Assembly: GCF_007005445.1 (NCBI RefSeq)
Contig: NZ_CP041387.1
Location: 4,913,501-4,977,500, forward strand
Length of the DNA: 64,000 bases
From: Rhodopseudomonas palustris
Lineage (GTDB): Bacteria > Pseudomonadota > Alphaproteobacteria > Rhizobiales > Xanthobacteraceae
Direction: 5' to 3'
Shown piece by piece: positions 1 through 64,000 of the stretch. Position numbers and translations under genes: made by a program. A model generated the notes under the pieces. The model was not told the DNA's origin and did no database searches. It saw only the letters and a program-made list of their open reading frames with translations. The stretch's first letter is position 1. Every line of letters begins with the position of its first letter.

Positions 1-1263
1 GATAAATACGGCTCCGGCAAGTTCAAGCTCGCGGACGTGATCGCGCCGGCGATCGCGCTGGCACGGGACGGCATCGAGGTTGCCGACGACACCGCCGACA
101 CGCTGCCGGATTGGCACCGCTGGCTGTCGCGCTGGCCCTCGACCCAGAAGGTGTTTGCCCGTCCCGACGGCTCGCCGCTGCAGGCGGGCGACAGGCTGGT
201 GCAGCCCGATCTGGCCGCCACGCTCGAAGCCATCGCCCAGCAGGGGCCGGATGGATTCTATCGCGGGCCGGTCGCCGAGAAGCTGTCGCGCGGCATTCGC
301 GACGCTGGCGGGCTGATCACGCCCGAGGATCTCGCCGGCTATCAGCCGATGCTGCGCACGCCGCTGCGTGGCAGCTATCGCGGCTACGATATCGTGGCGA
401 TGCCGCAGCCGTCGTCCGGCGGCGTGGTGCTGATCGAGAGCCTGAACATCCTCGAAGGCTACGCGATGCGTGATCGCGGGCAGGGCACGGCGCCGTCGCT
501 GCATCTGCTGATCGAGGCGATGAAGCGCGCCTATGCGGATCGCGCCCGCTATCTCGGCGATCCCGCGTTCACCGAGGCGCCGGTCGCAAAGCTGCTGTCG
601 AAGGATTACGCGACGAGCCTGCGGGCCGGGATTGATCCGCAGCGCGCGACGTCGGTGGATCAGCCGCTGCCGCAGCCGCGCGAGGGCGACAATACCACGC
701 ATTTCTCGGTCGCCGATGCCGATGGCAATGCGGTCAGCAACACCTACACGCTGAACTTCTCGTATGGGGTGGGGCTGGTGGCGGATGGCACCGGCGTGCT
801 GCTCAACAACCAACTCGATGATTTCACTGCTGCACCCGGTGCTTCGAACGCCTATGGCCTGGTCGGCTTCGCCGCCAATCTGCCGGCGCCCGGCAAACGG
901 CCTTTGTCATCGATGTCGCCGACGATTCTGCTGAAGGACGGCAAGCCGGTACTGGTGACCGGCTCGCCCGGTGGCAGCCGCATCATCTCGGCAGTGCTGC
1001 AGGTGATCGTCGATGTCATCGATTACCGGATGAATGTCGCCGACGCCGTGGCGGCGCCGCGGCTACATCATCAGTGGCTGCCGGATGAGGTCCGGGTCGA
1101 GCACGGATTTCCGGACGCAACGCTGGAAGTACTCCGCGCCATGGGTCACCGCGTCGTCACGCCGCTCGGCCAGACTTCGGCGAACTCGATTTGGATCGAC
1201 GCCGACGGCTTCCATGGCGCCGCCGATCCAAGAACCCGCGGCGCCACGGCGGCGGGGAATTGA
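1..1263 (+). CDS. ggt: Gamma-glutamyltranspeptidase, C-terminal 420 residues (cut by window edge)
   Basis: The reading frame is open from base 1 to the TGA at 1261, so the true start lies left of the window. Gamma-glutamyltranspeptidases split glutathione and other gamma-glutamyl compounds in the periplasm. They are made as a precursor of about 570-580 residues that cleaves itself in front of a threonine, which becomes the nucleophile. The visible part holds that site: NTTHFSV, with the first Thr at visible residue 232, followed by DGNAVSNTYTLN. The glycine-rich substrate loop SPGGSRI follows. The signal peptide and most of the large subunit's N-terminus are outside the window. A palindromic repeat follows the stop codon. 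Confidence 0.95.
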   Translation, partial: DKYGSGKFKLADVIAPAIALARDGIEVADDTADTLPDWHRWLSRWPSTQKVFARPDGSPLQAGDRLVQPDLAATLEAIAQQGPDGFYRGPVAEKLSRGIRDAGGLITPEDLAGYQPMLRTPLRGSYRGYDIVAMPQPSSGGVVLIESLNILEGYAMRDRGQGTAPSLHLLIEAMKRAYADRARYLGDPAFTEAPVAKLLSKDYATSLRAGIDPQRATSVDQPLPQPREGDNTTHFSVADADGNAVSNTYTLNFSYGVGLVADGTGVLLNNQLDDFTAAPGASNAYGLVGFAANLPAPGKRPLSSMSPTILLKDGKPVLVTGSPGGSRIISAVLQVIVDVIDYRMNVADAVAAPRLHHQWLPDEVRVEHGFPDATLEVLRAMGHRVVTPLGQTSANSIWIDADGFHGAADPRTRGATAAGN

Positions 1264-1310
1264 TCTGGCAACTCATCGACTTTGAAGCATGAGCTTTTCC
1301 GAAGATGATG

Positions 1311-1378
1311 GATGCGCGGGCCTTCGCCGCGCCGAAGGGGCTTCGGCCCCGCAGGCGGGGCAAGCCCGCGCATGACGT
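1311..1378. repeat. Intergenic palindromic element after ggt
   Basis: The outer arms ATGCGCGGGC and GCCCGCGCAT pair, with further GC-rich self-complementary segments inside (for example CGAAGGGGCTTCG). It resembles dispersed extragenic palindromes of Bradyrhizobium-group genomes. It may form a transcript end, but it has no T-tract. Confidence 0.6.
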
Positions 1379-1512
1379 CCAGCAGGCGCAACCTCTGGCC
1401 GCAAGCGGACCCGGCTGGCGCCTGCTAGCCTTCCGGTGACTTCGATTTTCGGAGAACCGGCGCTACTCTCGCGGGAGACCGGTCCGGTTTGCACGAAGGG
1501 GGAGGACGTCAG

Positions 1513-2388
1513 ATGGCATCACTGCAGGGTAAGACGCTGTTCATCACCGGGGCGAGCCGCGGCATCGGGCTCGCCATCGCGCTGCGGGCGGCGCGGGACG
1601 GCGCCAATGTGGCGATCGCCGCCAAGACGACCGAGCCGCATCCGAAGCTGAAGGGCACGATCTACACCGCCGCCGAAGAGATCGTCGCGGCCGGCGGCAA
1701 GGCGCTGCCGCTGGTCTGCGACATCCGCGACGAAACGCAGGTGGTCGACGCGATCGGCAAGACGGTGGCCGAATTCGGCGGTATCGACATCTGCGTCAAC
1801 AACGCCAGCGCGATCAGCCTGACCAACTCGCAGGCCACCGACATGAAGCGCTACGACCTGATGATGGGGATCAACAGCCGCGGTACCTTCATGGTGTCGA
1901 AATATTGCATCCCCCACCTGAAGAAGGCCGCCAATCCGCATATCCTGATGCTGTCGCCGCCGCTCGACATGAAGGCGAAGTGGTTCGCGGCGTCGACCGC
2001 CTACACCATGGCGAAGTTCGGCATGAGCATGGTGGCGCTCGGCCTGTCGGACGAACTGAAGCACGCCGGCGTCGCCGTCAACGCGCTGTGGCCGCGCACC
2101 ACGATCGCGACCGCCGCGGTCGGCAATCTGCTCGGGGGTGACGCGATGATCCGCGCCAGCCGCACGCCGGAGATCATGGGCGACGCCGCCCACGCGATCC
2201 TGACCAAGCCGTCGCGCGAATTCACCGGCCAGTTCTGCATCGACGACAGCGTGCTGTACGAGTCCGGCGTGCGCGACTTCGAGCCGTATCGGGTCGATCC
2301 GAGCGTACCGCTGATGTCGGATTTCTTTGTGCCCGACGACAGCGTCCCGCCGCCCGGCGTCACCGTCACGCCGCTGCCGATGGGGTAG
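1513..2388 (+). CDS. Short-chain dehydrogenase/reductase, HSDL2-like
   Basis: This 291-residue NAD(P)-dependent oxidoreductase has the full classical SDR signature. The nucleotide-binding motif TGASRGIG lies near residue 11, the NNAS motif near residue 97, and the catalytic YTMAK near residue 164. The long insert after the first strand (KTTEPHPKLKGTIYTAAEEI) and the LSPP segment before the active site resemble the HSDL2 (hydroxysteroid dehydrogenase-like 2) subgroup. The start at 1513 was chosen because GGGGGAGG lies just upstream and the protein then begins directly before the Rossmann strand. The substrate is unknown; HSDL2-type proteins are usually linked to lipid or acyl-CoA metabolism. 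Confidence 0.88.
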   Translation: MASLQGKTLFITGASRGIGLAIALRAARDGANVAIAAKTTEPHPKLKGTIYTAAEEIVAAGGKALPLVCDIRDETQVVDAIGKTVAEFGGIDICVNNASAISLTNSQATDMKRYDLMMGINSRGTFMVSKYCIPHLKKAANPHILMLSPPLDMKAKWFAASTAYTMAKFGMSMVALGLSDELKHAGVAVNALWPRTTIATAAVGNLLGGDAMIRASRTPEIMGDAAHAILTKPSREFTGQFCIDDSVLYESGVRDFEPYRVDPSVPLMSDFFVPDDSVPPPGVTVTPLPMG

Positions 2389-2406
2389 GCAGTGAGCGTC
2401 AACGTC

Positions 2407-2491
2407 GTCACTGCGAGGAGGCGAAGCCGACGAAGCTATGCAGGAGCGCCGAGCATAGAGCTGGATTGCGTCGCTTCGCTCGCAATGACGA
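2407..2491. repeat. Dispersed palindromic element (TCATTGCGAGGAG...CGCAATGAC type)
   Basis: It begins GTCACTGCGAGGAGGCGAAG and ends in GGATTGCGTCGCTTCGCTCGCAATGAC, so its ends are inverted copies of each other. Closely related copies lie at 41388-41419 and 43747-43829. It sits between the convergent SDR and GST genes. Confidence 0.75.
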
Positions 2492-2510
2492 GGCCTGACG
2501 GCTCTTGCTA

Positions 2511-3179
2511 CTACGCTTTCCCGATCTCGTAAGGCCCGCCTTTTTCCAGCGCGCGATTGTAGGCGGGGCGGGCGTGGATGCGCTCCAGCCAGGCCAGCGC
2601 CTTCGGGTAGCGCTGGTCGAGACCGCCGCGCGAAGCGGCGGCTTCCAGCGGAAAGCTCATCTGGATGTCGGCGGCGGTGAACTCGTCGCCGGCGAAATAG
2701 GCAGCCTTGCCGAGTTCGCTCTCCCAATAGTCCATGTGCAGCTTGAGCTGCGGATCGACGAAACCTGCCAGCGCGCCGGACGCCACCATCTTCACCAATG
2801 GGCGTACCAGCGCCGGGGCACGCTTGGGCATCATCGAGAACAGCAGCTTCAGCAGTAGCGGCGGCATCGCCGAGCCCTCGGCGTAATGCAGCCAATAGGT
2901 GTAGCGCAGCCGCTCCGGGGTGTTCGGCGGCGGGATCAGCCGGCCGTCCCCGTGGGTGCCCACGATGTATTCGATGATGGCGCCGGACTCGGCGATTGTG
3001 TTGCCGTTGTCGGTGATCACCGGCGACTTGCCGAGCGGATGGACGGTGCGCAGCTCCTTGGGCGCCATCATGTCCGGCTGCCGTTGATAGCGCTTGATCT
3101 CGTAAGGGGTGCCGAGCTCCTCCAGGAGCCACAGCACACGTTGCGAGCGAGAATTGTTGAGATGATGGACGGTCAGCAT
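2511..3179 (-). CDS. Glutathione S-transferase family protein
   Basis: This 222-residue cytosolic protein has the usual GST length. The N-terminal thioredoxin-like domain starts MLTVHHLNNSRSQRVLW, and its Ser/Arg-rich turn is where the catalytic residue of Ser/Tyr-type GSTs sits. The glutathione-binding signature follows: GKSPVI with the cis-proline, then ESGAIIEYI. The C-terminal helical domain contains the FAGDEFTAADIQMSFPLE capping-box region. The frame can be extended upstream to 3275, but that part has no family similarity, so the ATG at 3179 was chosen. The gene is divergent from the HCCA isomerase-like gene. The exact substrate is unknown. Confidence 0.9.
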   Translation of the reverse strand: MLTVHHLNNSRSQRVLWLLEELGTPYEIKRYQRQPDMMAPKELRTVHPLGKSPVITDNGNTIAESGAIIEYIVGTHGDGRLIPPPNTPERLRYTYWLHYAEGSAMPPLLLKLLFSMMPKRAPALVRPLVKMVASGALAGFVDPQLKLHMDYWESELGKAAYFAGDEFTAADIQMSFPLEAAASRGGLDQRYPKALAWLERIHARPAYNRALEKGGPYEIGKA

Positions 3180-3394
3180 GTCGCGAAGATCCCGGGTGTC
3201 TGTCAGTGATTGAAGCGGCACCAGCCGTGAGAACGCGCCCCGCCTTAGCAGAGTTTCCGCGGCGCGGGACATCACAGTTCCGAAGGTCGCGAGCCTCGCC
3301 TGCGACCCGGTTGATCGGCCGCGGCTGACGCGCTACGGTCGATATGGAATGACGATAATCATATAACGCGACCCCGTCGCTGCCGGAGGAGACC

Positions 3395-3997
3395 ATGACC
3401 CAGCCCGCCCCGCAATTCCTGTTCGATGTCGGCAGTCCCAACGCCTTCCTGGCCCACCAGGCGATCCCGGCGATCGAGCGGCGGATCGGCGTCAAATTCG
3501 ACTACGTGCCGGTGCTGCTCGGCGGCATCTTCAAGGCCACCAACAACAAATCTCCGGCCGAGACGCTGGCCGGGGTCAAGAACAAGCGCGAATTCCTTGT
3601 GGTGGAAACCGAACGCTTCCTGAAGCGCTATGCGGTCAAGCCGTATGTCTGGAATCCGCATTTCCCGGTCAACACGCTCAACCTGATGCGCGCCGCGGTC
3701 GCGGCGCAGCTCGAAGGCGTGTTCGACAAATATGTCGAGGCCGCGTTTCACCATATGTGGGCGGAGCCGAAGAAGATGGACGATCTCGAAGTCGCCGCGG
3801 CGGCGCTGTCGTCGTCCGGGCTGGACGGCAAGGCTCTGCTGACCCGCGCGCAGGAGCCGGATGTGAAAGCGAAGCTGATCGCCAGCACCGAAGACGCCGT
3901 GCAGCGCGGCGCGTTCGGCTCGCCGACCTTCTTCGTCGGCACTGAGATGTTCTTCGGCAAGGAACAGCTCCGCGACGTCGAAGAGATTTACGGCTGA
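3395..3997 (+). CDS. 2-hydroxychromene-2-carboxylate isomerase family (DsbA-fold) protein
   Basis: This 200-residue protein belongs to the DsbA-like thioredoxin-fold family that includes the NahD isomerase and kappa-class GSTs. The start FLFDVGSPNAFLAH matches the family's FDxxSPxxxLA segment; its Ser replaces the redox cysteine pair and contacts glutathione. Near the C-terminus, GAFGSPTFFVGTEMFFG is the cis-Pro region and DNA-G-like loop of the family. A GGAGGAG ribosome binding site precedes the ATG. NahD acts in naphthalene degradation, but no other naphthalene genes are nearby, so a general glutathione-dependent isomerase role is safer. Confidence 0.88.
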   Translation: MTQPAPQFLFDVGSPNAFLAHQAIPAIERRIGVKFDYVPVLLGGIFKATNNKSPAETLAGVKNKREFLVVETERFLKRYAVKPYVWNPHFPVNTLNLMRAAVAAQLEGVFDKYVEAAFHHMWAEPKKMDDLEVAAAALSSSGLDGKALLTRAQEPDVKAKLIASTEDAVQRGAFGSPTFFVGTEMFFGKEQLRDVEEIYG

Positions 3998-4003
3998 GCG
4001 TCC

Positions 4004-4108
4004 GTCCTCATGGTGAGGAGGCGCGCAGCGCCGTCTCGAACCATGAGGACGAGACCTTGCCACTCATTCTTCGAGACGCGCGCAAAGCGCGCTCTTCAGG
4101 ATGAGGAC
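4004..4108. repeat. Intergenic palindromic element (TCCTCATGGTGAGGAGGC type)
   Basis: It contains GTCCTCATGGTGAGGAGGCGCGCAGCGCC and, inverted, CTCGAACCATGAGGAC. A second part, TTCGAGACGCGCGCAAAGCGCGCTCTTCAGGATGAGGA, follows. This is the common rhizobial 'CCTCATGGTGAGGAG' palindrome and lies between two same-strand genes. Confidence 0.7.
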
Positions 4109-4158
4109 CGATCGCATTGATCATGTCACCCCCAACTCAACCATCCGGAGACGCCAGC

Positions 4159-4896
4159 ATGACGCCACGCAACGCAACCGTCGCGGTGATCGGAGCCGGC
4201 GATTACATCGGCGCGGAGATCGCCAAGAAGTTTGCCGCCGAGGGCTTCACCGTCTTCGCCGGCCGTCGCAACGGCGACAAGCTGGCGCCGCAGGTGGCGG
4301 AGATCGAGGCCGCAGGCGGCCAGATCGTCGCGCGGTCGCTGGATGCCCGCAAAGAGGACGAGGTGACGGCGTTCCTGAACGACGCCGACGCCCACGCGCC
4401 GCTCGAAGTGACGATCTTCAACGTCGGCGCCAACGTCAATTTCCCGATCCTGGACACCACCGACCGTGTGTTCCGCAAGGTCTGGGAGATGGCGTGCTGG
4501 GCCGGCTTCGTGTCGGGACGGGAGTCGGCGCGGCTGATGCTGGCGCGGGGCCAGGGCAAGATCTTCTTCACCGGCGCGACCGCGTCCTTCCGCGGCGGCT
4601 CGGGCTTTGCGGCGTTCGCCTCCGCCAAATTCGGGCTGCGTGCAGTGGCGCAGTCGATGGCGCGCGAACTGATGCCGAAGAACATCCACGTTGCGCATCT
4701 GATCATCGACTCTGGCGTCGACACCGCCTGGGTGCGCGAGCGCCGCGAGCAGGTGTTCGGCGCGGATGCGCTCGCCAATCCCGATCTGCTGATGCCGCCC
4801 GCAGCCGTGGCCGGGGCCTACTGGCAGCTCTACCAGCAGCCCAAGAGCGCCTGGACCTTCGAGATGGAGATCCGCCCCTATGGCGAAAAGTGGTGA
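4159..4896 (+). CDS. SDR-fold protein with the catalytic Tyr replaced by Phe
   Basis: This 245-residue protein has an SDR Rossmann fold. It starts with a glycine-rich loop (GAGDYIGAEI, residue 11 onward), and FNVGANVNFPI stands in the NNAG region. The active-site position reads FASAK: Phe153 replaces the proton-donating Tyr, while Lys157 is kept. The preceding strand FTGATASFRGG is normal, so this is a substitution in a well-formed gene and not a frameshift. A classical dehydrogenase activity is therefore doubtful; a binding role or altered chemistry is possible. The ATG at 4159 follows GGAG at 4145-4148 and starts just before the fold. Upstream in-frame starts at 4117 lack support. Confidence 0.8.
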   Translation: MTPRNATVAVIGAGDYIGAEIAKKFAAEGFTVFAGRRNGDKLAPQVAEIEAAGGQIVARSLDARKEDEVTAFLNDADAHAPLEVTIFNVGANVNFPILDTTDRVFRKVWEMACWAGFVSGRESARLMLARGQGKIFFTGATASFRGGSGFAAFASAKFGLRAVAQSMARELMPKNIHVAHLIIDSGVDTAWVRERREQVFGADALANPDLLMPPAAVAGAYWQLYQQPKSAWTFEMEIRPYGEKW

Positions 4897-5118
4897 TGCC
4901 GGACGTCCGACCAAGCGAATGAAAGTCATTCGCTGAGCCGTGCCTCATTCTTTCGTCTAGCGACAGGCGAGCGGCGATCCGCCGAGCCTCGTGTGCCGCC
5001 GAGGGGGTGCGCCGCAAGCCACGATGGTTCTTGCAATTTCGAGGCATTTCATCGAAAAGCACGAGGTGTCGATCGCACCGCACAAAATGCCCATTGCAGT
5101 GGCGCGAATTTGGGCATT

Positions 5119-5132
5119 TTGATCTCGATCAA
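5119..5132. promoter_or_regulatory. FNR/FixK operator upstream of ccoN
   Basis: TTGATCTCGATCAA is an exact match to the FNR/FixK consensus TTGAT-N4-ATCAA and fully palindromic. It is centred about 69 bases before the ccoN ATG. If it acts as a class II activator site (centre near -41.5), transcription would start near 5167, leaving a leader of about 28 bases. In relatives FixK2 or FnrL turns on fixNOQP at low oxygen through such a site. No second perfect box was seen before ccoG. Confidence 0.9.
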
Positions 5133-5194
5133 ACGTGCGGTCCCGAAACCGGGGATGGTGCCGTCACCTGCCCGCCGAAGAAAAGATTGATCAG

Positions 5195-6841
5195 ATGAAT
5201 CAAGCCCTGAATTCGAAGAGGATCACCCTGGGCGAGGGTGGTCTTACGGTCGTGTTCGCACTGACCACGATCCTGTCCATCTATGCGGCGATGTTCGCCA
5301 AGGATGCTCCCTTCGCATTTCACGCCTCGCTCGCGGCCGCGTGCAGCGCCTGGGCGGTGTTCGCGATCATCGTTCGGTACCGGAGCCGTTCCGGACTGCC
5401 GCCGCAGGAGATCAACGGCGTTCCGAATTACAATTTCGGGCCGATCAAGTTCATGGCCTTCATGGCGATGTTCTGGGGCATCGCCGGCTTCACCGCCGGG
5501 CTCTACATCGCGCTGGAGCTGGCCTATCCCGGCCTCAACGTCGCCCAGTGGGTGAATTTCGGCCGGCTGCGACCGCTGCACACCTCTGCGGTGATCTTCG
5601 CTTTCGGCGGCAACGTGCTGCTGGCGACCTCGTTCTACGTCGTGCAGAAGACCACGCGGGCGCGCCTCGCCGGCGACCTCGCGCCGTGGTTCGTGGCGCT
5701 CGGCTACAACTTCTTCATCGTGATCGCCGGAACCGGCTATCTGCTCGGCGTCACCCAGTCGAAGGAATACGCCGAGCCGGAATGGTACGCCGATCTGTGG
5801 CTGACCATCGTCTGGGTCACCTACCTGCTGGTGTTCCTGGCGACGCTGATGAAGCGCAAAGAGCCGCACATCTACGTGGCCAACTGGTTCTATCTGGCCT
5901 TCATCATCACCATCGCGGTGCTGCATCTCGGCAACAATCCGACGCTGCCGGTCAGCTTCCTCGGCTCGAAGTCCTACATCGCCTGGTCGGGCGTGCAGGA
6001 CGCGATGTTCCAGTGGTGGTACGGCCACAACGCGGTCGGCTTCTTCCTGACCGCCGGCTTCCTCGGCATCATGTACTACTTCATCCCGAAACGGGCGGAG
6101 CGGCCGGTCTATTCCTATCGGTTGTCGATCATCCACTTCTGGGCGCTGATCTTCCTGTACATCTGGGCCGGTCCGCACCACCTGCACTACACCGCGCTTC
6201 CGGACTGGACGCAGACCCTCGGCATGACGTTTTCGATCATGCTGTGGATGCCGTCCTGGGGCGGCATGATCAACGGCCTGATGACGCTGTCGGGCGCGTG
6301 GGACAAGCTCCGCACCGATCCGGTGCTGCGCATGATGGTGGTGTCGGTCGCGTTCTACGGCATGTCGACCTTCGAAGGGCCGATGATGGCCATCAAGGCG
6401 GTCAACTCGCTCAGCCACTACACCGACTGGACCATCGGCCACGTCCACTCCGGCGCGCTCGGCTGGGTCGGTTTCGTGTCGTTCGGCGCGCTGTACTGCC
6501 TGGTGCCGTGGGTCTGGGGCCGCAAGCAGCTCTACAGCATCCGCCTGGTGAACTGGCACTTCTGGATCGCCACCCTCGGCATCGTGCTCTACATCTCGGC
6601 GATGTGGGTGTCCGGCATCCTGCAGGGCCTGATGTGGCGTGCCTACACCTCGCTCGGCTTCCTTGAATACTCGTTCATCGAGTCGGTCGAAGCGATGCAC
6701 CCCTTCTACGCCATCCGCGCCGCCGGCGGCGGCCTGTTCCTGATCGGCGCGCTGATCATGGCCTACAATCTCTGGATGACGGTTCGCGTCGGCGAACGGT
6801 CCGAGGCTCAGCCTCGCGTCGCCCTGCAGCCTGCCGAGTAA
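5195..6841 (+). CDS. ccoN: Cytochrome cbb3 oxidase subunit I
   Basis: This is the catalytic subunit (548 residues) of the high-affinity proton-pumping cbb3 oxidase in the inner membrane. It binds haem b and the haem b3-CuB oxygen-reducing centre. The metal-ligand histidines lie in the expected segments: [30 protein letters not shown] and [11 protein letters not shown]. About twelve membrane helices can be traced. The ATG at 5195 gives the usual CcoN length; extension to 5135 would run across the promoter region. It is the first gene of ccoNOQP (fixNOQP), with ccoO starting 12 bases downstream. The perfect FNR/FixK box upstream points to expression under low oxygen. Confidence 0.97.
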
Positions 6842-6853
6842 GGAGAGCAAGCA

Positions 6854-7588
6854 ATGTCTATCTGGGCTCGGCACAAAATCTTCGAGACCAACTCGGTCGT
6901 CCTGATCGTCGGCATCCTGATCGTCGTGGCGATCGGCGGCCTGGTCGAGATCACGCCGCTGTTCTACCTGAAGAGCACCATCGAAAAGGTCGACGGGGTC
7001 CGCCCCTACACCCCGCTCGAGCTCGCTGGGCGCAACGTCTACATCCGCGAGGGTTGCTATCTGTGCCACTCGCAGATGATCCGTCCGCTGCGCGACGAAA
7101 TCGAACGCTACGGACACTACTCGCTGGCGGCGGAATCGATGTACGACCATCCGTTCCAGTGGGGTTCCAAGCGGACCGGCCCGGATCTCGCCCGGGTCGG
7201 CGGCAAGTACTCCGACGACTGGCACGTGGCGCATCTGAAGAATCCGCGTTCGATCGTGCCGCAGTCGGTGATGCCGGCCTACGCGTTCCTCGGACAGAAC
7301 AAGGTCGATCTCGCCAGCCTGTCGGATCATCTCAAGACCAACCGGACCCTCGGCGTTCCTTATAGTGACGAGGACATCGCCAAGGCGGCGTCCGACGCCA
7401 AGGCGCAGGTCGATCCGGACGGCGCCGAAGCGGCAGACTTGGTCAAGCGCTATCCCAAGGCGGTGGTCCGCAATTTCGACGGCCAGACCGGTGATCCGAC
7501 CGAGCTCGACGCGCTCGTCGCCTACCTGCAGATGCTCGGCACGCTAGTCGACTTCAAACTGTACGACGGCAAAGCCAATCTTCGCTGA
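6854..7588 (+). CDS. ccoO: Cytochrome cbb3 oxidase subunit II (mono-haem c)
   Basis: This 244-residue membrane-anchored cytochrome c passes electrons from CcoP to CcoN. One N-terminal membrane helix (about residues 14-36, [19 protein letters not shown]) is followed by a periplasmic domain. The single haem c site is CYLCH near residue 72, with the family's [16 protein letters not shown] context. A Met ligand lies in the SVMPAY segment. AAGGAGAGC gives a strong ribosome binding site. The gene is tightly spaced between ccoN and ccoQ. Confidence 0.97.
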
Positions 7589-7597
7589 GGCGGCGAC

Positions 7598-7762
7598 ATG
7601 AAAGCGATCATCTACTTCGACAACATCGCGTCCAGTTTGGTCACCACCTGGTGGACGCCGCTGTTCGTGGCCATTTTCGTCGCCATCGTGGCGTATGCGC
7701 TCTGGCCGAAAAACAAAAAGGCGTTCGACGAGGCAGCCCAGATGCCGCTGCGAGAGGACTGA
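7598..7762 (+). CDS. ccoQ: Cytochrome cbb3 oxidase subunit CcoQ
   Basis: This 54-residue protein has one membrane helix (about residues 20-36, TPLFVAIFVAIVAYALW) followed by PKNKKAFDEAAQMPL. That tail is the standard CcoQ pattern (WP-x-NK-x-FDEAA-x-PL). CcoQ helps stabilise the oxidase, especially the link to CcoP. It lies 9 bases after ccoO and 7 bases before ccoP. Confidence 0.93.
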   Translation: MKAIIYFDNIASSLVTTWWTPLFVAIFVAIVAYALWPKNKKAFDEAAQMPLRED

Positions 7763-7769
7763 GACGATC

Positions 7770-8651
7770 ATGGCTGACCACTCACATCACGTCGAAATCG
7801 ACAAGGTTACAGGCACCGCCACCACCGGCCACGAATGGGACGGCATCAAGGAACTCAACACGCCGCTGCCGCGGTGGTGGATCTGGACCTTCTACGCCAC
7901 CATCATCTGGTCGATCGGCTACTTCATCGTCTATCCGGCGTGGCCGATGGTGAACGGTTACACGCGTGGTCTGTTCGGCTACTCGTCGCGTGCGGAACTC
8001 GACGTCGATCTCGCCAAGCTCGACCAGGTCCGCGGCGAGAAGATGCAAGCGCTGGCGACTGCCTCGCTGGAAGAGATCGAGAAGAATCCGGCGCTGCTGG
8101 CGCTGGCTCGGGCCAAGGGCAAGGTGGTGTTCGGTGACAATTGCGCGCCGTGCCACGGCTCCGGCGCCGCCGGCGGCAAGGGCTACCCGAACTTGAACGA
8201 CGACGACTGGCTGTGGGGCGGCACGCTCGAACAGATCGAAAAGACCATCAAATTCGGCGCGCGTTCCGGCCACGACGACGGTCACATGGGCAACATGCTG
8301 GCGTTCGGCAAGGACGGGGTGCTGACCAAGGAGCAGATCGTCGAGGTCGCCAACTACGTCCGTTCGCTGTCCGGCCTGTCGACCCGGCCGGGAGTCGATC
8401 TGGCCGCGGGCAAGCAGGTGTTCGCCGACAATTGCGTCGCCTGCCACGGCGACGACGCCAAGGGCAACCAGGAGCTCGGCGCGCCGAATCTGACCGATCG
8501 GATTTGGCTGTACGGTAGCGACGAGGCGACGATCATCGACACCGTCACCAACGGCCGTGCTGGCGTGATGCCGGCCTGGATCGGGCGTCTCGATCCGACC
8601 ACGATCAAGGCGATGGCGGTGTACGTCCACTCGCTCGGCGGCGGCAAATAG
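7770..8651 (+). CDS. ccoP: Cytochrome cbb3 oxidase subunit III (di-haem c)
   Basis: This 293-residue di-haem cytochrome c receives electrons from soluble cytochromes. The N-terminal part carries the family signature HEWDGIKELNTPLPRWW, then a membrane segment (WTFYATIIWSIGYFIVYPAW). Two haem c sites follow: CAPCH at residue 125 and CVACH at residue 222, in tandem cytochrome c domains. The ATG at 7770 follows GAGACG and gives the family's usual N-terminus. It is the last structural gene of ccoNOQP. Confidence 0.97.
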   Translation: MADHSHHVEIDKVTGTATTGHEWDGIKELNTPLPRWWIWTFYATIIWSIGYFIVYPAWPMVNGYTRGLFGYSSRAELDVDLAKLDQVRGEKMQALATASLEEIEKNPALLALARAKGKVVFGDNCAPCHGSGAAGGKGYPNLNDDDWLWGGTLEQIEKTIKFGARSGHDDGHMGNMLAFGKDGVLTKEQIVEVANYVRSLSGLSTRPGVDLAAGKQVFADNCVACHGDDAKGNQELGAPNLTDRIWLYGSDEATIIDTVTNGRAGVMPAWIGRLDPTTIKAMAVYVHSLGGGK

Positions 8652-8666
8652 CCGCCGCTTCGGCGG
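8652..8666 (+). terminator. Short hairpin just after ccoP
   Basis: CCGCCG-CTT-CGGCGG is a perfect 6-bp stem directly after the ccoP stop codon. There is no T-tract, so it may protect the 3' end of the ccoNOQP message rather than end transcription completely. The ccoG gene begins 98 bases further on. Confidence 0.4.
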
Positions 8667-8763
8667 GCGCGCGGAACCGGCGTGTCGGGGGCACGCGAGG
8701 TTGTGATCCGCGCGCTCTGAATTGAGCTTGCGCTCGACGCTGGAAGGGAAAAGAACCCTCGCT

Positions 8764-10221
8764 ATGAACAAGCCCCTGCGCGCCACTGATCTTCAGCCGG
8801 ACGACGACGGTCCGCTGTACACGGCTCAGAAGAAGATCTACCCGCAAAGCGTCACCGGTCCGTTCCGGCGTATCAAGTGGATCCTGATGGCGGTCTGCCT
8901 CGGGATCTATTACTTTTTGCCGTTCGTGCGCTGGAACCGCGGCCTCGGCGCGCCCGATCAGGCGGTGCTGATCGACCTTGCGAACAACCGGTTCTACTTC
9001 TTCGCCATCGAGCTGTGGCCGCAGGAAATCTATTATTTCACCGGGCTGCTGATCGTCGCTGCGATCGTGCTGTTCCTGATGAATTCGCTCGGCGGCCGGG
9101 TGTGGTGCGGCTATCTCTGCCCGCAGACGGTATGGACCGATCTGTTCTACGCGGTCGAGCGGTTCGTCGAAGGCGACCGCCGCGAGCGGATGCGCAAAGC
9201 CGGCGAGGGTTTCAAGCTGCAGCGCGCCGCGGAGTTGGCGCTGAAGCACTCGATCTGGCTGATGATCGCCTGGTGGACCGGCGGCGCCTGGGTTCTGTAC
9301 TTCGCCGACGCGCCGACACTGATCAAGGAGCTGGTCACCTTCGACGCGCCGATGGTGGCCTATATCTGGATCGGCATCCTCACCTTCACCACCTACACGC
9401 TGGCCGGCTTCATGCGCGAGCAGGTCTGCGTCTACATGTGCCCGTGGCCGCGGATCCAGGCGGCGCTGACCGACGAGTGGGCCCTCAACGTCACCTACAA
9501 GTACGACCGCGGCGAAAAGCGCTCGTCGCTGAAGAAGGCGGCGCAGCTCCGTGCGCTGGGTGAGCCGGTCGGCGATTGCGTCGACTGCAATCAGTGCGTC
9601 GCGGTGTGTCCGACCGGCATCGATATCCGTAACGGGCCGCAGCTCGACTGCATTCAATGCGGCCTGTGCATCGACGCCTGCGACAACGTGATGAAGAAGA
9701 TCGGCCGGCCGACCCGGCTGATCGGCTACGACAACGACATCAACATCCATCGCCGGATGGAAGGTAAGCCGGAGATCTTCAAGCCGATCCGGGCCCGTAC
9801 CGTGATCTATACGGTGATCATTGTCGCGATCGGCGGTGCCATGCTTTACAAGCTGGCGAACCGTACCCTGCTCGACGTCAACGTGCTGCACGACCGCAAC
9901 CCGGTGGCGGTGCGGCTGTCCGACGGTTCGGTCCGCAACGGCTACACCGTCCGCTTTCTCAACAAGCGCGGATTCGACCGCGTCGTGGCGATCGACGTCG
10001 AGGGTCCGCCGAATGCGGTGATCCACGTCGTCGGCTCGGACTCGATCACGCCGGACCGGCCGATGATCATTCTGGGGCGCGACACCACCACCGAGCTGCG
10101 GGTGCTGGTCGACTCCAACTCCGCCGACGACACGCCGCAGTCGGTGCCGGTGACGTTCCACGTCACCGATATCGGGCTCGGCGAGGTCGCCTCCACCAAG
10201 GACGTCTTCGTCACGCCCTGA
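8764..10221 (+). CDS. ccoG: Cytochrome c oxidase accessory protein CcoG (polyferredoxin-type)
   Basis: This 485-residue inner-membrane iron-sulfur protein is thought to reduce Cu(II) during delivery of copper to the cbb3 oxidase. Cysteines occur in CGYLCPQTVW and MCPWPRIQ. Two [4Fe-4S]-type motifs follow near residue 275 onward: CVDCNQCVAVCP and CIQCGLCIDAC. A C-terminal Ig-like periplasmic domain (IG_FixG type) holds the last 120 residues. The ATG at 8764 gives the usual start (NKPLRATDLQ); a TTG at 8722 in the same frame is less likely. It heads the ccoGHIS assembly genes. Confidence 0.95.
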   Translation: MNKPLRATDLQPDDDGPLYTAQKKIYPQSVTGPFRRIKWILMAVCLGIYYFLPFVRWNRGLGAPDQAVLIDLANNRFYFFAIELWPQEIYYFTGLLIVAAIVLFLMNSLGGRVWCGYLCPQTVWTDLFYAVERFVEGDRRERMRKAGEGFKLQRAAELALKHSIWLMIAWWTGGAWVLYFADAPTLIKELVTFDAPMVAYIWIGILTFTTYTLAGFMREQVCVYMCPWPRIQAALTDEWALNVTYKYDRGEKRSSLKKAAQLRALGEPVGDCVDCNQCVAVCPTGIDIRNGPQLDCIQCGLCIDACDNVMKKIGRPTRLIGYDNDINIHRRMEGKPEIFKPIRARTVIYTVIIVAIGGAMLYKLANRTLLDVNVLHDRNPVAVRLSDGSVRNGYTVRFLNKRGFDRVVAIDVEGPPNAVIHVVGSDSITPDRPMIILGRDTTTELRVLVDSNSADDTPQSVPVTFHVTDIGLGEVASTKDVFVTP

Positions 10222-10240
10222 TCCGAACCGGAGCCTCTCC

Positions 10241-10741
10241 ATGAGCCGTTCGCAATCATCGCCCCGTCCTCTCACCGGCAAGGTCGTGCTGGCGGTGCTG
10301 GTCGCCTTCTTCGGTGTCGTGTTCGGCGTCAACGGGCTGATGATGACGCTGGCGATCAAGACTCTTCCGGGCACCGAGGTCGACAGTGCATATGCGGCCA
10401 GCCTGGCCTATGAGCGCGAAATCCTGGCGGCGCGGGACCAGGATCAGCGCGGCTGGAAGGTCGATGCCAAGCTCGAGCGCAAGCCGAACGGCGCCGCCGT
10501 GCTCCAGGTCGAGGCGCGCGACAAAGTCGGCCTGCCGCTCGCCGGTCTGAGCTTCTATGGCCGGCTCGAGCGCCCCTCCGACAAGCGCTTCGACCGCGAG
10601 GTGACGCTCGCGGAAGTCGGCGCCGGTGTGTATCGCGGCGATGCCGACAGCGTGTTGCCCGGTCGCTGGGATCTGGTGCTGGAGGGAGACAAGAACGGTA
10701 TTCGCCTGTTCCTCTCCAAGAACAGACTGATGTTGGACTGA
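10241..10741 (+). CDS. ccoH: Cbb3 oxidase assembly protein CcoH (FixH)
   Basis: This 166-residue membrane-anchored protein is needed for assembly of the cbb3 oxidase. It has one N-terminal membrane helix (about residues 14-36, VVLAVLVAFFGVVFGVNGLMM) and a periplasmic domain with the FixH-like segments AYAASLAYEREILAARDQ and GWKVDA. It lies 19 bases after ccoG and before ccoI, the usual ccoGHIS order. Confidence 0.93.
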   Translation: MSRSQSSPRPLTGKVVLAVLVAFFGVVFGVNGLMMTLAIKTLPGTEVDSAYAASLAYEREILAARDQDQRGWKVDAKLERKPNGAAVLQVEARDKVGLPLAGLSFYGRLERPSDKRFDREVTLAEVGAGVYRGDADSVLPGRWDLVLEGDKNGIRLFLSKNRLMLD

Positions 10742-10775
10742 TCGCCGATCCGGCGTGCGTGACGAGGATCGCCGA

Positions 10776-12974
10776 ATGCTACAGACGCGGGACTTTTCGC
10801 ACTACGTCAAAGACGTCGACGGCCGGATCGTGCATCTCGACCTCGCCGTGGAAGGCGTGCACTGCGCGAGCTGCATGGCGAAGATCGAGCGCGGCCTGCA
10901 GTCGATTCCCGACGTGACGCTGGCCCGCGTCAATCTCACCGACCGTCGTCTCGCGGTGGAGTGGAACAAGGGTAGCGCGCTCGAGCCCGGGCAGTTCATC
11001 GATCGGCTCGCCGAGCTGGGCTACAAGGCCTATCCCTACGAGCCGGTGCGGGCCGAAGTCGAAGAAGCAGAGCGCACCAGGTTCCTGCTGCGCTGCCTCG
11101 GCGTCGCGGCCTTCGCCACCATGAACGTGATGATGCTGTCGGTGCCGGTGTGGTACGGCGGCGACCTCAGCCCCGAGGCGCGCGATTTCTTTCACTGGCT
11201 GTCGGCGCTGGTGGCTCTGCCCTGCGCCGCCTATGCCGGGCAGCCGTTCTTCCAGTCGGCCTACCGCGCACTGAAAGCCAAGAGCGTCAACATGGACGTG
11301 CCGATCACGATCGGCATCACGCTGGCGCTCGGGATGTCGCTGGTCGAAACCATCAACCACGCCGAACACGCTTACTTCGACGCCGCGGTGATGCTGATTG
11401 CGTTTCTGCTGGCGGGCCGGGTTCTCGACCAGAAGATGCGGCAGAAGACGCGCGCGGTCGCCGGCAATCTCGCCGCGCTGAAGGCGGAGACGGCCACCAA
11501 GTTCGTCGGCCCCGACGAGATCAGCGAAGTGCCGATCGCCGCGGTGCGCGCCGGCGACATCGTGCTGCTGCGGCCGGGCGAGCGCTGCTCCGTGGACGGC
11601 ACGGTGATCGAAGGGCGCTCCGAGATCGACCAGAGCCTGATTACCGGTGAAACCCTGTATGTGCCCGCTTCTCAGGGGACGCAGGTCTATGCCGGCACGC
11701 TGAACATCTCCGGAACGCTGCGGGTTCGCGTCGCTGCGGCTGCCGAAGGCACGCTGCTCGCCGAGATCACCCGACTCCTCGACCATGCGCTGCAGGCGCG
11801 CTCGCGCTATGTCCAGCTCGCCGACCGTGCCTCGCGTCTGTATGCGCCGGTGGTGCACATCACCGCGCTGCTGACGGTCTTCGGCTGGGTGCTGGCCGGC
11901 GCGAGCTGGCACGATTCGATCGTGATCGGGATTGCGGTGCTGATCATCACCTGTCCCTGCGCGCTCGGCCTCGCAATTCCCGCGGTGCAGACGGTGGCGT
12001 CGGGTGCGATGTTCCGAGCCGGCGTGTTGCTGAATTCCGGCGATGCGATCGAGCGCGCCTCCGCGGTCGACACCATCGTGTTCGACAAGACCGGCACGCT
12101 GACCCTGCCGGAACTCGACGTCGTCAACGCCGCGTCGGTGCCGCCGGAGGCGTTCGAACTCGCCGGCCGGCTGGCGCTCGCCAGCCATCATCCGGTCGCC
12201 GCCGCGGTGGCGCGCGCAGCGCAGGCCAAGGCGCCGCTGCCCGGTGTCGTCGAGGAGCCGGGGCGCGGCGTCCGTGCGATCTTCGATGGCGAAGAGCTGC
12301 GCCTCGGCAGCCCGGCGTTCTGCGGTGCGGACAGCGAAGCCAACGCAGTCCTCAGCGAAGATCCCGAAGTGTCGGTGGTGGCCTTCAGCCGTGGCGACCA
12401 GCGTCTGGTCTTCGCCGTGCGCCAGTTGCTGCGGCCGGATGCGGCCAAGACCATCGATGCGCTGCGCAACCGTGGCATCAGCGTCGAGCTGTTGTCGGGC
12501 GACCGCGAACCGGCGGTACGTCACGCTGCGGAGGCGCTCGGCGTCGGCGCCTGGCGCGCAGCAGTCACACCGGCAGAGAAGATCGCCCACATCGAGGAGC
12601 TGAAGGCCAAGGGACGCAACGTGATGATGGTCGGCGACGGAATGAACGACGCTCCGTCACTCGCCGCCGCCCATGTGTCGATGTCGCCGATCAGCGCCAC
12701 CCATCTCAGTCAGGCGACCGCCGACCTGGTGTTCCTCGGCAAGGAACTGGCTCCCGTGCTGGCCGCGGTCGACTATTCGCGCAAGGCGATGGCGGTGATG
12801 CGGGAGAATCTCGGCCTCGCCATCGGCTACAATATCCTGGCAGTGCCGATCGCGATTGCCGGTTACGCCACTCCGCTGATCGCCGCATTGGCGATGTCCG
12901 GCTCGTCGGTGCTGGTGATGCTGAACGCGATGCGGGCGCGCCGGGTTCGCCGGGGAGGCGCATCATGGAAGTGA
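10776..12974 (+). CDS. ccoI: Copper-exporting P1B-type ATPase for cbb3 maturation
   Basis: This 732-residue inner-membrane ATPase supplies copper for the CuB site. Cys30 and Cys33 (GVHCASC) form an N-terminal heavy-metal-binding domain. The transport motif CPC is at residue 393. The phosphorylated Asp is at residue 437 (DKTGTLT), and the hinge motif GDGMND starts at residue 620. The HP dipeptide of the nucleotide domain is in SHHPVAAA. The ATG at 10776 is preferred to the GTG at 10755. Its end overlaps the start of ccoS by ten bases, so the two are probably translationally coupled. Confidence 0.96.
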   Translation: MLQTRDFSHYVKDVDGRIVHLDLAVEGVHCASCMAKIERGLQSIPDVTLARVNLTDRRLAVEWNKGSALEPGQFIDRLAELGYKAYPYEPVRAEVEEAERTRFLLRCLGVAAFATMNVMMLSVPVWYGGDLSPEARDFFHWLSALVALPCAAYAGQPFFQSAYRALKAKSVNMDVPITIGITLALGMSLVETINHAEHAYFDAAVMLIAFLLAGRVLDQKMRQKTRAVAGNLAALKAETATKFVGPDEISEVPIAAVRAGDIVLLRPGERCSVDGTVIEGRSEIDQSLITGETLYVPASQGTQVYAGTLNISGTLRVRVAAAAEGTLLAEITRLLDHALQARSRYVQLADRASRLYAPVVHITALLTVFGWVLAGASWHDSIVIGIAVLIITCPCALGLAIPAVQTVASGAMFRAGVLLNSGDAIERASAVDTIVFDKTGTLTLPELDVVNAASVPPEAFELAGRLALASHHPVAAAVARAAQAKAPLPGVVEEPGRGVRAIFDGEELRLGSPAFCGADSEANAVLSEDPEVSVVAFSRGDQRLVFAVRQLLRPDAAKTIDALRNRGISVELLSGDREPAVRHAAEALGVGAWRAAVTPAEKIAHIEELKAKGRNVMMVGDGMNDAPSLAAAHVSMSPISATHLSQATADLVFLGKELAPVLAAVDYSRKAMAVMRENLGLAIGYNILAVPIAIAGYATPLIAALAMSGSSVLVMLNAMRARRVRRGGASWK

Positions 12975-13150
12975 TGGTCATCCTGGTGCCGCTGGCGCTG
13001 GCGCTCGGCCTGCTCGGGCTGATCGCGTTCCTATGGTCGTTGAAGAGCGGCCAGTATGACGACCTCGACGGAGCCGCCTGGCGCGCGATCGCCGACGACG
13101 AACCGCCCTTGCCACCGCCGGCCGAGACGCCGGCAGAAAAGCGAGGCTGA
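12965..13150 (+). CDS. ccoS: Cbb3 oxidase assembly protein CcoS
   Basis: This 61-residue protein starts inside the end of ccoI. One membrane helix (about residues 3-24) is followed by the family signature FLWSLKSGQYDDLDGAAWR (CcoS: W-x-x-x-SGQ-x-DDL-x-x-x-A). It is required for cofactor insertion into the oxidase. The tail is proline- and acid-rich. A small ORF follows after a single base. Confidence 0.93.
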   Translation: MEVMVILVPLALALGLLGLIAFLWSLKSGQYDDLDGAAWRAIADDEPPLPPPAETPAEKRG

Positions 13151-13151
13151 C

Positions 13152-13403
13152 ATGGCGATGCTTGCTTATGACGACCGCCCTAGGATCACTGCCCTGAGCG
13201 AAACAGGGGCGCGGTCCGCCGCTGGCCCGGCGCCCGATCCGGCTGCCGCTGTCTCCGCCGACGTCGATGCGCCGGTCGAGCCCGACGACGAGGTGCAGGA
13301 GCGCTGGTTGCAGGCGCAGCCTTGGCCGCGCCGTTGGTTCGCGCGGTTCTACCGCGCCTTGCGCAAGCTGCAGCCGGCGTTTCCGCCGATGTCGTGCTGC
13401 TGA
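13152..13403 (+). CDS. Small protein of unknown function after ccoS
   Basis: This 83-residue frame begins one base after the ccoS stop, which suggests translational coupling and membership of the same operon. It has a low-complexity Ala/Pro/Asp-rich middle and then a basic-aromatic segment (WPRRWFARFYRALRKLQPAF). It ends in PPMSCC, a terminal cysteine pair. I do not recognise a family. A metal- or redox-linked role in oxidase maturation is a guess from position only. Confidence 0.55.
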   Translation: MAMLAYDDRPRITALSETGARSAAGPAPDPAAAVSADVDAPVEPDDEVQERWLQAQPWPRRWFARFYRALRKLQPAFPPMSCC

Positions 13404-13543
13404 CCGGCTGCTTTGTTCCCGCCTCGTCAGGTCGTCGCTGCACCGGAAGCGTCAAGGGCTTTTCATCCGGGTGAAACAGAGCGCGGCTATCAGGCCGGCG
13501 TACCCGCTCGATCGAGCGAGTCGCCGAGCAAAGAAGTGCCGCC

Positions 13544-13753
13544 ATGTCTCATGCCTTCATCATCGAAGTCGATTCGCGCGCCGCAGGCATCGTCGTCCGC
13601 GACGGCCGCAGCTTTCGCTTTCACGCCGCTTGTGATGACTTCTCCGGCCTCGAGGGGCAGGGGTTCCGCTCGCCCGGAGACGCCCAGAAGGCGGCAGTTC
13701 GTCATTTGGGGGCATACCCGGCGGGTCGGAGTCCTAAGCTGAAGGTTGCCTAG
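13544..13753 (+). CDS. Small conserved-looking hypothetical protein
   Basis: This 69-residue protein has the pattern (S)HAFIIEVDSRAAGIVVRDGRSFRFHAA...GLEGQGFRSPGDAQKAA. It resembles short soluble proteins common in Bradyrhizobium-group genomes. It has no signal peptide or membrane segment and looks like one small alpha/beta domain. It stands alone, 140 bases after the previous ORF. The function is unknown. Confidence 0.6.
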   Translation: MSHAFIIEVDSRAAGIVVRDGRSFRFHAACDDFSGLEGQGFRSPGDAQKAAVRHLGAYPAGRSPKLKVA

Positions 13754-14061
13754 GGCGGCTCGTTTCTGAGGGGATCGAGACTCCGATTCCAAATCTTCGC
13801 AACGCGCGTGACCTCCTGGGGGAGGAGCGCAAAGTGCTGTCTCGCACCATGCGTCGCAAATTCTGCGCCGGTGGCTCAGGACTTGCTGCTGGCGGCAAGG
13901 CGGTTCCGCTCGAATCCATGCACGACGCGGCGCTGCTGACCGTCTGGTCCGGCGTCTGACGCGGTAGGATCGAGCTTCCTGGCGGAACCAGCGCTTGCGT
14001 GGAATTTTTTTCCAACTATGATCGATGCAATTATCGTCTTTGGAAGAAAGTTCTCAGTTTC
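13754..14061. other. Non-coding gap upstream of the Lrp-type regulator
   Basis: I see no gene in these 308 bases. A short inverted repeat, CCTCC-TGGG-GGAGG, lies near 13808. The AT-richer part from about 13995 to 14050 (TTTTTTTCCAACTATGATCGATGCAATTATCG) is a plausible promoter and autoregulation region for the Lrp-type gene. Confidence 0.5.
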
Positions 14062-14571
14062 ATGGCTGACACCGATGTTGGCGTCGTCGAACCCGGCCGG
14101 CGGCTCGATGCCATCGACCGTAAGATTCTGACCGTCCTGCAACAGGATGCCTCGTTGTCGGTGGCCGAGATCGGCGATCGGGTCGGGCTGTCGTCGACTC
14201 CTTGCTGGAAGCGTATCCAGCGACTCGAGGCCGATGGCGTGATCATCAAGCGGGTGGCGCTGGTCGATCAGGACAAGATCGGGCTTGGTCTGTCGGTGTT
14301 TGTCTCGATCGAGAGCGGCGATCACTCCGACGCCTGGCTGAAGACTTTCGCCGATGCGGTCAGCGCAATGCCCGAGGTGATCGAGTTCTACCGGATGGCC
14401 GGTGACGTCGACTACATGTTGCGGGTGGTTGTCGCCGACATGCGCGCCTACGATCAGTTCTACAAGAGGCTGATCGGCACAGTGCCGCTAAAGAACGTCA
14501 CGTCGCGTTTTGCGATGGAGAAAATCAAGTCGGTGACGGCGCTGCCGGTTCCGCCGATGCCGGTATCCTAA
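14062..14571 (+). CDS. Lrp/AsnC family transcriptional regulator
   Basis: This 169-residue protein has an N-terminal winged helix-turn-helix. LDAIDRKILTVLQQDASLSVAEIGDRVGLSSTPCWKRIQRLE carries the family's D-x-x-IL and SxxPCWxR signatures. It is followed by a linker and the C-terminal ligand-sensing RAM domain (ending VPLKNVTSRFAMEKIKSVTALP). The family forms octamers that sense amino acids. The ATG at 14062 gives the normal family length; the frame can extend to 13999. No amino-acid gene is adjacent, so the target is unknown, and autoregulation is likely by family habit. Confidence 0.92.
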   Translation: MADTDVGVVEPGRRLDAIDRKILTVLQQDASLSVAEIGDRVGLSSTPCWKRIQRLEADGVIIKRVALVDQDKIGLGLSVFVSIESGDHSDAWLKTFADAVSAMPEVIEFYRMAGDVDYMLRVVVADMRAYDQFYKRLIGTVPLKNVTSRFAMEKIKSVTALPVPPMPVS

Positions 14572-14833
14572 TCGTCTGATTTCGCTTAGTCGCACGATAT
14601 CGGTCGACGAATCAGCAATTCTGGAGGCGGTGCAGCAATTGCTCGTTCAAGGGTAGTTAGCTGCCTTTGTAAATTGTGACGGTTGTTAGTTGTCGACTCA
14701 TCAGTCAATCTGCACAAACTAACAGCAATCGAAGGTTGTCTTTGCGCGTCTTTCCCTGTTTTTGGTTTAGTCCTCATTAGGACAATTCACTCAAATTATC
14801 TACGGCGCCATGCAGCGCCGGGGATGGAAACAT

Positions 14834-15913
14834 ATGCACGCCGCAGCCGTTCGCAGAGACGATCCGGCCGGTGAGCCCAAGGCGGATGATCGCGCCGATG
14901 TCTCTGCGCTGGTGGCGCGGCTGACGTCGGAGGTCAACGAGATTGCCTGCGGCAAGACCCGGACGATCCAGAAAATCACCAGTCAGATGAAGATTCTGGC
15001 GCTCAACGCGCTGATCGAAAGCGCTCGTGCCGGCAAGCATGGCGCCGGCTTCGCCATCGTGGCTCAGGAAGTTCGTAACGTCGGCGCCCAGATCGAGCAG
15101 ATCGCCCGCGATCTCGAAACCCAGCTCACCCGGCGAACCGGCGAACTCATCGATTCGATCGACAACATGACCGAACGGTCGCGCGGCGACCGGCTGGTCG
15201 ATCTCGCGCTCAACGCGGTCGAGCTGATCGATCGCAATCTCTACGAACGAACCTGCGACGTTCGCTGGTGGGCGACCGATTCGGCGGTGGTCGATTGCGC
15301 CGCCGATCCTTCGCGTAAGGCTGGCGCCCACGCCTCCGAGCGAATGGGCGTGATCCTCTCGGCCTACACGGTGTATCTCGATCTGTGGCTGTGCGGTCTC
15401 GACGGGACCGTTCTGGCCAATGGACGGCCGGACCGGTTCGCCGTGGCGGGCAACAACGTCGCCGGTCAGGCGTGGTTCAAGGAAGCGCAACGGCTGCGCA
15501 GCGGCGACGACTACGTCGCCGGCAATATCGAGCGGTCGCCGCTGCTCGGCGGGGCTCAGGTCGCCACCTATTGTGCCAGCGTTCGTGCGGACGGGCGCAG
15601 TTCCGGCGCGCCGCTCGGCATTCTGGCGATTCACTTCGATTGGGAAGCCCAGGCCAGGGCGATCGTGCAGGGCGTCCGGGTCGATGATCCCGAACGCACA
15701 CGGGTCCTGCTACTCGACGCCGATCGGCGCGTGATCGCTTCTTCCGACGGGCGGGGCATCCTTGACGAACGGTTTCCGCTGCAATCCGCGCATCGGACCT
15801 GCGGGACCTACCGCGACGGTGGTGGTGCCCTGGTCGGCTTCCATGTGACGCCGGGCTACGAGACCTATCAGGGGCTCGGTTGGTATGGCGTCATCGTTAG
15901 TCGCCATGACTGA
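14834..15913 (+). CDS. Soluble chemoreceptor-like protein: MCP signalling hairpin followed by a sensory domain
   Basis: This 359-residue protein has no signal peptide or membrane helix. Residues about 40-100 match the descending part of a chemoreceptor signalling tip (MKILALNALIESARAGKHGAGFAIVAQEVRNVG). This corresponds to the conserved NILALNAAVEAARAGE-GRGFAVVA-EVR segment. The C-terminal two thirds contain a Cache/PAS-like sensor, with YLDLWLCGLDGTVLANGR, WFKEAQ and LGILAIHFDWE. This order (signalling before sensing) reverses the usual one, and the hairpin is very short. The ATG at 14834 is preferred because GGGATGGA precedes it. It lies 234 bases before kaiC on the same strand and may be linked functionally. 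Confidence 0.85.
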   Translation: MHAAAVRRDDPAGEPKADDRADVSALVARLTSEVNEIACGKTRTIQKITSQMKILALNALIESARAGKHGAGFAIVAQEVRNVGAQIEQIARDLETQLTRRTGELIDSIDNMTERSRGDRLVDLALNAVELIDRNLYERTCDVRWWATDSAVVDCAADPSRKAGAHASERMGVILSAYTVYLDLWLCGLDGTVLANGRPDRFAVAGNNVAGQAWFKEAQRLRSGDDYVAGNIERSPLLGGAQVATYCASVRADGRSSGAPLGILAIHFDWEAQARAIVQGVRVDDPERTRVLLLDADRRVIASSDGRGILDERFPLQSAHRTCGTYRDGGGALVGFHVTPGYETYQGLGWYGVIVSRHD

Positions 15914-16147
15914 TCGCCCAATGTCGGGGTTGTTCGAGAGAGGTTGCCCAATTCCCTTCCAGATCGGTAACCGAAGTGTAAAGTAAGTTTGACAATTTGG
16001 CGCGAGAAGTGGCGTCGGTCGATCAATGCGGCCGAGGAACGCGATGTGCCGGATTTTGTTCCGCCGCGGTCGGAAAGGAATTTCCCGCCGCCGCCCTATG
16101 CAGGGAGTTGCGGTTCTCCTACAACTCGGAAAACGATTTGTGTTCCG

Positions 16148-17839
16148 ATGGTCGACGGCATTTCCAAAGCGCTCACGGGTATCGAAGGCTTCGACGACCT
16201 CACCTTAGGCGGCTTGCCAACGGGGCGTCCCAGTTTGGTCTGCGGCTCGGCCGGCTGCGGCAAGACGCTGTTCGCATCGACTTTCCTGATCAACGGCGCT
16301 CGGCTTTACGGCGAGCCGGGCGTGTTCGTCACGTTCGAAGAGCGCGCAGTCGATATCGTCGACAACGTCGCCTCGCTCGGATTCGATCTGCAGGGATTGA
16401 TCGAGCAGGAGCGGATCCTGATCGAACATATCGCGCTCGATCCGACCGAAGTCGCAGAGGTCGGCGACTATGATCTCGAAGCGCTGTTCCTGCGGTTGGA
16501 ATTCGCAGTCGATCAGATCGGTGCCAAGCGGATCGTACTCGACACCATCGAGAGTCTGTTCTCGGCGTTCCAAAATCCCGCGGTGCTGCGGGCCGAAATC
16601 CGCCGGCTGTTCGATTGGCTGAAACAGAAGGGGCTCACCGCCGTCATCACCGGCGAGCGCGGCGACGGATCGCTCACTCGGCAGGGCCTCGAAGAATACG
16701 TCTCCGACTGCGTGATCCTGCTCGACCACCGCGTCGACAGCCAGATCTCCACCCGGCGGCTACGAATCGTCAAGTATCGTGGTACCGCGCACGGCACCAA
16801 TGAGTACCCGTTCCTGATCGACGAGGAAGGCTTCAGCGTGTTGCCGGTGTCGTCGCTGGCGCTGTCGCACACCGTGCACGAGGACCGGATCTCGACCGGC
16901 GTCGCCGATCTCGACGCGATGCTGTCCGGCGGCGGGTTCTATCGCGGAACCAGCGTGCTGGTCAGCGGCGTCGCCGGCTCCGGCAAGAGTTCGCTGGCCT
17001 GCATGATGGCCGACGCCGCCTGCCGTCGAGGCGACAGGGCGCTGTATCTGTCGTTCGAGGAATCCGAGGCGCAGACTGTCCGCAACATGAAGTCGGTCGG
17101 GACCGATCTCGGCCGATGGCTGAGCAGCGGCCGGCTTCGCTACATTGCGGCGCGGCCGACCTTTTACAGCCTCGAGATGCACTTGGCGGTGATGCTGCGC
17201 GAGGTCGCGCGCTTCAAGCCGGACCTCGTGGTGCTCGACCCGATCTCGGCCTTCACCGAAAGCGGGCAGGTCGGCGAAGTGCAGTCGATGCTGCTGCGGA
17301 TGGTCGATTATTTGAAGTCCAACGGCATCACCGGGGTGTTCACTCATCTGGCTCATGGCGCGCAGACCGAGACCGATGCCGGCCTGTCGTCTCTGATGGA
17401 CGCCTGGATCCTGCTGCTGAATCGCGAGGCGCACGGCGAGTTCAATCGCGAGCTTTATCTGCTGAAGGCACGCGGCATCGCCCATTCCAATCAGGTGCGG
17501 GAGTTCGTGATGTCGGCTGACGGCATCCACCTGCTGCCACCATATCTCGGCGAGGGCGGCGCGCTGACCGGATCTGCGCGCCGGGCCGAGGAAGCCAAGG
17601 CGCGGCGGGCCGAGAGCGAGCGCCGCACCGAGGTGGCGCGACTGCAGGCCCAGATCGAGCAGCGCCGGCGGCGCGCGCGCGCGCAAATCGAAGCCATCCA
17701 GGCCGATCTCGCGGTCGACGAGGCAGAGCTGAATCGGCTGACACAGGCGGAAGTCAGCTTTCGCGCGCAGAGCGAACGCGATGTCGCCGAGATGGAGCGG
17801 AGCCGGGGCGTCATCGGCTCGCCCGGGGGCACGGAGTAG
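16148..17839 (+). CDS. kaiC: Circadian-clock-type ATPase KaiC
   Basis: This 563-residue RecA-like double-domain ATPase is the core of Kai timers. CI has Walker A GSAGCGKT at residues 33-40 and catalytic Glu64-Glu65. CII has Walker A GVAGSGKS at 274-281 and Glu304-Glu305. The autophosphorylation pair, Ser431-Thr432 in cyanobacteria, aligns with Ser414-Ser415 here (DAGLSSLMDAWILLL). After CII the protein has an extra tail of about 80 residues rich in Arg, Glu and Ala, predicted as a coiled coil, and lacks the cyanobacterial KaiA-binding end. The first good ATG is at 16148; a TTG-started extension to 15989 has no family support. kaiB follows after 9 bases. Confidence 0.95.
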   Translation: MVDGISKALTGIEGFDDLTLGGLPTGRPSLVCGSAGCGKTLFASTFLINGARLYGEPGVFVTFEERAVDIVDNVASLGFDLQGLIEQERILIEHIALDPTEVAEVGDYDLEALFLRLEFAVDQIGAKRIVLDTIESLFSAFQNPAVLRAEIRRLFDWLKQKGLTAVITGERGDGSLTRQGLEEYVSDCVILLDHRVDSQISTRRLRIVKYRGTAHGTNEYPFLIDEEGFSVLPVSSLALSHTVHEDRISTGVADLDAMLSGGGFYRGTSVLVSGVAGSGKSSLACMMADAACRRGDRALYLSFEESEAQTVRNMKSVGTDLGRWLSSGRLRYIAARPTFYSLEMHLAVMLREVARFKPDLVVLDPISAFTESGQVGEVQSMLLRMVDYLKSNGITGVFTHLAHGAQTETDAGLSSLMDAWILLLNREAHGEFNRELYLLKARGIAHSNQVREFVMSADGIHLLPPYLGEGGALTGSARRAEEAKARRAESERRTEVARLQAQIEQRRRRARAQIEAIQADLAVDEAELNRLTQAEVSFRAQSERDVAEMERSRGVIGSPGGTE

Positions 17840-17848
17840 GGGGCGACG

Positions 17849-18133
17849 ATGGCCGATCCAATCAAACTTGTGCTGTATGTCGCCGGCGAGACGCCGAAAT
17901 CGCTCGCGGCGATCCGCAATCTCGAGAAGATCTGCGCCGAGCACCTCGCCGGCAAGTACAAGGTCGAGGTGATCGACCTGAAGAAGTCGCCGCAGCTCGC
18001 CCGCGAGCACGGCATCGTCGCGATCCCGACCTTGGTGAAGGAATTGCCGGTGCCGATCCGCAAGATCATCGGCGACCTGTCCGACACGCCGAAAGTGCTG
18101 GTGCATCTGGCGGTGGAGGAGTCGTCCTCGTGA
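17849..18133 (+). CDS. kaiB: Circadian-clock-type protein KaiB
   Basis: This 94-residue protein has the KaiB pattern: [20 protein letters not shown], then [43 protein letters not shown]. KaiB is a fold-switching thioredoxin-like protein that binds the CI ring of KaiC. The key IPTLVK region and cis-Pro context are present. Its stop codon overlaps the GTG of the downstream kinase, which suggests a kaiC-kaiB-kinase operon. No kaiA is present in the window. Confidence 0.96.
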
Positions 18134-19578
18134 CCTCGGCGATCTCGGCGCTGAGCAGGGCGGAGCTGGAAGCCCGGCTGGAAGAGGCCGAGGAGACGCT
18201 GCGGGCGATCCGCGACGGCGAGATCGACGCCGTCGTGGTGCGCGGCGCCGATGCCGAGCAGGTGTTCACGCTGGAAGGCGGCGGCCAGTCCTACCGCACC
18301 TTCATGGAAGCGATGGATGTCGGCGCCGCCGCGTTCGATCAGGACGGCCAGTTACTGTACGCCAATCAGGCGTTGTGCGCGCAGCTCGACTGCGTCCACG
18401 GCTCGCTGACCGCGACGGCGCTGATCGAACTGCTAGATCCGGTCAAACAGGCGGCTTTCCGGCGTTTGCTCGCGCAGGCGCAGCACCAACGACAGTCGGC
18501 CGAAATCCACCTGCGGGTCGGTGATGCCGAGCGCAGCATGCTGCTCACCGGCACTCCGCTCGAATTCGGTGTCGTCCGCGGTGCGGCCATCACCTTCACC
18601 GACATCAGCGAGCGCGAGCAGGCCGCCGCGGCCCGCGAGTCGGAGCGGCTGGCACGCGCGATCCTGGCCTCGGCCAACGAAGCGGTGATCGTCTGCGACC
18701 GAGCCGGCTGCGTCACCCATCTCAACGGCGCCGCGATGCGGATCTGCGCCGAAGCGCCGGTCGGCAAGACCTTTGCCGAGGCGATTGCGCTGAGCTTTCC
18801 GGAAGCGTCCGAGCTGATGAGCAGCGACGACATCGTCGCGATGGCGACCGCCGGGCTTCCGGTGCAGGGGTTGGAAGCGGCGGTGCGCACCCCGTCCGCC
18901 GCCATCACCGACGTGATGATCAGCGCGGCGCCGTTGCTGGTCTCTGGCGAACGCACCCAGGGCTGCGTCGTCACGCTGGTCGACCTGTCGCAGCGCAAGG
19001 CTGCCGAGCGTCATCAGGCGCTGCTGATGGGGGAGCTCGACCATCGGGTCAAGAACACGCTGACCATGGTGATGGCGATCTGCGCCCGCACCGCCGTGCA
19101 CGAGCGAACCATCGAGGATTTCCAGAAGTCGTTCACCGGACGGATCCAGGCGCTGGCTGCGACCCATACGCTGCTGTCGAACGCCTCATGGCAGAGCCTG
19201 CAGATCCGTGACGTGCTCGCCGCCGAACTGGCACCGTTCGCCTCGCTGTCCAGTGGCCGCATCGTCACCGACGGGCTCGACATTGCGGTCGAAGCCAAGA
19301 CCGCGGTGTCGCTCGGTCTGGTGTTTCACGAACTGACCACCAACGCCGTCAAATACGGCGCGCTGTCGGTGCCGTCGGGCAGGATCTCGGTGCGGCAGGT
19401 TGCCGCTGGCGACGATGCGCTCACGATCGAATGGCAGGAGCACGATGGCCCGCCGGTCACGCCGCCGCAAACCTCCGGTTTTGGCCAGACGCTGATCTCG
19501 CGCAGCCTCGGCAGCGGTGGCGCCGCGCTGGAATTCCGTTCGGACGGCGTGGTCTGTCGGATCGCGGTGCCGAAGTAA
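18130..19578 (+). CDS. HWE-family sensor histidine kinase linked to kaiBC
   Basis: This 482-residue cytosolic kinase starts at a GTG overlapping the kaiB stop by four bases. It has an N-terminal helical stretch ([24 protein letters not shown]) and two PAS-like regions (about 60-165 and 175-285). The phosphoacceptor is in [11 protein letters not shown] (His305). The ATPase part has [14 protein letters not shown] (N box) and the HWE-typical WQEHDGPP, ending with [12 protein letters not shown]. It has no membrane segment. The coupling to kaiB makes it the likely output or partner kinase of the timer, replacing SasA-type kinases. Its response regulator is not in this block. Confidence 0.92.
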
Positions 19579-19632
19579 GCGATGATCCGCGGGCAACCGC
19601 GCGACTGCGAAGCGCCGTGGTTTCCCGGACGA

Positions 19633-21330
19633 TCAGGCGGCCCTGACCGTCTCCAGAAATCTCGTCACTTCGGTTTTGAGCCTGTCACTGTCCTGCGACA
19701 GCGATTTCGCTGCGGACAAAACCTCGTTCGACGCCTCACCAGTTTCTTCGGCGCCGTCGCGGACGTGGCCGATGTTCGAACTGACCTGAGTGGTGCCGTG
19801 CGCCGCCATCTGCACGTTGCGGGCGATCTCCTGCGTAGCGGCGCCTTGCTCTTCGACGGCCGATGCGATCGTGGATGCGATCTCGGCCATCCGTCCGATC
19901 GTGCCGCTGATGTCCCGGATCGCCGCCACCGATTCGTCAGTCGCGGTCTGAATGCCGGAAATCTGCTGACCGATCTCGCCGGTGGCCCGGGCCGTCTGCT
20001 CGGCGAGCGCCTTGACCTCGGATGCGACGACCGCAAAGCCGCGGCCGGCGTCGCCGGCTCTCGCCGCCTCGATCGTGGCGTTGAGCGCCAGCAGATTGGT
20101 CTGGCCGGCGATCGTATTGATCAGTTCGACGACGTCGCCGATACGTGCCGCAGCCTTTGACAGGTCTGCAACGCGGTCGTTCGTGAGATGGGCCTGCTCG
20201 ACCGCCTCCTGGGCGATTCGTGCGGATTCCTGAACTTGTCGGCTGATCTCGTTGACGGAGGATGCCATCTCCTCGGTCGCCGAAGCGACCGACTGAACGT
20301 TGGTCGACGCTTCTTCCGCGGCCGAAGACACCGCCATCGCAAGCTGGCGCGATCGCGTTGCGGTGCCTGTCAGAGAGCCGGCGGAAGCCTCCAGTTCGTT
20401 GGCCGACGACGACACCGTCCCGACGATCTCGCCGACCGCCCCCTCGAACTCGGTGGCAAGTCGCATCATCTCGGTCCTGCGCTCCATCTCCGCGCGGGCT
20501 TTCGCCTTTTCCTGTTCGCACCTCAGCCGCTCGACCTCCAGGCCATGTTCCTTGAACACCGCCAGCGCCTTGAGGATCTCGCCGATCTCGTCCTGACGAT
20601 GCGGCTGCGGCGTTTCGGTGGCCAGGTCACCTGCGGCGAGGCGCTGCATCGTCGCGATCGCAGCGCGCAGTGGACGCGCGATCGTCCCGCGCACCACCGC
20701 GAAACTGGCGAGCACCGCCAGGAGCGCGACCGCCAGCGTCGCCGCTGCGATCGTCCACAGAGTCTGATAGGCCGCCGCTTCGAAGTCCGCCTTCTTGATG
20801 CCGACGTAGAGAATGCCGATCACGTTGCCCCCGGCGTCGACGATCGGATCGTAGGCCGTCATGTACGGCTCACCCAGGATCGCCACCTCGCCGCGGAACG
20901 GCTGCCTGTTCTCGAGCACCGTGGTGTAGGCAGGGCCCGGGGCGAGTCTGGTCCCGACGGCACGCGTGCCGTCCGGCTTCATCACATTGGTCGCGACCCG
21001 CTGATCGTTCATGAAGATCGTTGCGGTACCCCCCACCAGGGATTTGATCTTGTCGACGGTGGCGAAGTCGTCGTTGAGCACGCGATTCCCCACCGTGAGC
21101 TTGTTGTCGGCACGGCTGAATGCGCTGCCGTTCGCCTTCACGGTGTCCCAAGCGACGCGGATGTTGGTCTCGACGCGCTCCCGAGCCGCGTCGGTGGCGG
21201 CGTCGGCGAGCACCTTCCAGGCGACGGCGGTGACGGTGACGCCGAGCAGCAGCACGCCGAAAACCGAAAGCAGGATAATGCGGGGAACGAGACCGAGCGA
21301 CCAGCTATGCGTTCCGTGCGTGGACTTCAT
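19633..21330 (-). CDS. Methyl-accepting chemotaxis protein with a Cache-type periplasmic sensor
   Basis: This 565-residue transmembrane receptor has a first membrane helix at about residues 13-35 (LGLVPRIILLSVFGVLLLGVTVTAVAW). A single-Cache-type periplasmic domain follows, with FMNDQRVATNV and PYMTAYDPIVDAGGNVIGILYVGI. A second helix at about 195-218, a HAMP domain (RPLRAAIATMQRLAAGDL) and the signalling hairpin (TNLLALNATIEAARAGDAGRGFAVVASEVKALAEQ) complete it. No NWETF-type methylase-binding end is seen. The ATG at 21330 has AAGGAGAC just upstream. It is convergent with the Kai-linked kinase. Confidence 0.93.
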   Translation of the reverse strand: MKSTHGTHSWSLGLVPRIILLSVFGVLLLGVTVTAVAWKVLADAATDAARERVETNIRVAWDTVKANGSAFSRADNKLTVGNRVLNDDFATVDKIKSLVGGTATIFMNDQRVATNVMKPDGTRAVGTRLAPGPAYTTVLENRQPFRGEVAILGEPYMTAYDPIVDAGGNVIGILYVGIKKADFEAAAYQTLWTIAAATLAVALLAVLASFAVVRGTIARPLRAAIATMQRLAAGDLATETPQPHRQDEIGEILKALAVFKEHGLEVERLRCEQEKAKARAEMERRTEMMRLATEFEGAVGEIVGTVSSSANELEASAGSLTGTATRSRQLAMAVSSAAEEASTNVQSVASATEEMASSVNEISRQVQESARIAQEAVEQAHLTNDRVADLSKAAARIGDVVELINTIAGQTNLLALNATIEAARAGDAGRGFAVVASEVKALAEQTARATGEIGQQISGIQTATDESVAAIRDISGTIGRMAEIASTIASAVEEQGAATQEIARNVQMAAHGTTQVSSNIGHVRDGAEETGEASNEVLSAAKSLSQDSDRLKTEVTRFLETVRAA

Positions 21331-22009
21331 GATGTCTCCTTGCACGCCCGGTCGCGCAGCGTCCGTGCGGGCGCAGCGTCGGGCGATCTCAGGCGATGTT
21401 CTCGTTGGTTAGCCGGGCTCTTGCCGACCGTCGCGTTTGCGCAGCGACATGCGCAGATGGCTTCACAAATCTGAAACATTCGTTTCACCGAATATAGAAA
21501 TCCGATGGGCACGATTAGTTAGATTTCAGCTTCCGCGCGAGTTGATCGGCCTAATCCGCAACTGTAACGGGAGCGTCGAGCTGTTCGGGCTTCGCGGGCG
21601 TGCCTCTGCCGAGCCGCAGAAAGCGCTTGGATTCAAGGGGCTGACGACAAGAATAGGTGAACCGGCCACCGATGGCCGTGTTGGATTAGTATGCAATCGC
21701 ATTTTGATGGCGTGGCGCATCGAGCGGCCGGGCTCCAGCGCCTGGTAGAATAGCGAGGTGAGCAATATTGCCGCGGGCGTGAGTGCGGCTCGCCGTGCGA
21801 CGCAGCCCACTCGGGACATCGCGAGCCGTCAGTGCCTTGCCGGCTGATCGGTCGGGGCCTGCCCGCAAACCCTGGGGGAGTGCGAAGTCGAGCCATGCGC
21901 CGGCCGCAGCGACTGTTTGGCGGAGCCATGCAAATTGATGGCGTCTCTCAGATCGTTCGAAAGGCCGTTTGAACCTTGCGCCGCAGGTCGTGCGTCTGGA
22001 AGCCTGCCG
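21331..22009. other. Gap between gyrB and the chemoreceptor gene
   Basis: These 679 bases hold the chemoreceptor ribosome binding site near 21336. Several short frames without recognisable content on either strand were not called. No promoter, terminator or RNA gene could be assigned with confidence. Confidence 0.4.
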
Positions 22010-24532
<2,523 letters not shown>

Positions 24533-24667
24533 TCACCAGCGCAAAGTCGTGGTGTTCAAGCTGTTGAATAGATAGAGATTTTGGCCGCGCTCGCAAGGCT
24601 CGCGAGGGCAGGTTCGGCGGCTGCAGTGAAGATCGGCGATGCGGTCGATTCTGCCCTGCCCGGCGGC

Positions 24668-25807
24668 CTATCCGCGAGCGCTGATTCGGCCGTTGTCGAC
24701 GTCGAAAATTGCTGCCGCCGGACCGATCTCCGCGAACGCCAAAGGGTCGGCCCCGGTCATCCAGACCTGCGCGCCGAGCCGGCTCAGTTCGCCGAACAGA
24801 GCGGCGCGGCGGCCGGGGTCGAGATGCGCCACCACCTCGTCGAGCAGCAGCAGCGGCGTGATCGAGGTGGTCTCGGCGACGAGCTGGGCGTGTGCCAGCA
24901 CCAGCCCGATCAGGAGTGCCTTCTGTTCGCCGGTCGAAGCCTCGCGCGCCGGCATCGCCTTCGGCGCGTAGATCACCTCGAGGTCGGTCAGGTGCGGGCC
25001 GTCGAGCGTTCGGCCGGCGGCGGCGTCGCGGCTGCGGTTGTCGCGCAGCACGGCGCGGTAGCGGTCCTCGACGACGGTTGCCGGTTCTGACGCCAGCGCA
25101 CTCTCCATCCAGCCGTCCAGTATGATCCTGGCGGACGGGAACGCCGAGGTGGCGCCGCGGGCATCGATCATGGCGGCCAGCTTGGTCGCGGTCTGCCCGC
25201 GCTGTGCCGCGACTGCGATCGCCAATTCCGCGGTTTCGCGCTCGATCGCGTCGAGCCAATGTGAATCCGCGTTGCGGATGTCTTCCAGCAGGCGATTGCG
25301 CGACCGCAGGCTGCGATCGAGGGCGGAGACGCGGGCCGAATGTCCGCTGTCGATCGCCAGCACCAGGCGATCGAAGAAGCGCCTGCGTTCCGACGCGGCG
25401 CCCATGAACAGTCCGTCCATCGACGGCGTCAGCCACACCATCCGCAGATGATCGCCGAACGCCGCCGCCGAGCCGACCGGTTCGCGGTCAATCCGGCATC
25501 GCCGGGTCGTGGCGACATCGCCGCGCGGCGGCTCGATCCCGGTGCCGAGCGTCGCCAGCCCGAGCGCGCCTTCGACCTCGGCCGACACCGCCCAGGAGCC
25601 GTCGCCTTCGTGACCGGCGATGTCCTCCAGCCTGGCGCGGCGCAGACCGCGGCCCGGCGCCAGCAACGAGACCGCCTCGAGGCAATTGGTCTTGCCGGCC
25701 CCGTTCGGCCCGACCAGCACCACTTGGTCGGCGGTCGTGGTCAGCGACGCGGAGCGATAGTTCCGAAAATGCGTCAGCGTCAGGCGTGTGATGCGGGCGG
25801 CGATCAT
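24668..25807 (-). CDS. recF: DNA replication and repair protein RecF
   Basis: This 379-residue SMC-like ATPase loads RecA at single-strand gaps with RecO and RecR. Walker A is GPNGAGKTN near residue 32, in the typical N-terminus ITRLTLTHFRNYRSASL. The signature motif region is TGEQKALLIGLVLAHAQL, and Walker B is LLLLDEVVAHLD. The ATG at 25807 starts right before the family domain. The frame extends upstream to 25912, but that part lies over a palindromic repeat. It lies between dnaN and gyrB. Confidence 0.96.
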   Translation of the reverse strand: MIAARITRLTLTHFRNYRSASLTTTADQVVLVGPNGAGKTNCLEAVSLLAPGRGLRRARLEDIAGHEGDGSWAVSAEVEGALGLATLGTGIEPPRGDVATTRRCRIDREPVGSAAAFGDHLRMVWLTPSMDGLFMGAASERRRFFDRLVLAIDSGHSARVSALDRSLRSRNRLLEDIRNADSHWLDAIERETAELAIAVAAQRGQTATKLAAMIDARGATSAFPSARIILDGWMESALASEPATVVEDRYRAVLRDNRSRDAAAGRTLDGPHLTDLEVIYAPKAMPAREASTGEQKALLIGLVLAHAQLVAETTSITPLLLLDEVVAHLDPGRRAALFGELSRLGAQVWMTGADPLAFAEIGPAAAIFDVDNGRISARG

Positions 25808-25858
25808 GCAATAGCTTGCTTTGGGGGAGTTGCAAGGGACTGCAACTGGCACTGCAGT

Positions 25859-25976
25859 CACCCTCCGCGAAAGCGGAGGGTCCAGCATCCCAGAGCGTTC
25901 GCTGGTACCCAAGACGCTCTGGAATGACGCTCTGGAATACTGGGTCGCCCGGTCAAGCCGGGCGATGACGATGGTG
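25859..25976. repeat. Palindromic element between dnaN and recF
   Basis: CCCTCCGCGAAAGCGGAGGG is a perfect hairpin, followed by a second one, GTCGCCCGGTCAAGCCGGGCGATGAC. Between them the 11-base unit GACGCTCTGGA occurs twice (around 25913 and 25929). It is of the same general class as other intergenic palindromes here and interrupts the otherwise compact dnaN-recF pair. Confidence 0.7.
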
Positions 25977-25994
25977 CTATTGAGGCGCCTCGAC

Positions 25995-27113
25995 TTACAC
26001 CCGCATCGGCATCAGGACGTACAGGGCGCTCTTGGAATCGCGATCCTGGATCAGGGTCGGCGAGCCAGGGTCGGCGAGCCTCAGCACCGCGACCTCGCCC
26101 TCGATCTGCGCGGCGATGTCGAGCAGATAACGTGAATTGAAGCCGATATCGAGCGGGTCGGAGGCGTATTCGACCTCGAGTTCTTCGGTCGCGCTGCCGG
26201 AATCCGGATTGGTCACCGACAGCACCAGCTTGCCGGCGGACAGCGCCAGTTTCACCGCGCGGCCGCGTTCGGAAGAGATCGTCGAGACGCGGTCGACCGC
26301 GGCCTCGAAGTCCTTCTTGTCGACCAGGAGTTCCTTGTCGTTGTTCTGCGGAATCACCCGGCCGTAGTCCGGAAACGTGCCGTCGATCAGCTTGGAGGTC
26401 AGCACGACATTTCCGAGCGTGAAGCGGATCTTGCCGGTCGACAACTCGATCCCGATCTCGGCCTCGGTGTCCTCGATCAGCCGCTGCACCTCGCCCACGG
26501 TCTTGCGCGGCACGATCACGCCGGGCATGCCGTCGGCACCGCTCGGCAACGTCAGGTCGAGCTGCGCCAGACGGTGTCCGTCGGTGGCGACCGCGCGCAA
26601 ACTCGCGGCGCCGGAGCTGCCGGCCGTGTGCAGATAGATGCCGTTGAGATAGTAACGGGTCTCTTCTGTCGAGATCGCAAATTGGGTGCGATCGATCAGC
26701 CGTTTGACGTCGGACGCCGGTAGCCGGAAGGCGTGGCTCATCTCGCCGGCTGCGAGATCCGGGAAATCGCTCTCCGGCAGGGTCTGCAACGTGAACCGCG
26801 AACGGCCGGCGCGGATCGCCAGCACCGAACGGTCACCGTCGCTCTCCAGCACGATCTGCGAACCGTCCGGTAGCTTGCGGACGATGTCGTAGAACATGTG
26901 GGCCGGTACAGTGGTCGAACCGGCGGTCGCGGTTTCGGCCGGCAGCGTTTCCGTCACCTCGAGGTCGAGGTCGGTCGCCTTGAGCGCGAGCTGGGCGTTT
27001 TCGGCGCGCACCAGCACGTTGCCGAGGATCGGGATAGTGTTGCGGCGCTCGACCACGCGATGCACGTGGCTCAGCGACTTCAACAGTTGCGCGCGTTCGA
27101 CCGTGACCTTCAT
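25995..27113 (-). CDS. dnaN: DNA polymerase III sliding clamp (beta subunit)
   Basis: This 372-residue three-domain clamp is of normal length. It begins MKVTVERAQLLKSLSHVHRVVERRNTIPILGNVL, and the C-terminus has the partner-binding pocket residues and ends YVLMPMRV, the standard beta-clamp tail. The ATG at 27113 was chosen because it starts at the first clamp strand; the upstream part of the frame is unlike the family. It lies 244 bases downstream of dnaA on the same strand. Confidence 0.97.
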   Translation of the reverse strand: MKVTVERAQLLKSLSHVHRVVERRNTIPILGNVLVRAENAQLALKATDLDLEVTETLPAETATAGSTTVPAHMFYDIVRKLPDGSQIVLESDGDRSVLAIRAGRSRFTLQTLPESDFPDLAAGEMSHAFRLPASDVKRLIDRTQFAISTEETRYYLNGIYLHTAGSSGAASLRAVATDGHRLAQLDLTLPSGADGMPGVIVPRKTVGEVQRLIEDTEAEIGIELSTGKIRFTLGNVVLTSKLIDGTFPDYGRVIPQNNDKELLVDKKDFEAAVDRVSTISSERGRAVKLALSAGKLVLSVTNPDSGSATEELEVEYASDPLDIGFNSRYLLDIAAQIEGEVAVLRLADPGSPTLIQDRDSKSALYVLMPMRV

Positions 27114-27357
27114 TGCAAAACCCGCCTGCTCCGCGCCCGCATCGTGTGATGAAGCTGCCGGATATGATGGAGGAGGCCCGGCAGCCGGATGCGGCGCCAA
27201 GGCCATTGGCACCCGCTGAGGTCACCCGGACCCGCGGGGGGTCCGCAGGGTGGCGTGGTTGTGCGGCTCGCGCAAGAGCGCGCAGCCGCCGCCGGCCCAA
27301 ATTTCCCCGGGATTCAGGCTGGCCATGATGCCCATTGTGGCGGCGGCGGCCAGGCGC

Positions 27358-28776
27358 CTATTCCTGAAGCTGGCGCTTCAGGGATTCGACTTCGTCGGAC
27401 AGCGTATTGTCCTTCGACACCAGTCCTTCGATCTTGCGGACCGCGTGCAGCACCGTGGTGTGGTCGCGTCCGCCGAAGCGGCGGCCGATCTCCGGCAGCG
27501 AGCGCAGCGTCAGTGTTTTGGCCAGATACATCGCGACCTGGCGCGGTCGCACCACATTGGCGGTCCGACGCGACGACAACAGGTCGGAGCGGCTGACGTT
27601 GTACTGCCGGGCGACGATGCGCTGGATGTCCTCGATCTTGATCCGCTTCGGCTCGGAGGGGCGGATCAGGTCGCGGACTTCATGCTCGGCCATTTCCAGC
27701 GTGACCGGCTGATTGTTCAGCTTGGAATGCGCCAGCAGGCGATTGATCGCGCCTTCGAGATCGCGACCGTTATGGGTGATGGTGCGTGCGAGATACTCGA
27801 GCACCGGCTGCGGCACGTCGAAGCTGACGTGATGGGCGCGGGCCGCGACCACGCGCGAGCGCAGGATGCCGAGGCGCAGATCCTCGCCGAGCGGCGCCAT
27901 TTCGACCACGAGGCCGCCGGCGAGCCGCGAGCGCACCCGCTCGTCGAGACTTTCGAGATCGGACGGCGGCCGGTCGGCCGCCACCACCACCTGGCGACCG
28001 GCGTCGATCAGCGCGTTCAGGGTGTGGCAGAATTCGGCCTGGGTAGTCTTGCCCTGGAGGAATTGCAGATCGTCGATCACCAGCACGTCGATGCCGCGCA
28101 GCGCTTCCTTGAAGGCCAGCGAGGTTTGCGTCTTCAGCGCGGCGACGAAGCCGTACATGAACTTCTCGGCGGTGAGATACAGCACCTTGCGCTCGCTGCC
28201 GGCATTGCCCGCCCAGGTCACCGCCTGCAGCAGGTGAGTTTTGCCGAGACCGACGCCGGAATGGATGTAGAGAGGGTTGAACATCACCGGGTCGCCGCGG
28301 CGGCCTTCGGCCACCTGCTTGGCGGCGGCGTGCGCCAGCGTATTGGAGCGGCCGACCACGAAGCTGGCAAACGTCAGCCGCGGGTCGAGCGGCGAGCCGC
28401 CGAGTGCGTCGTGATTGGCCGATACCGGGGTCGCGCCGTTGCTGCGCTCGGCCGCGGACTTCTGCTCGTCGCGGCGGCTCTCCACCTGCGCCGGTGCTTC
28501 CTTGGCCGGCGCAGAACAGCGCGCCGGGGAGCGTACGGTGACGTCGATGCGATTGACGTCCGGCAGCTCGGCCTGCCAGCAGGACAAGACCTTGTCGGAG
28601 TAGTGCGTCTGAATCCAGCTCTTCAGGAAGCGGGTCGGCACCGACAGATGTACGCTTTCGTCTTGAACGCTCTCGAGGTCCATCCGCGCGAACCAGCTCG
28701 AATACACGTCCTCTCCGACGCTCGAGCGCAACCGGCCTTTCACGCGCGACCAGCGATCCTGTTCCATGTTCGACAT
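27358..28776 (-). CDS. dnaA: Chromosomal replication initiator DnaA
   Basis: This 472-residue initiator has domain I at the N-terminus ([24 protein letters not shown]), then a variable linker. The AAA+ domain has Walker [13 protein letters not shown] and Walker [14 protein letters not shown]. Domain IV has the DNA-binding signature [16 protein letters not shown]. It initiates replication at oriC. A short ORF with a strong ribosome binding site lies 160 bases upstream, in what would be the leader region. Confidence 0.98.
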
Positions 28777-28936
28777 TTCAGTAGCTTTTCAATTCCAGAG
28801 TGAAGGGCCATCGCAGCGGCGAAGCCATGACGGCTCACGCCGTCGCTGCGACCAGCGAGACGAGATCGGCCAAAGCTCCGCCGGTTCGGCTGAAGCAGCC
28901 GACGTCAGATCAGGGCCGAAGAGAGATGGAAAAAGG

Positions 28937-29074
28937 TCAGCTCAGCGGAGGACTCGACGGATAAACCGGAGTGTGAGCGCAGCAGCGACTGATCAAAAAC
29001 GAATGTGCCGCGAAGGCGGAAGACTCAACCGGAAGATCGGCAGGTTCGAATGATACGTCGACCAAGGTGCTCAT
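28937..29074 (-). CDS. Possible 45-residue leader peptide upstream of dnaA
   Basis: This short frame begins with an ATG preceded by GGGGGAGG at good spacing (5 bases), the strongest ribosome binding site in the region. It encodes MSTLVDVSFEPADLPVESSA and a Ser/Pro/Cys-rich end with a CC pair. It ends 160 bases before dnaA on the same strand. No family is recognised. It could be a real small protein, a regulatory leader, or chance. Confidence 0.35.
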   Translation of the reverse strand: MSTLVDVSFEPADLPVESSAFAAHSFLISRCCAHTPVYPSSPPLS

Positions 29075-29970
29075 GAAACCTCCCCCTCTCGCCGCGCTCG
29101 CGCGCGGCCAGACATCGCCAAAAAAGATCCGCGTCGATGCTCTCACCATGACGATCGCTGCCGTCGATACGCTGCTAACGAAAAATGCCGATGCCGTCAT
29201 TCGCCTGAAGATCGTTCGTTGCGCGAACGCCTCCACATGAATTCAGACACGGCTTCGCCGGCCCCATATTGCTATGAGTTGCGGTTCGACCGTCATTTGG
29301 AAAAGCCACCAACATGCATACCGCCGCCGATTTGCATGTCCGCCCTTGGTTCTCAGATCGCGCTGATCAGAAGAGCCGTGGGCGTCGCGGGTGGACTATG
29401 AAAACCACGACGGCTGCCCGGCTGCAATGGATATGATTCCGAGGGGAGGGTGAAGATTTCGCCTCAGCCGACACCGGAGCGCGCAACTAATCGTTTCCGG
29501 CGCGGCAAGATTTTGAATCTGTGCATAGATTCGAAGTGTGCTGCGAGCGTGACATTTTGGTCGCGCGCCCAAAAGAACTTCATGAATCCTTTACCTTTGA
29601 CGGCCGGGTGCCGGCGTTTTCCAAACGCTCGTCCGCGCTTTGCCGATAAGTGGTTCGCTCGCCGCAGATTTTCGTGAGCGCTTGGACAGGGTAACCCTCG
29701 TCACAAACGACCGCGTAGTTGCACGGGGAAGCGAGTTCCGAAAGTCAAGCGAGTCGCACAAGGACATCAGTTCCTGCTGGGCCGCAGCGATTTCTGCAGA
29801 CGGGCGTCAAGCTGGATTGACGGTTGCCGGTGGGTTGTTCCGGAACGGGGCAGGTGGCGCGGAAGGCGCGCGTGAGCGGGCGCGAGTTGCGGGTGCGTGC
29901 GTACAGTAATCGAGTGGGTAACTACACGACCGGCGGCGGCTGAGCACGAAGGTGCTTGCGCGGAGGCGCC

Positions 29971-30001
29971 GAAAAAGAAAATGCCCGGCAGAGCCGGGCA
30001 T
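29971..30001 (-). terminator. Rho-independent terminator of rpsT
   Basis: The hairpin ATGCCCGGC-AGA-GCCGGGCAT (29981-30001) is perfect over nine base pairs. On the minus strand it is followed by TTTCTTTTTC. It lies 27 bases after the rpsT stop codon. Confidence 0.9.
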
Positions 30002-30028
30002 CGAAACCATCCAAGATGATGGTGAGAA

Positions 30029-30295
30029 TTACTTCGCCAGCTTGGCGATGCTGTGCGACAGACGCGACACCTTTCGGCTCGCGGCGTTCCGGTGAATGAT
30101 GTTGCGCTGTGCGGCGCGCATCAGTTCCGGCTCGGCGCGGGCCATCGCCTTCAGCGCCGCCTCGCGGTCGCCATTGGCGATCGCCTCTTCGACGGTCCGG
30201 ACAGACCCGCGCATCTGAGTCCGACGCGACTTGTTCACCGCGGTGCGCCGGGCGATCTTGCGGGTCGCTTTCTTGGCGGAAGACGTATTAGCCAT
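30029..30295 (-). CDS. rpsT: 30S ribosomal protein S20
   Basis: This 88-residue, very basic protein binds 16S rRNA early in 30S assembly. It has the standard S20 pattern: [38 protein letters not shown] at the start and [19 protein letters not shown] [21 protein letters not shown] at the end. It is followed by a strong rho-independent terminator and is monocistronic. The dnaA gene lies downstream on the same strand, after a long gap. Confidence 0.98.
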
Positions 30296-30653
30296 GATCT
30301 CTCAAATCCTGCAGCGGCCTCTGCTCGAGCGGCCGGGGCTGATTGGCGAAGCCGCTCGATCGCGACGCGCCGTGTGTTCCGGATGTTGCTGAATATGCTC
30401 CCGGAGCCGACACGGCCGCAATCCGCGGCGCCGCCCAAAGAACAGCAGCGGCAGGATCGCCCCCACCGCCATTTCCGGGGTTATACTGGCAGTGCTTTCC
30501 AGCGTCAACGGGGGCGAGCCGCCAGCGTCCGCGCCGGTTCCGGCAAATCGTCTGCCCCCTCCCCAAGGTCAAGTCGCTGGCGAGGTTGAATTCTGCCGCC
30601 CTGCCCGGTAAGCCCGGCCCGGGGCGCCGGCAAAACCTATCGGGGTGGTTGAG
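30296..30653. other. Gap between divergent rpsT and a small membrane-protein gene
   Basis: These 358 bases must hold the rpsT promoter and that of the gene starting at 30654. I see no conserved gene, repeat or RNA in it. Confidence 0.4.
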
Positions 30654-30971
30654 ATGATCCGCGGCTTCTTTCGGCTGATCGGTCTGCTGTTCCTGACGGG
30701 TGGGTTCATCTTCCTGGTCTATGACGGCGCGCGATCGGTCGCCGACAACTCCGTGCAGTGGACCAAGCTCGGGGATTTCTGGAACGACATTCATCAGGCC
30801 AGCCAGCAGTCGTTCCGTGACTGGCTGGAGCAGACCGCGCCCTGGCTCTGGACCCACCTGGCCAAATTCGTGCTGGCGCAGCCGACCTTCGCGGTGCTGG
30901 GCGTGATCGGCCTGGCCCTTATGCTGCTGTTCCGTCCGCGCAAGCCGCTGATCGGCTACGCCCGAGATTGA
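30654..30971 (+). CDS. Small two-helix membrane protein of unknown function
   Basis: This 105-residue protein has two hydrophobic segments, about residues 5-26 (FFRLIGLLFLTGGFIFLVYDGA) and 76-94 (PTFAVLGVIGLALMLLFRP). Between them is a Trp-rich amphipathic region (WTKLGDFWNDIHQASQQSFRDWLEQTAPWLW). Similar small proteins occur as conserved hypotheticals in Bradyrhizobium relatives as far as I can recall. The ATG at 30654 is preferred; a GTG at 30645 is also in frame. The function is unknown. Confidence 0.65.
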   Translation: MIRGFFRLIGLLFLTGGFIFLVYDGARSVADNSVQWTKLGDFWNDIHQASQQSFRDWLEQTAPWLWTHLAKFVLAQPTFAVLGVIGLALMLLFRPRKPLIGYARD

Positions 30972-31139
30972 CGACGAGGCGGCGTAACAATCTCGCCGTC
31001 GCTGCGAAGGCACCTATATCCTTAAATTGAGTTGAGAGCCGATTGCATCAGCGCCGCGCCGGTGCTCGGCTGTCGCCATCATGCGTGCGCGGACCGAGCG
31101 CGGTACCTGCCGCCATCGACCGAGCCGGGGAGGTCTTCG

Positions 31140-31796
31140 ATGTTCTTCATGCGCAAATCGACCGCGATGCCGAGTGCCGCCGAGGCGTTGCCGGGTCGGC
31201 CGACGCCGATCCCGACGGCGTCGACGCATTTCGTCAGCGGGCACCGGCTGCAGCCGCCCTTTCCGGGCGGGCTGGAGCAGGCGGTGTTCGGGCTCGGATG
31301 TTTCTGGGGTGCCGAACGCAAGTTCTGGCAGCTCGGTGACGGCGTCTATACCACCGCGGTCGGCTATGCTGGCGGCTTCACGCCCAATCCGACCTACGAG
31401 GAGGTCTGCTCGGGCCGCACCGGGCATACCGAAGCGGTGCTGGTGGTGTTCGATCCGGCCCGGATCGCCTACGACGCGCTGCTGAGAACCTTCTGGGAAA
31501 GCCACGATCCGACCCAGGGGATGCGTCAGGGCAACGACGTCGGCTCGCAATATCGCTCCGCGATTTACACTTTTGGCGACGACCAGAAGCGGGCGGCGGC
31601 GGCCTCGTGCGCCGCCTATGCCGAGGCACTGGCGGCGAAGGGCTACGGCCCGATCACCACCGAGATCGCGCCGTCGGGCCCGTTCTACTACGCCGATGAC
31701 TACCATCAGCAATATCTCGCCAAGAATCCCGGCGGCTATTGCGGTCTCGGCGGTACCGGCGTGGCGTGCCCGGTCGGGGTCGGCGTCACGGCCTGA
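31140..31796 (+). CDS. msrA: Peptide-methionine (S)-S-oxide reductase MsrA
   Basis: This 218-residue enzyme reduces methionine-S-sulfoxide in damaged proteins. The catalytic cysteine is in [13 protein letters not shown], followed by the family segments [23 protein letters not shown] and [23 protein letters not shown]. Resolving cysteines are in the C-terminal [14 protein letters not shown]. The ATG at 31140 follows GGGAGG and leaves an N-terminal extension of about 40 residues typical of the longer MsrA type. It appears cytosolic. Confidence 0.96.
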
Positions 31797-31964
31797 TCGG
31801 GCCGCCGTTCTGATCGAGATGGTCGTTTGCCGCTCGCCGGGTTGCGGGCGGCGGACCAACGCCGCAGCGTCTCGCGGCAGTACAGGGATGGGCCTCCCGC
31901 CCACACCGTTTGTTAACCCTAACAGGGCATAAACGAAGCTGTCTCGTGGCGAGGGATAGCTCCA

Positions 31965-32615
31965 GTGCGTGTCGTAGGTGCGTTTCAAGTATCGATCATC
32001 ATCGTGGCGACCGCGCTCGCGCTCGGCGGCTGTATGCGGCGGCCGGGTCCGGTCGCCGTGATGCAGACACCGAACACCCTCGATTCGATGGCCTATGGTG
32101 GGCGCGTTCCGCCGATGGCGGCTGCCTATGCGGCGCCGGTGCGGAGTGGTCCGGAGCCGGCCTACCGGCTCGATGCCGGCGACCGGCTGCGGGTGGTTGT
32201 GTTCGGCCAGGAAGGACTCACCAATACCTATTCGATCGATGCCGCAGGATCGATCACCATGCCGCTGATCGGCGCGGTGCCGGCGCGCGGTCGCACGCCG
32301 GCCGGTCTCGCCGCCGAGATCACCGCGCGGTTGCGCCGCGGTTTCATCCGCGAACCGTCAGTCGCAGTCGAGGTCGAATCGTATCGGCCGTTCTTCATCC
32401 TCGGCGAGGTCACCGCGCCGGGGCAGTATCCTTATGTGCCGCATATGAGCGTCGAAAGCGCGGTCGCGATCGCCGGCGGGTTCACCCCGCGGGCGCAGCG
32501 CGACCGGGTGACCGTGACGCATCCGGAAGGTGGCGGCATGGTACGCGAGGTGGTGCCGCTGGGCACGCCGCTGAGCCCCGGCGATACCGTGTACGTCGGT
32601 GAACGCTGGTTCTAA
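31965..32615 (+). CDS. Polysaccharide export lipoprotein (Wza/ExoF-type)
   Basis: This 216-residue protein carries a lipoprotein signal with lipobox ALGGC (Cys23). The polysaccharide export domain follows (YRLDAGDRLRVVVFGQEGLTNTYSIDAAGSITMPLIGAVPARGRTPAGLAAEITARL). It ends with a soluble ligand-binding beta-grasp-like part (FILGEVTAPGQYPYVPHMSVESAVAIAGG). It would sit in the outer membrane or periplasm and help export exopolysaccharide. It is short compared with Wza, and no polymerase, flippase or tyrosine kinase gene is adjacent, so it is an orphan component. The start is a GTG at 31965. Confidence 0.88.
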   Translation: MRVVGAFQVSIIIVATALALGGCMRRPGPVAVMQTPNTLDSMAYGGRVPPMAAAYAAPVRSGPEPAYRLDAGDRLRVVVFGQEGLTNTYSIDAAGSITMPLIGAVPARGRTPAGLAAEITARLRRGFIREPSVAVEVESYRPFFILGEVTAPGQYPYVPHMSVESAVAIAGGFTPRAQRDRVTVTHPEGGGMVREVVPLGTPLSPGDTVYVGERWF

Positions 32616-32648
32616 CGCCAGCCCGCCCCTCCAAAAACCAAGCTGGAG

Positions 32649-32677
32649 TTCCGGTTCTGATCCGATCAGAACCGGAA
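32649..32677. terminator. Perfect 14-bp inverted repeat between convergent genes
   Basis: TTCCGGTTCTGATC (32649-32662) and GATCAGAACCGGAA (32664-32677) are exact inverted copies separated by one base. The element lies between the convergent export-lipoprotein and dienelactone-hydrolase genes. It has no adjacent T-run, so a bidirectional terminator is likely but not proven. Confidence 0.6.
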
Positions 32678-32706
32678 TTGGTCTCAGTCGAGGCTGTGAC
32701 CTCGTT

Positions 32707-33379
32707 TCACTTCAAGTGTGTGGCCAGGAAATCGAGGCTGCGCTGCCAGGCGCGGTCGGCGCTGGGCTTGTCGTAGCTCGCACGCTCGTCGCAGCCGAAG
32801 CCGTGCTGGGCACCGGTATAGACCAGCACCTCGACCTCGGGGCGCTTGGCCTTGATGGTCTCGACATCGTCGAGAGGAATTCCGGAATCCAGTTCGCCGA
32901 AATGCAATTGCGTCGGCACGGCCGGTTTGTCGTCGGCGAAGCGGGCGACGGCGCCGCCGTAATAGCCGATCGCGGCTTTGAGGCCGTGCAGCTTGGTTGC
33001 CGCCGCATAGGCGACGCTACCGCCCAGACAGAAGCCGGACGATCCCGACCGGGCCGACGCCCTGCACGGCATCGATCGCCGCCTGAGTGTCGCGCAGCAT
33101 CGCCGGCCAGTCCGGATCGGCGACGAATTTGCGTGCCACCGCGATCTCCTCGAGGGAGTAACCACTTTGGAAGTTGCGCTCGGTGCGATCGAAGATCGAC
33201 GGCGCGACCGCTACGTAACCTTGCGCCGCGAAGCGGTCGCAGACGTTGCGGATGTGACGATTGACCCCGAAGATCTCCTGGATCACCACGATTGCGGCGT
33301 TCGGCACTCCTGCCGGGTCGGCGCGATAGCCGCCGAATTCGAAACCGTCACCGGCCTTCAGCGTGATGTCGTGTCCCAC
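32707..33379 (-). pseudogene. Dienelactone hydrolase family gene, broken by a one-base shift
   Basis: The gene is complete but split between two frames. The first (from GTG at 33379, GHDITLKAGDGFEFGGYRAD) runs to VGPVGIV, then leaves frame. The second continues with GFCLGGSVAYAAATK to the stop at 32707. The expected join is VGPVGIVGFCLGG, so one extra C in GTCCGGCTTC near 33037-33038 breaks the frame just before the nucleophile Cys. The rest of the Cys-Asp-His triad is intact (GELDSG, GAQHGFGCDE). With the shift removed, the product is 223 residues, the usual length. It may be a recent mutation or a sequencing error. Confidence 0.85.
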
Positions 33380-33435
33380 GGGGATTCCTTTACGCTGCGA
33401 GAGGGAGGTAGTTGGGCAGCCGTTGGTCGGTACGG

Positions 33436-33804
33436 CTATCGCCACATCCAGTTGCGACCCCAGTCGCCCTTCCAGCCGGCGAGCCGGCCGTGACGGAACT
33501 GCAGGTACAGCCGGTCGCGACGGTCGAACAGGCCGCTGCCGCCCTGGTGGCGGATCACCAGATAGATCTCGTCGCCGGGTGGGCCGCCGACGTAGTTCAG
33601 CGGCATCCCGAGTGCCGCAGCGGCGGCGGTGGCGTCCATGCCGAATGTGAGCGGCGTGGTGTTGGAGAGTGTGGCGACGAACGGCGATGCGACGATCGCG
33701 GCGGGCTGCTGTGCGAAGGTTGGTGCGGCGGATAGCAGCAGCGCTCCCGCGATGGCGGCGAGGATGCGTGGACGTGGGATGATCGTTGGTGCGGTCGCTG
33801 TCAT
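33436..33804 (-). CDS. Secreted small hypothetical protein
   Basis: This 122-residue protein has an N-terminal signal peptide (about residues 1-31, PRPRILAAIAGALLLSAAPTFAQQ, cleavage likely after AQ/AFA). A compact domain follows with FGMDATAAAAALGMPLNYVGG and a final RLYLQFRHGRLAGWKGDWGRNWMWR. The TFGM-x-x-x-x-x-x-ALG pattern recalls the BamE/SmpA-like fold, but this is only a resemblance. The start at 33804 follows GGGGAC. It is likely periplasmic. The function is unknown. Confidence 0.65.
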   Translation of the reverse strand: MTATAPTIIPRPRILAAIAGALLLSAAPTFAQQPAAIVASPFVATLSNTTPLTFGMDATAAAAALGMPLNYVGGPPGDEIYLVIRHQGGSGLFDRRDRLYLQFRHGRLAGWKGDWGRNWMWR

Positions 33805-34020
33805 ATCGTCCCCATCAAATTCGATCATCATGCGCTCGCTGCGGACCTTATGGGCGAAACCGGTGGCGAGTGCGAGCGGAGCGTAATCACGATTTCCGTA
33901 TTTTATCAAATTGGGCCGGTCGCGGTCACCGCTCGTTAACAACACCCATTAATCTCAGGGAACCAGTTTTTCGTTAGTGTAAGGAGATTGTCCGCTCGAA
34001 GCATCGATCCGGTGACCTGT

Positions 34021-35124
34021 ATGAATGCGTTAGCCCGACAACCCGCGTCCAATCCCGCCCCGCGCCGGCGTCTGCTGCTGGCGTCTGATCGCCGCGATCG
34101 CAGCGTCGATATCGCTGGGATTCTGGCGAGCGTCGCGGAAGTCGAGACCGTGCCGACGGCGCACCTGCCGGATGCACCGGCGCGCGATCTCTCCGGTATC
34201 GTGGTCGATATCAATCTGCGGTCGGCCGACAGCGTGCAACTGGTCCGGCGCAAGCTGCTCGGCGGCGCGTATCAGCCGATGCCGCGGCTGTTCGTGCTCG
34301 CCGACGAACTGCATCACGGCTCGATGCAGGCATGGGCTCTCGGCGCCACCGATACCATCGCCCGCCCGTTCGATCCGCGCGATCTGTTGCAGCGGGTCCG
34401 GTCGGCATTTCCGGATCCTTCCGAAGACACCGCCATCGCCCGTGCCGAAGCGCTCAGCGACGGCGTCACAGCTGCCCACAAGGTGCTGGTGAAGATGTTC
34501 GAGCGGCTGCACGGTAAGCCGCTGACGTTCCAGGACGTGATGCAGGCCGAAGGTCCGATCCTGAAGGCGATCAAACGCTCGTCGTTGCGTGAATGGCTGG
34601 CTACCGTCGGCCGCCATCACGACGAGAGTTATCGGCTCTGTCTGTTCGCCACCGGATTCTCGGTTGCGTTCGCGCAATATCTCGGCATGCGCGAGGAAGA
34701 TCAGCGCCGGCTGACCCGCGCGGCGCTGCTGTACGACGTCGGCAAGGCGTATATCGACGTGTCGGCGCTGGACAATCTCGACAATCTGAAGGGCGATCTG
34801 CTGCGTAAATATCGCGAGCATCCGCGGCTCGGCTACGAGGCGCTCGTCGCCGAAGGCAGCTTCCCGCGCGAGACGCTCGACGTCGTGCTGCATCATCACG
34901 AGATGCTCGACGGCTCCGGCTATCCGGACGGACTGCACGGCGATCAGATCGCCGACATCGTCCGGATCACCACCATTGTCGATATCTTCGCGTCACTGGT
35001 GGCGCCGCGCAAGAACCACACGCCGATGTCGCCGCTGCAGGCCTTCATCGCGATGGAGAACTTGGGCGGCAAGATCGACCAGCGCCTGCTGCAGGCGTTC
35101 CGTCCGGTCGCGATGGGCGGCTGA
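34021..35124 (+). CDS. Response-regulator-like protein with a degenerate HD-GYP domain
   Basis: This 367-residue cytosolic protein has an N-terminal receiver-like region (about 15-125; LFVLADELHHGSMQAWALGATDTIARPFDPRDLLQRVR) and a C-terminal HD-GYP-type domain. The GYP half is canonical: HHE-M-L-DGSGYPDGL (H292-P301). The HD pair is changed to Tyr238-Asp239 (ALLYDVGK), and the later VADVFDAL segment reads IVDIFASL. Loss of the HD histidine usually impairs metal binding and c-di-GMP hydrolysis. It may therefore act as a c-di-GMP or protein-binding module. The start could also be a GTG at 34012 or TTG at 33988. Confidence 0.82.
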   Translation: MNALARQPASNPAPRRRLLLASDRRDRSVDIAGILASVAEVETVPTAHLPDAPARDLSGIVVDINLRSADSVQLVRRKLLGGAYQPMPRLFVLADELHHGSMQAWALGATDTIARPFDPRDLLQRVRSAFPDPSEDTAIARAEALSDGVTAAHKVLVKMFERLHGKPLTFQDVMQAEGPILKAIKRSSLREWLATVGRHHDESYRLCLFATGFSVAFAQYLGMREEDQRRLTRAALLYDVGKAYIDVSALDNLDNLKGDLLRKYREHPRLGYEALVAEGSFPRETLDVVLHHHEMLDGSGYPDGLHGDQIADIVRITTIVDIFASLVAPRKNHTPMSPLQAFIAMENLGGKIDQRLLQAFRPVAMGG

Positions 35125-35142
35125 TACCAACTTCTGTTTTCG

Positions 35143-35226
35143 GGGCGCGCGAAGCGCGACCCCGCAAATCTTTTCGTCCCGTCTCCGGGATTTCGGGTTC
35201 GCGCCTCGCAGTGCGCCCGGAATGAA
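35143..35226. repeat. Intergenic palindromic element before an acyl-CoA ligase
   Basis: Self-complementary segments such as GGGGCGCGCGAAGCGCGACCCC are followed by GGGATTTCGGGTTCGCGCCTCGCAGTGCGCCCGGAATGA. The latter is related to the TCATTCCGGGGCGC element at 39622-39736. It lies between convergent genes. Confidence 0.65.
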
Positions 35227-35238
35227 CCGAGGGGATGA

Positions 35239-36825
35239 TTAGTTCGCCAGCATCTTGCGGAGCTCTGCTTTCGCCACCTTCTCCAGCGTCGAGCGCGGCA
35301 TGTCGTCGACCAATCGGACCTCGCGCGGTCGCTTGAAGTCCGCGAGGGCCGCGGTGCAGGCCGCCGTGATGCGGTCGGCGAAATCCGGCGGCGCAGCGGC
35401 GACGCCGCCTTGCGGGATCACGAATACCACCGGCACCTCGTCGAGCATCGGGTGCTTCTTGGCCACGACGGCCGCTTCACGCACGCCCGGCACGGTGATT
35501 ACCACCTGCTCGATCTCCGAGGCCGCGACGTTCTCGCCGCCGACCTTCAGCATGTCCTTGGCGCGATCGCCGAACCGGATCGCGCCGTGCTCCAGCAGCG
35601 TGACGCGGTCGCCGGTGATGAAGTAGCCGTGCTCGTCGAAGCTGTCGCGCGTCGCCGTCTCGTTGTGGAGATACTCCTTGAACAGCGACAGCCCCGGTTC
35701 GCCTTTGATCAGCAGATTGCCGGTGTCGCCGACCTTGGTCGGGGCGCCGTCGTCGCCGACGATGCGAATCGTGTATTCGGGTGCGGCGCGACCGATCGAC
35801 ATCGGTGTGTTGGGCTGGTCGACCTCGGCGATGATGCCGTGGGTGATCGTTTCGGTCATGCCCCACCAGCCGATGATCTTGATGCCGAATCCGGCGAACG
35901 GCGGTGGTTCCGCCACCGCGGTGCCCCACAGCCGGAAGTCGTGCGTCTTCGGCATTTCGTGCTCGAGCAGCGCCTTCATGCAGAACGGGATGGTCGATAG
36001 CCAGGTGCAGCGGTGTGCGGTCGCCACGCTCCAGAATCGGCTCGCCGAAAATCGTGGCTGCACCACGCAGCTCCCGCCGACCCACAGGCTTGCGAGCATC
36101 GAATAGGCCAGCGCATTGGTATGGAACAGCGGCAGGTAAGCGAGATGGACGTCGCTGGCGCGCAGGGTCTGGTGCGCGGCGTTGATCTTGGCGCCCCACA
36201 GTGCATTGGCGTGAGTCCACAGCACCGCCTTCGGACGCGAGGTGGTGCCCGAGGTGTACTGCACGCTGCACGGTGCTGAGGGATCGGTCGGGCGGCGCGG
36301 CCGGTCGGCGCTGTCGCCGAACAGGCTGTCGAACGAATCCGCCCTGGCGACCGGCTGTGCAGGGATTGCGGTGCCCGGATCGTGTCCGATCACCGCGATC
36401 CATTTCAGTCGCGTGCAGTTGTCGGCGACGAGCGCCGCATAGGCCGGCTGGGTGATCGCGGCGACGGCGCCGCAATGGTCGGCGAAGTAAGCGATCTCGG
36501 CTGCTGCCGAGCGGGTGTTGGTGGTCACCGCCAGCGCGCCGAGTTCGACGCAGGCGAACCAGCTCAGCAGAAACTCCGGGCAATTGTCGAGGTGGATCAG
36601 CACCGCGTCGCCGGGCTTGATCCCGCGCGCTGCGAGGCCGGCCGCCAGGGCCCCGACCCGGTCATGGAATTCTCCGTAACTCCACGCCCGCGCTGGTGCG
36701 TCGAACGGAGCCCAGATGATGAACGGATGGTCGGGGCGAGTCTGAGCCTGGAGCCGCAGCAGCCACGGCACGTCCATGCCGGCGAACGGCCCCACGAGGC
36801 CGGGTGGGGTGGTTGGGTGTGGCAT
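35239..36825 (-). CDS. ATP-dependent acyl-CoA ligase (AMP-forming)
   Basis: This 528-residue member of the ANL superfamily activates a carboxylic acid through an acyl-adenylate and transfers it to CoA. The phosphate-binding motif is YTSGTTSRPKAVLWTH. The adenylate-binding motif is WWGMTETITHG, the hinge region is YFITGDRVTLLEHGAIRFGDRAKDMLKVGGENV, and the catalytic Lys is in RSTLEKVAKAELR. The ATG at 36825 follows GGGGGAG and gives the normal length. The substrate is not predictable; aromatic, cyclic or fatty acids are all plausible in this organism group. It stands alone on the minus strand. Confidence 0.92.
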   Translation of the reverse strand: MPHPTTPPGLVGPFAGMDVPWLLRLQAQTRPDHPFIIWAPFDAPARAWSYGEFHDRVGALAAGLAARGIKPGDAVLIHLDNCPEFLLSWFACVELGALAVTTNTRSAAAEIAYFADHCGAVAAITQPAYAALVADNCTRLKWIAVIGHDPGTAIPAQPVARADSFDSLFGDSADRPRRPTDPSAPCSVQYTSGTTSRPKAVLWTHANALWGAKINAAHQTLRASDVHLAYLPLFHTNALAYSMLASLWVGGSCVVQPRFSASRFWSVATAHRCTWLSTIPFCMKALLEHEMPKTHDFRLWGTAVAEPPPFAGFGIKIIGWWGMTETITHGIIAEVDQPNTPMSIGRAAPEYTIRIVGDDGAPTKVGDTGNLLIKGEPGLSLFKEYLHNETATRDSFDEHGYFITGDRVTLLEHGAIRFGDRAKDMLKVGGENVAASEIEQVVITVPGVREAAVVAKKHPMLDEVPVVFVIPQGGVAAAPPDFADRITAACTAALADFKRPREVRLVDDMPRSTLEKVAKAELRKMLAN

Positions 36826-37066
36826 TGTTCTCCCCCTGCTGCGCATGTTGCGCGGTTGCGCGCTTTCCGGTCGGCGGCAATCGGCCGCGGCGGTGCGCAC
36901 TTCGTTGTTGTCGAGGTAACCTTGTGCCACCGCCGGCGTCATCGTGCAATTCGGGGGGGCACGGCTGCGACAAAGCATCGGGGGCCGATGCCGGAACGTT
37001 CGCCGCATCGCACCGTTGGCTGCACATGTCGAGACGATGACATGTCAACAGCAAGGGAGATCCACG

Positions 37067-37360
37067 ATGAAGTCTTTGGCTCTGGCGGCCGTCGCGATCG
37101 GCGCCCTCGGCGCAGCACAGGTGATGACGGCGCAGCCCGCGGCGGCACAGGTCGAATATCCCTACTGCAAGCAGGGTGCACAGCAGGGCTATCCCGGCAA
37201 CTGCAGCTTCGTCAGCTTCCAGTCCTGCCGCTTCTCGGCGCAAGGCACCGGCGGTAATTGCGTGATGAACCCGCGGTACAACGCCTGGGGCGGCGGCTAT
37301 GGCAGCGGCTTCGGCGACGCCTATGGCTACGCGCCGTCCGACGGCATGGCCGACTACTGA
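37067..37360 (+). CDS. DUF3551-type small secreted protein
   Basis: This 97-residue protein has a signal peptide (MKSLALAAVAIGALGAAQVMTAQPAAAQ) and a Cys-rich mature part of about 70 residues: VEYPYCKQGAQQGYPGNCSFVSFQSCRFSAQGTGGNCVMNPRY. The pattern EYPYC...NC...QC...CxxNPRY is that of DUF3551, a family abundant in Bradyrhizobium-group genomes. Two disulfides are possible in the periplasm. The Gly/Tyr-rich tail is variable. The function is unknown. Confidence 0.82.
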   Translation: MKSLALAAVAIGALGAAQVMTAQPAAAQVEYPYCKQGAQQGYPGNCSFVSFQSCRFSAQGTGGNCVMNPRYNAWGGGYGSGFGDAYGYAPSDGMADY

Positions 37361-37384
37361 TCGGCGCCGGCGAGTCGTGCGGGA

Positions 37385-37612
37385 TCAGCCGCCGCGCTCC
37401 TTGCGGCTGTAGTTCGAAAAGTGCCCCTCGCGCGCAGCCTGCGCGCGAGCGGCGCTGATCAGGCCTTTGCTCCTGCCGGGGGGCGCCGGGCGGGAAATCG
37501 TCCGCTCCATGTTGCGGGCGCCGCAGTGCGGGCAGCGCGGCTTGTCGGAGAACCCGACCAGCAGCTCGCTGTCTTTGTCGCAGTTCCCACAATGAAATCC
37601 ATAAAGCGGCAT
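37385..37612 (-). CDS. FmdB-type zinc-ribbon protein
   Basis: This 75-residue protein has an N-terminal zinc ribbon with two CxxC pairs: MPLYGFHCGNCDKDSELLVGFSDKPRCPHCG. This matches the FmdB/CxxC_CXXC_SSSS family of putative regulators. The tail is basic and Ser/Gly-rich. It lies alone between DUF3551 and recQ. The function is not established. Confidence 0.85.
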   Translation of the reverse strand: MPLYGFHCGNCDKDSELLVGFSDKPRCPHCGARNMERTISRPAPPGRSKGLISAARAQAAREGHFSNYSRKERGG

Positions 37613-37693
37613 AGTGCGGCGCCTCCTGCTGGTCTGGCATGCCGGCTTTGCAAGAATCGGACCATTCGCCCGGTGGCCGCGCCCCCAGCGGAC

Positions 37694-39550
37694 TTACCGC
37701 TGCACGCCCCCCATCAGGGCCAACAGCGCGGCACCGTAAATCTCCAGCTTCTTGTCGCCGATTCCCGGGATCCCGCGCAGTTCGTCGAGCGTGCGCGGCC
37801 GCACTGCCGCGATGCCATCCATGGTGGCGTCGTGCAGCACCACATAGGCCGGGACCCCGCGGGCCTTCGCCACTTCGGAGCGCCACGCCTTCAGCGCCGC
37901 GAACAGCTCCGGATCGCCGCTGGTTTCGCGCGGCGCCGCACCGAGCAGATCGCCGCGGCGGGATCTGGCCCGCGGCGGTCGCCCGCCGGTCTGTTCGCGC
38001 AGCATCACCTGGGCTTCGCCCTTCAGCACCGCACGCGAGGTCTCGGTCAGCTTCAACGCGCCGAATGCCTCGCTGTCCGGCGCGAGGTGGCCGAGCGACA
38101 CCAGTTGGCGGATCACCGCGCGCCATTGCTTCTCATTGAATTCGCCGCCGATGCCGAACACCGACAGCCTGTCGTGGCCGAACTGGCCGACCCGTTCGGT
38201 CAGCCGGCCGAGCAGCACGTCGATCAGGTGCTGTGCGCCGAACCGCTGCCCGGTGCGATAGGCGCAGGACAACAGCTTCTGTGCCGGCACGGTGCCGTCG
38301 ATCACCTTCGGCGGGGTGAGGCAGTTGTCGCAATTGCCGCAGCTCTCGTGCTGCGCCGTCTCGCCGAAATAGCCGAGCAGCCGGGTGCGGCGGCAGCCGG
38401 TGGATTCGCACAGGCCGACCAGCGCATCGAGCTTGCCCATCGAGACCCGCTTGAATGCGTCGGAGCCGCTGCTCTCGTCGATCATCCGGCGCTGCTGGAC
38501 GATGTCGCTGAGCCCGTAAGCCATCCACGCCTCGGACGGCTTGCCGTCGCGGCCGGCGCGCCCGGTCTCCTGGTAGTACGCCTCGATGCTCTTGGGCAGA
38601 TCGAGATGCGCGACGAACCGCACGTCCGGCTTGTCGATGCCCATGCCGAACGCGATCGTGGCCACGATCACGATGCCGTCCTCGTTGAGGAAGCGATCCT
38701 GATTGCGCGCGCGCACGTCCGGCGGCAGGCCGGCGTGATACGGCAGCGCGGTGAGGCCGGACTTGCTCAGCGTCTCGGCAATGTCCTCGACCTTGGCGCG
38801 CGACAGGCAATACACCACGCCTGAATGGCCGCGATGCCGATCGTCGATGAACGCCTTGAGCTGGGCCGGCGCGTTCTGCTTGTCGACGATGCTGTAGCGG
38901 ATGTTGGGCCGGTCGAAGCTGGAGACGAAGCACGGGGCGTCGGTCAGCGCCAGCCGCTCGGCGATCTCGCGGCGGGTCAACGCATCGGCGGTCGCGGTCA
39001 GCGCGATCCGCGGAACATTCGGAAATTTCTCGGCGATCGCCGAGAGGCCGACATATTCGGGCCGGAAGTCGTGGCCCCATTGCGACACGCAATGCGCCTC
39101 GTCGATCGCGAACAGCGCGATCTTCGCCCGCGCCAGCAGGCCGAGGCAGCGCGGCGTCAACAGTCGTTCGGGGGCGACATAGAGCAGGTCGAGTTCGCCT
39201 TTCAGCAATTGCTGCTCGATGGCGCTCGCTTCGTCGTAGGACAGCGTCGAGTTCAGTGCGGCGGCGCGCACCCCGCTTTCCAGCAGGCCGGCGACCTGAT
39301 CGCGCATCAGCGCGATCAGCGGCGACACCACCACGCCGCAGCCGTCGCGCAGCAGCGCTGGCAACTGATAGCACAGCGACTTGCCGCCGCCGGTCGGCAT
39401 CAGCACCAGCGCGTCGCCGCCATCGGCGACGTGGCGCACGATCGCCTCCTGCTGGCCGCGGAACGACGACAGGCCGAACACATGGTTCAGCGTCGACAGC
39501 ATCCTGGCGTCGAGGTCGTCGTCGGTTTCGCGAGGCGCGGAGCGGGTCAT
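37694..39550 (-). CDS. recQ: ATP-dependent DNA helicase RecQ
   Basis: This 618-residue helicase (E. coli RecQ has 609) unwinds recombination intermediates 3'-5'. It has motif 0 FRGQQEAIVRHV, Walker A MPTGGGKSLCYQLPAL, DEAH in AIDEAHCVSQWGHDFRPEY, and motif VI QETGRAGRDG. The zinc-binding cysteines of the RQC domain are in ESTGCRRTRLLGYFGE and ESCGNCDNC. A C-terminal HRDC domain ends the protein (DELRGIPGIGDKKLEIYGAALLALM). The start at 39550 fits the length; the frame extends to 39613. Confidence 0.96.
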   Translation of the reverse strand: MTRSAPRETDDDLDARMLSTLNHVFGLSSFRGQQEAIVRHVADGGDALVLMPTGGGKSLCYQLPALLRDGCGVVVSPLIALMRDQVAGLLESGVRAAALNSTLSYDEASAIEQQLLKGELDLLYVAPERLLTPRCLGLLARAKIALFAIDEAHCVSQWGHDFRPEYVGLSAIAEKFPNVPRIALTATADALTRREIAERLALTDAPCFVSSFDRPNIRYSIVDKQNAPAQLKAFIDDRHRGHSGVVYCLSRAKVEDIAETLSKSGLTALPYHAGLPPDVRARNQDRFLNEDGIVIVATIAFGMGIDKPDVRFVAHLDLPKSIEAYYQETGRAGRDGKPSEAWMAYGLSDIVQQRRMIDESSGSDAFKRVSMGKLDALVGLCESTGCRRTRLLGYFGETAQHESCGNCDNCLTPPKVIDGTVPAQKLLSCAYRTGQRFGAQHLIDVLLGRLTERVGQFGHDRLSVFGIGGEFNEKQWRAVIRQLVSLGHLAPDSEAFGALKLTETSRAVLKGEAQVMLREQTGGRPPRARSRRGDLLGAAPRETSGDPELFAALKAWRSEVAKARGVPAYVVLHDATMDGIAAVRPRTLDELRGIPGIGDKKLEIYGAALLALMGGVQR

Positions 39551-39621
39551 GCGAGCGGGCGGGGGAGCAGGGACATGCGATGCGTATACCCCACCGTGAC
39601 CGATTCGGCTCATGAACCACT

Positions 39622-39736
39622 GTCATTCCGGGGCGCCGCGCAGCGGCGAACCCGGAATCTCGCTGTGCAAGGGCAAAGAGGTGCCCCACAATTTCGGGAT
39701 TCCGGGTTCGCAGGCTACGCCTGCGCCCCGGAATGA
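39622..39736. repeat. Dispersed palindromic element (TCATTCCGGGGCGC type)
   Basis: It starts GTCATTCCGGGGCGCCGCGC and ends GCGCCCCGGAATGAC, so the ends are inverted copies. An inner inverted pair, GAACCCGGAATCTC and GGGATTCCGGGTTC, makes a long stem possible. It lies between recQ and an acyl-CoA synthetase gene. Confidence 0.8.
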
Positions 39737-39804
39737 CGGCCTGAGATCGAGGATGTCTGGTGGGCGCGGCGTTCTTCAAACGAGGAGGGTCGCGCCGCTC
39801 CGCC

Positions 39805-41355
39805 TCACACGATCCGGCTGTTCTTGTTGCCCCAATATTTGTCGCGCAGCAGGCGCTTGTAGAGTTTGCCGGTGGGCAGGCGCGGCATTTCGTCGGTGAA
39901 ATCGATCGAGCGCGGCACCTTCTGGCGCGACAGCGACTGGGCGCAGAACGCCAGCAGTTCCTGCTCCAGCTCGGCACCGGCGGCGACGCCCTCGACCGGC
40001 TGCACCACCGCTTTCACCTCTTCGCCGAGATCCTCGTTCGGCACGCCGAACACTGCGGCGTCCGCCACCTTGGGATGGGTGATCAAGAGGTTCTCGCACT
40101 CCTGCGGATAGATGTTCACGCCGCCGGAGATGATCATGAAGGTGGCGCGATCGGTGAGGTGCAGATAGCCGTCGTCGTCGACATAGCCGACATCGCCGAC
40201 CGTGCTCATGCTGCCGTCGTCGGAGCGGGCCTCCTGGGTCTTCTTCGGATCGTTGAAATATTCGAACGGCGTCGCGGTCTTGAACCAGATCTGGCCGGGC
40301 GTGCCTTTCGGGCACGGCTTCATGCCGTCGTCGAGAATGTGCAGGTCGCCGAACATCACCTTGCCGACGGTGCCGCGATGCGCCAGCCATTCGGCGCTGT
40401 TGCAGGCGGTGAAGCCGAGGCCTTCGGTGGCGCCGTAATATTCGTGGATGATCGGCCCCCACCATTCGATCATCTGTTCCTTGACCTGCGGCGGGCAGGG
40501 CGCCGCTGCGTGGATCGCGACCTCGAGGGTCGACAGGTCGTATTTCTTGCGGACCTCCTCGGGCAGCTTCAGCATCCGCGAGAACATCGTCGGCACGAGT
40601 TGGCTGTGCGTCACCTTGTACTTCTCGATCAGCGCCAGATACTGCTCCGGATCGAAATGCTCCATGATGATCACGGTGCCGCCGACCCGGATGGTGAGGC
40701 CGACCGCCGCCTGCGGCGCCGAGTGATACAGCGGCGCCGGCGACAGGTAGATCATGCCGTCGCGATACTTCCACAGCATGTTGAGGAAGTGGAACAGCGG
40801 CAGCGGTTCAGATGGCGGCTGCTCCGGCAGCGGCCGCAGGATGCCCTTCGGCCGGCCGGTGGTGCCGGACGAATACAGCATCGCGGTGCCGAGGCTTTCG
40901 TCGGCGATAGGCGTGTCCGGCAGATCCTTGGTCGCTTCGGCGAGCCCGACGATCCGCTCGCTCTCGCCGTCGCCGTCGACGACCACGCACAGCGTGACGT
41001 TGGAGCATTCCTTCAGCGCCTCGCGGGCAACGTCGAGCTTGGCTTTCGAGGTGACCAGCGCGCGGGATTCGCTATTGGTCAGGATGTAGGCGAGCTCGGC
41101 CGGCGTCAAATAGGAATTGACGCAGGTGTAGTAACAGCCGCTGCGCTCGCCGGCGCCGCATGCCTCGATGTAGCGATTGTTGTTCTCCATGAAGATCGAG
41201 TAGTGGTCGAGCCGTTGCAGGCCGTGATTGCGCAGCAGATGCGCCAGACGGTTGCTGCGGGCTTCGAGCTCCGCATAGCTCACGGTCTCGCCGGTCGAGG
41301 CCATGATGAAGGCGGGATGGTCGGGACGGGTCTTCGCGAACTGGCCGGGATACAT
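39805..41355 (-). CDS. Acyl-CoA synthetase (AMP-forming)
   Basis: This 516-residue ANL-superfamily ligase has motif A5/P-loop YSSGTTGRPKGILRP, EYYGATEGLGFT, DVGYVDDDGYLHLTDRATFMIISGGVNIYPQECE and the Lys-bearing end RLPTGKLYKRLLR. It resembles long-chain or unusual-acid CoA ligases of actinobacterial FadD type and their rhizobial relatives. It is separate from the ligase at 35239, and the two share only family motifs. Downstream on the same strand no pathway gene is close. The true substrate cannot be told from sequence alone. Confidence 0.92.
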   Translation of the reverse strand: MYPGQFAKTRPDHPAFIMASTGETVSYAELEARSNRLAHLLRNHGLQRLDHYSIFMENNNRYIEACGAGERSGCYYTCVNSYLTPAELAYILTNSESRALVTSKAKLDVAREALKECSNVTLCVVVDGDGESERIVGLAEATKDLPDTPIADESLGTAMLYSSGTTGRPKGILRPLPEQPPSEPLPLFHFLNMLWKYRDGMIYLSPAPLYHSAPQAAVGLTIRVGGTVIIMEHFDPEQYLALIEKYKVTHSQLVPTMFSRMLKLPEEVRKKYDLSTLEVAIHAAAPCPPQVKEQMIEWWGPIIHEYYGATEGLGFTACNSAEWLAHRGTVGKVMFGDLHILDDGMKPCPKGTPGQIWFKTATPFEYFNDPKKTQEARSDDGSMSTVGDVGYVDDDGYLHLTDRATFMIISGGVNIYPQECENLLITHPKVADAAVFGVPNEDLGEEVKAVVQPVEGVAAGAELEQELLAFCAQSLSRQKVPRSIDFTDEMPRLPTGKLYKRLLRDKYWGNKNSRIV

Positions 41356-41387
41356 TGTGCTCCTCGTTCCTCAGTGCCTATTCATCC

Positions 41388-41419
41388 GTCATTGCTTCGC
41401 TTCGCTCCTCGCAATGACG
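41388..41419. repeat. Short copy of the TCATTGCGAGGAGCG palindrome
   Basis: GTCATTGCTTCGCTTCGCTCCTCGCAATGAC is a near-perfect hairpin whose ends match elements at 2407-2491 and 43747-43829. It lies in the 80-base space between an acyl-CoA synthetase and an alcohol dehydrogenase gene. Confidence 0.8.
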
Positions 41420-41435
41420 GCGATGGTGATGATCC

Positions 41436-42575
41436 TCACGCCGCCAGCTCCAGGATCTCGCGGACCTGCGCGGGGCCCTCGATCGGGCGCGGATTGCGCG
41501 GCACCCACGGCGTGCCCATCGCCTGGGTGGCGATCCGCTCGAAATGCTCGGGGCCGACATTCACGTCCTGCAACGATCGCGGCATACCGAGCACGCGGAT
41601 CAGCGCGTCGAGCACGTCGCCGGCGTCTTGGCCGGGGTGGCCCATCGCGGCCGAGACCAGCGCCTGACGGTCGCGGTTGGCGATCCTGTTCCAGCGCATC
41701 ACTGCGGGCAGCATGATGCAGGAGGTGTGGCCGTGCGGCACATCGAACACCGCGCCGAGCACGTAGCCGATGCCGTGGCTGGCGCCCATCGGCACGCCCG
41801 ACGACAGTGCCCCCATCGACAGCCAGGCGCCGATCTGACAGTCGAGCCGGGCGTCGAGATCGGTCGGTTCGGCCTTCACCCGCGGCAGCCCCGTCGCCAG
41901 CATCGCAAGGCCGCGCAGCGCCTGGGCGTCGCCATAGGGGTGGGCTTCGCGCGAGCAGATCGCTTCGACGCAGTGATCGACGGCGCGGATGCCGGTCGAC
42001 AGAAACAGCCATTCCGGCGTGTGCAGGGTGATGGCCGGATCGAGGATCGCGGCGCGCGGCATCGTCAGCGGATGCGCCAGCTTCTCCTTGACCCTGGTGG
42101 TTTCGTTGGTGACGCCGGCGAACGCGCTGAACTCGCCGCCGGAGATCGTGGTGGGCACGCTGATCTGCCGCACGGTCGGGGCGATCGGCGCGGTGACGTT
42201 GCGGACGCGGTCGATGTCGGCGGTGCTGGTGATGTCGTTGGCGAGGAAGATCTGCACCGCCTTGGCGCCGTCGGTGATCGAGCCGCCGCCGACGGTCACG
42301 ATGATGTCGGCCTGGACGGTGCGGGCCTGTCCGGCGGCGGCGATTACCGCGCTGCGCGGCGTGTGCGCCGGCATCGCGTCGAACACCCCGGCACAGCGGC
42401 TGCCGAGCGCATCCCTGATCTTTGCGATTTCGTCGGTGGTGCGGCTCAGCGTGCCCGACACCATCAGCAGCGCGCGCTGCGCGCCGATCCGGTCGAGCTG
42501 TTCGGTGACAGCGGTCGCAGCCGGCTGGCCGTAGACGACCTCCTCCATGGCGCCGAACACGACGCGTCCAGTCAT
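41436..42575 (-). CDS. Iron-containing alcohol dehydrogenase / maleylacetate reductase family
   Basis: This 379-residue enzyme belongs to the group III Fe-dependent dehydrogenases. The NAD-binding loop is VGGGSITDGAKA. Metal-ligand segments are DHCVEAICS, GASHGIGYVLG and VPHGHTSCIMLP. The dehydroquinate synthase-like fold and length suit maleylacetate reductase or related enzymes, but maleylacetate reductases need not bind metal and the histidines kept here favour a metal enzyme. The ATG at 42575 follows GGGAG. It sits 80 bases upstream of the acyl-CoA synthetase, so the pair could be co-transcribed. Confidence 0.87.
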   Translation of the reverse strand: MTGRVVFGAMEEVVYGQPAATAVTEQLDRIGAQRALLMVSGTLSRTTDEIAKIRDALGSRCAGVFDAMPAHTPRSAVIAAAGQARTVQADIIVTVGGGSITDGAKAVQIFLANDITSTADIDRVRNVTAPIAPTVRQISVPTTISGGEFSAFAGVTNETTRVKEKLAHPLTMPRAAILDPAITLHTPEWLFLSTGIRAVDHCVEAICSREAHPYGDAQALRGLAMLATGLPRVKAEPTDLDARLDCQIGAWLSMGALSSGVPMGASHGIGYVLGAVFDVPHGHTSCIMLPAVMRWNRIANRDRQALVSAAMGHPGQDAGDVLDALIRVLGMPRSLQDVNVGPEHFERIATQAMGTPWVPRNPRPIEGPAQVREILELAA

Positions 42576-42865
42576 CACGTTGTTTCACTCCCGGTTGGCC
42601 GCTTTTGCGTGGCCTTAGCGATGATCCTAATCCGATCGTCGTAGGTTCGGGAACAGGAAAATTCGTCGCGGCGGCGATCAGTCGGCGTCCGATGTCGTGG
42701 CCGCCGGCGCGGTAAGATAAGACGTTTGGCTGATCCGCCCCCGAAGGGGGTTGTCGCTGCCCCGCCCGCATGTTGAATGCGGCGGCAGATTTTGTTGTGA
42801 CGCGTTTTCTTCACGCGAACCGGTGACCATCTCGCGCGAAAACGCTGTCGTCGGGGAGACAATCC

Positions 42866-43741
42866 ATGACTAAGGCCGTGCTCGGCATTATCGGCGGCTC
42901 CGGAATCTACGATTTACCGGGGCTGGAGGACGTCCGCGAGGAAGCGATCGCGAGCCCGTGGGGCGAGCCGTCCTCCGCGGTGCGGCGCGGCAATATCGCA
43001 GGTCTGCCGATCGTGTTCATGCCGCGCCACGACAAGGGGCATCGGCTGTCGCCCTCCGACATCAACTACCGCGCCAATATCGACGTGCTGAAGCGCGCCG
43101 GGGTCACCGACCTGATCTCGCTGTCGGCCTGCGGCTCGTTCAAGGAAGAGCTGCCGCCCGGCACCTTCGTTCTGGTCGATCAGTTCGTCGACCGCACCTA
43201 CAAGCGCGAAAGCTCGTTCTTCGGTAAAGGCTGCGTCGCCCACGTCTCGATGGCGCATCCGGTTTCGCCGCGGCTCCGCATCCACCTCGCCGCGGCCGCC
43301 GAGGCTGAGGGCATTTCGGTGGCACGCGGCGGTACCTACCTGTGCATGGAAGGGCCGCAGTTCTCCAGCTATGCGGAGAGTATGACCTACAAGCAGCTCG
43401 GCTATTCGGTGATCGGCATGACCAACATGCCGGAGGCCAAGCTCGCCCGTGAGGCGGAAATTTGCTACGCGACGGTGGCGATGGTCACCGATTTCGACTG
43501 CTGGCACCCGGACCACGACGCGGTGACGGTGCAGGACATCGTCCGCGTTCTGACCTCCAATGCCGAGAAGGCCAAGAGCCTGGTGGCGCGGCTGGCACAG
43601 GACTTCCCGCGCGAGCACGAGGAGTGCCCGATCGGCTCCGACCGCGCCCTCGATGCCGCCTTCATCACCGCCCCCGAAGCGCGCGATCCGGAACTGCTGA
43701 AGAAACTCGACGCGGTGGCCGGGCGGGTTTTGAAGGCGTAA
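42866..43741 (+). CDS. mtnP: S-methyl-5'-thioadenosine phosphorylase
   Basis: This 291-residue enzyme splits methylthioadenosine into adenine and 5-methylthioribose-1-phosphate. It starts with the phosphate-binding LGIIGGSGIYDLPGLEDV. RHDKGHRLSPSDINYRANID and the purine/sugar-site segment MEGPQFSSYAESMTYKQLGYSVIGMTNMPEAKLAREAEICYA follow, all typical of MtnP. The GGGGAG ribosome binding site precedes the ATG. mtnA, the next enzyme of the pathway, follows 111 bases downstream across a palindromic element. Confidence 0.96.
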   Translation: MTKAVLGIIGGSGIYDLPGLEDVREEAIASPWGEPSSAVRRGNIAGLPIVFMPRHDKGHRLSPSDINYRANIDVLKRAGVTDLISLSACGSFKEELPPGTFVLVDQFVDRTYKRESSFFGKGCVAHVSMAHPVSPRLRIHLAAAAEAEGISVARGGTYLCMEGPQFSSYAESMTYKQLGYSVIGMTNMPEAKLAREAEICYATVAMVTDFDCWHPDHDAVTVQDIVRVLTSNAEKAKSLVARLAQDFPREHEECPIGSDRALDAAFITAPEARDPELLKKLDAVAGRVLKA

Positions 43742-43746
43742 ACCTC

Positions 43747-43829
43747 GTCATTGCGAGGAGCGGAAGCGACGAAGCAATCCAGTGCTTGGCGTGTGGACTT
43801 CTGGACTGCTTCGCTTCGTTCGCAATGAC
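43747..43829. repeat. Dispersed palindromic element between mtnP and mtnA
   Basis: It starts GTCATTGCGAGGAGCGGAAG and ends CTTCGCTTCGTTCGCAATGAC. The arms form a long imperfect stem including AAGCAATCCAG...CTGGACTGCTT. This is the best full-length copy of the family seen in the window. Confidence 0.85.
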
Positions 43830-43852
43830 CGATTCGATCTCAGCGAGGCACC

Positions 43853-44977
43853 ATGAAAGTCGACGGCAAGCATACCCGTACGATCTGGCTCGAAGCCGAT
43901 GGCTGGACCGTCGGCACCATCGATCAGCGCCGGCTGCCGCACGACTACGTCGTGGTGAAGCTGACCAGCTCCGATGAGGCGGCAGATGCGATCCGCACCA
44001 TGCTGGTGCGCGGCGCGCCGCTGATCGGCGCGACCGCAGCCTACGGCATGGCGCTGGCAATGCGTGAGGATGCCTCCGACGCCGGGCTCGAAGCCGCCTA
44101 TCGGAAGCTGGTCGCGACCAGGCCGACCGCCATCAATCTGAAATGGGCGCTCGACGAGATGCGCCGTGCGCTCGCCCCGGTGCCGCCGGTGGACCGCGTC
44201 GCGGCGGCCTATTGGCGCGCCGGCGAGATTGCCGATGAAGACGTCGCGATCAATCAGGCGATCGGCGCCAGCGGCCTGAAGCTGATCGAAGCGATTGCGG
44301 CGACCAAGAAGCCCGGCGAGCGCGTCAATGTGCTGACCCATTGCAACGCCGGCTGGCTCGCCACGGTGGATTGGGGCACCGCGACCGCGCCGATCTATCA
44401 GGCGTTTGATGCCGGCATCCCGATCCATGTGTACGCCGACGAGACGAGGCCGCGGAACCAGGGCGCCTCGCTCACCGCCTGGGAGCTCGGCCATCACGGC
44501 GTCGATCACACCGTGATTCCGGACAATACCGGCGGCCATCTGATGCAGCACGGCCTGGTCGACATCGTCATCGTCGGCACCGACCGCGTTACCGCCGACG
44601 GCGACGTCTGCAACAAGATCGGTACCTATCTGAAGGCGCTGGCGGCGGCCGACAACAAGGTGCCATTCTACGTCGCGCTGCCATCGCCGACGATCGACTT
44701 CACCATCCACGACGGCGTGAAGGAAATCCCGATCGAGCAGCGCGAAGCCGCGGAGGTCACCGACATGACCGGCCGTACCAGCGATGGCCGGATCGAAACG
44801 GTGCGCATCGTGCCGCAGAGCTCCAAGGTCGCCAATTACGGCTTCGACGTCACCCCGGCACGCCTCGTTACCGGCCTGATCACCGAGCGCGGCGTGCTGA
44901 AAGCCGATCGCGCCGCGCTGGCCGCGGCCTTTCCGGAGCGGGTGGCCCAGGCCAAGGAACTCCTGCGCGCGTCCTGA
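43853..44977 (+). CDS. mtnA: Methylthioribose-1-phosphate isomerase
   Basis: This 374-residue eIF2B-like enzyme turns methylthioribose-1-phosphate into methylthioribulose-1-phosphate. The family segments are [35 protein letters not shown] (catalytic Cys), [17 protein letters not shown], and [19 protein letters not shown] (catalytic Asp). It acts directly after MtnP, so the pair clears methylthioadenosine from polyamine and homoserine lactone synthesis. The later steps (MtnB or RuBisCO-like branches) are not in the window. Confidence 0.96.
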
Positions 44978-45160
44978 GTTCGTTTGGCAGCGGCGGTTCG
45001 GCCGCTGAGCACGGCATCGGCGGTATTGCTGAGTCGAAACAGCGTGTCGCGCGGCCGATCGCCGCGTAACCCCTGTGGAAACGCTCTCGCGCTCGCCACC
45101 TTTGTAGCTATGCTGGATTCGCGCCGGAGCCGAGCCGCGCGCCCCCCAAGGACTCGCATC

Positions 45161-45469
45161 ATGACCGATCAATCCAGGCCGCCGGAGCGGCCGCGCTATG
45201 AGCCGGAGATCATTCCGCCCGGACAGACCCATGATCCGATGGGGACGCGGATTTTCATCGACCAGAACACCACCGAGCACGTCTTTGTCGGCAAGGTCGG
45301 TCCGCTCGGCCTGTTCCTGATGGCGCTGGCGATCGGCGCGGTGATTGCCGTGGTTCTGGTGTTGCTGCTCGGGGCGTTTCTGCTGTGGATCCCGGTGGTC
45401 GGCCTGCTGATCGCGGCCGGCCTGGTCGCAGGGGTGCTGCGGCCGCTGTTTTCGCGCGGCAACGGATAG
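45161..45469 (+). CDS. Small membrane protein of unknown function
   Basis: This 102-residue protein has a polar, Pro-rich N-terminal half (RPPERPRYEPEIIPPGQTHDPMGTRIFIDQ). Two closely spaced hydrophobic segments follow (about 47-70 and 73-92; GLFLMALAIGAVIAVVLVLLLGAFLLWIPVVGLLIAAGLVAGVL). The ATG at 45161 matches the start of the conserved-looking part; the frame upstream is unlike a protein. Such proteins are common conserved hypotheticals in Bradyrhizobium relatives. The function is unknown. Confidence 0.7.
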   Translation: MTDQSRPPERPRYEPEIIPPGQTHDPMGTRIFIDQNTTEHVFVGKVGPLGLFLMALAIGAVIAVVLVLLLGAFLLWIPVVGLLIAAGLVAGVLRPLFSRGNG

Positions 45470-45553
45470 CGCGCCCGGATTGATCGTTGTCAGCGAGCCG
45501 TCAGCGGGCCTGGCGCAGACTTCGCGCTGTTGGAGCTGGCCGGTCGGAGAGCG

Positions 45554-45892
45554 ATGGCACGCATTGTTATCGTCTGGTTCGGGCTGGTCGCCGCCGCCGT
45601 GCTGATGTCGGCCGCGCCCGTCGCGGCGCACGACCACGATCATCATCACCACGACCGCCGCCAAGATCATGACGAAGCCCGCCTCGCCGTCGAGCGTGGC
45701 GAAATCCGCCCGCTGGCCGAGTTGCTCGGCATGATTCGCGGCAAACTCCCCGGCGAGATCACCGGCGTCGAGATCGAGCGGCGCCACGATCAATGGCTGT
45801 ACGAATTCGTGGTGGTCGACAAGCGGGGCCGGCTGTACGAGGTCTATGTCGATGGGCGCAGTGGCGAGATCCGTCGCACCAAGGAGAAATGA
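45554..45892 (+). CDS. Periplasmic PepSY-domain protein with a His-rich start
   Basis: This 112-residue protein has a signal peptide (about residues 1-25) and then a His/Asp cluster (HDHDHHHHDRRQDHDE) that could bind metal. One PepSY-like domain follows: ARLAVERGEIRPLAELLGMIRGKLPGEITGVEIERRHDQWLYEFVVVDKRGRLYEVYVDGRSGEIRR. Its stop codon overlaps the ATG of the response regulator by one base, so it is part of the two-component operon. By position it could modulate the kinase's periplasmic sensor, as the FeuN protein does for FeuQ in Sinorhizobium; this is inference. Confidence 0.85.
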   Translation: MARIVIVWFGLVAAAVLMSAAPVAAHDHDHHHHDRRQDHDEARLAVERGEIRPLAELLGMIRGKLPGEITGVEIERRHDQWLYEFVVVDKRGRLYEVYVDGRSGEIRRTKEK

Positions 45893-46557
45893 TGCGGGTG
45901 CTGGTGGTCGAGGACGACAGCCGGATCGCGTCGGAGCTGGGGCGCGGCCTCGGCGAGGCCGGCTACCTCGCTGAAATCGTCGGCGACGGCGAGGAGGCGT
46001 GGTTTCGCGGTGACACCGAGGACTATGCCGCCATCATCCTCGACCTCGGCCTGCCGGGCCTCGACGGCCTCACCATCCTGAAGCGCTGGCGCGACAACGG
46101 ACGCCTCACCCCGGTGCTGATCCTCACCGCGCGCGGAAGCTGGGCCGAACGGGTCGACGGCATCGATGCCGGTGCCGACGATTACCTGCCGAAGCCTTTC
46201 CAGATGGAGGAGCTGCTGGCGCGGCTGCGCTCGATCGTGCGGCGGTCGGCCGGCCACGCGTCGTCGGTCGTCAGCATCGGCGATGTCACGCTCGACGAGC
46301 GCCAGATGCAGGTCAGCGTCCGCGGCAAGCCGGTGGCGCTGTCGCCACTGGAGTACCGGCTCGCATCCTACCTGGTGCTGCATCGCGGCCGGGTGGTGTC
46401 GCAGTTCGAGCTGGCCGAGAACATCTACGGCCAGGACGACGCCCACGATTCCAACGCCATCGAGGTGCTGGTGGGCCGCGTTCGCCGCAAGATCGGGGTC
46501 GACCTGATCGAGACCCGTCGCGGCTTCGGCTACATCGTGGCGGACGAGCGTTCATGA
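45892..46557 (+). CDS. OmpR/PhoB-type response regulator
   Basis: This 221-residue regulator has a receiver domain with phospho-acceptor Asp51 (ILDLGLPGLDGL), Thr near LTARG and Lys in LPKPF. The C-terminal winged-helix DNA-binding domain is VSIGDVTLDERQMQVSVRGKPVALSPLEYRLASYLVLHRGRVVS, ending RRGFGYIV. AAGGAG lies at 45881-45886, best placed for the ATG at 45892. It overlaps the kinase gene by four bases. The family resembles FeuP/PhoP regulators. Confidence 0.94.
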   Translation: MRVLVVEDDSRIASELGRGLGEAGYLAEIVGDGEEAWFRGDTEDYAAIILDLGLPGLDGLTILKRWRDNGRLTPVLILTARGSWAERVDGIDAGADDYLPKPFQMEELLARLRSIVRRSAGHASSVVSIGDVTLDERQMQVSVRGKPVALSPLEYRLASYLVLHRGRVVSQFELAENIYGQDDAHDSNAIEVLVGRVRRKIGVDLIETRRGFGYIVADERS

Positions 46558-47933
46558 GGCACAGCTCGCTGCGGCTGCGGCTGATCGCCGGCGGTGCCGC
46601 GGCGATCCTGATCGCGCTCAGCGTCGCCGGCTTGGCGCTGACATTCCTGTTCGAGCGCCACGTCACCCGCACCATCGCGGACGATCTGGAAGTGTCGCTG
46701 AAGCAATTGATCGCCGGTGTCGAGGCCGGGCCCGACGGCCGGCTTGCGGTGGTGCAACCGCCGACCGATCCGCGGTTTTCCGAACCGCTGTCGGGGCTGT
46801 ACTGGCAGGTCGGCGACGACGGCGATCAGCTCGTGCGCTCGCGCTCGCTATGGGACGACCGGCTGACGGTGCCGATCGATCAGCCCGGGCCCGCCGAGGT
46901 GCATCATCACGACATCGCCGGGCCGTTCGGGGCCCGGCTGTCGATCGTCGAACGACGGGTTCTGCTCACTGTTGCCGGCAAGAGCGTTCCGATTCGCGCC
47001 GCCGTGGCGGTCGACCTGACGCGGGTCGAGGCAGCCGGTCAGGCTTTCGCACGGGATCTGGTGGTCGCGCTTGGACTCCTCGGGGTGGTCCTCGCTGTCG
47101 CGACTTCCGTGCAGGTGATGCTGGGGCTGCGGCCTCTCGTGGCCTTGCGCCGTGACGTCGCTGCGATCCGCTCCGGCCGCAGCCGCCGTCTGCCAGAGGC
47201 GGTGCCGGACGAGGTGAGGCCGCTGGTGGAGGAGGTCAACGCGCTGCTGGACGCGCAGGCGCGCGAGATCGAACGCTCCCGCGACCGCGCCGCCGATCTG
47301 GCCCACGGCCTGAAGACGCCGCTCGCGGCGCTCGCCGGCGATGCGGCGCGGCTGCGCGAGCGCGGCGAGGACAAGCTCGCCCGCGACATCGAGGCGGTCG
47401 GCGCGGCGATGAGCCGGCACGTCGACCGCGAGCTGGCGCGGGCCAGGCTGCGCGGCGCCGCCCGGCGCGGCGAAAGCGTCGCGGTGGAACTGCTGCCGTT
47501 GGTAAGATCGCTGGTGACGATCCAGTCGCGCACGCCCGCGGGCCGTTCGATCGCCTACGGAATCGAGGTCGCCGACTATGTGGCGGTGCCGATCGAGCGC
47601 ACCGACCTCGCCGAGGTGCTCGGCAATCTGCTCGACAATGCCACTCGCCACGGCAAGTCGCTGGTTCGGATCGGTACCGCCTGCGATGCCGACGAGTTCT
47701 GCATCGTGATCGAGGACGATGGCGAGGGCTTGGATGAAGCGGCGCGCACCGAGGTGCTGTCGCGCGGCATCCGGCTCGACCAGCGCGGCGAGGGCGCAGG
47801 GCTGGGGCTGGCGATCGTCCAGGACGTGCTCGACGCCTATGGCTGGAGCCTGCGGCTGTCGCGTTCCGAGCTTGGCGGCCTCAAGGCCTGTTGCTGCGCC
47901 GCGGTGGCCTCGGCCGGGCCGGGCCGGTTCTGA
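46554..47933 (+). CDS. Membrane sensor histidine kinase
   Basis: This 459-residue kinase partners the upstream regulator. It has two membrane helices (about 7-30 and 165-185) around a periplasmic sensor of about 135 residues, then a HAMP region. The H box is [13 protein letters not shown] (His251), followed by NLLDNATRH and EDDGEGL in the ATPase domain and [15 protein letters not shown]. The His-Gly-Leu-Lys variant of the H box is typical of PhoQ/FeuQ-like kinases. The C-terminus is Cys-rich ([11 protein letters not shown]). Confidence 0.93.
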
Positions 47934-48021
47934 ACCGGCGCCGCCACCTTGCCATCGCCCGGCCGCGCGCTATATCCCGGCTTTCCCTCACATTCCTTCT
48001 GCAGGACCAGCGACATTCGCC

Positions 48022-49908
48022 ATGACCATGACTGATACCGCCAGCGAGACGAAGCCGTTCCAGGCCGAAGTTGCCGAGCTTTTGAACCTGATGGTGCACT
48101 CGGTCTATTCAGAGACCGATATCTTCCTGCGCGAGCTGATCTCCAACGCCTCCGACGCGCTCGACAAGCTGCGCTACGAGTCGATCGCAAAGCCCGAGCT
48201 GATGGAGAAGGGCGGCGAACCGAACATCCGGATCATTCCGAAGAAGGCGCCCGACACCCTGACGATCGTCGACAACGGCATCGGCATGGATCGCCAGGAG
48301 CTGATCGACAACCTCGGCACCATCGCCAAGTCCGGCACCAAATCGTTCATTTCCAAGCTCACCGAATCCAAGGACAGCGCCGGCCTGATCGGCCAGTTCG
48401 GCGTCGGCTTCTATGCCGCCTTCATGGTGGCGGACAAGATCACCGTCACCAGCCGCCGCGCCGGATCGGACGACGTCTGGACTTGGACGTCCGCGGGCGG
48501 CGCCGGGTTCGAGATCGGCCGGGCCTCCGACGAGGATGCGGCGCGGATCGAGCGCGGCACCGAGATCGTGCTGCATCTGAAGCCCGACGCCTCGAAATAT
48601 CTCGAAGACTGGCAGATCGAGCGGATCGTCACCGAATACTCCGACAACATCCAGTTCCCGATTCTGTTGGTGCCGGAGGAAGGCGAGCCGCGCCAGATCA
48701 ATTCGGCCAGCGCGCTTTGGCAGCGCTCGAAGTCGGAGCTGAGCGAGGACGATTACAAGCAGGCCTACAAGCAGATCGCGGGCGCGTTCGACGAGCCGGC
48801 GATGACGCTGCATTATCGCGCCGAGGGCCGGCAGTCCTATGCGGTGCTGCTATTCGCGCCGTCGACCAAGCCGTTCGACCTGTTCGAGCCGGAGCGCAAG
48901 GGCAGGATCAAGCTCTACGTCCGCCGCGTCTTCATCACCTCGGAAGCCGAGATGCTGCCGCCCTATCTGCGCTTCCTGCGCGGGGTGATCGATTCGGAGG
49001 ATCTGCCGCTCAATCTGTCGCGCGAGATGCTGCAGAAGAATCCGCAGCTCGCGCAGATCCGCAGTGCGGTGACCGGCAAGGTGATCGGCGAGCTGGAAAG
49101 CCTCGCCGACAAGAAGCCGGAGGACTTCGCCAAGATCTGGGACGCGTTCGGGCCGGTGCTGAAGGAAGGCCTGTACGAGGACTTCGAGCGCCGCGAGAAG
49201 CTGCTGTCGCTGGCCCGCTTCACCACCACGGCCGGCGAGAAGCGGTCGCTGAAGCAGTATGTCGAGGCGATGAAGGAGAACCAGACCGAGATCTATTATC
49301 TGGTCGGCGACTCGCTCGAGCGGTTGAAATCCAACCCGAAGCTGGAATCCGCCGCGGCGCGGGGCGTCGAAGTGCTGCTGCTGACCGATCCGGTCGATGC
49401 GTTCTGGACCTCGGCGCAGCTCGATTTCGGCGGCAAGCCGCTGAAGTCGCTGAGCCAGGGCGACGTCAATTTCGATCTGATTCCGAAGCTCGATCAGGAC
49501 CAGGACAAGGACGGCAGCGACGACACCAAGGCCGACGAGGCGACCGTGATCGCGGTGATCAAGGACGCGCTCGGCGATCGCGTCTCCGACGTCAAGGCGT
49601 CGCAGCGGCTGACGTCCAGCGCCTCCTGTCTGGTCGCGGGCGGCATGGGGCCGGACCGCGAACTCGAGAAGATGCTGGCGCGCGCCAACAAGGGCGCCGC
49701 CACCAAGCCGGTGCTCGAAATCAATCTGAAGCATCCGCTGGTTGCGGCGCTCGGTAGGGCCAAGGACGACAAGGCCGAAGCGGCCGATCTGTCGTTCCTG
49801 CTGCTGGAGCAGGCGCAGATTCTCGACGGTGAACTGCCCGAAGACCCCGCCGCCTTCGCCGGCCGGCTCAACCGGCTGGTGCTGCGCGGCGTGGTTGCGC
49901 ATGGTTAG
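48022..49908 (+). CDS. htpG: Molecular chaperone HtpG (Hsp90)
   Basis: This 628-residue cytosolic ATP-dependent chaperone has the GHKL ATP site ([59 protein letters not shown]). The middle domain has the conserved [38 protein letters not shown]. The C-terminal dimerisation domain is complete. The ATG at 48022 gives the typical length (E. coli HtpG has 624). It is followed by a hairpin and T-tract, so it is probably transcribed alone. Confidence 0.97.
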
Positions 49909-49941
49909 CGGCTAGCTAACAAACACGGTTACCGTTTTTTT
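49903..49941 (+). terminator. Probable terminator of htpG
   Basis: GTTAGC-GGCTA-GCTAAC overlaps the htpG stop region. A second short hairpin, ACGG-TTA-CCGT, is directly followed by seven Ts (49935-49941). The stems are short, so efficiency is uncertain. Confidence 0.55.
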
Positions 49942-49995
49942 AATCCATGGCGCGCATTCTGCTCGGCATCGTTGTGCCGAGCAGAGTGTGATGCC

Positions 49996-51681
49996 ATGAG
50001 ACGAATCCTTGTTACCGCAGCCGCGCTTGCGACGGTGATCTCGCCGGCCGCAGCGGCCGACATGCCGGGCTTTCCTCCGCTCATGCCTGCTGCGCCGGTC
50101 CAGTGGAACTGGACCGGGCTGTATTGGGGCGTCCATGTCGGCGGCAGCTTCGGCTCGTCGAGCTTCAGCGATCCCGCCGGCCCCGGTCTGTACGGCGGCA
50201 ACGTCCGCAGCCCGGCGGCACTCGCCGGCATCCAGGTCGGTTACAATTACCAGCCGAACGCGAATTGGCTGATCGGCGTCGAGGCCGATCTCAGCTCGAT
50301 GAACGCCAAGGGCACCGACACCTGCATGGCGTCGTCGGGGTTGTTCATTTCGTCCAATTGTCGCGTCCGTCAGGATGCGCTGGCGACGCTGACCGGTCGT
50401 GCCGGCCTGGTCACCGGCCGCGGCGGCCGGACGCTGCTCTATGCCAAAGCCGGCGCCGCCTTCCTCAGCGAGCGGCTCGATATTACCGTCGGCTATCCGC
50501 TCGGTCATTCGACCGATGCGGATAACGGCCGCTGGGGCTGGACCGTCGGCGCCGGCATCGAACGGGCGCTGGCGCCGGCCTGGTCGGTGAAGCTCGAATA
50601 CGGCTACGCCGATTTCGGCAGCCGCGACATGGCGACGCCATCGAGCTTCCGGCTGGTGCCGGGCGTCGGCTATTTCCCCACCCCGCAGGGCACCAGCAAG
50701 GTCGAGCAGGACCTGCACGCCGTGAAGGTCGGTCTCAATCTCAAATTCGGCGGCGATGTCGACGCGCGATTCGACGACTATCATCTGCGCGGCAGCCAGG
50801 CCGGGGTCGATGTCGTCGAGCGCGGCGCGGTCGAGGTCGGCGGCCGGGTCTGGTACAGTTCGGGACGCTTCCAGAAGGATCTCGGCGCGACGGTCGATCA
50901 GGGCGCTCAGAACTTCCTGATCTCGCGGCTGACCTATCAAAGCACCGCCGCATCGGGCGAAGCCTTCGGCCGGGTCGATGGTCCCTACGACACGTTCCTC
51001 AAGGGCTTCGCCGGCGGCGGCACCCTGCTGAGCGGGCACATGAACGACGAGGACTGGATCGCCACCGACGGCATCCCCTACTCGAACACGTTGTCGGACC
51101 CGGTCAAGGGTAGCATCGCCTATGCGACGCTCGATGTCGGCTACGATCTGCTGCGCGGGCCGGGGTACAAGTTCGGCGGCTTCGTCGGCTACAATTATTA
51201 TCGCGAGAACAAGTCGGCCTATGGCTGCGTTCAGACGGCGGGCGCCACGTCGCTGATCTGCGCGCAGCCGATTTCGAACAGCGTTCTCGCCATGACCGAA
51301 AACAACACCTGGCATTCGCTGCGGGTCGGATTCAACGGCGAACTCGGACTAGGCCGCGGGCTGAAGCTCTCCGCCGACGCCGCCTATCTGCCCTATCTGA
51401 AGATGTTCGGAACCGACAACCACGTGCTGCGTACCGATGTCACCGATACGGTTTCGCCGGAGCGGGGAACCGGGCAGGGCGTGCAGCTCGAGGCGATCCT
51501 GTCGTATCAGGTCACGAATGCGTTCAGCGTCGGCGCCGGCGCGCGGTATTGGGCGATGTGGGCGACCACTAACGCTTACACCAACATCTTCGGCACCGAG
51601 TGTCCGTGCCAGACGCTGCCGACGCGCACCGAACGATACGGAACTTTCCTGCAGGCGGCCTACAAATTCGACGGCCTCTAA
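49996..51681 (+). CDS. Outer-membrane protein: Opa/OmpA-like barrel fused to an omptin-like barrel
   Basis: This 561-residue protein has a signal peptide (about 1-19, ending SPAAAAD). Its first half (about 30-255) matches the rhizobial Omp25-type eight-stranded barrel: NWTGLYWGVHVGGSFG, GIQVGYNYQPNANWLIGVEADL, and WSVKLEYGYADFG ending VKVGLNLKF. The second half (about 275-561) has the spacing of an omptin protease barrel: Asp351-x-Asp353-Trp354 (GHMNDEDW) and Asp474-x-His476 (GTDNH). In OmpT these are Asp83/Asp85 and Asp210/His212. The protein ends in Phe-Asp-Gly-Leu. The function could be surface proteolysis. The ATG at 49996 is preferred. Confidence 0.85.
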   Translation: MRRILVTAAALATVISPAAAADMPGFPPLMPAAPVQWNWTGLYWGVHVGGSFGSSSFSDPAGPGLYGGNVRSPAALAGIQVGYNYQPNANWLIGVEADLSSMNAKGTDTCMASSGLFISSNCRVRQDALATLTGRAGLVTGRGGRTLLYAKAGAAFLSERLDITVGYPLGHSTDADNGRWGWTVGAGIERALAPAWSVKLEYGYADFGSRDMATPSSFRLVPGVGYFPTPQGTSKVEQDLHAVKVGLNLKFGGDVDARFDDYHLRGSQAGVDVVERGAVEVGGRVWYSSGRFQKDLGATVDQGAQNFLISRLTYQSTAASGEAFGRVDGPYDTFLKGFAGGGTLLSGHMNDEDWIATDGIPYSNTLSDPVKGSIAYATLDVGYDLLRGPGYKFGGFVGYNYYRENKSAYGCVQTAGATSLICAQPISNSVLAMTENNTWHSLRVGFNGELGLGRGLKLSADAAYLPYLKMFGTDNHVLRTDVTDTVSPERGTGQGVQLEAILSYQVTNAFSVGAGARYWAMWATTNAYTNIFGTECPCQTLPTRTERYGTFLQAAYKFDGL

Positions 51682-51688
51682 CGGCTGT

Positions 51689-51723
51689 CGCTGCTGCACA
51701 ATCCGCTGGGCAGCGGCATTTTT
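51689..51723 (+). terminator. Probable terminator after the barrel-fusion gene
   Basis: CGCTGC (51689-51694) pairs with GCAGCG (51710-51715), and five Ts follow at 51719-51723. It lies directly after the stop codon at 51681 and before the binding-protein gene. Confidence 0.5.
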
Positions 51724-51766
51724 CCTAACTAAGCTGCGCGCCAACCAAAACACTGGGAGGCACGCC

Positions 51767-52960
51767 ATGAAACTCAAACTTCTTTCCGCCGCGCTCGCGG
51801 CCACGGCCCTCGTTGCCGTCACGCCGGCCTCGGCGCAGGGCGTCAAGATCGGCATCCTCAACGACCAGTCGGGCGTCTATGCCGACTACGGCGGCAAGTG
51901 GTCGCTTGAAGCCGCCAAGATGGCGGTCGAGGATTTCGGTGGCGAGGTGCTGGGGCAAAAGATCGAGATCATCTCCGCCGATCATCAGAACAAGCCCGAC
52001 AACGCGGTTGCGATCGCGCGCAAATGGTACGACGTCGACGGCGTCGACATGATCACGGAGCTCACCACCTCGTCGGTAGCGCTGGCGATCCAGGATCTGT
52101 CGAAGGAAAAGAAGAAGATCGACATCGTGGTCGGCGCCGCGACCTCGCGGATCACCGGCGATGCCTGCCAGCCTTACGGGTTCCACTGGGCGTTCGACAC
52201 CCATGCACTCGCGGTCGGCACCGGCGGCGCGCTGGTCAAGGCCGGCGGCGATAGCTGGTTCTTCCTCACCGCGGACTACGCGTTCGGCTATGCGCTGGAG
52301 AAGGACACCAGCGAGATCGTTCTCGCCAGCGGCGGCAAGGTGCTCGGCTCGGTCCGGCATCCGCTGAATTCCTCTGACTTCTCCTCGTTCCTGCTGCAGG
52401 CGCAAGCGTCCAAAGCCAAGGTCGTCGGTCTCGCCAATGCCGGCCTCGACACCGCCAACTCGATCAAGCAGGCCGCTGAATTCGGCATCGTCGCAGGCGG
52501 CCAGAAGCTGGCGGGCCTGTTGATGACGATCGCCGAAGTGAACGGTCTCGGCCTCAAGGCGGCGCAGGGGCTGGTGCTGACCGAAGCCTATTACTGGGAT
52601 CGCGACGACAAATCGCGGCAGTTCGCCGAGCGGTTCTTCAAACGGACCAACCGGATGCCCAGCATGATTCAGGCCGGCACCTATTCGGCGACGCTGTCCT
52701 ATCTGAAAGCCGTCAAGGCTGCCGGCACCAAGGACACCGACGCGGTGGCCAAGAAGCTGAAGGAACTGCCGGTCGACGACGCGTTCGCGTCCGGCAAGGT
52801 GCTGGCCAACGGCCGCTTCGTCCACGACATGTATCTGTTCGAGGTCAAGAAGCCGGAAGAGTCGAAGAAGCCGTGGGACTACTACAAGCTGCTCGCCACC
52901 GTGCCGGGCGACAAGGCGTTCCCGACTGCGGCGGAAAGCGGCTGCCCGCTCACCAAGTGA
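51767..52960 (+). CDS. Branched-chain-amino-acid-type ABC substrate-binding protein
   Basis: This 397-residue periplasmic protein has a signal peptide (MKLKLLSAALAATALVAVTPASAQ) and the Leu/Ile/Val-binding (type I) fold: VKIGILNDQSGVYADYGGKWSLEAAKMAVEDFGG, FLTADYAFGYALEKDTSEIV and the later AYYWDRDDKSRQFAERF. TGGGAGG precedes the ATG. No permease or ATPase gene is next to it, so it must pair with a transporter elsewhere. In this organism group many such proteins bind aromatic or short organic acids rather than amino acids. The ligand is unknown. Confidence 0.9.
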   Translation: MKLKLLSAALAATALVAVTPASAQGVKIGILNDQSGVYADYGGKWSLEAAKMAVEDFGGEVLGQKIEIISADHQNKPDNAVAIARKWYDVDGVDMITELTTSSVALAIQDLSKEKKKIDIVVGAATSRITGDACQPYGFHWAFDTHALAVGTGGALVKAGGDSWFFLTADYAFGYALEKDTSEIVLASGGKVLGSVRHPLNSSDFSSFLLQAQASKAKVVGLANAGLDTANSIKQAAEFGIVAGGQKLAGLLMTIAEVNGLGLKAAQGLVLTEAYYWDRDDKSRQFAERFFKRTNRMPSMIQAGTYSATLSYLKAVKAAGTKDTDAVAKKLKELPVDDAFASGKVLANGRFVHDMYLFEVKKPEESKKPWDYYKLLATVPGDKAFPTAAESGCPLTK

Positions 52961-53002
52961 GCGCTTGTCGAGCCTTTGTAGTGAGAGCCGGTGCCGAGCG
53001 CT

Positions 53003-53138
53003 GCGCAACCTCTCCCGCTTGCGGGAGAGGTTGGATCGCGTAGCGATCCGATGAGTGCACTCCTCTCTGCGGATCGCTGAGTCACTGCCTGGGGCGCCCT
53101 CACCCCAACCCTCTCCCGCAAGCGGGAGAGGGAGCTCG
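53003..53138. repeat. Pair of CCCTCTCCCGC hairpins (common rhizobial repeat)
   Basis: CCTCTCCCGCTTGCGGGAGAGG (53009-53030) and CCCTCTCCCGCAAGCGGGAGAGGG (53109-53132) are two near-identical perfect hairpins about 100 bases apart. Between them GGATCGCGTAGCGATCC and related small palindromes occur. It lies between convergent genes and could end transcription from both sides. Confidence 0.85.
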
Positions 53139-53149
53139 CTATGCTCGGA

Positions 53150-53542
53150 TCAAGCCCCCAACATCTGGTGCACCACGCCGTACACCGAGCCGCCCCACAG
53201 GAAGGCGGTCGCCACCATCTGCACGGCGAAGCCGAGGCCGCGCTTTTCGGGGGCTTCGGCATAGCCCAGCATGTAGAGGATCCGTCCGATGATCCACACC
53301 GCGCCCGCCACGGCCGCGATCGCGTCGCTGAGATAGTAGGCGAACAGCCACAGCGACGGCAGGAAGATCGGCATCCATTCCAACGTATTGGCCTGTATTC
53401 GGAATACCCGCTCGAATTCGGGGTGTCCGGTGATTGCCGGCGCTTTGACGCCGTACAGCATCCGCGCCCGCGCGACCTGCAACGAGGTGTAGAAATAGAA
53501 CATCAACGCCAGAAGGGTGGCGATCGTGGTGTAATGAAACAT
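53150..53542 (-). CDS. MAPEG family membrane protein
   Basis: This 130-residue protein has four hydrophobic helices, at about residues 3-20, 58-75, 76-93 and 105-127. It has the MAPEG pattern FERVFRIQANTLEWMPIFLPSLWLFA (the conserved E-R-x-x-x-x-x-N-x-x-E of the glutathione-site region), then GRILYMLGYAEAPEKRGLGF. MAPEG proteins are trimers that act on glutathione and lipids, but bacterial members are mostly uncharacterised. The ATG follows GGGAG. It stands alone. Confidence 0.9.
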   Translation of the reverse strand: MFHYTTIATLLALMFYFYTSLQVARARMLYGVKAPAITGHPEFERVFRIQANTLEWMPIFLPSLWLFAYYLSDAIAAVAGAVWIIGRILYMLGYAEAPEKRGLGFAVQMVATAFLWGGSVYGVVHQMLGA

Positions 53543-53606
53543 CCAAGGGCTCCCGCTAGGTTCGTTCTCGCCCGGCTGATGGCCGCCGGTTGTGCGCAGC
53601 TTGAAC

Positions 53607-54692
53607 TCAATACCCTGTCATCTCAAGATACCCGACACCGCTCCTGTTACCGTTGAAGGTGATCGGCCCTTCCCAGTACGGGAAGCTGGTGCCCATCCAG
53701 CTCGTCGGGTTGAGCGGCGTCGTCTCGATCGCGAGATCATGTCCGGCGACCGCCACCCGCCAGCGTGTCGGCAGCTTGCGTTCGCCGATCGTGGTGTAGC
53801 CGAGCGGTTCGAGCGTGATCTGATCCGGCGACAGCGGCACCGAGCGGCCGTCGGTGCCGATCCAGTTGCCGGCGAAGTAATTGCTGCCGTCGCGCTGCCG
53901 CAGCCGGAACAGCATCACCTTGTCGCCGGAGGACAGGTGCAGCGAAAACCAGTCCCAGCCGGTCTGGTCGGAGGCGAGCGGCTGGCTCGACCATTCGCGG
54001 TCCATCCAGGCCACGCCTTCGACCACAATGGCGCGGCCATCGAGAGTGAGCGTGCCGGACGCGGTGAAATACGGCTGGCTGTAGTAGTAGGAGGCCTGGC
54101 CGCGTTCGGACTTGCGCGAGTAGCCGTTGTCGCCCTGCAGCACCAGCGGCCTGTCGGCGCTCAGCTTCAGTGCGTAGCTGAAATCGGCCGCGCTGGCGGT
54201 GACCGAGAGCGGCGACAATGTCTCGGCCTGCATCGATTCGGTCGCCTGCATCGCCCAGTCGTCGATCACGGCCCCAAACGGCGCCGCCTCGACTTCCGCA
54301 ACGCCGACGCCGCCCCGCGAAAATTTCTCGGCGAAGCGATGCATTCCGGCGCCGGTGACGCCGGCATGTGCCATCCAGCTCTGCTGATTGGCCCAGCCGC
54401 CGCGTTGCGGGCCCGGCGTCATCGCCTGACGGAACAGCGTCCACTGCGCCCCATAGGCGTTGCCTGATGCATCTCTCAGGTTGGCCGTGAGGTACCACCA
54501 TTCGATCCGGAACTCCGGATGCGGGCCGTGATCGTCGGGAAACACCAGCTTGCGACCGCGCACCACCGGCGCGAACTCGCCGGCGTCGCTGCCGAGGCCG
54601 GCGAAACCCTGGGCCGCAGCTCGCGGCGACGCGACGGCCGCGGCGAGCAGGGAGACGGCGAAGCTGCGGCGGCTGATGCGGTCAGCGCTCAT
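53607..54692 (-). CDS. AttH/carotenoid hydratase-like lipocalin-fold protein with a Tat signal
   Basis: This 361-residue protein has a twin-arginine signal (SRRSFAVSLLAAAVASPRAAAQ). The lipocalin-like domain follows, with the family segments PDDHGPHPEFRIEWWYLTANL and WMDREWSSQPLASDQTGWDWFSLHL. The Trp-rich EWWY and REWSS motifs mark the AttH/CrtC group. It is exported folded to the periplasm. Its ATG overlaps the upstream permease stop by 11 bases. With the two ABC genes it forms an AttE-AttFG-AttH-like operon, which in Agrobacterium and Vibrio is linked with lipid or surface export; the substrate is unknown. Confidence 0.88.
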   Translation of the reverse strand: MSADRISRRSFAVSLLAAAVASPRAAAQGFAGLGSDAGEFAPVVRGRKLVFPDDHGPHPEFRIEWWYLTANLRDASGNAYGAQWTLFRQAMTPGPQRGGWANQQSWMAHAGVTGAGMHRFAEKFSRGGVGVAEVEAAPFGAVIDDWAMQATESMQAETLSPLSVTASAADFSYALKLSADRPLVLQGDNGYSRKSERGQASYYYSQPYFTASGTLTLDGRAIVVEGVAWMDREWSSQPLASDQTGWDWFSLHLSSGDKVMLFRLRQRDGSNYFAGNWIGTDGRSVPLSPDQITLEPLGYTTIGERKLPTRWRVAVAGHDLAIETTPLNPTSWMGTSFPYWEGPITFNGNRSGVGYLEMTGY

Positions 54693-57147
54693 CGGCAAAC
54701 ACCTTGACCAGCCGCGCCGGTTGCATCCGCACCAGCTTCAGGATCGGCAGCGCCGCCGCCAGCAGTGTCGCCAGCAGCGCGACGCCGACCAGCTTGGCGA
54801 GTTCGAACGGAAACACTTCGAACGGCAGCCGCCAGCCAAAAGCCTTGACGTTGACCACCGCGATCAGACACCAGGCCACCATCAGGCCGAGCGGCAGCGC
54901 CACCAGCGCGGTGATCGCCGCCATCGCCAGCGTCTTCATCAGTTCGATCAGCGCCAGCCGGCGGCGGGTGATGCCGATCGCCCACAGCGGGGCGACCTGC
55001 GGCAGCCGCGATGCGCCGAGCGTCAGGAGGCTGGTCAGCAGCGCCACGCCGGCGATGCCGAGCGTGAAAGCGTTGAGCGCGGTCGTCACCGCGAAGGTGC
55101 GGCTGAAGATCTGCTTGGAGATCGCCTTCAGCGTTGCCTGATCGGCGAGGCTGCGTTCGCCGAACGCGAAGTTCTCGCGCAACGCCTCGATCAGTGCCGG
55201 CACCCGGGCGGGATCGACCCGCAGGCCGAGGCGGGTTCTGGCGATGTCGGGGAAATGTCCGGTCAGCGCGTCGAACGCGACGCCGAGCTGGCCGCGGGGA
55301 TTGCCGTAGTCGGCATAGATCGCCACCACCTCGACCGGCCATGGTCCGCGGTCGGTCGGCACCACGATGCGGTCGCCGAGCTTGACGCCGAGCCGGCGCC
55401 AGAGCTGCTCGCTGACCAGCGCCGCATCGCCGCGCGCCACTCGGTCCCAGACGTCTTTGGTGTGTTCGAGCAGCGGCCAGTGATCCCGATAGGTAGCGTC
55501 GTCGGCGAACCCGATCAGCTCCACCGGCTGGCCCTGGAGCTTCACCTCGGTGCGCGCGCCGGGCAGCAGAGCGGTGACTTCCGGTCGTCCCTTCAGCCAC
55601 GTGCGGATTTCGGCGGCCTGCTGGTTGCTGGCGGCGTTGAGATACACTTCCGCTGCGAGCCGGCCGTCGAGCCAGCGCTGGAAGGTCCGGCTGAAGCTCT
55701 CGACCATGGTGCCGACGCCGACATTGACCCCCAGCGCCAGCAGCAGCGCCATCAGCGCCAGCGACAGGCCGGAAAGCTGCAGCCGGCTGTCGGCCCAGAA
55801 CCAGGTCGTCAGCGGGCCGCGCGCCAGCTTCTCGCCGAGCGCGAGCACCAGTCCGAGGATCGCCGGCAACCCGAGCGCGGCACCGAGCAGGATCGCGGCC
55901 AGCACCGCGAAACCCGACAGCAGCGAATCGCCGAACCACAGAAAGCCGGCGCCGGCCGCGAACACCGCGAGTGCGGCTGCCGCCTGCACGATCAGCCAGC
56001 GATGCTGCGCTTGCTGCCAGGCATAGGGTTGCGCCGCCGCCAGCACCGGCAGCCGCGCCGCTTTGATCAGCGCCGCGGAGGCGGCGGCGAGCGTGCCGAG
56101 GATGCTGATGGCGATGCCGGCGAGCCACCACTCTGGCCGCAGCGACAGCTCGCCGGGAATCTGCGCGCCGTAAAGTCCGCGCAAGGTGGCGGCAACGTCC
56201 GGCAGCAATGTCGCGGCGATCAGATAGCCGCAGACCAGACCGATCAGCCCGGCAAACAGCGCGATCAGGCACAGTTCGATCACCATCACGGCGTTGAGCT
56301 GCCGCGCCGAGGCGCCGCAGGCCCGCAAGGTGCGCAGCATCGGCCGGCGCTGCTCGAAGGCGAGCCCGATCGCCGAATTGACGATGAACAGTCCGACCAG
56401 GAACGACAGCAGCCCGAACGCGGTGAGGTTGAGATGGAAGCTGTCGGTGAGCTGCTCCAGCTCGGTGGTGGCGTCGGGCTGATCGAGCTGCAGCGCGTCG
56501 CCGACGACCTGTTGCAGCGGCGGCCGCGGAGCGGCGGTCCTGCTGCCGACCAGCAGCCGCGACAACCGCTCCGGCATGTCGAGCAGCTTTTGCGCGATGC
56601 CAATATCGACCACCAGCACCCCGGGCGCGATCTCGGCCTGCGGTCTCAGCGGCGGCAGGCGCTGGCCGTTCTGCAGTTCCGGCGTCTCGCCATCGGTCAG
56701 GCCGATTTCGCGCAGCGTTTCCGGCGCCACCAGGGTTTGGCCCGGCGGCAGGATGAAACCCCGCAGATCTGCGGTGCCGAGCGCAGGGGCGGCGTTGGCC
56801 TCGATCGGCAGCGACAGCGGCTCCACGCCGAGCAGACGCAGCGAGCGCCCGCTGATCCGGACCGCGCCCTCGACCGCCGGCGACACCTGCCAGCCGGCAC
56901 GGCGCAGGTCGACATAGAGCTGCTGGGAGAAGCTGCCGCCGTCGCGCGCCACCAGCGTCGCGGTGCGGTTGCCGCCGAGCGCGGCGGCGGCGCGGTCGTA
57001 GCTTGTGCGAGCCTGGGCATTCAGCGCCTGCACCCCGCTCCACAGCGCGGTGGCGGAGATCAGGCCGATCGCCAGCGTCGCAAGCTGCATCGGATGCCGT
57101 CGCCAGTGGCTCAGCAGCACGGCGAGGATCCACAGCGCCCGCCTCAA
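54682..57147 (-). CDS. FtsX/YbbP-type ABC permease, two-domain
   Basis: This 821-residue inner-membrane permease has about ten helices. An N-terminal helix and periplasmic MacB-like domain are followed by helices about 245-265, 290-315, 340-360, 385-405 and 410-430. A second periplasmic part (about 455-690) and the last three helices end RLVKVFADER. This is the YbbP/AttFG layout of two FtsX-like halves in one chain. It starts with a TTG that overlaps the stop of the ATPase gene. Together with that ATPase it should expel or extract a lipophilic substrate from the inner membrane. Confidence 0.9.
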   Translation of the reverse strand: MRRALWILAVLLSHWRRHPMQLATLAIGLISATALWSGVQALNAQARTSYDRAAAALGGNRTATLVARDGGSFSQQLYVDLRRAGWQVSPAVEGAVRISGRSLRLLGVEPLSLPIEANAAPALGTADLRGFILPPGQTLVAPETLREIGLTDGETPELQNGQRLPPLRPQAEIAPGVLVVDIGIAQKLLDMPERLSRLLVGSRTAAPRPPLQQVVGDALQLDQPDATTELEQLTDSFHLNLTAFGLLSFLVGLFIVNSAIGLAFEQRRPMLRTLRACGASARQLNAVMVIELCLIALFAGLIGLVCGYLIAATLLPDVAATLRGLYGAQIPGELSLRPEWWLAGIAISILGTLAAASAALIKAARLPVLAAAQPYAWQQAQHRWLIVQAAAALAVFAAGAGFLWFGDSLLSGFAVLAAILLGAALGLPAILGLVLALGEKLARGPLTTWFWADSRLQLSGLSLALMALLLALGVNVGVGTMVESFSRTFQRWLDGRLAAEVYLNAASNQQAAEIRTWLKGRPEVTALLPGARTEVKLQGQPVELIGFADDATYRDHWPLLEHTKDVWDRVARGDAALVSEQLWRRLGVKLGDRIVVPTDRGPWPVEVVAIYADYGNPRGQLGVAFDALTGHFPDIARTRLGLRVDPARVPALIEALRENFAFGERSLADQATLKAISKQIFSRTFAVTTALNAFTLGIAGVALLTSLLTLGASRLPQVAPLWAIGITRRRLALIELMKTLAMAAITALVALPLGLMVAWCLIAVVNVKAFGWRLPFEVFPFELAKLVGVALLATLLAAALPILKLVRMQPARLVKVFADER

Positions 57148-57797
57148 TGGATCAGCCCTGCGTGCAGATGCACCCGCCGGTCCAGCATGCTGGCGAGCCG
57201 CTCGCTGTGCGTCACCATCAGGAAGCCGCAGCCGGTGCGGCGGACCAGATCGGTGGCGAGCGCCAGCACGTCGTCGGCGGTGGCCTCGTCGAGATTGCCG
57301 GTCGGCTCGTCGGCGAGCAGCAGCAGCGGCTTGATCGCCAGCGCCCGGCCGATCGCGACGCGTTGCTGCTGGCCGCCGGACAATTGCTCCGGATAGCGTT
57401 TCAGCAGGGCGCCGAGCCCGAGCCGCTCGATCAGCTCGGCCTGCCAGGTCTTGTCGTGGCGGCCGGCGAGCCGCGACTGGAACGACAGGTTGTCGGCTAC
57501 CGTCAGGCTCGGGATCAGGTTGAATTGCTGAAACACCAGGCCCAGCCGCTCGCGGCGGAACGCGGCGCGCTCGGCGTCCGGCATGGTCGAGATCGTCGCC
57601 TCGCCGAACGTGATGGCGCCGCCATCGGGCTGATCGAGGCCGGCGATCAGATGCAGCAAGGTCGATTTGCCGCTGCCGGATTCGCCGGTCAACGCCACGC
57701 TCTCGCCGGGCGGCACCGCCAGATCGACGCCGCGCAGTACCGCGACACGGTCCTGGCCGGACGCATAGGATTTGGTCAGCCCGGAGACGATCAGCAT
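57144..57797 (-). CDS. LolD/YbbA-type ABC transporter ATPase
   Basis: This 217-residue ATPase has Walker A GESGSGKSTLLHLIAGLDQP, the LSGGQQQRVAIGRAL signature and Walker B LLLADEPTGNLDEAT, then an H-loop VTHSERLA. Length and NLDEAT are typical for the LolD/MacB/YbbA group that partners FtsX-like permeases. It is the first gene of the operon with the YbbP-type permease and the AttH-like protein. Confidence 0.94.
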   Translation of the reverse strand: MLIVSGLTKSYASGQDRVAVLRGVDLAVPPGESVALTGESGSGKSTLLHLIAGLDQPDGGAITFGEATISTMPDAERAAFRRERLGLVFQQFNLIPSLTVADNLSFQSRLAGRHDKTWQAELIERLGLGALLKRYPEQLSGGQQQRVAIGRALAIKPLLLLADEPTGNLDEATADDVLALATDLVRRTGCGFLMVTHSERLASMLDRRVHLHAGLIH

Positions 57798-58051
57798 CGG
57801 CGCGATCCGCGCAGATTGGCGACCTCAGCGCGCGGTCCGCGCCGGAGCGTTCCGGTCATCATTGCCTTCCAGTCGGGGCCCATTCGCCGCTTGATATGGG
57901 GCCCGGCGCCGGCCACTCAAGACGAGGCGGCTGCGGCGCCGACCGGGGTGCGACGCGGGGCCTGACTGGCGGCATGGACGAAGATGGCCGGGACGAGCCC
58001 GGCCATCGCGATGTCGCGACCTCGGCGCAACGATCGGTCCGCGGGCGGACC

Positions 58052-59272
58052 TTACTGGCTCGCCGCGTCGGTGTTGAAGATCTCGCCTTCCGGCACCCAG
58101 CTCTTGCCGTCGAACCGCGCGATCTGCATCTGCGTATACGGTGCGTAGCGGTCCGGGCGGGTCGAGATCTTGATGCCCGGCAGCAGCAGCGGAGCCGTGG
58201 TCGGCTTGATGTTGGTGGCCTGCTTCAGCAGGTTGTCGCGGGTGAGATTGTCACCGCAGGCCTCCAGCGTCTTCACCGTCATGTAGGCGGAGATGTAGCC
58301 GATCACGACGCTGCCGTCGGCGATGTCGCCCTTCGGAAACCACTTGGCGAGGAATTCCCTGAACTCCTTGACGTCGGCGTCGTTCTCGAACCGCGGATCG
58401 GTCGGGGTCTTCATCGCGAGCGCGGTGAGCAGTCCGGTGGACGCCTCGCTCCCGGCGGGTTCGAGCACGCCCTTGATCGAACTGGCGACGCTGACGACGA
58501 AGTTCAGCGGCTTCCAGTTCAATTCGTGCACCTTGCGGATCGCCTGCGCGCCGAATTTCGGCGTCGCCATCGTGAACAGCGTGTCGGCACCCGAGGCCTT
58601 CAGCGCCACGATCTGGGAATCGACCGTCGGGTCGGTGACCTCGTAGGTCACTTCCTTGACGATCATCGTCTTGGCCTTGTCGCCGAGCCCGTCCTTCAGG
58701 CCCTTGACGTAGTCCTTGCCGGAATCGTCGTTCTGCGAGAACACCCCGAGCTTGGCGTCCGGCTTGTGCTTCAGCAGATACTTCGCGAAGATCATGCCCT
58801 CCATCTGGTAGGGCGGATAGAGCTGCGTGGTCCACGGGAAGTTCTTCGGATCGTCCCACTTCGCCGCGCCGGTCGAGATGAAGACCTGCGGCACCTTCTT
58901 GGCGTTGAGATATTTCTGAGTAGCGGAATTGGTCGGGGTGCCGACGGTGCCGACGATCGCCAGAACTTCTTCCTGCTCGACCAGCTTGCGGGTCTGCTCC
59001 ACCGTCTTCGGCGGCGAATAGGCGTCGTCGAGGCTGATCAGGTTGATCTTGCGGCCGTTGATGCCGCCCTTGGCGTTGATCATCGCGTAGTAGGCGTTCT
59101 GGACCTGTCCCTGTACGCCGTAGGCCGAGGCCGGGCCGCTGTAAGGCATGGTCTGGCCGATCTTGATCTCGGTGTCGGTGACGCCGGGACCGTATTGCTT
59201 CTGGGCGAGGGCGGGCTGGGCTGCGGCGAGCGCGACGGCGCTGGCAAGCAGGAGCGAGGTGCGGATGGACAA
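58052..59272 (-). CDS. ABC transporter substrate-binding protein (Leu/Ile/Val-binding type)
   Basis: This 406-residue periplasmic protein has a signal peptide (about 1-23, LLLASAVALAAAQPALAQ) and the type I binding fold: VTDTEIKIGQTMPYSGPASAYGVQGQ, INGRKINLISLDDAYSPPKTVEQTRKLVEQEEVLAIVG and LGVFSQNDDSGKDYVKGLKDGL. It begins at a TTG, with GAGAGGA upstream. It is not close in sequence to the binding protein at 51767. No transporter genes are adjacent. The ligand is unknown. Confidence 0.9.
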   Translation of the reverse strand: MSIRTSLLLASAVALAAAQPALAQKQYGPGVTDTEIKIGQTMPYSGPASAYGVQGQVQNAYYAMINAKGGINGRKINLISLDDAYSPPKTVEQTRKLVEQEEVLAIVGTVGTPTNSATQKYLNAKKVPQVFISTGAAKWDDPKNFPWTTQLYPPYQMEGMIFAKYLLKHKPDAKLGVFSQNDDSGKDYVKGLKDGLGDKAKTMIVKEVTYEVTDPTVDSQIVALKASGADTLFTMATPKFGAQAIRKVHELNWKPLNFVVSVASSIKGVLEPAGSEASTGLLTALAMKTPTDPRFENDADVKEFREFLAKWFPKGDIADGSVVIGYISAYMTVKTLEACGDNLTRDNLLKQATNIKPTTAPLLLPGIKISTRPDRYAPYTQMQIARFDGKSWVPEGEIFNTDAASQ

Positions 59273-59677
59273 ATGCGTTTCCTCTCGTTGAAAGCCGCAC
59301 TCTGCGGTGCGGGCTGGCAGATCGATCGCCCGGTCTTGTTGTTGTCGGTACGATCCTGCTTACGGTCTCACGACAACCGCTGCGGTTCAATTGAATTGCG
59401 CCGCGACGGAGCAGCGCGGCTGCAGCAGCCGCGCATATTTCATGAAGCGGACTAATCGCTGACGGGCGATCGTCGAGTAGCAGGCTCGGGCGATAACAAC
59501 GATGGCGACGTTGCGGCTGCGCGTGCTGTTGTCCGACGGGGAGCATATCACCGCGCCCGTCTTCACCGCGCTCGGAGTTCGCCAGGCATCGCGCCGGGAT
59601 CCGCTGCGCGGTGGCGCAGCCGGCCTTCCCGCCGGGTGGAAACGGTTCGCGTGGAGACAACGCGCCGAAATCGAACG
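59273..59677. other. Gap upstream of the binding-protein gene
   Basis: These 405 bases hold the binding-protein ribosome binding site and presumably its promoter. Frames here on both strands are shadows or lack codon bias. No repeat or RNA gene was recognised. Confidence 0.4.
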
Positions 59678-59890
59678 CTAGAGATCCTTGGTGTAGTCGT
59701 CGCGATCGCGAGCCGGCGCGCAGATGTCCCCGCTTTCGTAAGGGTCGTCTTCCACGGCCGCAGCCGGCTTCTGCTGATCCGGCTTGGGCTGCTGCTCCGG
59801 CTTCGCCGGGTCGGCTTCGCCGCCGCGGCCGGAGCTCTTGTCCCGGCCCGGAGCGGCGGACTTGCGTCGCTTGCGGAGGAAGCCGATCAT
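59678..59890 (-). CDS. Small charged hypothetical protein
   Basis: This 70-residue protein starts MIGFLRKRRKSAAPGRDKSSG. The middle is Pro/Gln/Lys-rich (PAKPEQQPKPDQQKPAAAVEDD) and the C-terminal end is acidic (PYESGDICAPARDRDDYTKDL). It has no signal peptide or helix and is probably disordered. No family is recognised. Confidence 0.5.
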   Translation of the reverse strand: MIGFLRKRRKSAAPGRDKSSGRGGEADPAKPEQQPKPDQQKPAAAVEDDPYESGDICAPARDRDDYTKDL

Positions 59891-60061
59891 TGGGGCTCGG
59901 TTCCGTGATGGCCGGCGCGGGTGGGACGGAGCGCACACGCAACCAGCGTTGCTGTCCTCTTATTTCAACTGCGATTGCAGCGCCGAGACCAGAGCGGATT
60001 CGTCAGAGCTCGCACGCGATTTTCGCATCGCCCTCGGGCCGGGCGCGGGCCCGGCCTCGGA

Positions 60062-60349
60062 TCAGGTCCGCCGGCCCGAGCTCTGCTGGTCGGCCAGCCA
60101 CTCCGACAGCGGCCGCGGCTTGTCGTCCTCGGCCTTCTTGGCGCCTCGCTTGGTGGTCGAGGCCGTCGTCCTGGCGCGCTGGGTCTTGCCCGATGTCGCG
60201 GATTGCGGCATCGCGGCTTCGCGTGCGAGCCGCAGGGCGCGCAGGCGTGCCATATTGTCGAGGACCGCTTTGGCTGCGGCCTCGCGTTCGGTCTTTGCGC
60301 CGTCGCTTTCAGCGACGCCGCCGACTTTATGATCGTCGTCGTTCGTCAT
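60062..60349 (-). CDS. Small hypothetical protein, helical and basic
   Basis: This 95-residue protein has an Ala/Glu/Arg-rich helix (KTEREAAAKAVLDNMARLRALRLAREAA), then a Lys/Thr-rich linker and the end KPRPLSEWLADQQSSGRR. It may bind nucleic acid or protein. It is close to the preceding small gene but 171 bases apart. No family is recognised. Confidence 0.6.
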   Translation of the reverse strand: MTNDDDHKVGGVAESDGAKTEREAAAKAVLDNMARLRALRLAREAAMPQSATSGKTQRARTTASTTKRGAKKAEDDKPRPLSEWLADQQSSGRRT

Positions 60350-60396
60350 TCTTCCAGTTCAATTGCGGTCCAATCGGGAGGCGGCGTGATAGCACG

Positions 60397-60433
60397 AAAA
60401 AAGCCTCCGAACAGCCTTTCGGCGAACGGAGGC
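60397..60433 (-). terminator. Rho-independent terminator of btuB
   Basis: GCCTCCG (60403-60409) pairs with CGGAGGC (60427-60433). An inner stem (GCC-TTT-CGGC) extends it. On the minus strand six Ts follow at once. It lies 96 bases after the btuB stop codon. Confidence 0.85.
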
Positions 60434-60528
60434 TCTTCGACATTGGTTTCGCGCCAAACCAGGCGTGCCGGAACGTCGCGCCGGTCTTCTCCGCCGCCGG
60501 ATCTTACGGCGGCGGACCACGATGAGCG

Positions 60529-62550
60529 CTAGTTGGTGACGCGCACGCCCGCGAAAGCGCCGAATCCGGGCTGCAGGAAGCCGACCGGCACCTCGTATTT
60601 CTTGTCGAACAGGTTGTCGATGCGGCCGAACACGGTGACGTGTTGATCGACCTCATAGCTCGCCGCCAGGTTCACGGTGGTGAACGACGGCGCGTCGAGC
60701 AGCGTGGTGCCGAACCGGTCGTAGTCGACCCACGAGCTGGTGTAGAGCACGGTCGCCGACACCGTGGCGCGCTCGACCGGATTCCAGATCGCCGCCATCG
60801 TCATCTTGTTGTCGGGACGCCGCCGCAGCTTCTGGTCGGTGGTCTGGTCGATGGCGTGCGTATAGGTGTGATCGACCCGGAAGCGCAGCGTCTCGGTCGC
60901 CTGCCACGACACAAACGACTCGACGCCCGAGGTGCGCGCCATGCCGATGTTCTTGTAGCTGTAGCCGCCGAGCGTGACGTCGTAGCCGGTCGAATTGATC
61001 AGATCGTTGATCTCGTTGTTGAAGTAGGTCGAACCGAAAACGACGCGATTGGCGAACAGCGGCTGCTCGAAGCCGACGTCGTAGCCCTTGCTGGTTTCCG
61101 GCTTCAGCGCCGGGTTGCCGATCGTCGCATAGGCGGGGTTGTTGACATAGAGCTGGGTCAGCGTCGGCGCCTTGAAGCCGGTGCCGTAGGTCGCCTTCAG
61201 CCGGGTCTCGAGGGTCGGCACGATGAACACCGGAGCGACACGCCAGGTCGAGTGCCCTCCGAAGCTGTCGTTGTCGTCGTAGCGCACGTTGGAGACCAGA
61301 AAGAAGTTCTTGGTGAATTCCGACTGCAGCTCGACGAAGCCGGCGGTGTTGCCGGTGCGGGCGTGGAGCATCTTTTGCTGGTAGTTGCCGGCGAAATCGT
61401 AGTCACCGACCGAATTGGTGCGGATCGTCTCGTCCTGGCGTTCGGTGCCGACCACCAGCTTCTGACCATAGCCGACATCGAGCACGCCCTTCCAGTCGAA
61501 CCTGGTGCGTTCACCGGTGTACGAACTCGGCGGCGACATGCCGGTGGCGAAGGTGAAGATGTTGGTGGTGAAGTCCGGGTTCGGATTGAACGTCCGATTC
61601 CATTGGTTGCTGTAGCTGACGCCGAACGTGCTGGTGAAATTGCCGAGCGGCGACCACACCGCTTCGCCGCGGGTCATGAAATCGCGGCTTGCCATGGTGC
61701 TCTGCAGCGTCTCGGGGAAGGAGTTCGGATAGCGCGAATAGTCGTCGCCGGTGAAGCCCTTGTGGGCGTCGGTGTAGCGGGCGACATAGTTGAAGGCGAG
61801 TTCGTCGCTGGCGCGGACGCCGAGCCGCGTCGAATAAGTCAGGTTGTCGTAGTTGTCGTTGTTGCGCTGCTGGCCCGGCGCGAGCAGATCGAGCGGCGTC
61901 ACCGGAAGGTTGGTGGTGCGATAATGTGCGACGTTGAAGGCGTAGTCGAAATTGTCCTGCGAGCCGGCGGCGCGCGCGGCTTGGTTGAAGGTGCCGAACG
62001 AGCCGCCTTCGATCGAGCCGGTGAGCTTGGCCGGTCCGCTGCCACGCTTGGTCACGACCGAAATCACGCCGCCGATCGCGTCCGAGCCGTACAGGCCGCT
62101 CTGTGGGCCGCGCAGCACTTCGATACGTTCGATGTCGGAGGTCAGGAGATTGGCGAAATCATAGGCGCCGTTCGGCTTGCTCGGATCGCCGGCGTCGATG
62201 CCGTCGATCAGCACCTTGACGTGGTTGGAGTTGGTGCCGCGCATGAAGATCGAGGTCGAGCCGCCGGGGCCGCCCGTGCGCACCACATTGAGGCCGGGCA
62301 CCATGCTGAGCGCGTCGGCAGCGGTGCGCTGCTGATAGCGGGCGAGATCGTCGGCGGTGATCACGGTCACCGAGCTGGCCACCCGCTCGCGCAGCGTCTC
62401 GGTCGCGGTGGCGCTGACGACGATTTCCGGCAGCACGTCCTGCGCGGTGGCAGGCGTGATGAGCCAAAGTGAAGGCACCAGAATGGTGGAGGCGAGAAGC
62501 GCGCGCGAAAGGGCGGAGCAGGGCCGCGGCGCGGCGGGACGGGAATGCAT
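60529..62550 (-). CDS. btuB: TonB-dependent outer-membrane receptor, BtuB-like (vitamin B12)
   Basis: This 673-residue receptor has a signal peptide (about 1-36), a TonB box-like start (LPEIVVSAT), the plug domain (VASSVTVITADDLARYQQRTAADALSMVPGLNVVRTGGPG and VLRGPQSGLYGSDAIGGVISVVTKRG), and a 22-strand barrel ending in Phe-Ala-Gly-Val-Arg-Val-Thr-Asn. It probably imports cobalamin, because a cobalamin riboswitch lies directly upstream. The ATG at 62550 gives a proper signal peptide. No other B12 uptake gene (btuF, btuC, btuD) is adjacent. Confidence 0.92.
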   Translation of the reverse strand: MHSRPAAPRPCSALSRALLASTILVPSLWLITPATAQDVLPEIVVSATATETLRERVASSVTVITADDLARYQQRTAADALSMVPGLNVVRTGGPGGSTSIFMRGTNSNHVKVLIDGIDAGDPSKPNGAYDFANLLTSDIERIEVLRGPQSGLYGSDAIGGVISVVTKRGSGPAKLTGSIEGGSFGTFNQAARAAGSQDNFDYAFNVAHYRTTNLPVTPLDLLAPGQQRNNDNYDNLTYSTRLGVRASDELAFNYVARYTDAHKGFTGDDYSRYPNSFPETLQSTMASRDFMTRGEAVWSPLGNFTSTFGVSYSNQWNRTFNPNPDFTTNIFTFATGMSPPSSYTGERTRFDWKGVLDVGYGQKLVVGTERQDETIRTNSVGDYDFAGNYQQKMLHARTGNTAGFVELQSEFTKNFFLVSNVRYDDNDSFGGHSTWRVAPVFIVPTLETRLKATYGTGFKAPTLTQLYVNNPAYATIGNPALKPETSKGYDVGFEQPLFANRVVFGSTYFNNEINDLINSTGYDVTLGGYSYKNIGMARTSGVESFVSWQATETLRFRVDHTYTHAIDQTTDQKLRRRPDNKMTMAAIWNPVERATVSATVLYTSSWVDYDRFGTTLLDAPSFTTVNLAASYEVDQHVTVFGRIDNLFDKKYEVPVGFLQPGFGAFAGVRVTN

Positions 62551-62671
62551 GGGATCAACCTCGGCTGACGTCTGTGGCACGTCACAGCGAACGAGGTCTC
62601 ACCGGCTTGTTCGGAAGCGGTGAAGACAATGCCTGCAATTCCCGGCCGGCAACTTCGCGTGTGACCACGAA

Positions 62672-62862
62672 TGACGGCAGGTCTCCTGGCTCGCGGTTGA
62701 TCTTCCGTCGCCTTCCCAGGACCGAGGTTCCCAGTGGCATCCGACGAAAGACGATCCGCTTACAGTTGCGGGAACAGCTACGGCCTAGAACGCGAAAGTG
62801 TCTGCGTCCGCACCGTATTCCCTTTTCATCCCCTTTCGGGAAACCGTCGCCTCCATCTAGGA
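62672..62862 (-). promoter_or_regulatory. Cobalamin riboswitch upstream of btuB
   Basis: On the minus strand the segment has the conserved cobalamin riboswitch blocks in order: GAAAGGGGATGAAAAGGGAA near 62830, the B12 box with GCTGTTCCCGCAACTGTAAG (62765-62784), and the closing GAGCCAGGAGACCTGCC (about 62676-62692). It lies about 120 bases before the btuB ATG. It should lower btuB expression when adenosylcobalamin or another cobalamin is plentiful. Confidence 0.95.
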
Positions 62863-62995
62863 GTCCCGGGATTCGCGAGTCAATTCGCCGATGGCGGCGA
62901 ACAGGCCCAATCGTGGTCGGATTGTGACCGGCTGTGACTTGCGTGTAACAGCCGGGTCTGTACACCTCGCACGATAGCGGATGCGGCAGGTGGCG

Positions 62996-63712
62996 ATGGC
63001 GGAATTCGTGGTGGAGTTCGGCAAGGATGGACGGCGCGTCGAGCCCGACGGCCGGCTCGATGCCGCTGCGTTTCATCGTAATGACGCGCCGATCCGCGCC
63101 GTGCTGGCCCGGCTGCTCGCCGGCCGGCAGGGCGACGTGCTCGAAGCCGGCAGCGGCACCGGCCAGCATATCGCCGCACTGGCGCGCGAGCATCCGTCGA
63201 TCGTGTGGTGGCCGAGCGATCTCAACGACCGGCATCTGGAGAGTATTGCCGCGTGGCGTGCCGATGCGGCGCTGGTCAATCTGCGGCCGCCGCAGCGGAT
63301 CGATCTGGCCGATTCCGCCTGGTCGGTCGCGCCGGTGGAGGGAACCGCGCCCGGGCCGCTGCTGGCGCTGTTTTGCGCCAACGTCGTGCACATCGCGCCG
63401 TGGCGCGTCGCCGAAGGGCTGCTGGCCGGCGCCGGCAGGCTGCTGCGCCACGACGGGATGCTGGTGCTGTACGGGCCGTTCAAGCAGGACGGCAGGCACA
63501 CCGCGCTCAGCAATGCGGTGTTCGACACCAGCCTGCGCGACGCCAATCCGGAATGGGGCGTGCGCGACGTGGCGGATCTGGAACGCCTGGCTGCCGGCGC
63601 CGGTCTGACGCTGAGCGAGATCGTCGAGATGCCGGCCAACAACCTGATCCTGGTGTTTGTACGGGCAAAACCGGCGGGGGCCGATGCGGCCGGCGGTGCT
63701 GCGGCGGGTTGA
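62996..63712 (+). CDS. DUF938 SAM-dependent methyltransferase-like protein
   Basis: This 238-residue cytosolic protein matches DUF938. The SAM-binding loop is VLEAGSGTGQHIAALA, then WWPSDLNDRHLESI, FCANVVHIAPWRVAEGLLAGAGRLLRHDGMLVLYGPFKQDGRHTALSNAVFDTSLRDANPEWGVRDV, and a final AGLTLSEIVEMPANNLILVF. These are all family segments. The substrate is unknown. The ATG at 62996 was preferred to that at 62981 because it sits closer to the conserved start. It is divergent from btuB and the riboswitch. Confidence 0.9.
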   Translation: MAEFVVEFGKDGRRVEPDGRLDAAAFHRNDAPIRAVLARLLAGRQGDVLEAGSGTGQHIAALAREHPSIVWWPSDLNDRHLESIAAWRADAALVNLRPPQRIDLADSAWSVAPVEGTAPGPLLALFCANVVHIAPWRVAEGLLAGAGRLLRHDGMLVLYGPFKQDGRHTALSNAVFDTSLRDANPEWGVRDVADLERLAAGAGLTLSEIVEMPANNLILVFVRAKPAGADAAGGAAAG

Positions 63713-63787
63713 TCGCGCCCGGCCCGGCCCTATGATGCGCGCGCAATCGCCGGCCGGGGTCGGCCGGCGCGAGGAGAATCCCCGCCG

Positions 63788-64000
63788 ATGGTCGATGCGA
63801 CGGCCAACGACATCGTCGAAGACGATGCCCGTGCCCGTTCCAATGTGGTGCGGCTGGTCGCGGCGCAGGCGCTGACCGGCGCCAACGCCGCGGTGATCTT
63901 CGCCACCGGCTCGATCATCGGCGCCCAGCTCGCGCCGCAGACGTCGCTCGCCACCGTGCCGCTGTCGATGTATGTGCTCGGCCTCGCCGCCGGCACGCTG
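63788..64000 (+). CDS. MFS transporter, N-terminal 71 residues (cut by window edge)
   Basis: The frame begins at an ATG with AGGAGA upstream and is open to the end of the window. After a polar N-terminus (VDATANDIVEDDARARSN) there is a membrane helix with VVRLVAAQALTGANAAVIFATGSIIGAQL. A second helix starts with TSLATVPLSMYVLGLAAGTL, the typical first-two-helix pattern of major facilitator transporters. The substrate cannot be told from this fragment. Confidence 0.75.
   Translation, partial: MVDATANDIVEDDARARSNVVRLVAAQALTGANAAVIFATGSIIGAQLAPQTSLATVPLSMYVLGLAAGTL

Follow-up and report, generated by a model that had tools for sequence, protein, structure and literature searches.

The best-known omptins are those of enteric bacteria, single barrels that depend on lipopolysaccharide. 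In the Escherichia coli K-12 enzyme OmpT, the part of PMC11410778 used here gives catalytic roles to Asp83, Asp85, Asp210 and His212 (OmpT numbering) and describes an S1 pocket lined by Glu27 and Asp208 and an S1' pocket lined by Asp97. A protein with two barrels appears in Reddy and Saier (2016; PMC4827864, abstract and section 17) as TC 1.B.72.2.3, an alphaproteobacterial protein of 577 aa with a BRP barrel and a PomS/T barrel of 'limited' omptin similarity. The same sections treat PomS/T proteins as pore-forming and file this entry among pore-forming families; a mention of catalytic residues was not found in the abstract and section 17. The latter section also describes MnoP of Bradyrhizobium (TC 1.B.4.2.2, 675 aa). 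In rhizobia, excerpts of other reports call Bradyrhizobium bll1872 an 'omptin family' gene (PMC6515984), describe it as NifA-regulated and strongly induced in planta (PMC8125078; a table row in PMC4926349), and place an ompT1 gene in Mesorhizobium symbiosis islands (PMC7643969).

The gene studied here lies on the forward strand of the 64,000-nucleotide stretch of Rhodopseudomonas palustris DNA that was analyzed (hereafter, the window). It starts with ATG at 49996 and stops at 51679-51681, so the open reading frame claimed in the first-pass annotation at 49996..51681 is present and encodes 561 residues. From their translations, we take the upstream neighbor to be htpG and the downstream neighbor to be a gene for an ABC-type substrate-binding protein. 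BLASTP against their open frames detected the htpG neighbor in 11 of the fetched loci and the downstream neighbor in 12, with the window locus (L067) included in both counts; beyond L067 and L033, the loci that share neighbors are Rhodopseudomonas L013-L021 and L041, of which L019 is without the upstream side. The features assigned to the gene are as follows.

49996..51681, forward strand: whole gene, two-barrel outer-membrane protein of 561 aa (ORF, profile matches, alignment, model)
49944..50001, forward strand: leader RNA predicted to form a hairpin whose stem contains the start codon (fold z -7.1 versus 200 shuffles)
49996..50058, forward strand: signal peptide, residues 1-21 (sequence read by eye; model helix 3-12, low pLDDT for 1-30)
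50116..50745, forward strand: N-terminal 8-strand Omp25/OmpA-like barrel, residues 41-250
50746..50826, forward strand: linker, residues 251-277, expected to be periplasmic, with a conserved YxLRG (pLDDT <50 for 258-274)
50827..51672, forward strand: C-terminal 10-strand omptin-fold barrel, residues 278-559
51046..51057, forward strand: D351-E352-D353-W354, aligned with OmpT Asp83-Gln84-Asp85-Trp86 at the end of strand 3
51415..51423, forward strand: D474-N475-H476, aligned with OmpT Asp210-Glu211-His212 at the end of strand 7

Matched by description, TC 1.B.72.2.3 shares this layout, with an Omp25-type (BRP) barrel ahead of a PomS/T barrel that resembles omptins to a 'limited' degree, and very probably represents the same family; the two-barrel architecture is therefore not new. 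What is new here relative to the open-licence PubMed Central literature is the recognition that the catalytic set is intact and that the fold is that of omptins, together with a reverse-order fusion in Phreatobacter that is probably independent. MnoP likewise carries an Omp25-type barrel fused ahead of a second barrel, but the excerpt describes that second barrel as an OprB-type pore with no omptin part. Compared with OmpT, the window protein adds conserved loop cysteines and an extra barrel in the chain.

We think it rather probable that this gene encodes a surface-exposed peptidase that branches apart from the classical omptins and shares its chain with an Omp25-like barrel, with catalysis suggested by the invariance of its active-site residues. 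The precursor, which bears a signal peptide as read from the sequence, would be exported via Sec, and BAM would then fold two separate outer-membrane barrels of 8 predicted strands (41-250) and 10 predicted strands (278-559), joined on the periplasmic side by approximately 27 residues predicted to be disordered. The D351/D353 pair and the D474-H476 dyad, expected at the second barrel's outer rim, would activate water, which would cleave peptides or surface proteins, as in OmpT. The first barrel would most likely anchor the enzyme and place it beside lipopolysaccharide or a substrate-binding surface.

The second barrel is probably a diverged and still working relative of OmpT. Its identity to OmpT (PDB 1i78) over the structural alignment is 15%, the whole protein gives 23 bits (E=0.013) against OmpT in plain BLASTP, and a phmmer search of PDB sequences with the C-terminal half returned no match at E<=10; thus, the first-pass remark that the relationship would not be obvious from simple similarity was right for this sequence. 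The profile search proposed there had a divided outcome: the C-terminal half does match the omptin family PF01278 with E=1.1e-4, but the scores of 21.9 bits for this half and 20.4 bits for the whole protein fall 0.7-2.2 bits below the curated cut-off of 22.6, and we therefore file the protein as a separate omptin-like branch and not as a classical member. The NCBIfam omptin match is also weak (E 0.0057 for the C-terminal half). Across 49 family members, 37 match PF01278 at E<=0.01 (best 3.3e-13), and 12 match the Protochlamydia outer membrane protein family Pom (PF17251, TC 1.B.72) at the same threshold, at which the window protein has no match to PF17251. The dyads named in the first pass, Asp351-x-Asp353-Trp and Asp474-x-His476, are encoded as stated, with a spacing of 123 residues versus 127 in OmpT. 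In the predicted structure, these residues are located where strands 3 and 7 of the ten-strand barrel end, in register with OmpT, which at the level of strand and register agrees with the earlier expectation that they meet at the barrel rim.

A search with residues 257-561 yielded 989 homologous proteins at E<=0.001 among 6026 candidates. Among the matches listed, which are the best 120 of 989, many carry a precomputed PF13505 assignment and some carry PF01278, and the closest named homologs are Rhodopseudomonas proteins with 81-91% identity over the C-terminal half. All four residues of the omptin catalytic set are kept in each alignment analyzed, namely 24 of 24 rows, 49 of 49 rows, and, in register with OmpT, 121 of 121 rows (the window protein plus the best 120 of 989 homologs). 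In the 49-row alignment, which includes two products without the first half (P0011 and P0012), D351, E352, D353, W354, D474 and H476 are invariant, and if positions are drawn at random from this 305-residue half, the probability that four given positions all belong to its 34 invariant ones is 1.3e-4. In 22 full-length rows, the second half (257-561) has a mean column identity of 0.76 with 29% of columns invariant, and the first half (23-250) has 0.70 with 20%. When open-frame pieces from the loci were aligned to a profile of the second half, 62 of 85 pieces (duplicates and the window included) contained all four residues. At least one site is missing by a gap in 19 of the other 23 pieces; the rest, and some of those 19, carry substitutions. 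For instance, L073 has ET in place of DxD, with NEQTL where L070 from the same genus has NDRDF; L060 has Leu at a frame break; pieces of L075 and L080 have N at position 351; and E or A/I occurs in the broken frames of L076-L078, L081 and L082. The alignment mostly does not reach the sites in L064 (uncultured Rhizobiales) and in the Devosia loci L065 and L066, a D at 351 being seen just in L064 and L066, and a pattern scan of these three loci for an equivalent catalytic pair revealed none. Judged from these sequences, L073 and L064-L066 are possible pseudoenzymes that have kept the barrel.

A long branch with support of 100/100, for which the tree program warned of long branches meeting, divides the window family from the classical omptins, and because of this separation the function need not be kept. 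The second barrel could be an inactive descendant of the omptin fold with the role of a pore or an adhesin, as for PomS/T or OpcA, with the four residues kept for structural reasons. We regard this explanation as rather unlikely, since the retention of all four residues persists down to 60% identity of the C-terminal half in the 121 rows and down to 36% in the 49 rows, and is hard to explain structurally when one relative folds without them. An active peptidase remains our preferred reading.

The region around the substrate departs from OmpT. The S1 acid Asp208 aligns with Gly472, a position occupied by Gly in 119 of 121 rows and by Ser in the other 2, and the loop 2 motif SxHPDT is replaced by YSNTLS, with Ser99 aligned with S363 and His101 with T365; the alignment has zero confidence in the region of Glu27. 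Since neither Asp208 nor SxHPDT is kept, the specificity is probably unlike that of OmpT, and dibasic cleavage by the window protein is doubtful. Cysteines C411 and C422 are conserved in all 121 rows, whereas OmpT has no cysteine at all, which suggests a rebuilt mouth of the barrel. Thus, the cutting machinery looks kept and the substrate-reading pocket looks rebuilt. These same departures speak for a live site that cuts another peptide bond, or a surface ester or amide bond, instead of dibasic sites; against this reading, Asp208 is not universal in omptins either, being absent from L004, L005 and L008 in the same alignment, and as a distinct explanation we consider it quite improbable.

The first-pass description of an Omp25-like first half and an omptin-type second half is borne out by the full-length model, in which two barrels are predicted. 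When the halves were compared separately, residues 37-252 matched OmpA and residues 276-558 matched OmpT, both as complete barrels; the N-terminal half is an 8-strand barrel of the Omp25/Omp31 type that matches PF13505 (BRP) above the cut-off (E=1.7e-18, 67.9 bits, cut-off 28.7), and the C-terminal half is a 10-strand barrel of omptin shape. A single barrel of 18 strands, the number to which the predicted strands add up, is very hard to reconcile with two halves that each match a complete known barrel on their own, a disordered linker between them, and the existence of both single-barrel relatives and a fusion in reverse order. Inside this otherwise disordered linker, the YxLRG motif (residues 262-266, window positions 50779-50793) is conserved; in 24 rows, L264 is invariant, and Y262, R265 and G266 are each kept in at least 90%.

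Whereas the first-pass annotation considered such a protein unusual in a free-living phototroph, the family turns out to be common to many genera of the order, Bradyrhizobium included. We identified 54 loci in genome contigs of Rhodopseudomonas, Tardiphaga, Bradyrhizobium, Afipia, Jiella, Methyloligella, Hyphomicrobium, Devosia and other members of the order; the fused form occurs in Rhodopseudomonas, Bradyrhizobium, Tardiphaga, Hyphomicrobium, Jiella and others, and the Devosia loci are single-barrel. In genome surveys, PF01278 matched in 11 of 150 genomes of the order, and the family profile matched in 12 of 398 genomes of the phylum. Some part of the protein was matched by 48 plasmid records, five of which cover at least 80% of it (one from Tardiphaga, two from Bradyrhizobium barranii and two from Methylobacterium). 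Two apparent single-barrel members were rejected: the product P0011 is cut, as it begins within the first barrel's final strand and its locus L019 opens at base 1 of the contig, and P0012 sits on a contig of 1273 bases.

The family tree contains 54 family rows (48 fused and 6 single-barrel) and 4 classical omptins. It leaves out 17 of 71 candidates: broken or cut rows, duplicates, rows with only part of the first barrel, rows that were too distant, and the window itself, whose locus L067 is represented by near orthologs; L077, L078, L081 and L082 were dropped beforehand for short matches. As drawn, the single-barrel rows are nearest to the classical side, except for L074, a long single-barrel branch inside the fused rows whose placement is unsure. 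The forward fusion requires two changes on this tree and forms one clade in 39% of bootstrap trees in a 30-row analysis, and these topologies are compatible with the first barrel having been gained once and early. The family is a diverged branch, found with its catalytic set intact in many bacteria associated with soil and plants, and 48 of 54 tree rows have a second barrel. Family members among the matches listed are named variously as porin family protein, outer membrane beta-barrel protein, or opacity protein-like surface antigen, in some cases with 'outer membrane protease' added to the last name, a mixed annotation that would be settled if the peptidase assignment is true.

In Phreatobacter, the two kinds of barrel are found in the opposite order. 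The products of L008 (1321-3036), L095 (1351-3045) and L096 (1327-3039) have the omptin barrel first and the PF13505 barrel second, and their omptin halves score 131-156 bits against PF01278. Of 12 genomes from one family, three carry these reverse-order fusions and another carries the forward type (L097). When the L008 product was used as a query, with scoring applied to the 7995 candidates that shared the most words with it, 10 proteins reached E<=1e-20 with 89-98% coverage; two of these are named Phreatobacter, and one, the 'omptin family outer membrane protease' P0123, is identical to the L008 product over 97% of it. Like the window protein, P0123/L008 combines omptin and PF13505 barrels and keeps D-x-D and D-x-H; unlike it, the order is reversed and the omptin half is classical (131 bits to PF01278), placed on the classical side of the tree. 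In the 30-row tree, the reverse fusions form one clade (98/94) on that side and are split from the forward family with 100/100, and the classical rows as a group receive 48/50. Omptin and Omp25-type barrels were thus probably joined twice, independently, and the recurrence of this partnership in opposite order suggests that the pairing is useful. A broader interpretation, which we offer only tentatively, is that a widespread alphaproteobacterial branch consists of active, non-dibasic two-barrel omptin-type enzymes in which the Omp25-like barrel is an integral partner that deals with lipopolysaccharide, anchors the enzyme in the envelope or captures substrate, and that this partnership arose twice, in opposite orders. 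If true, these fusions would provide a natural experiment on what a neighboring barrel does for an outer-membrane enzyme.

The same genome encodes further proteins of related build. These include an MnoP-like frame of 730 residues with OMP_b-brl and OprB barrels (L090 / L094, G000:C1:3082621-3084597), a 481-aa tandem of two OMP_b-brl barrels (L089, 853-2295, reverse strand), and a paralog of the window gene (L001 = L079, G000:C1:2087436-2088290). The open frame of this paralog holds profile positions 76-231 of the first barrel only, with the earlier part in another frame. When the genome was searched in six frames with PF01278 at E<=1, the paralog (2087649-2088161) was the sole match reported, the window gene being absent from the output.

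With regard to a possible link to bll1872, we looked for sigma-54 promoters and TGT-N10-ACA sites in the 400 bases that precede the fused genes. The Bradyrhizobium rows gave no convincing sigma-54 match there, and the two lowest shuffle fractions for sigma-54 (0.005) belong to L017 and L044, from genera other than Bradyrhizobium; TGT-N10-ACA sites are present upstream in four Bradyrhizobium rows (L052, L056, L057 and L061). The leader of the window gene is predicted to form a long hairpin of 58 bases (102 bases folded). A z of -3 or lower was obtained for 10 of 50 upstream regions, namely the window, eight Rhodopseudomonas orthologs and Bradyrhizobium L025, and not for the other 39; the only one of nine Rhodopseudomonas orthologs outside this range is L018 (-2.3). 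Since MAFFT alignments of the leaders are poor on the 3' arm, pairs were counted from the own fold of each sequence, and the stem sequences vary (for example, CTGCTC/GAGCAG versus CTGGTC/GACCAG), being paired by construction and not by a covariation test. These predicted folds suggest that an RNA structure has been kept, one that could hold back translation. Elsewhere in the window, a cobalamin riboswitch is located at 62659-62863 on the reverse strand (117.6 bits).
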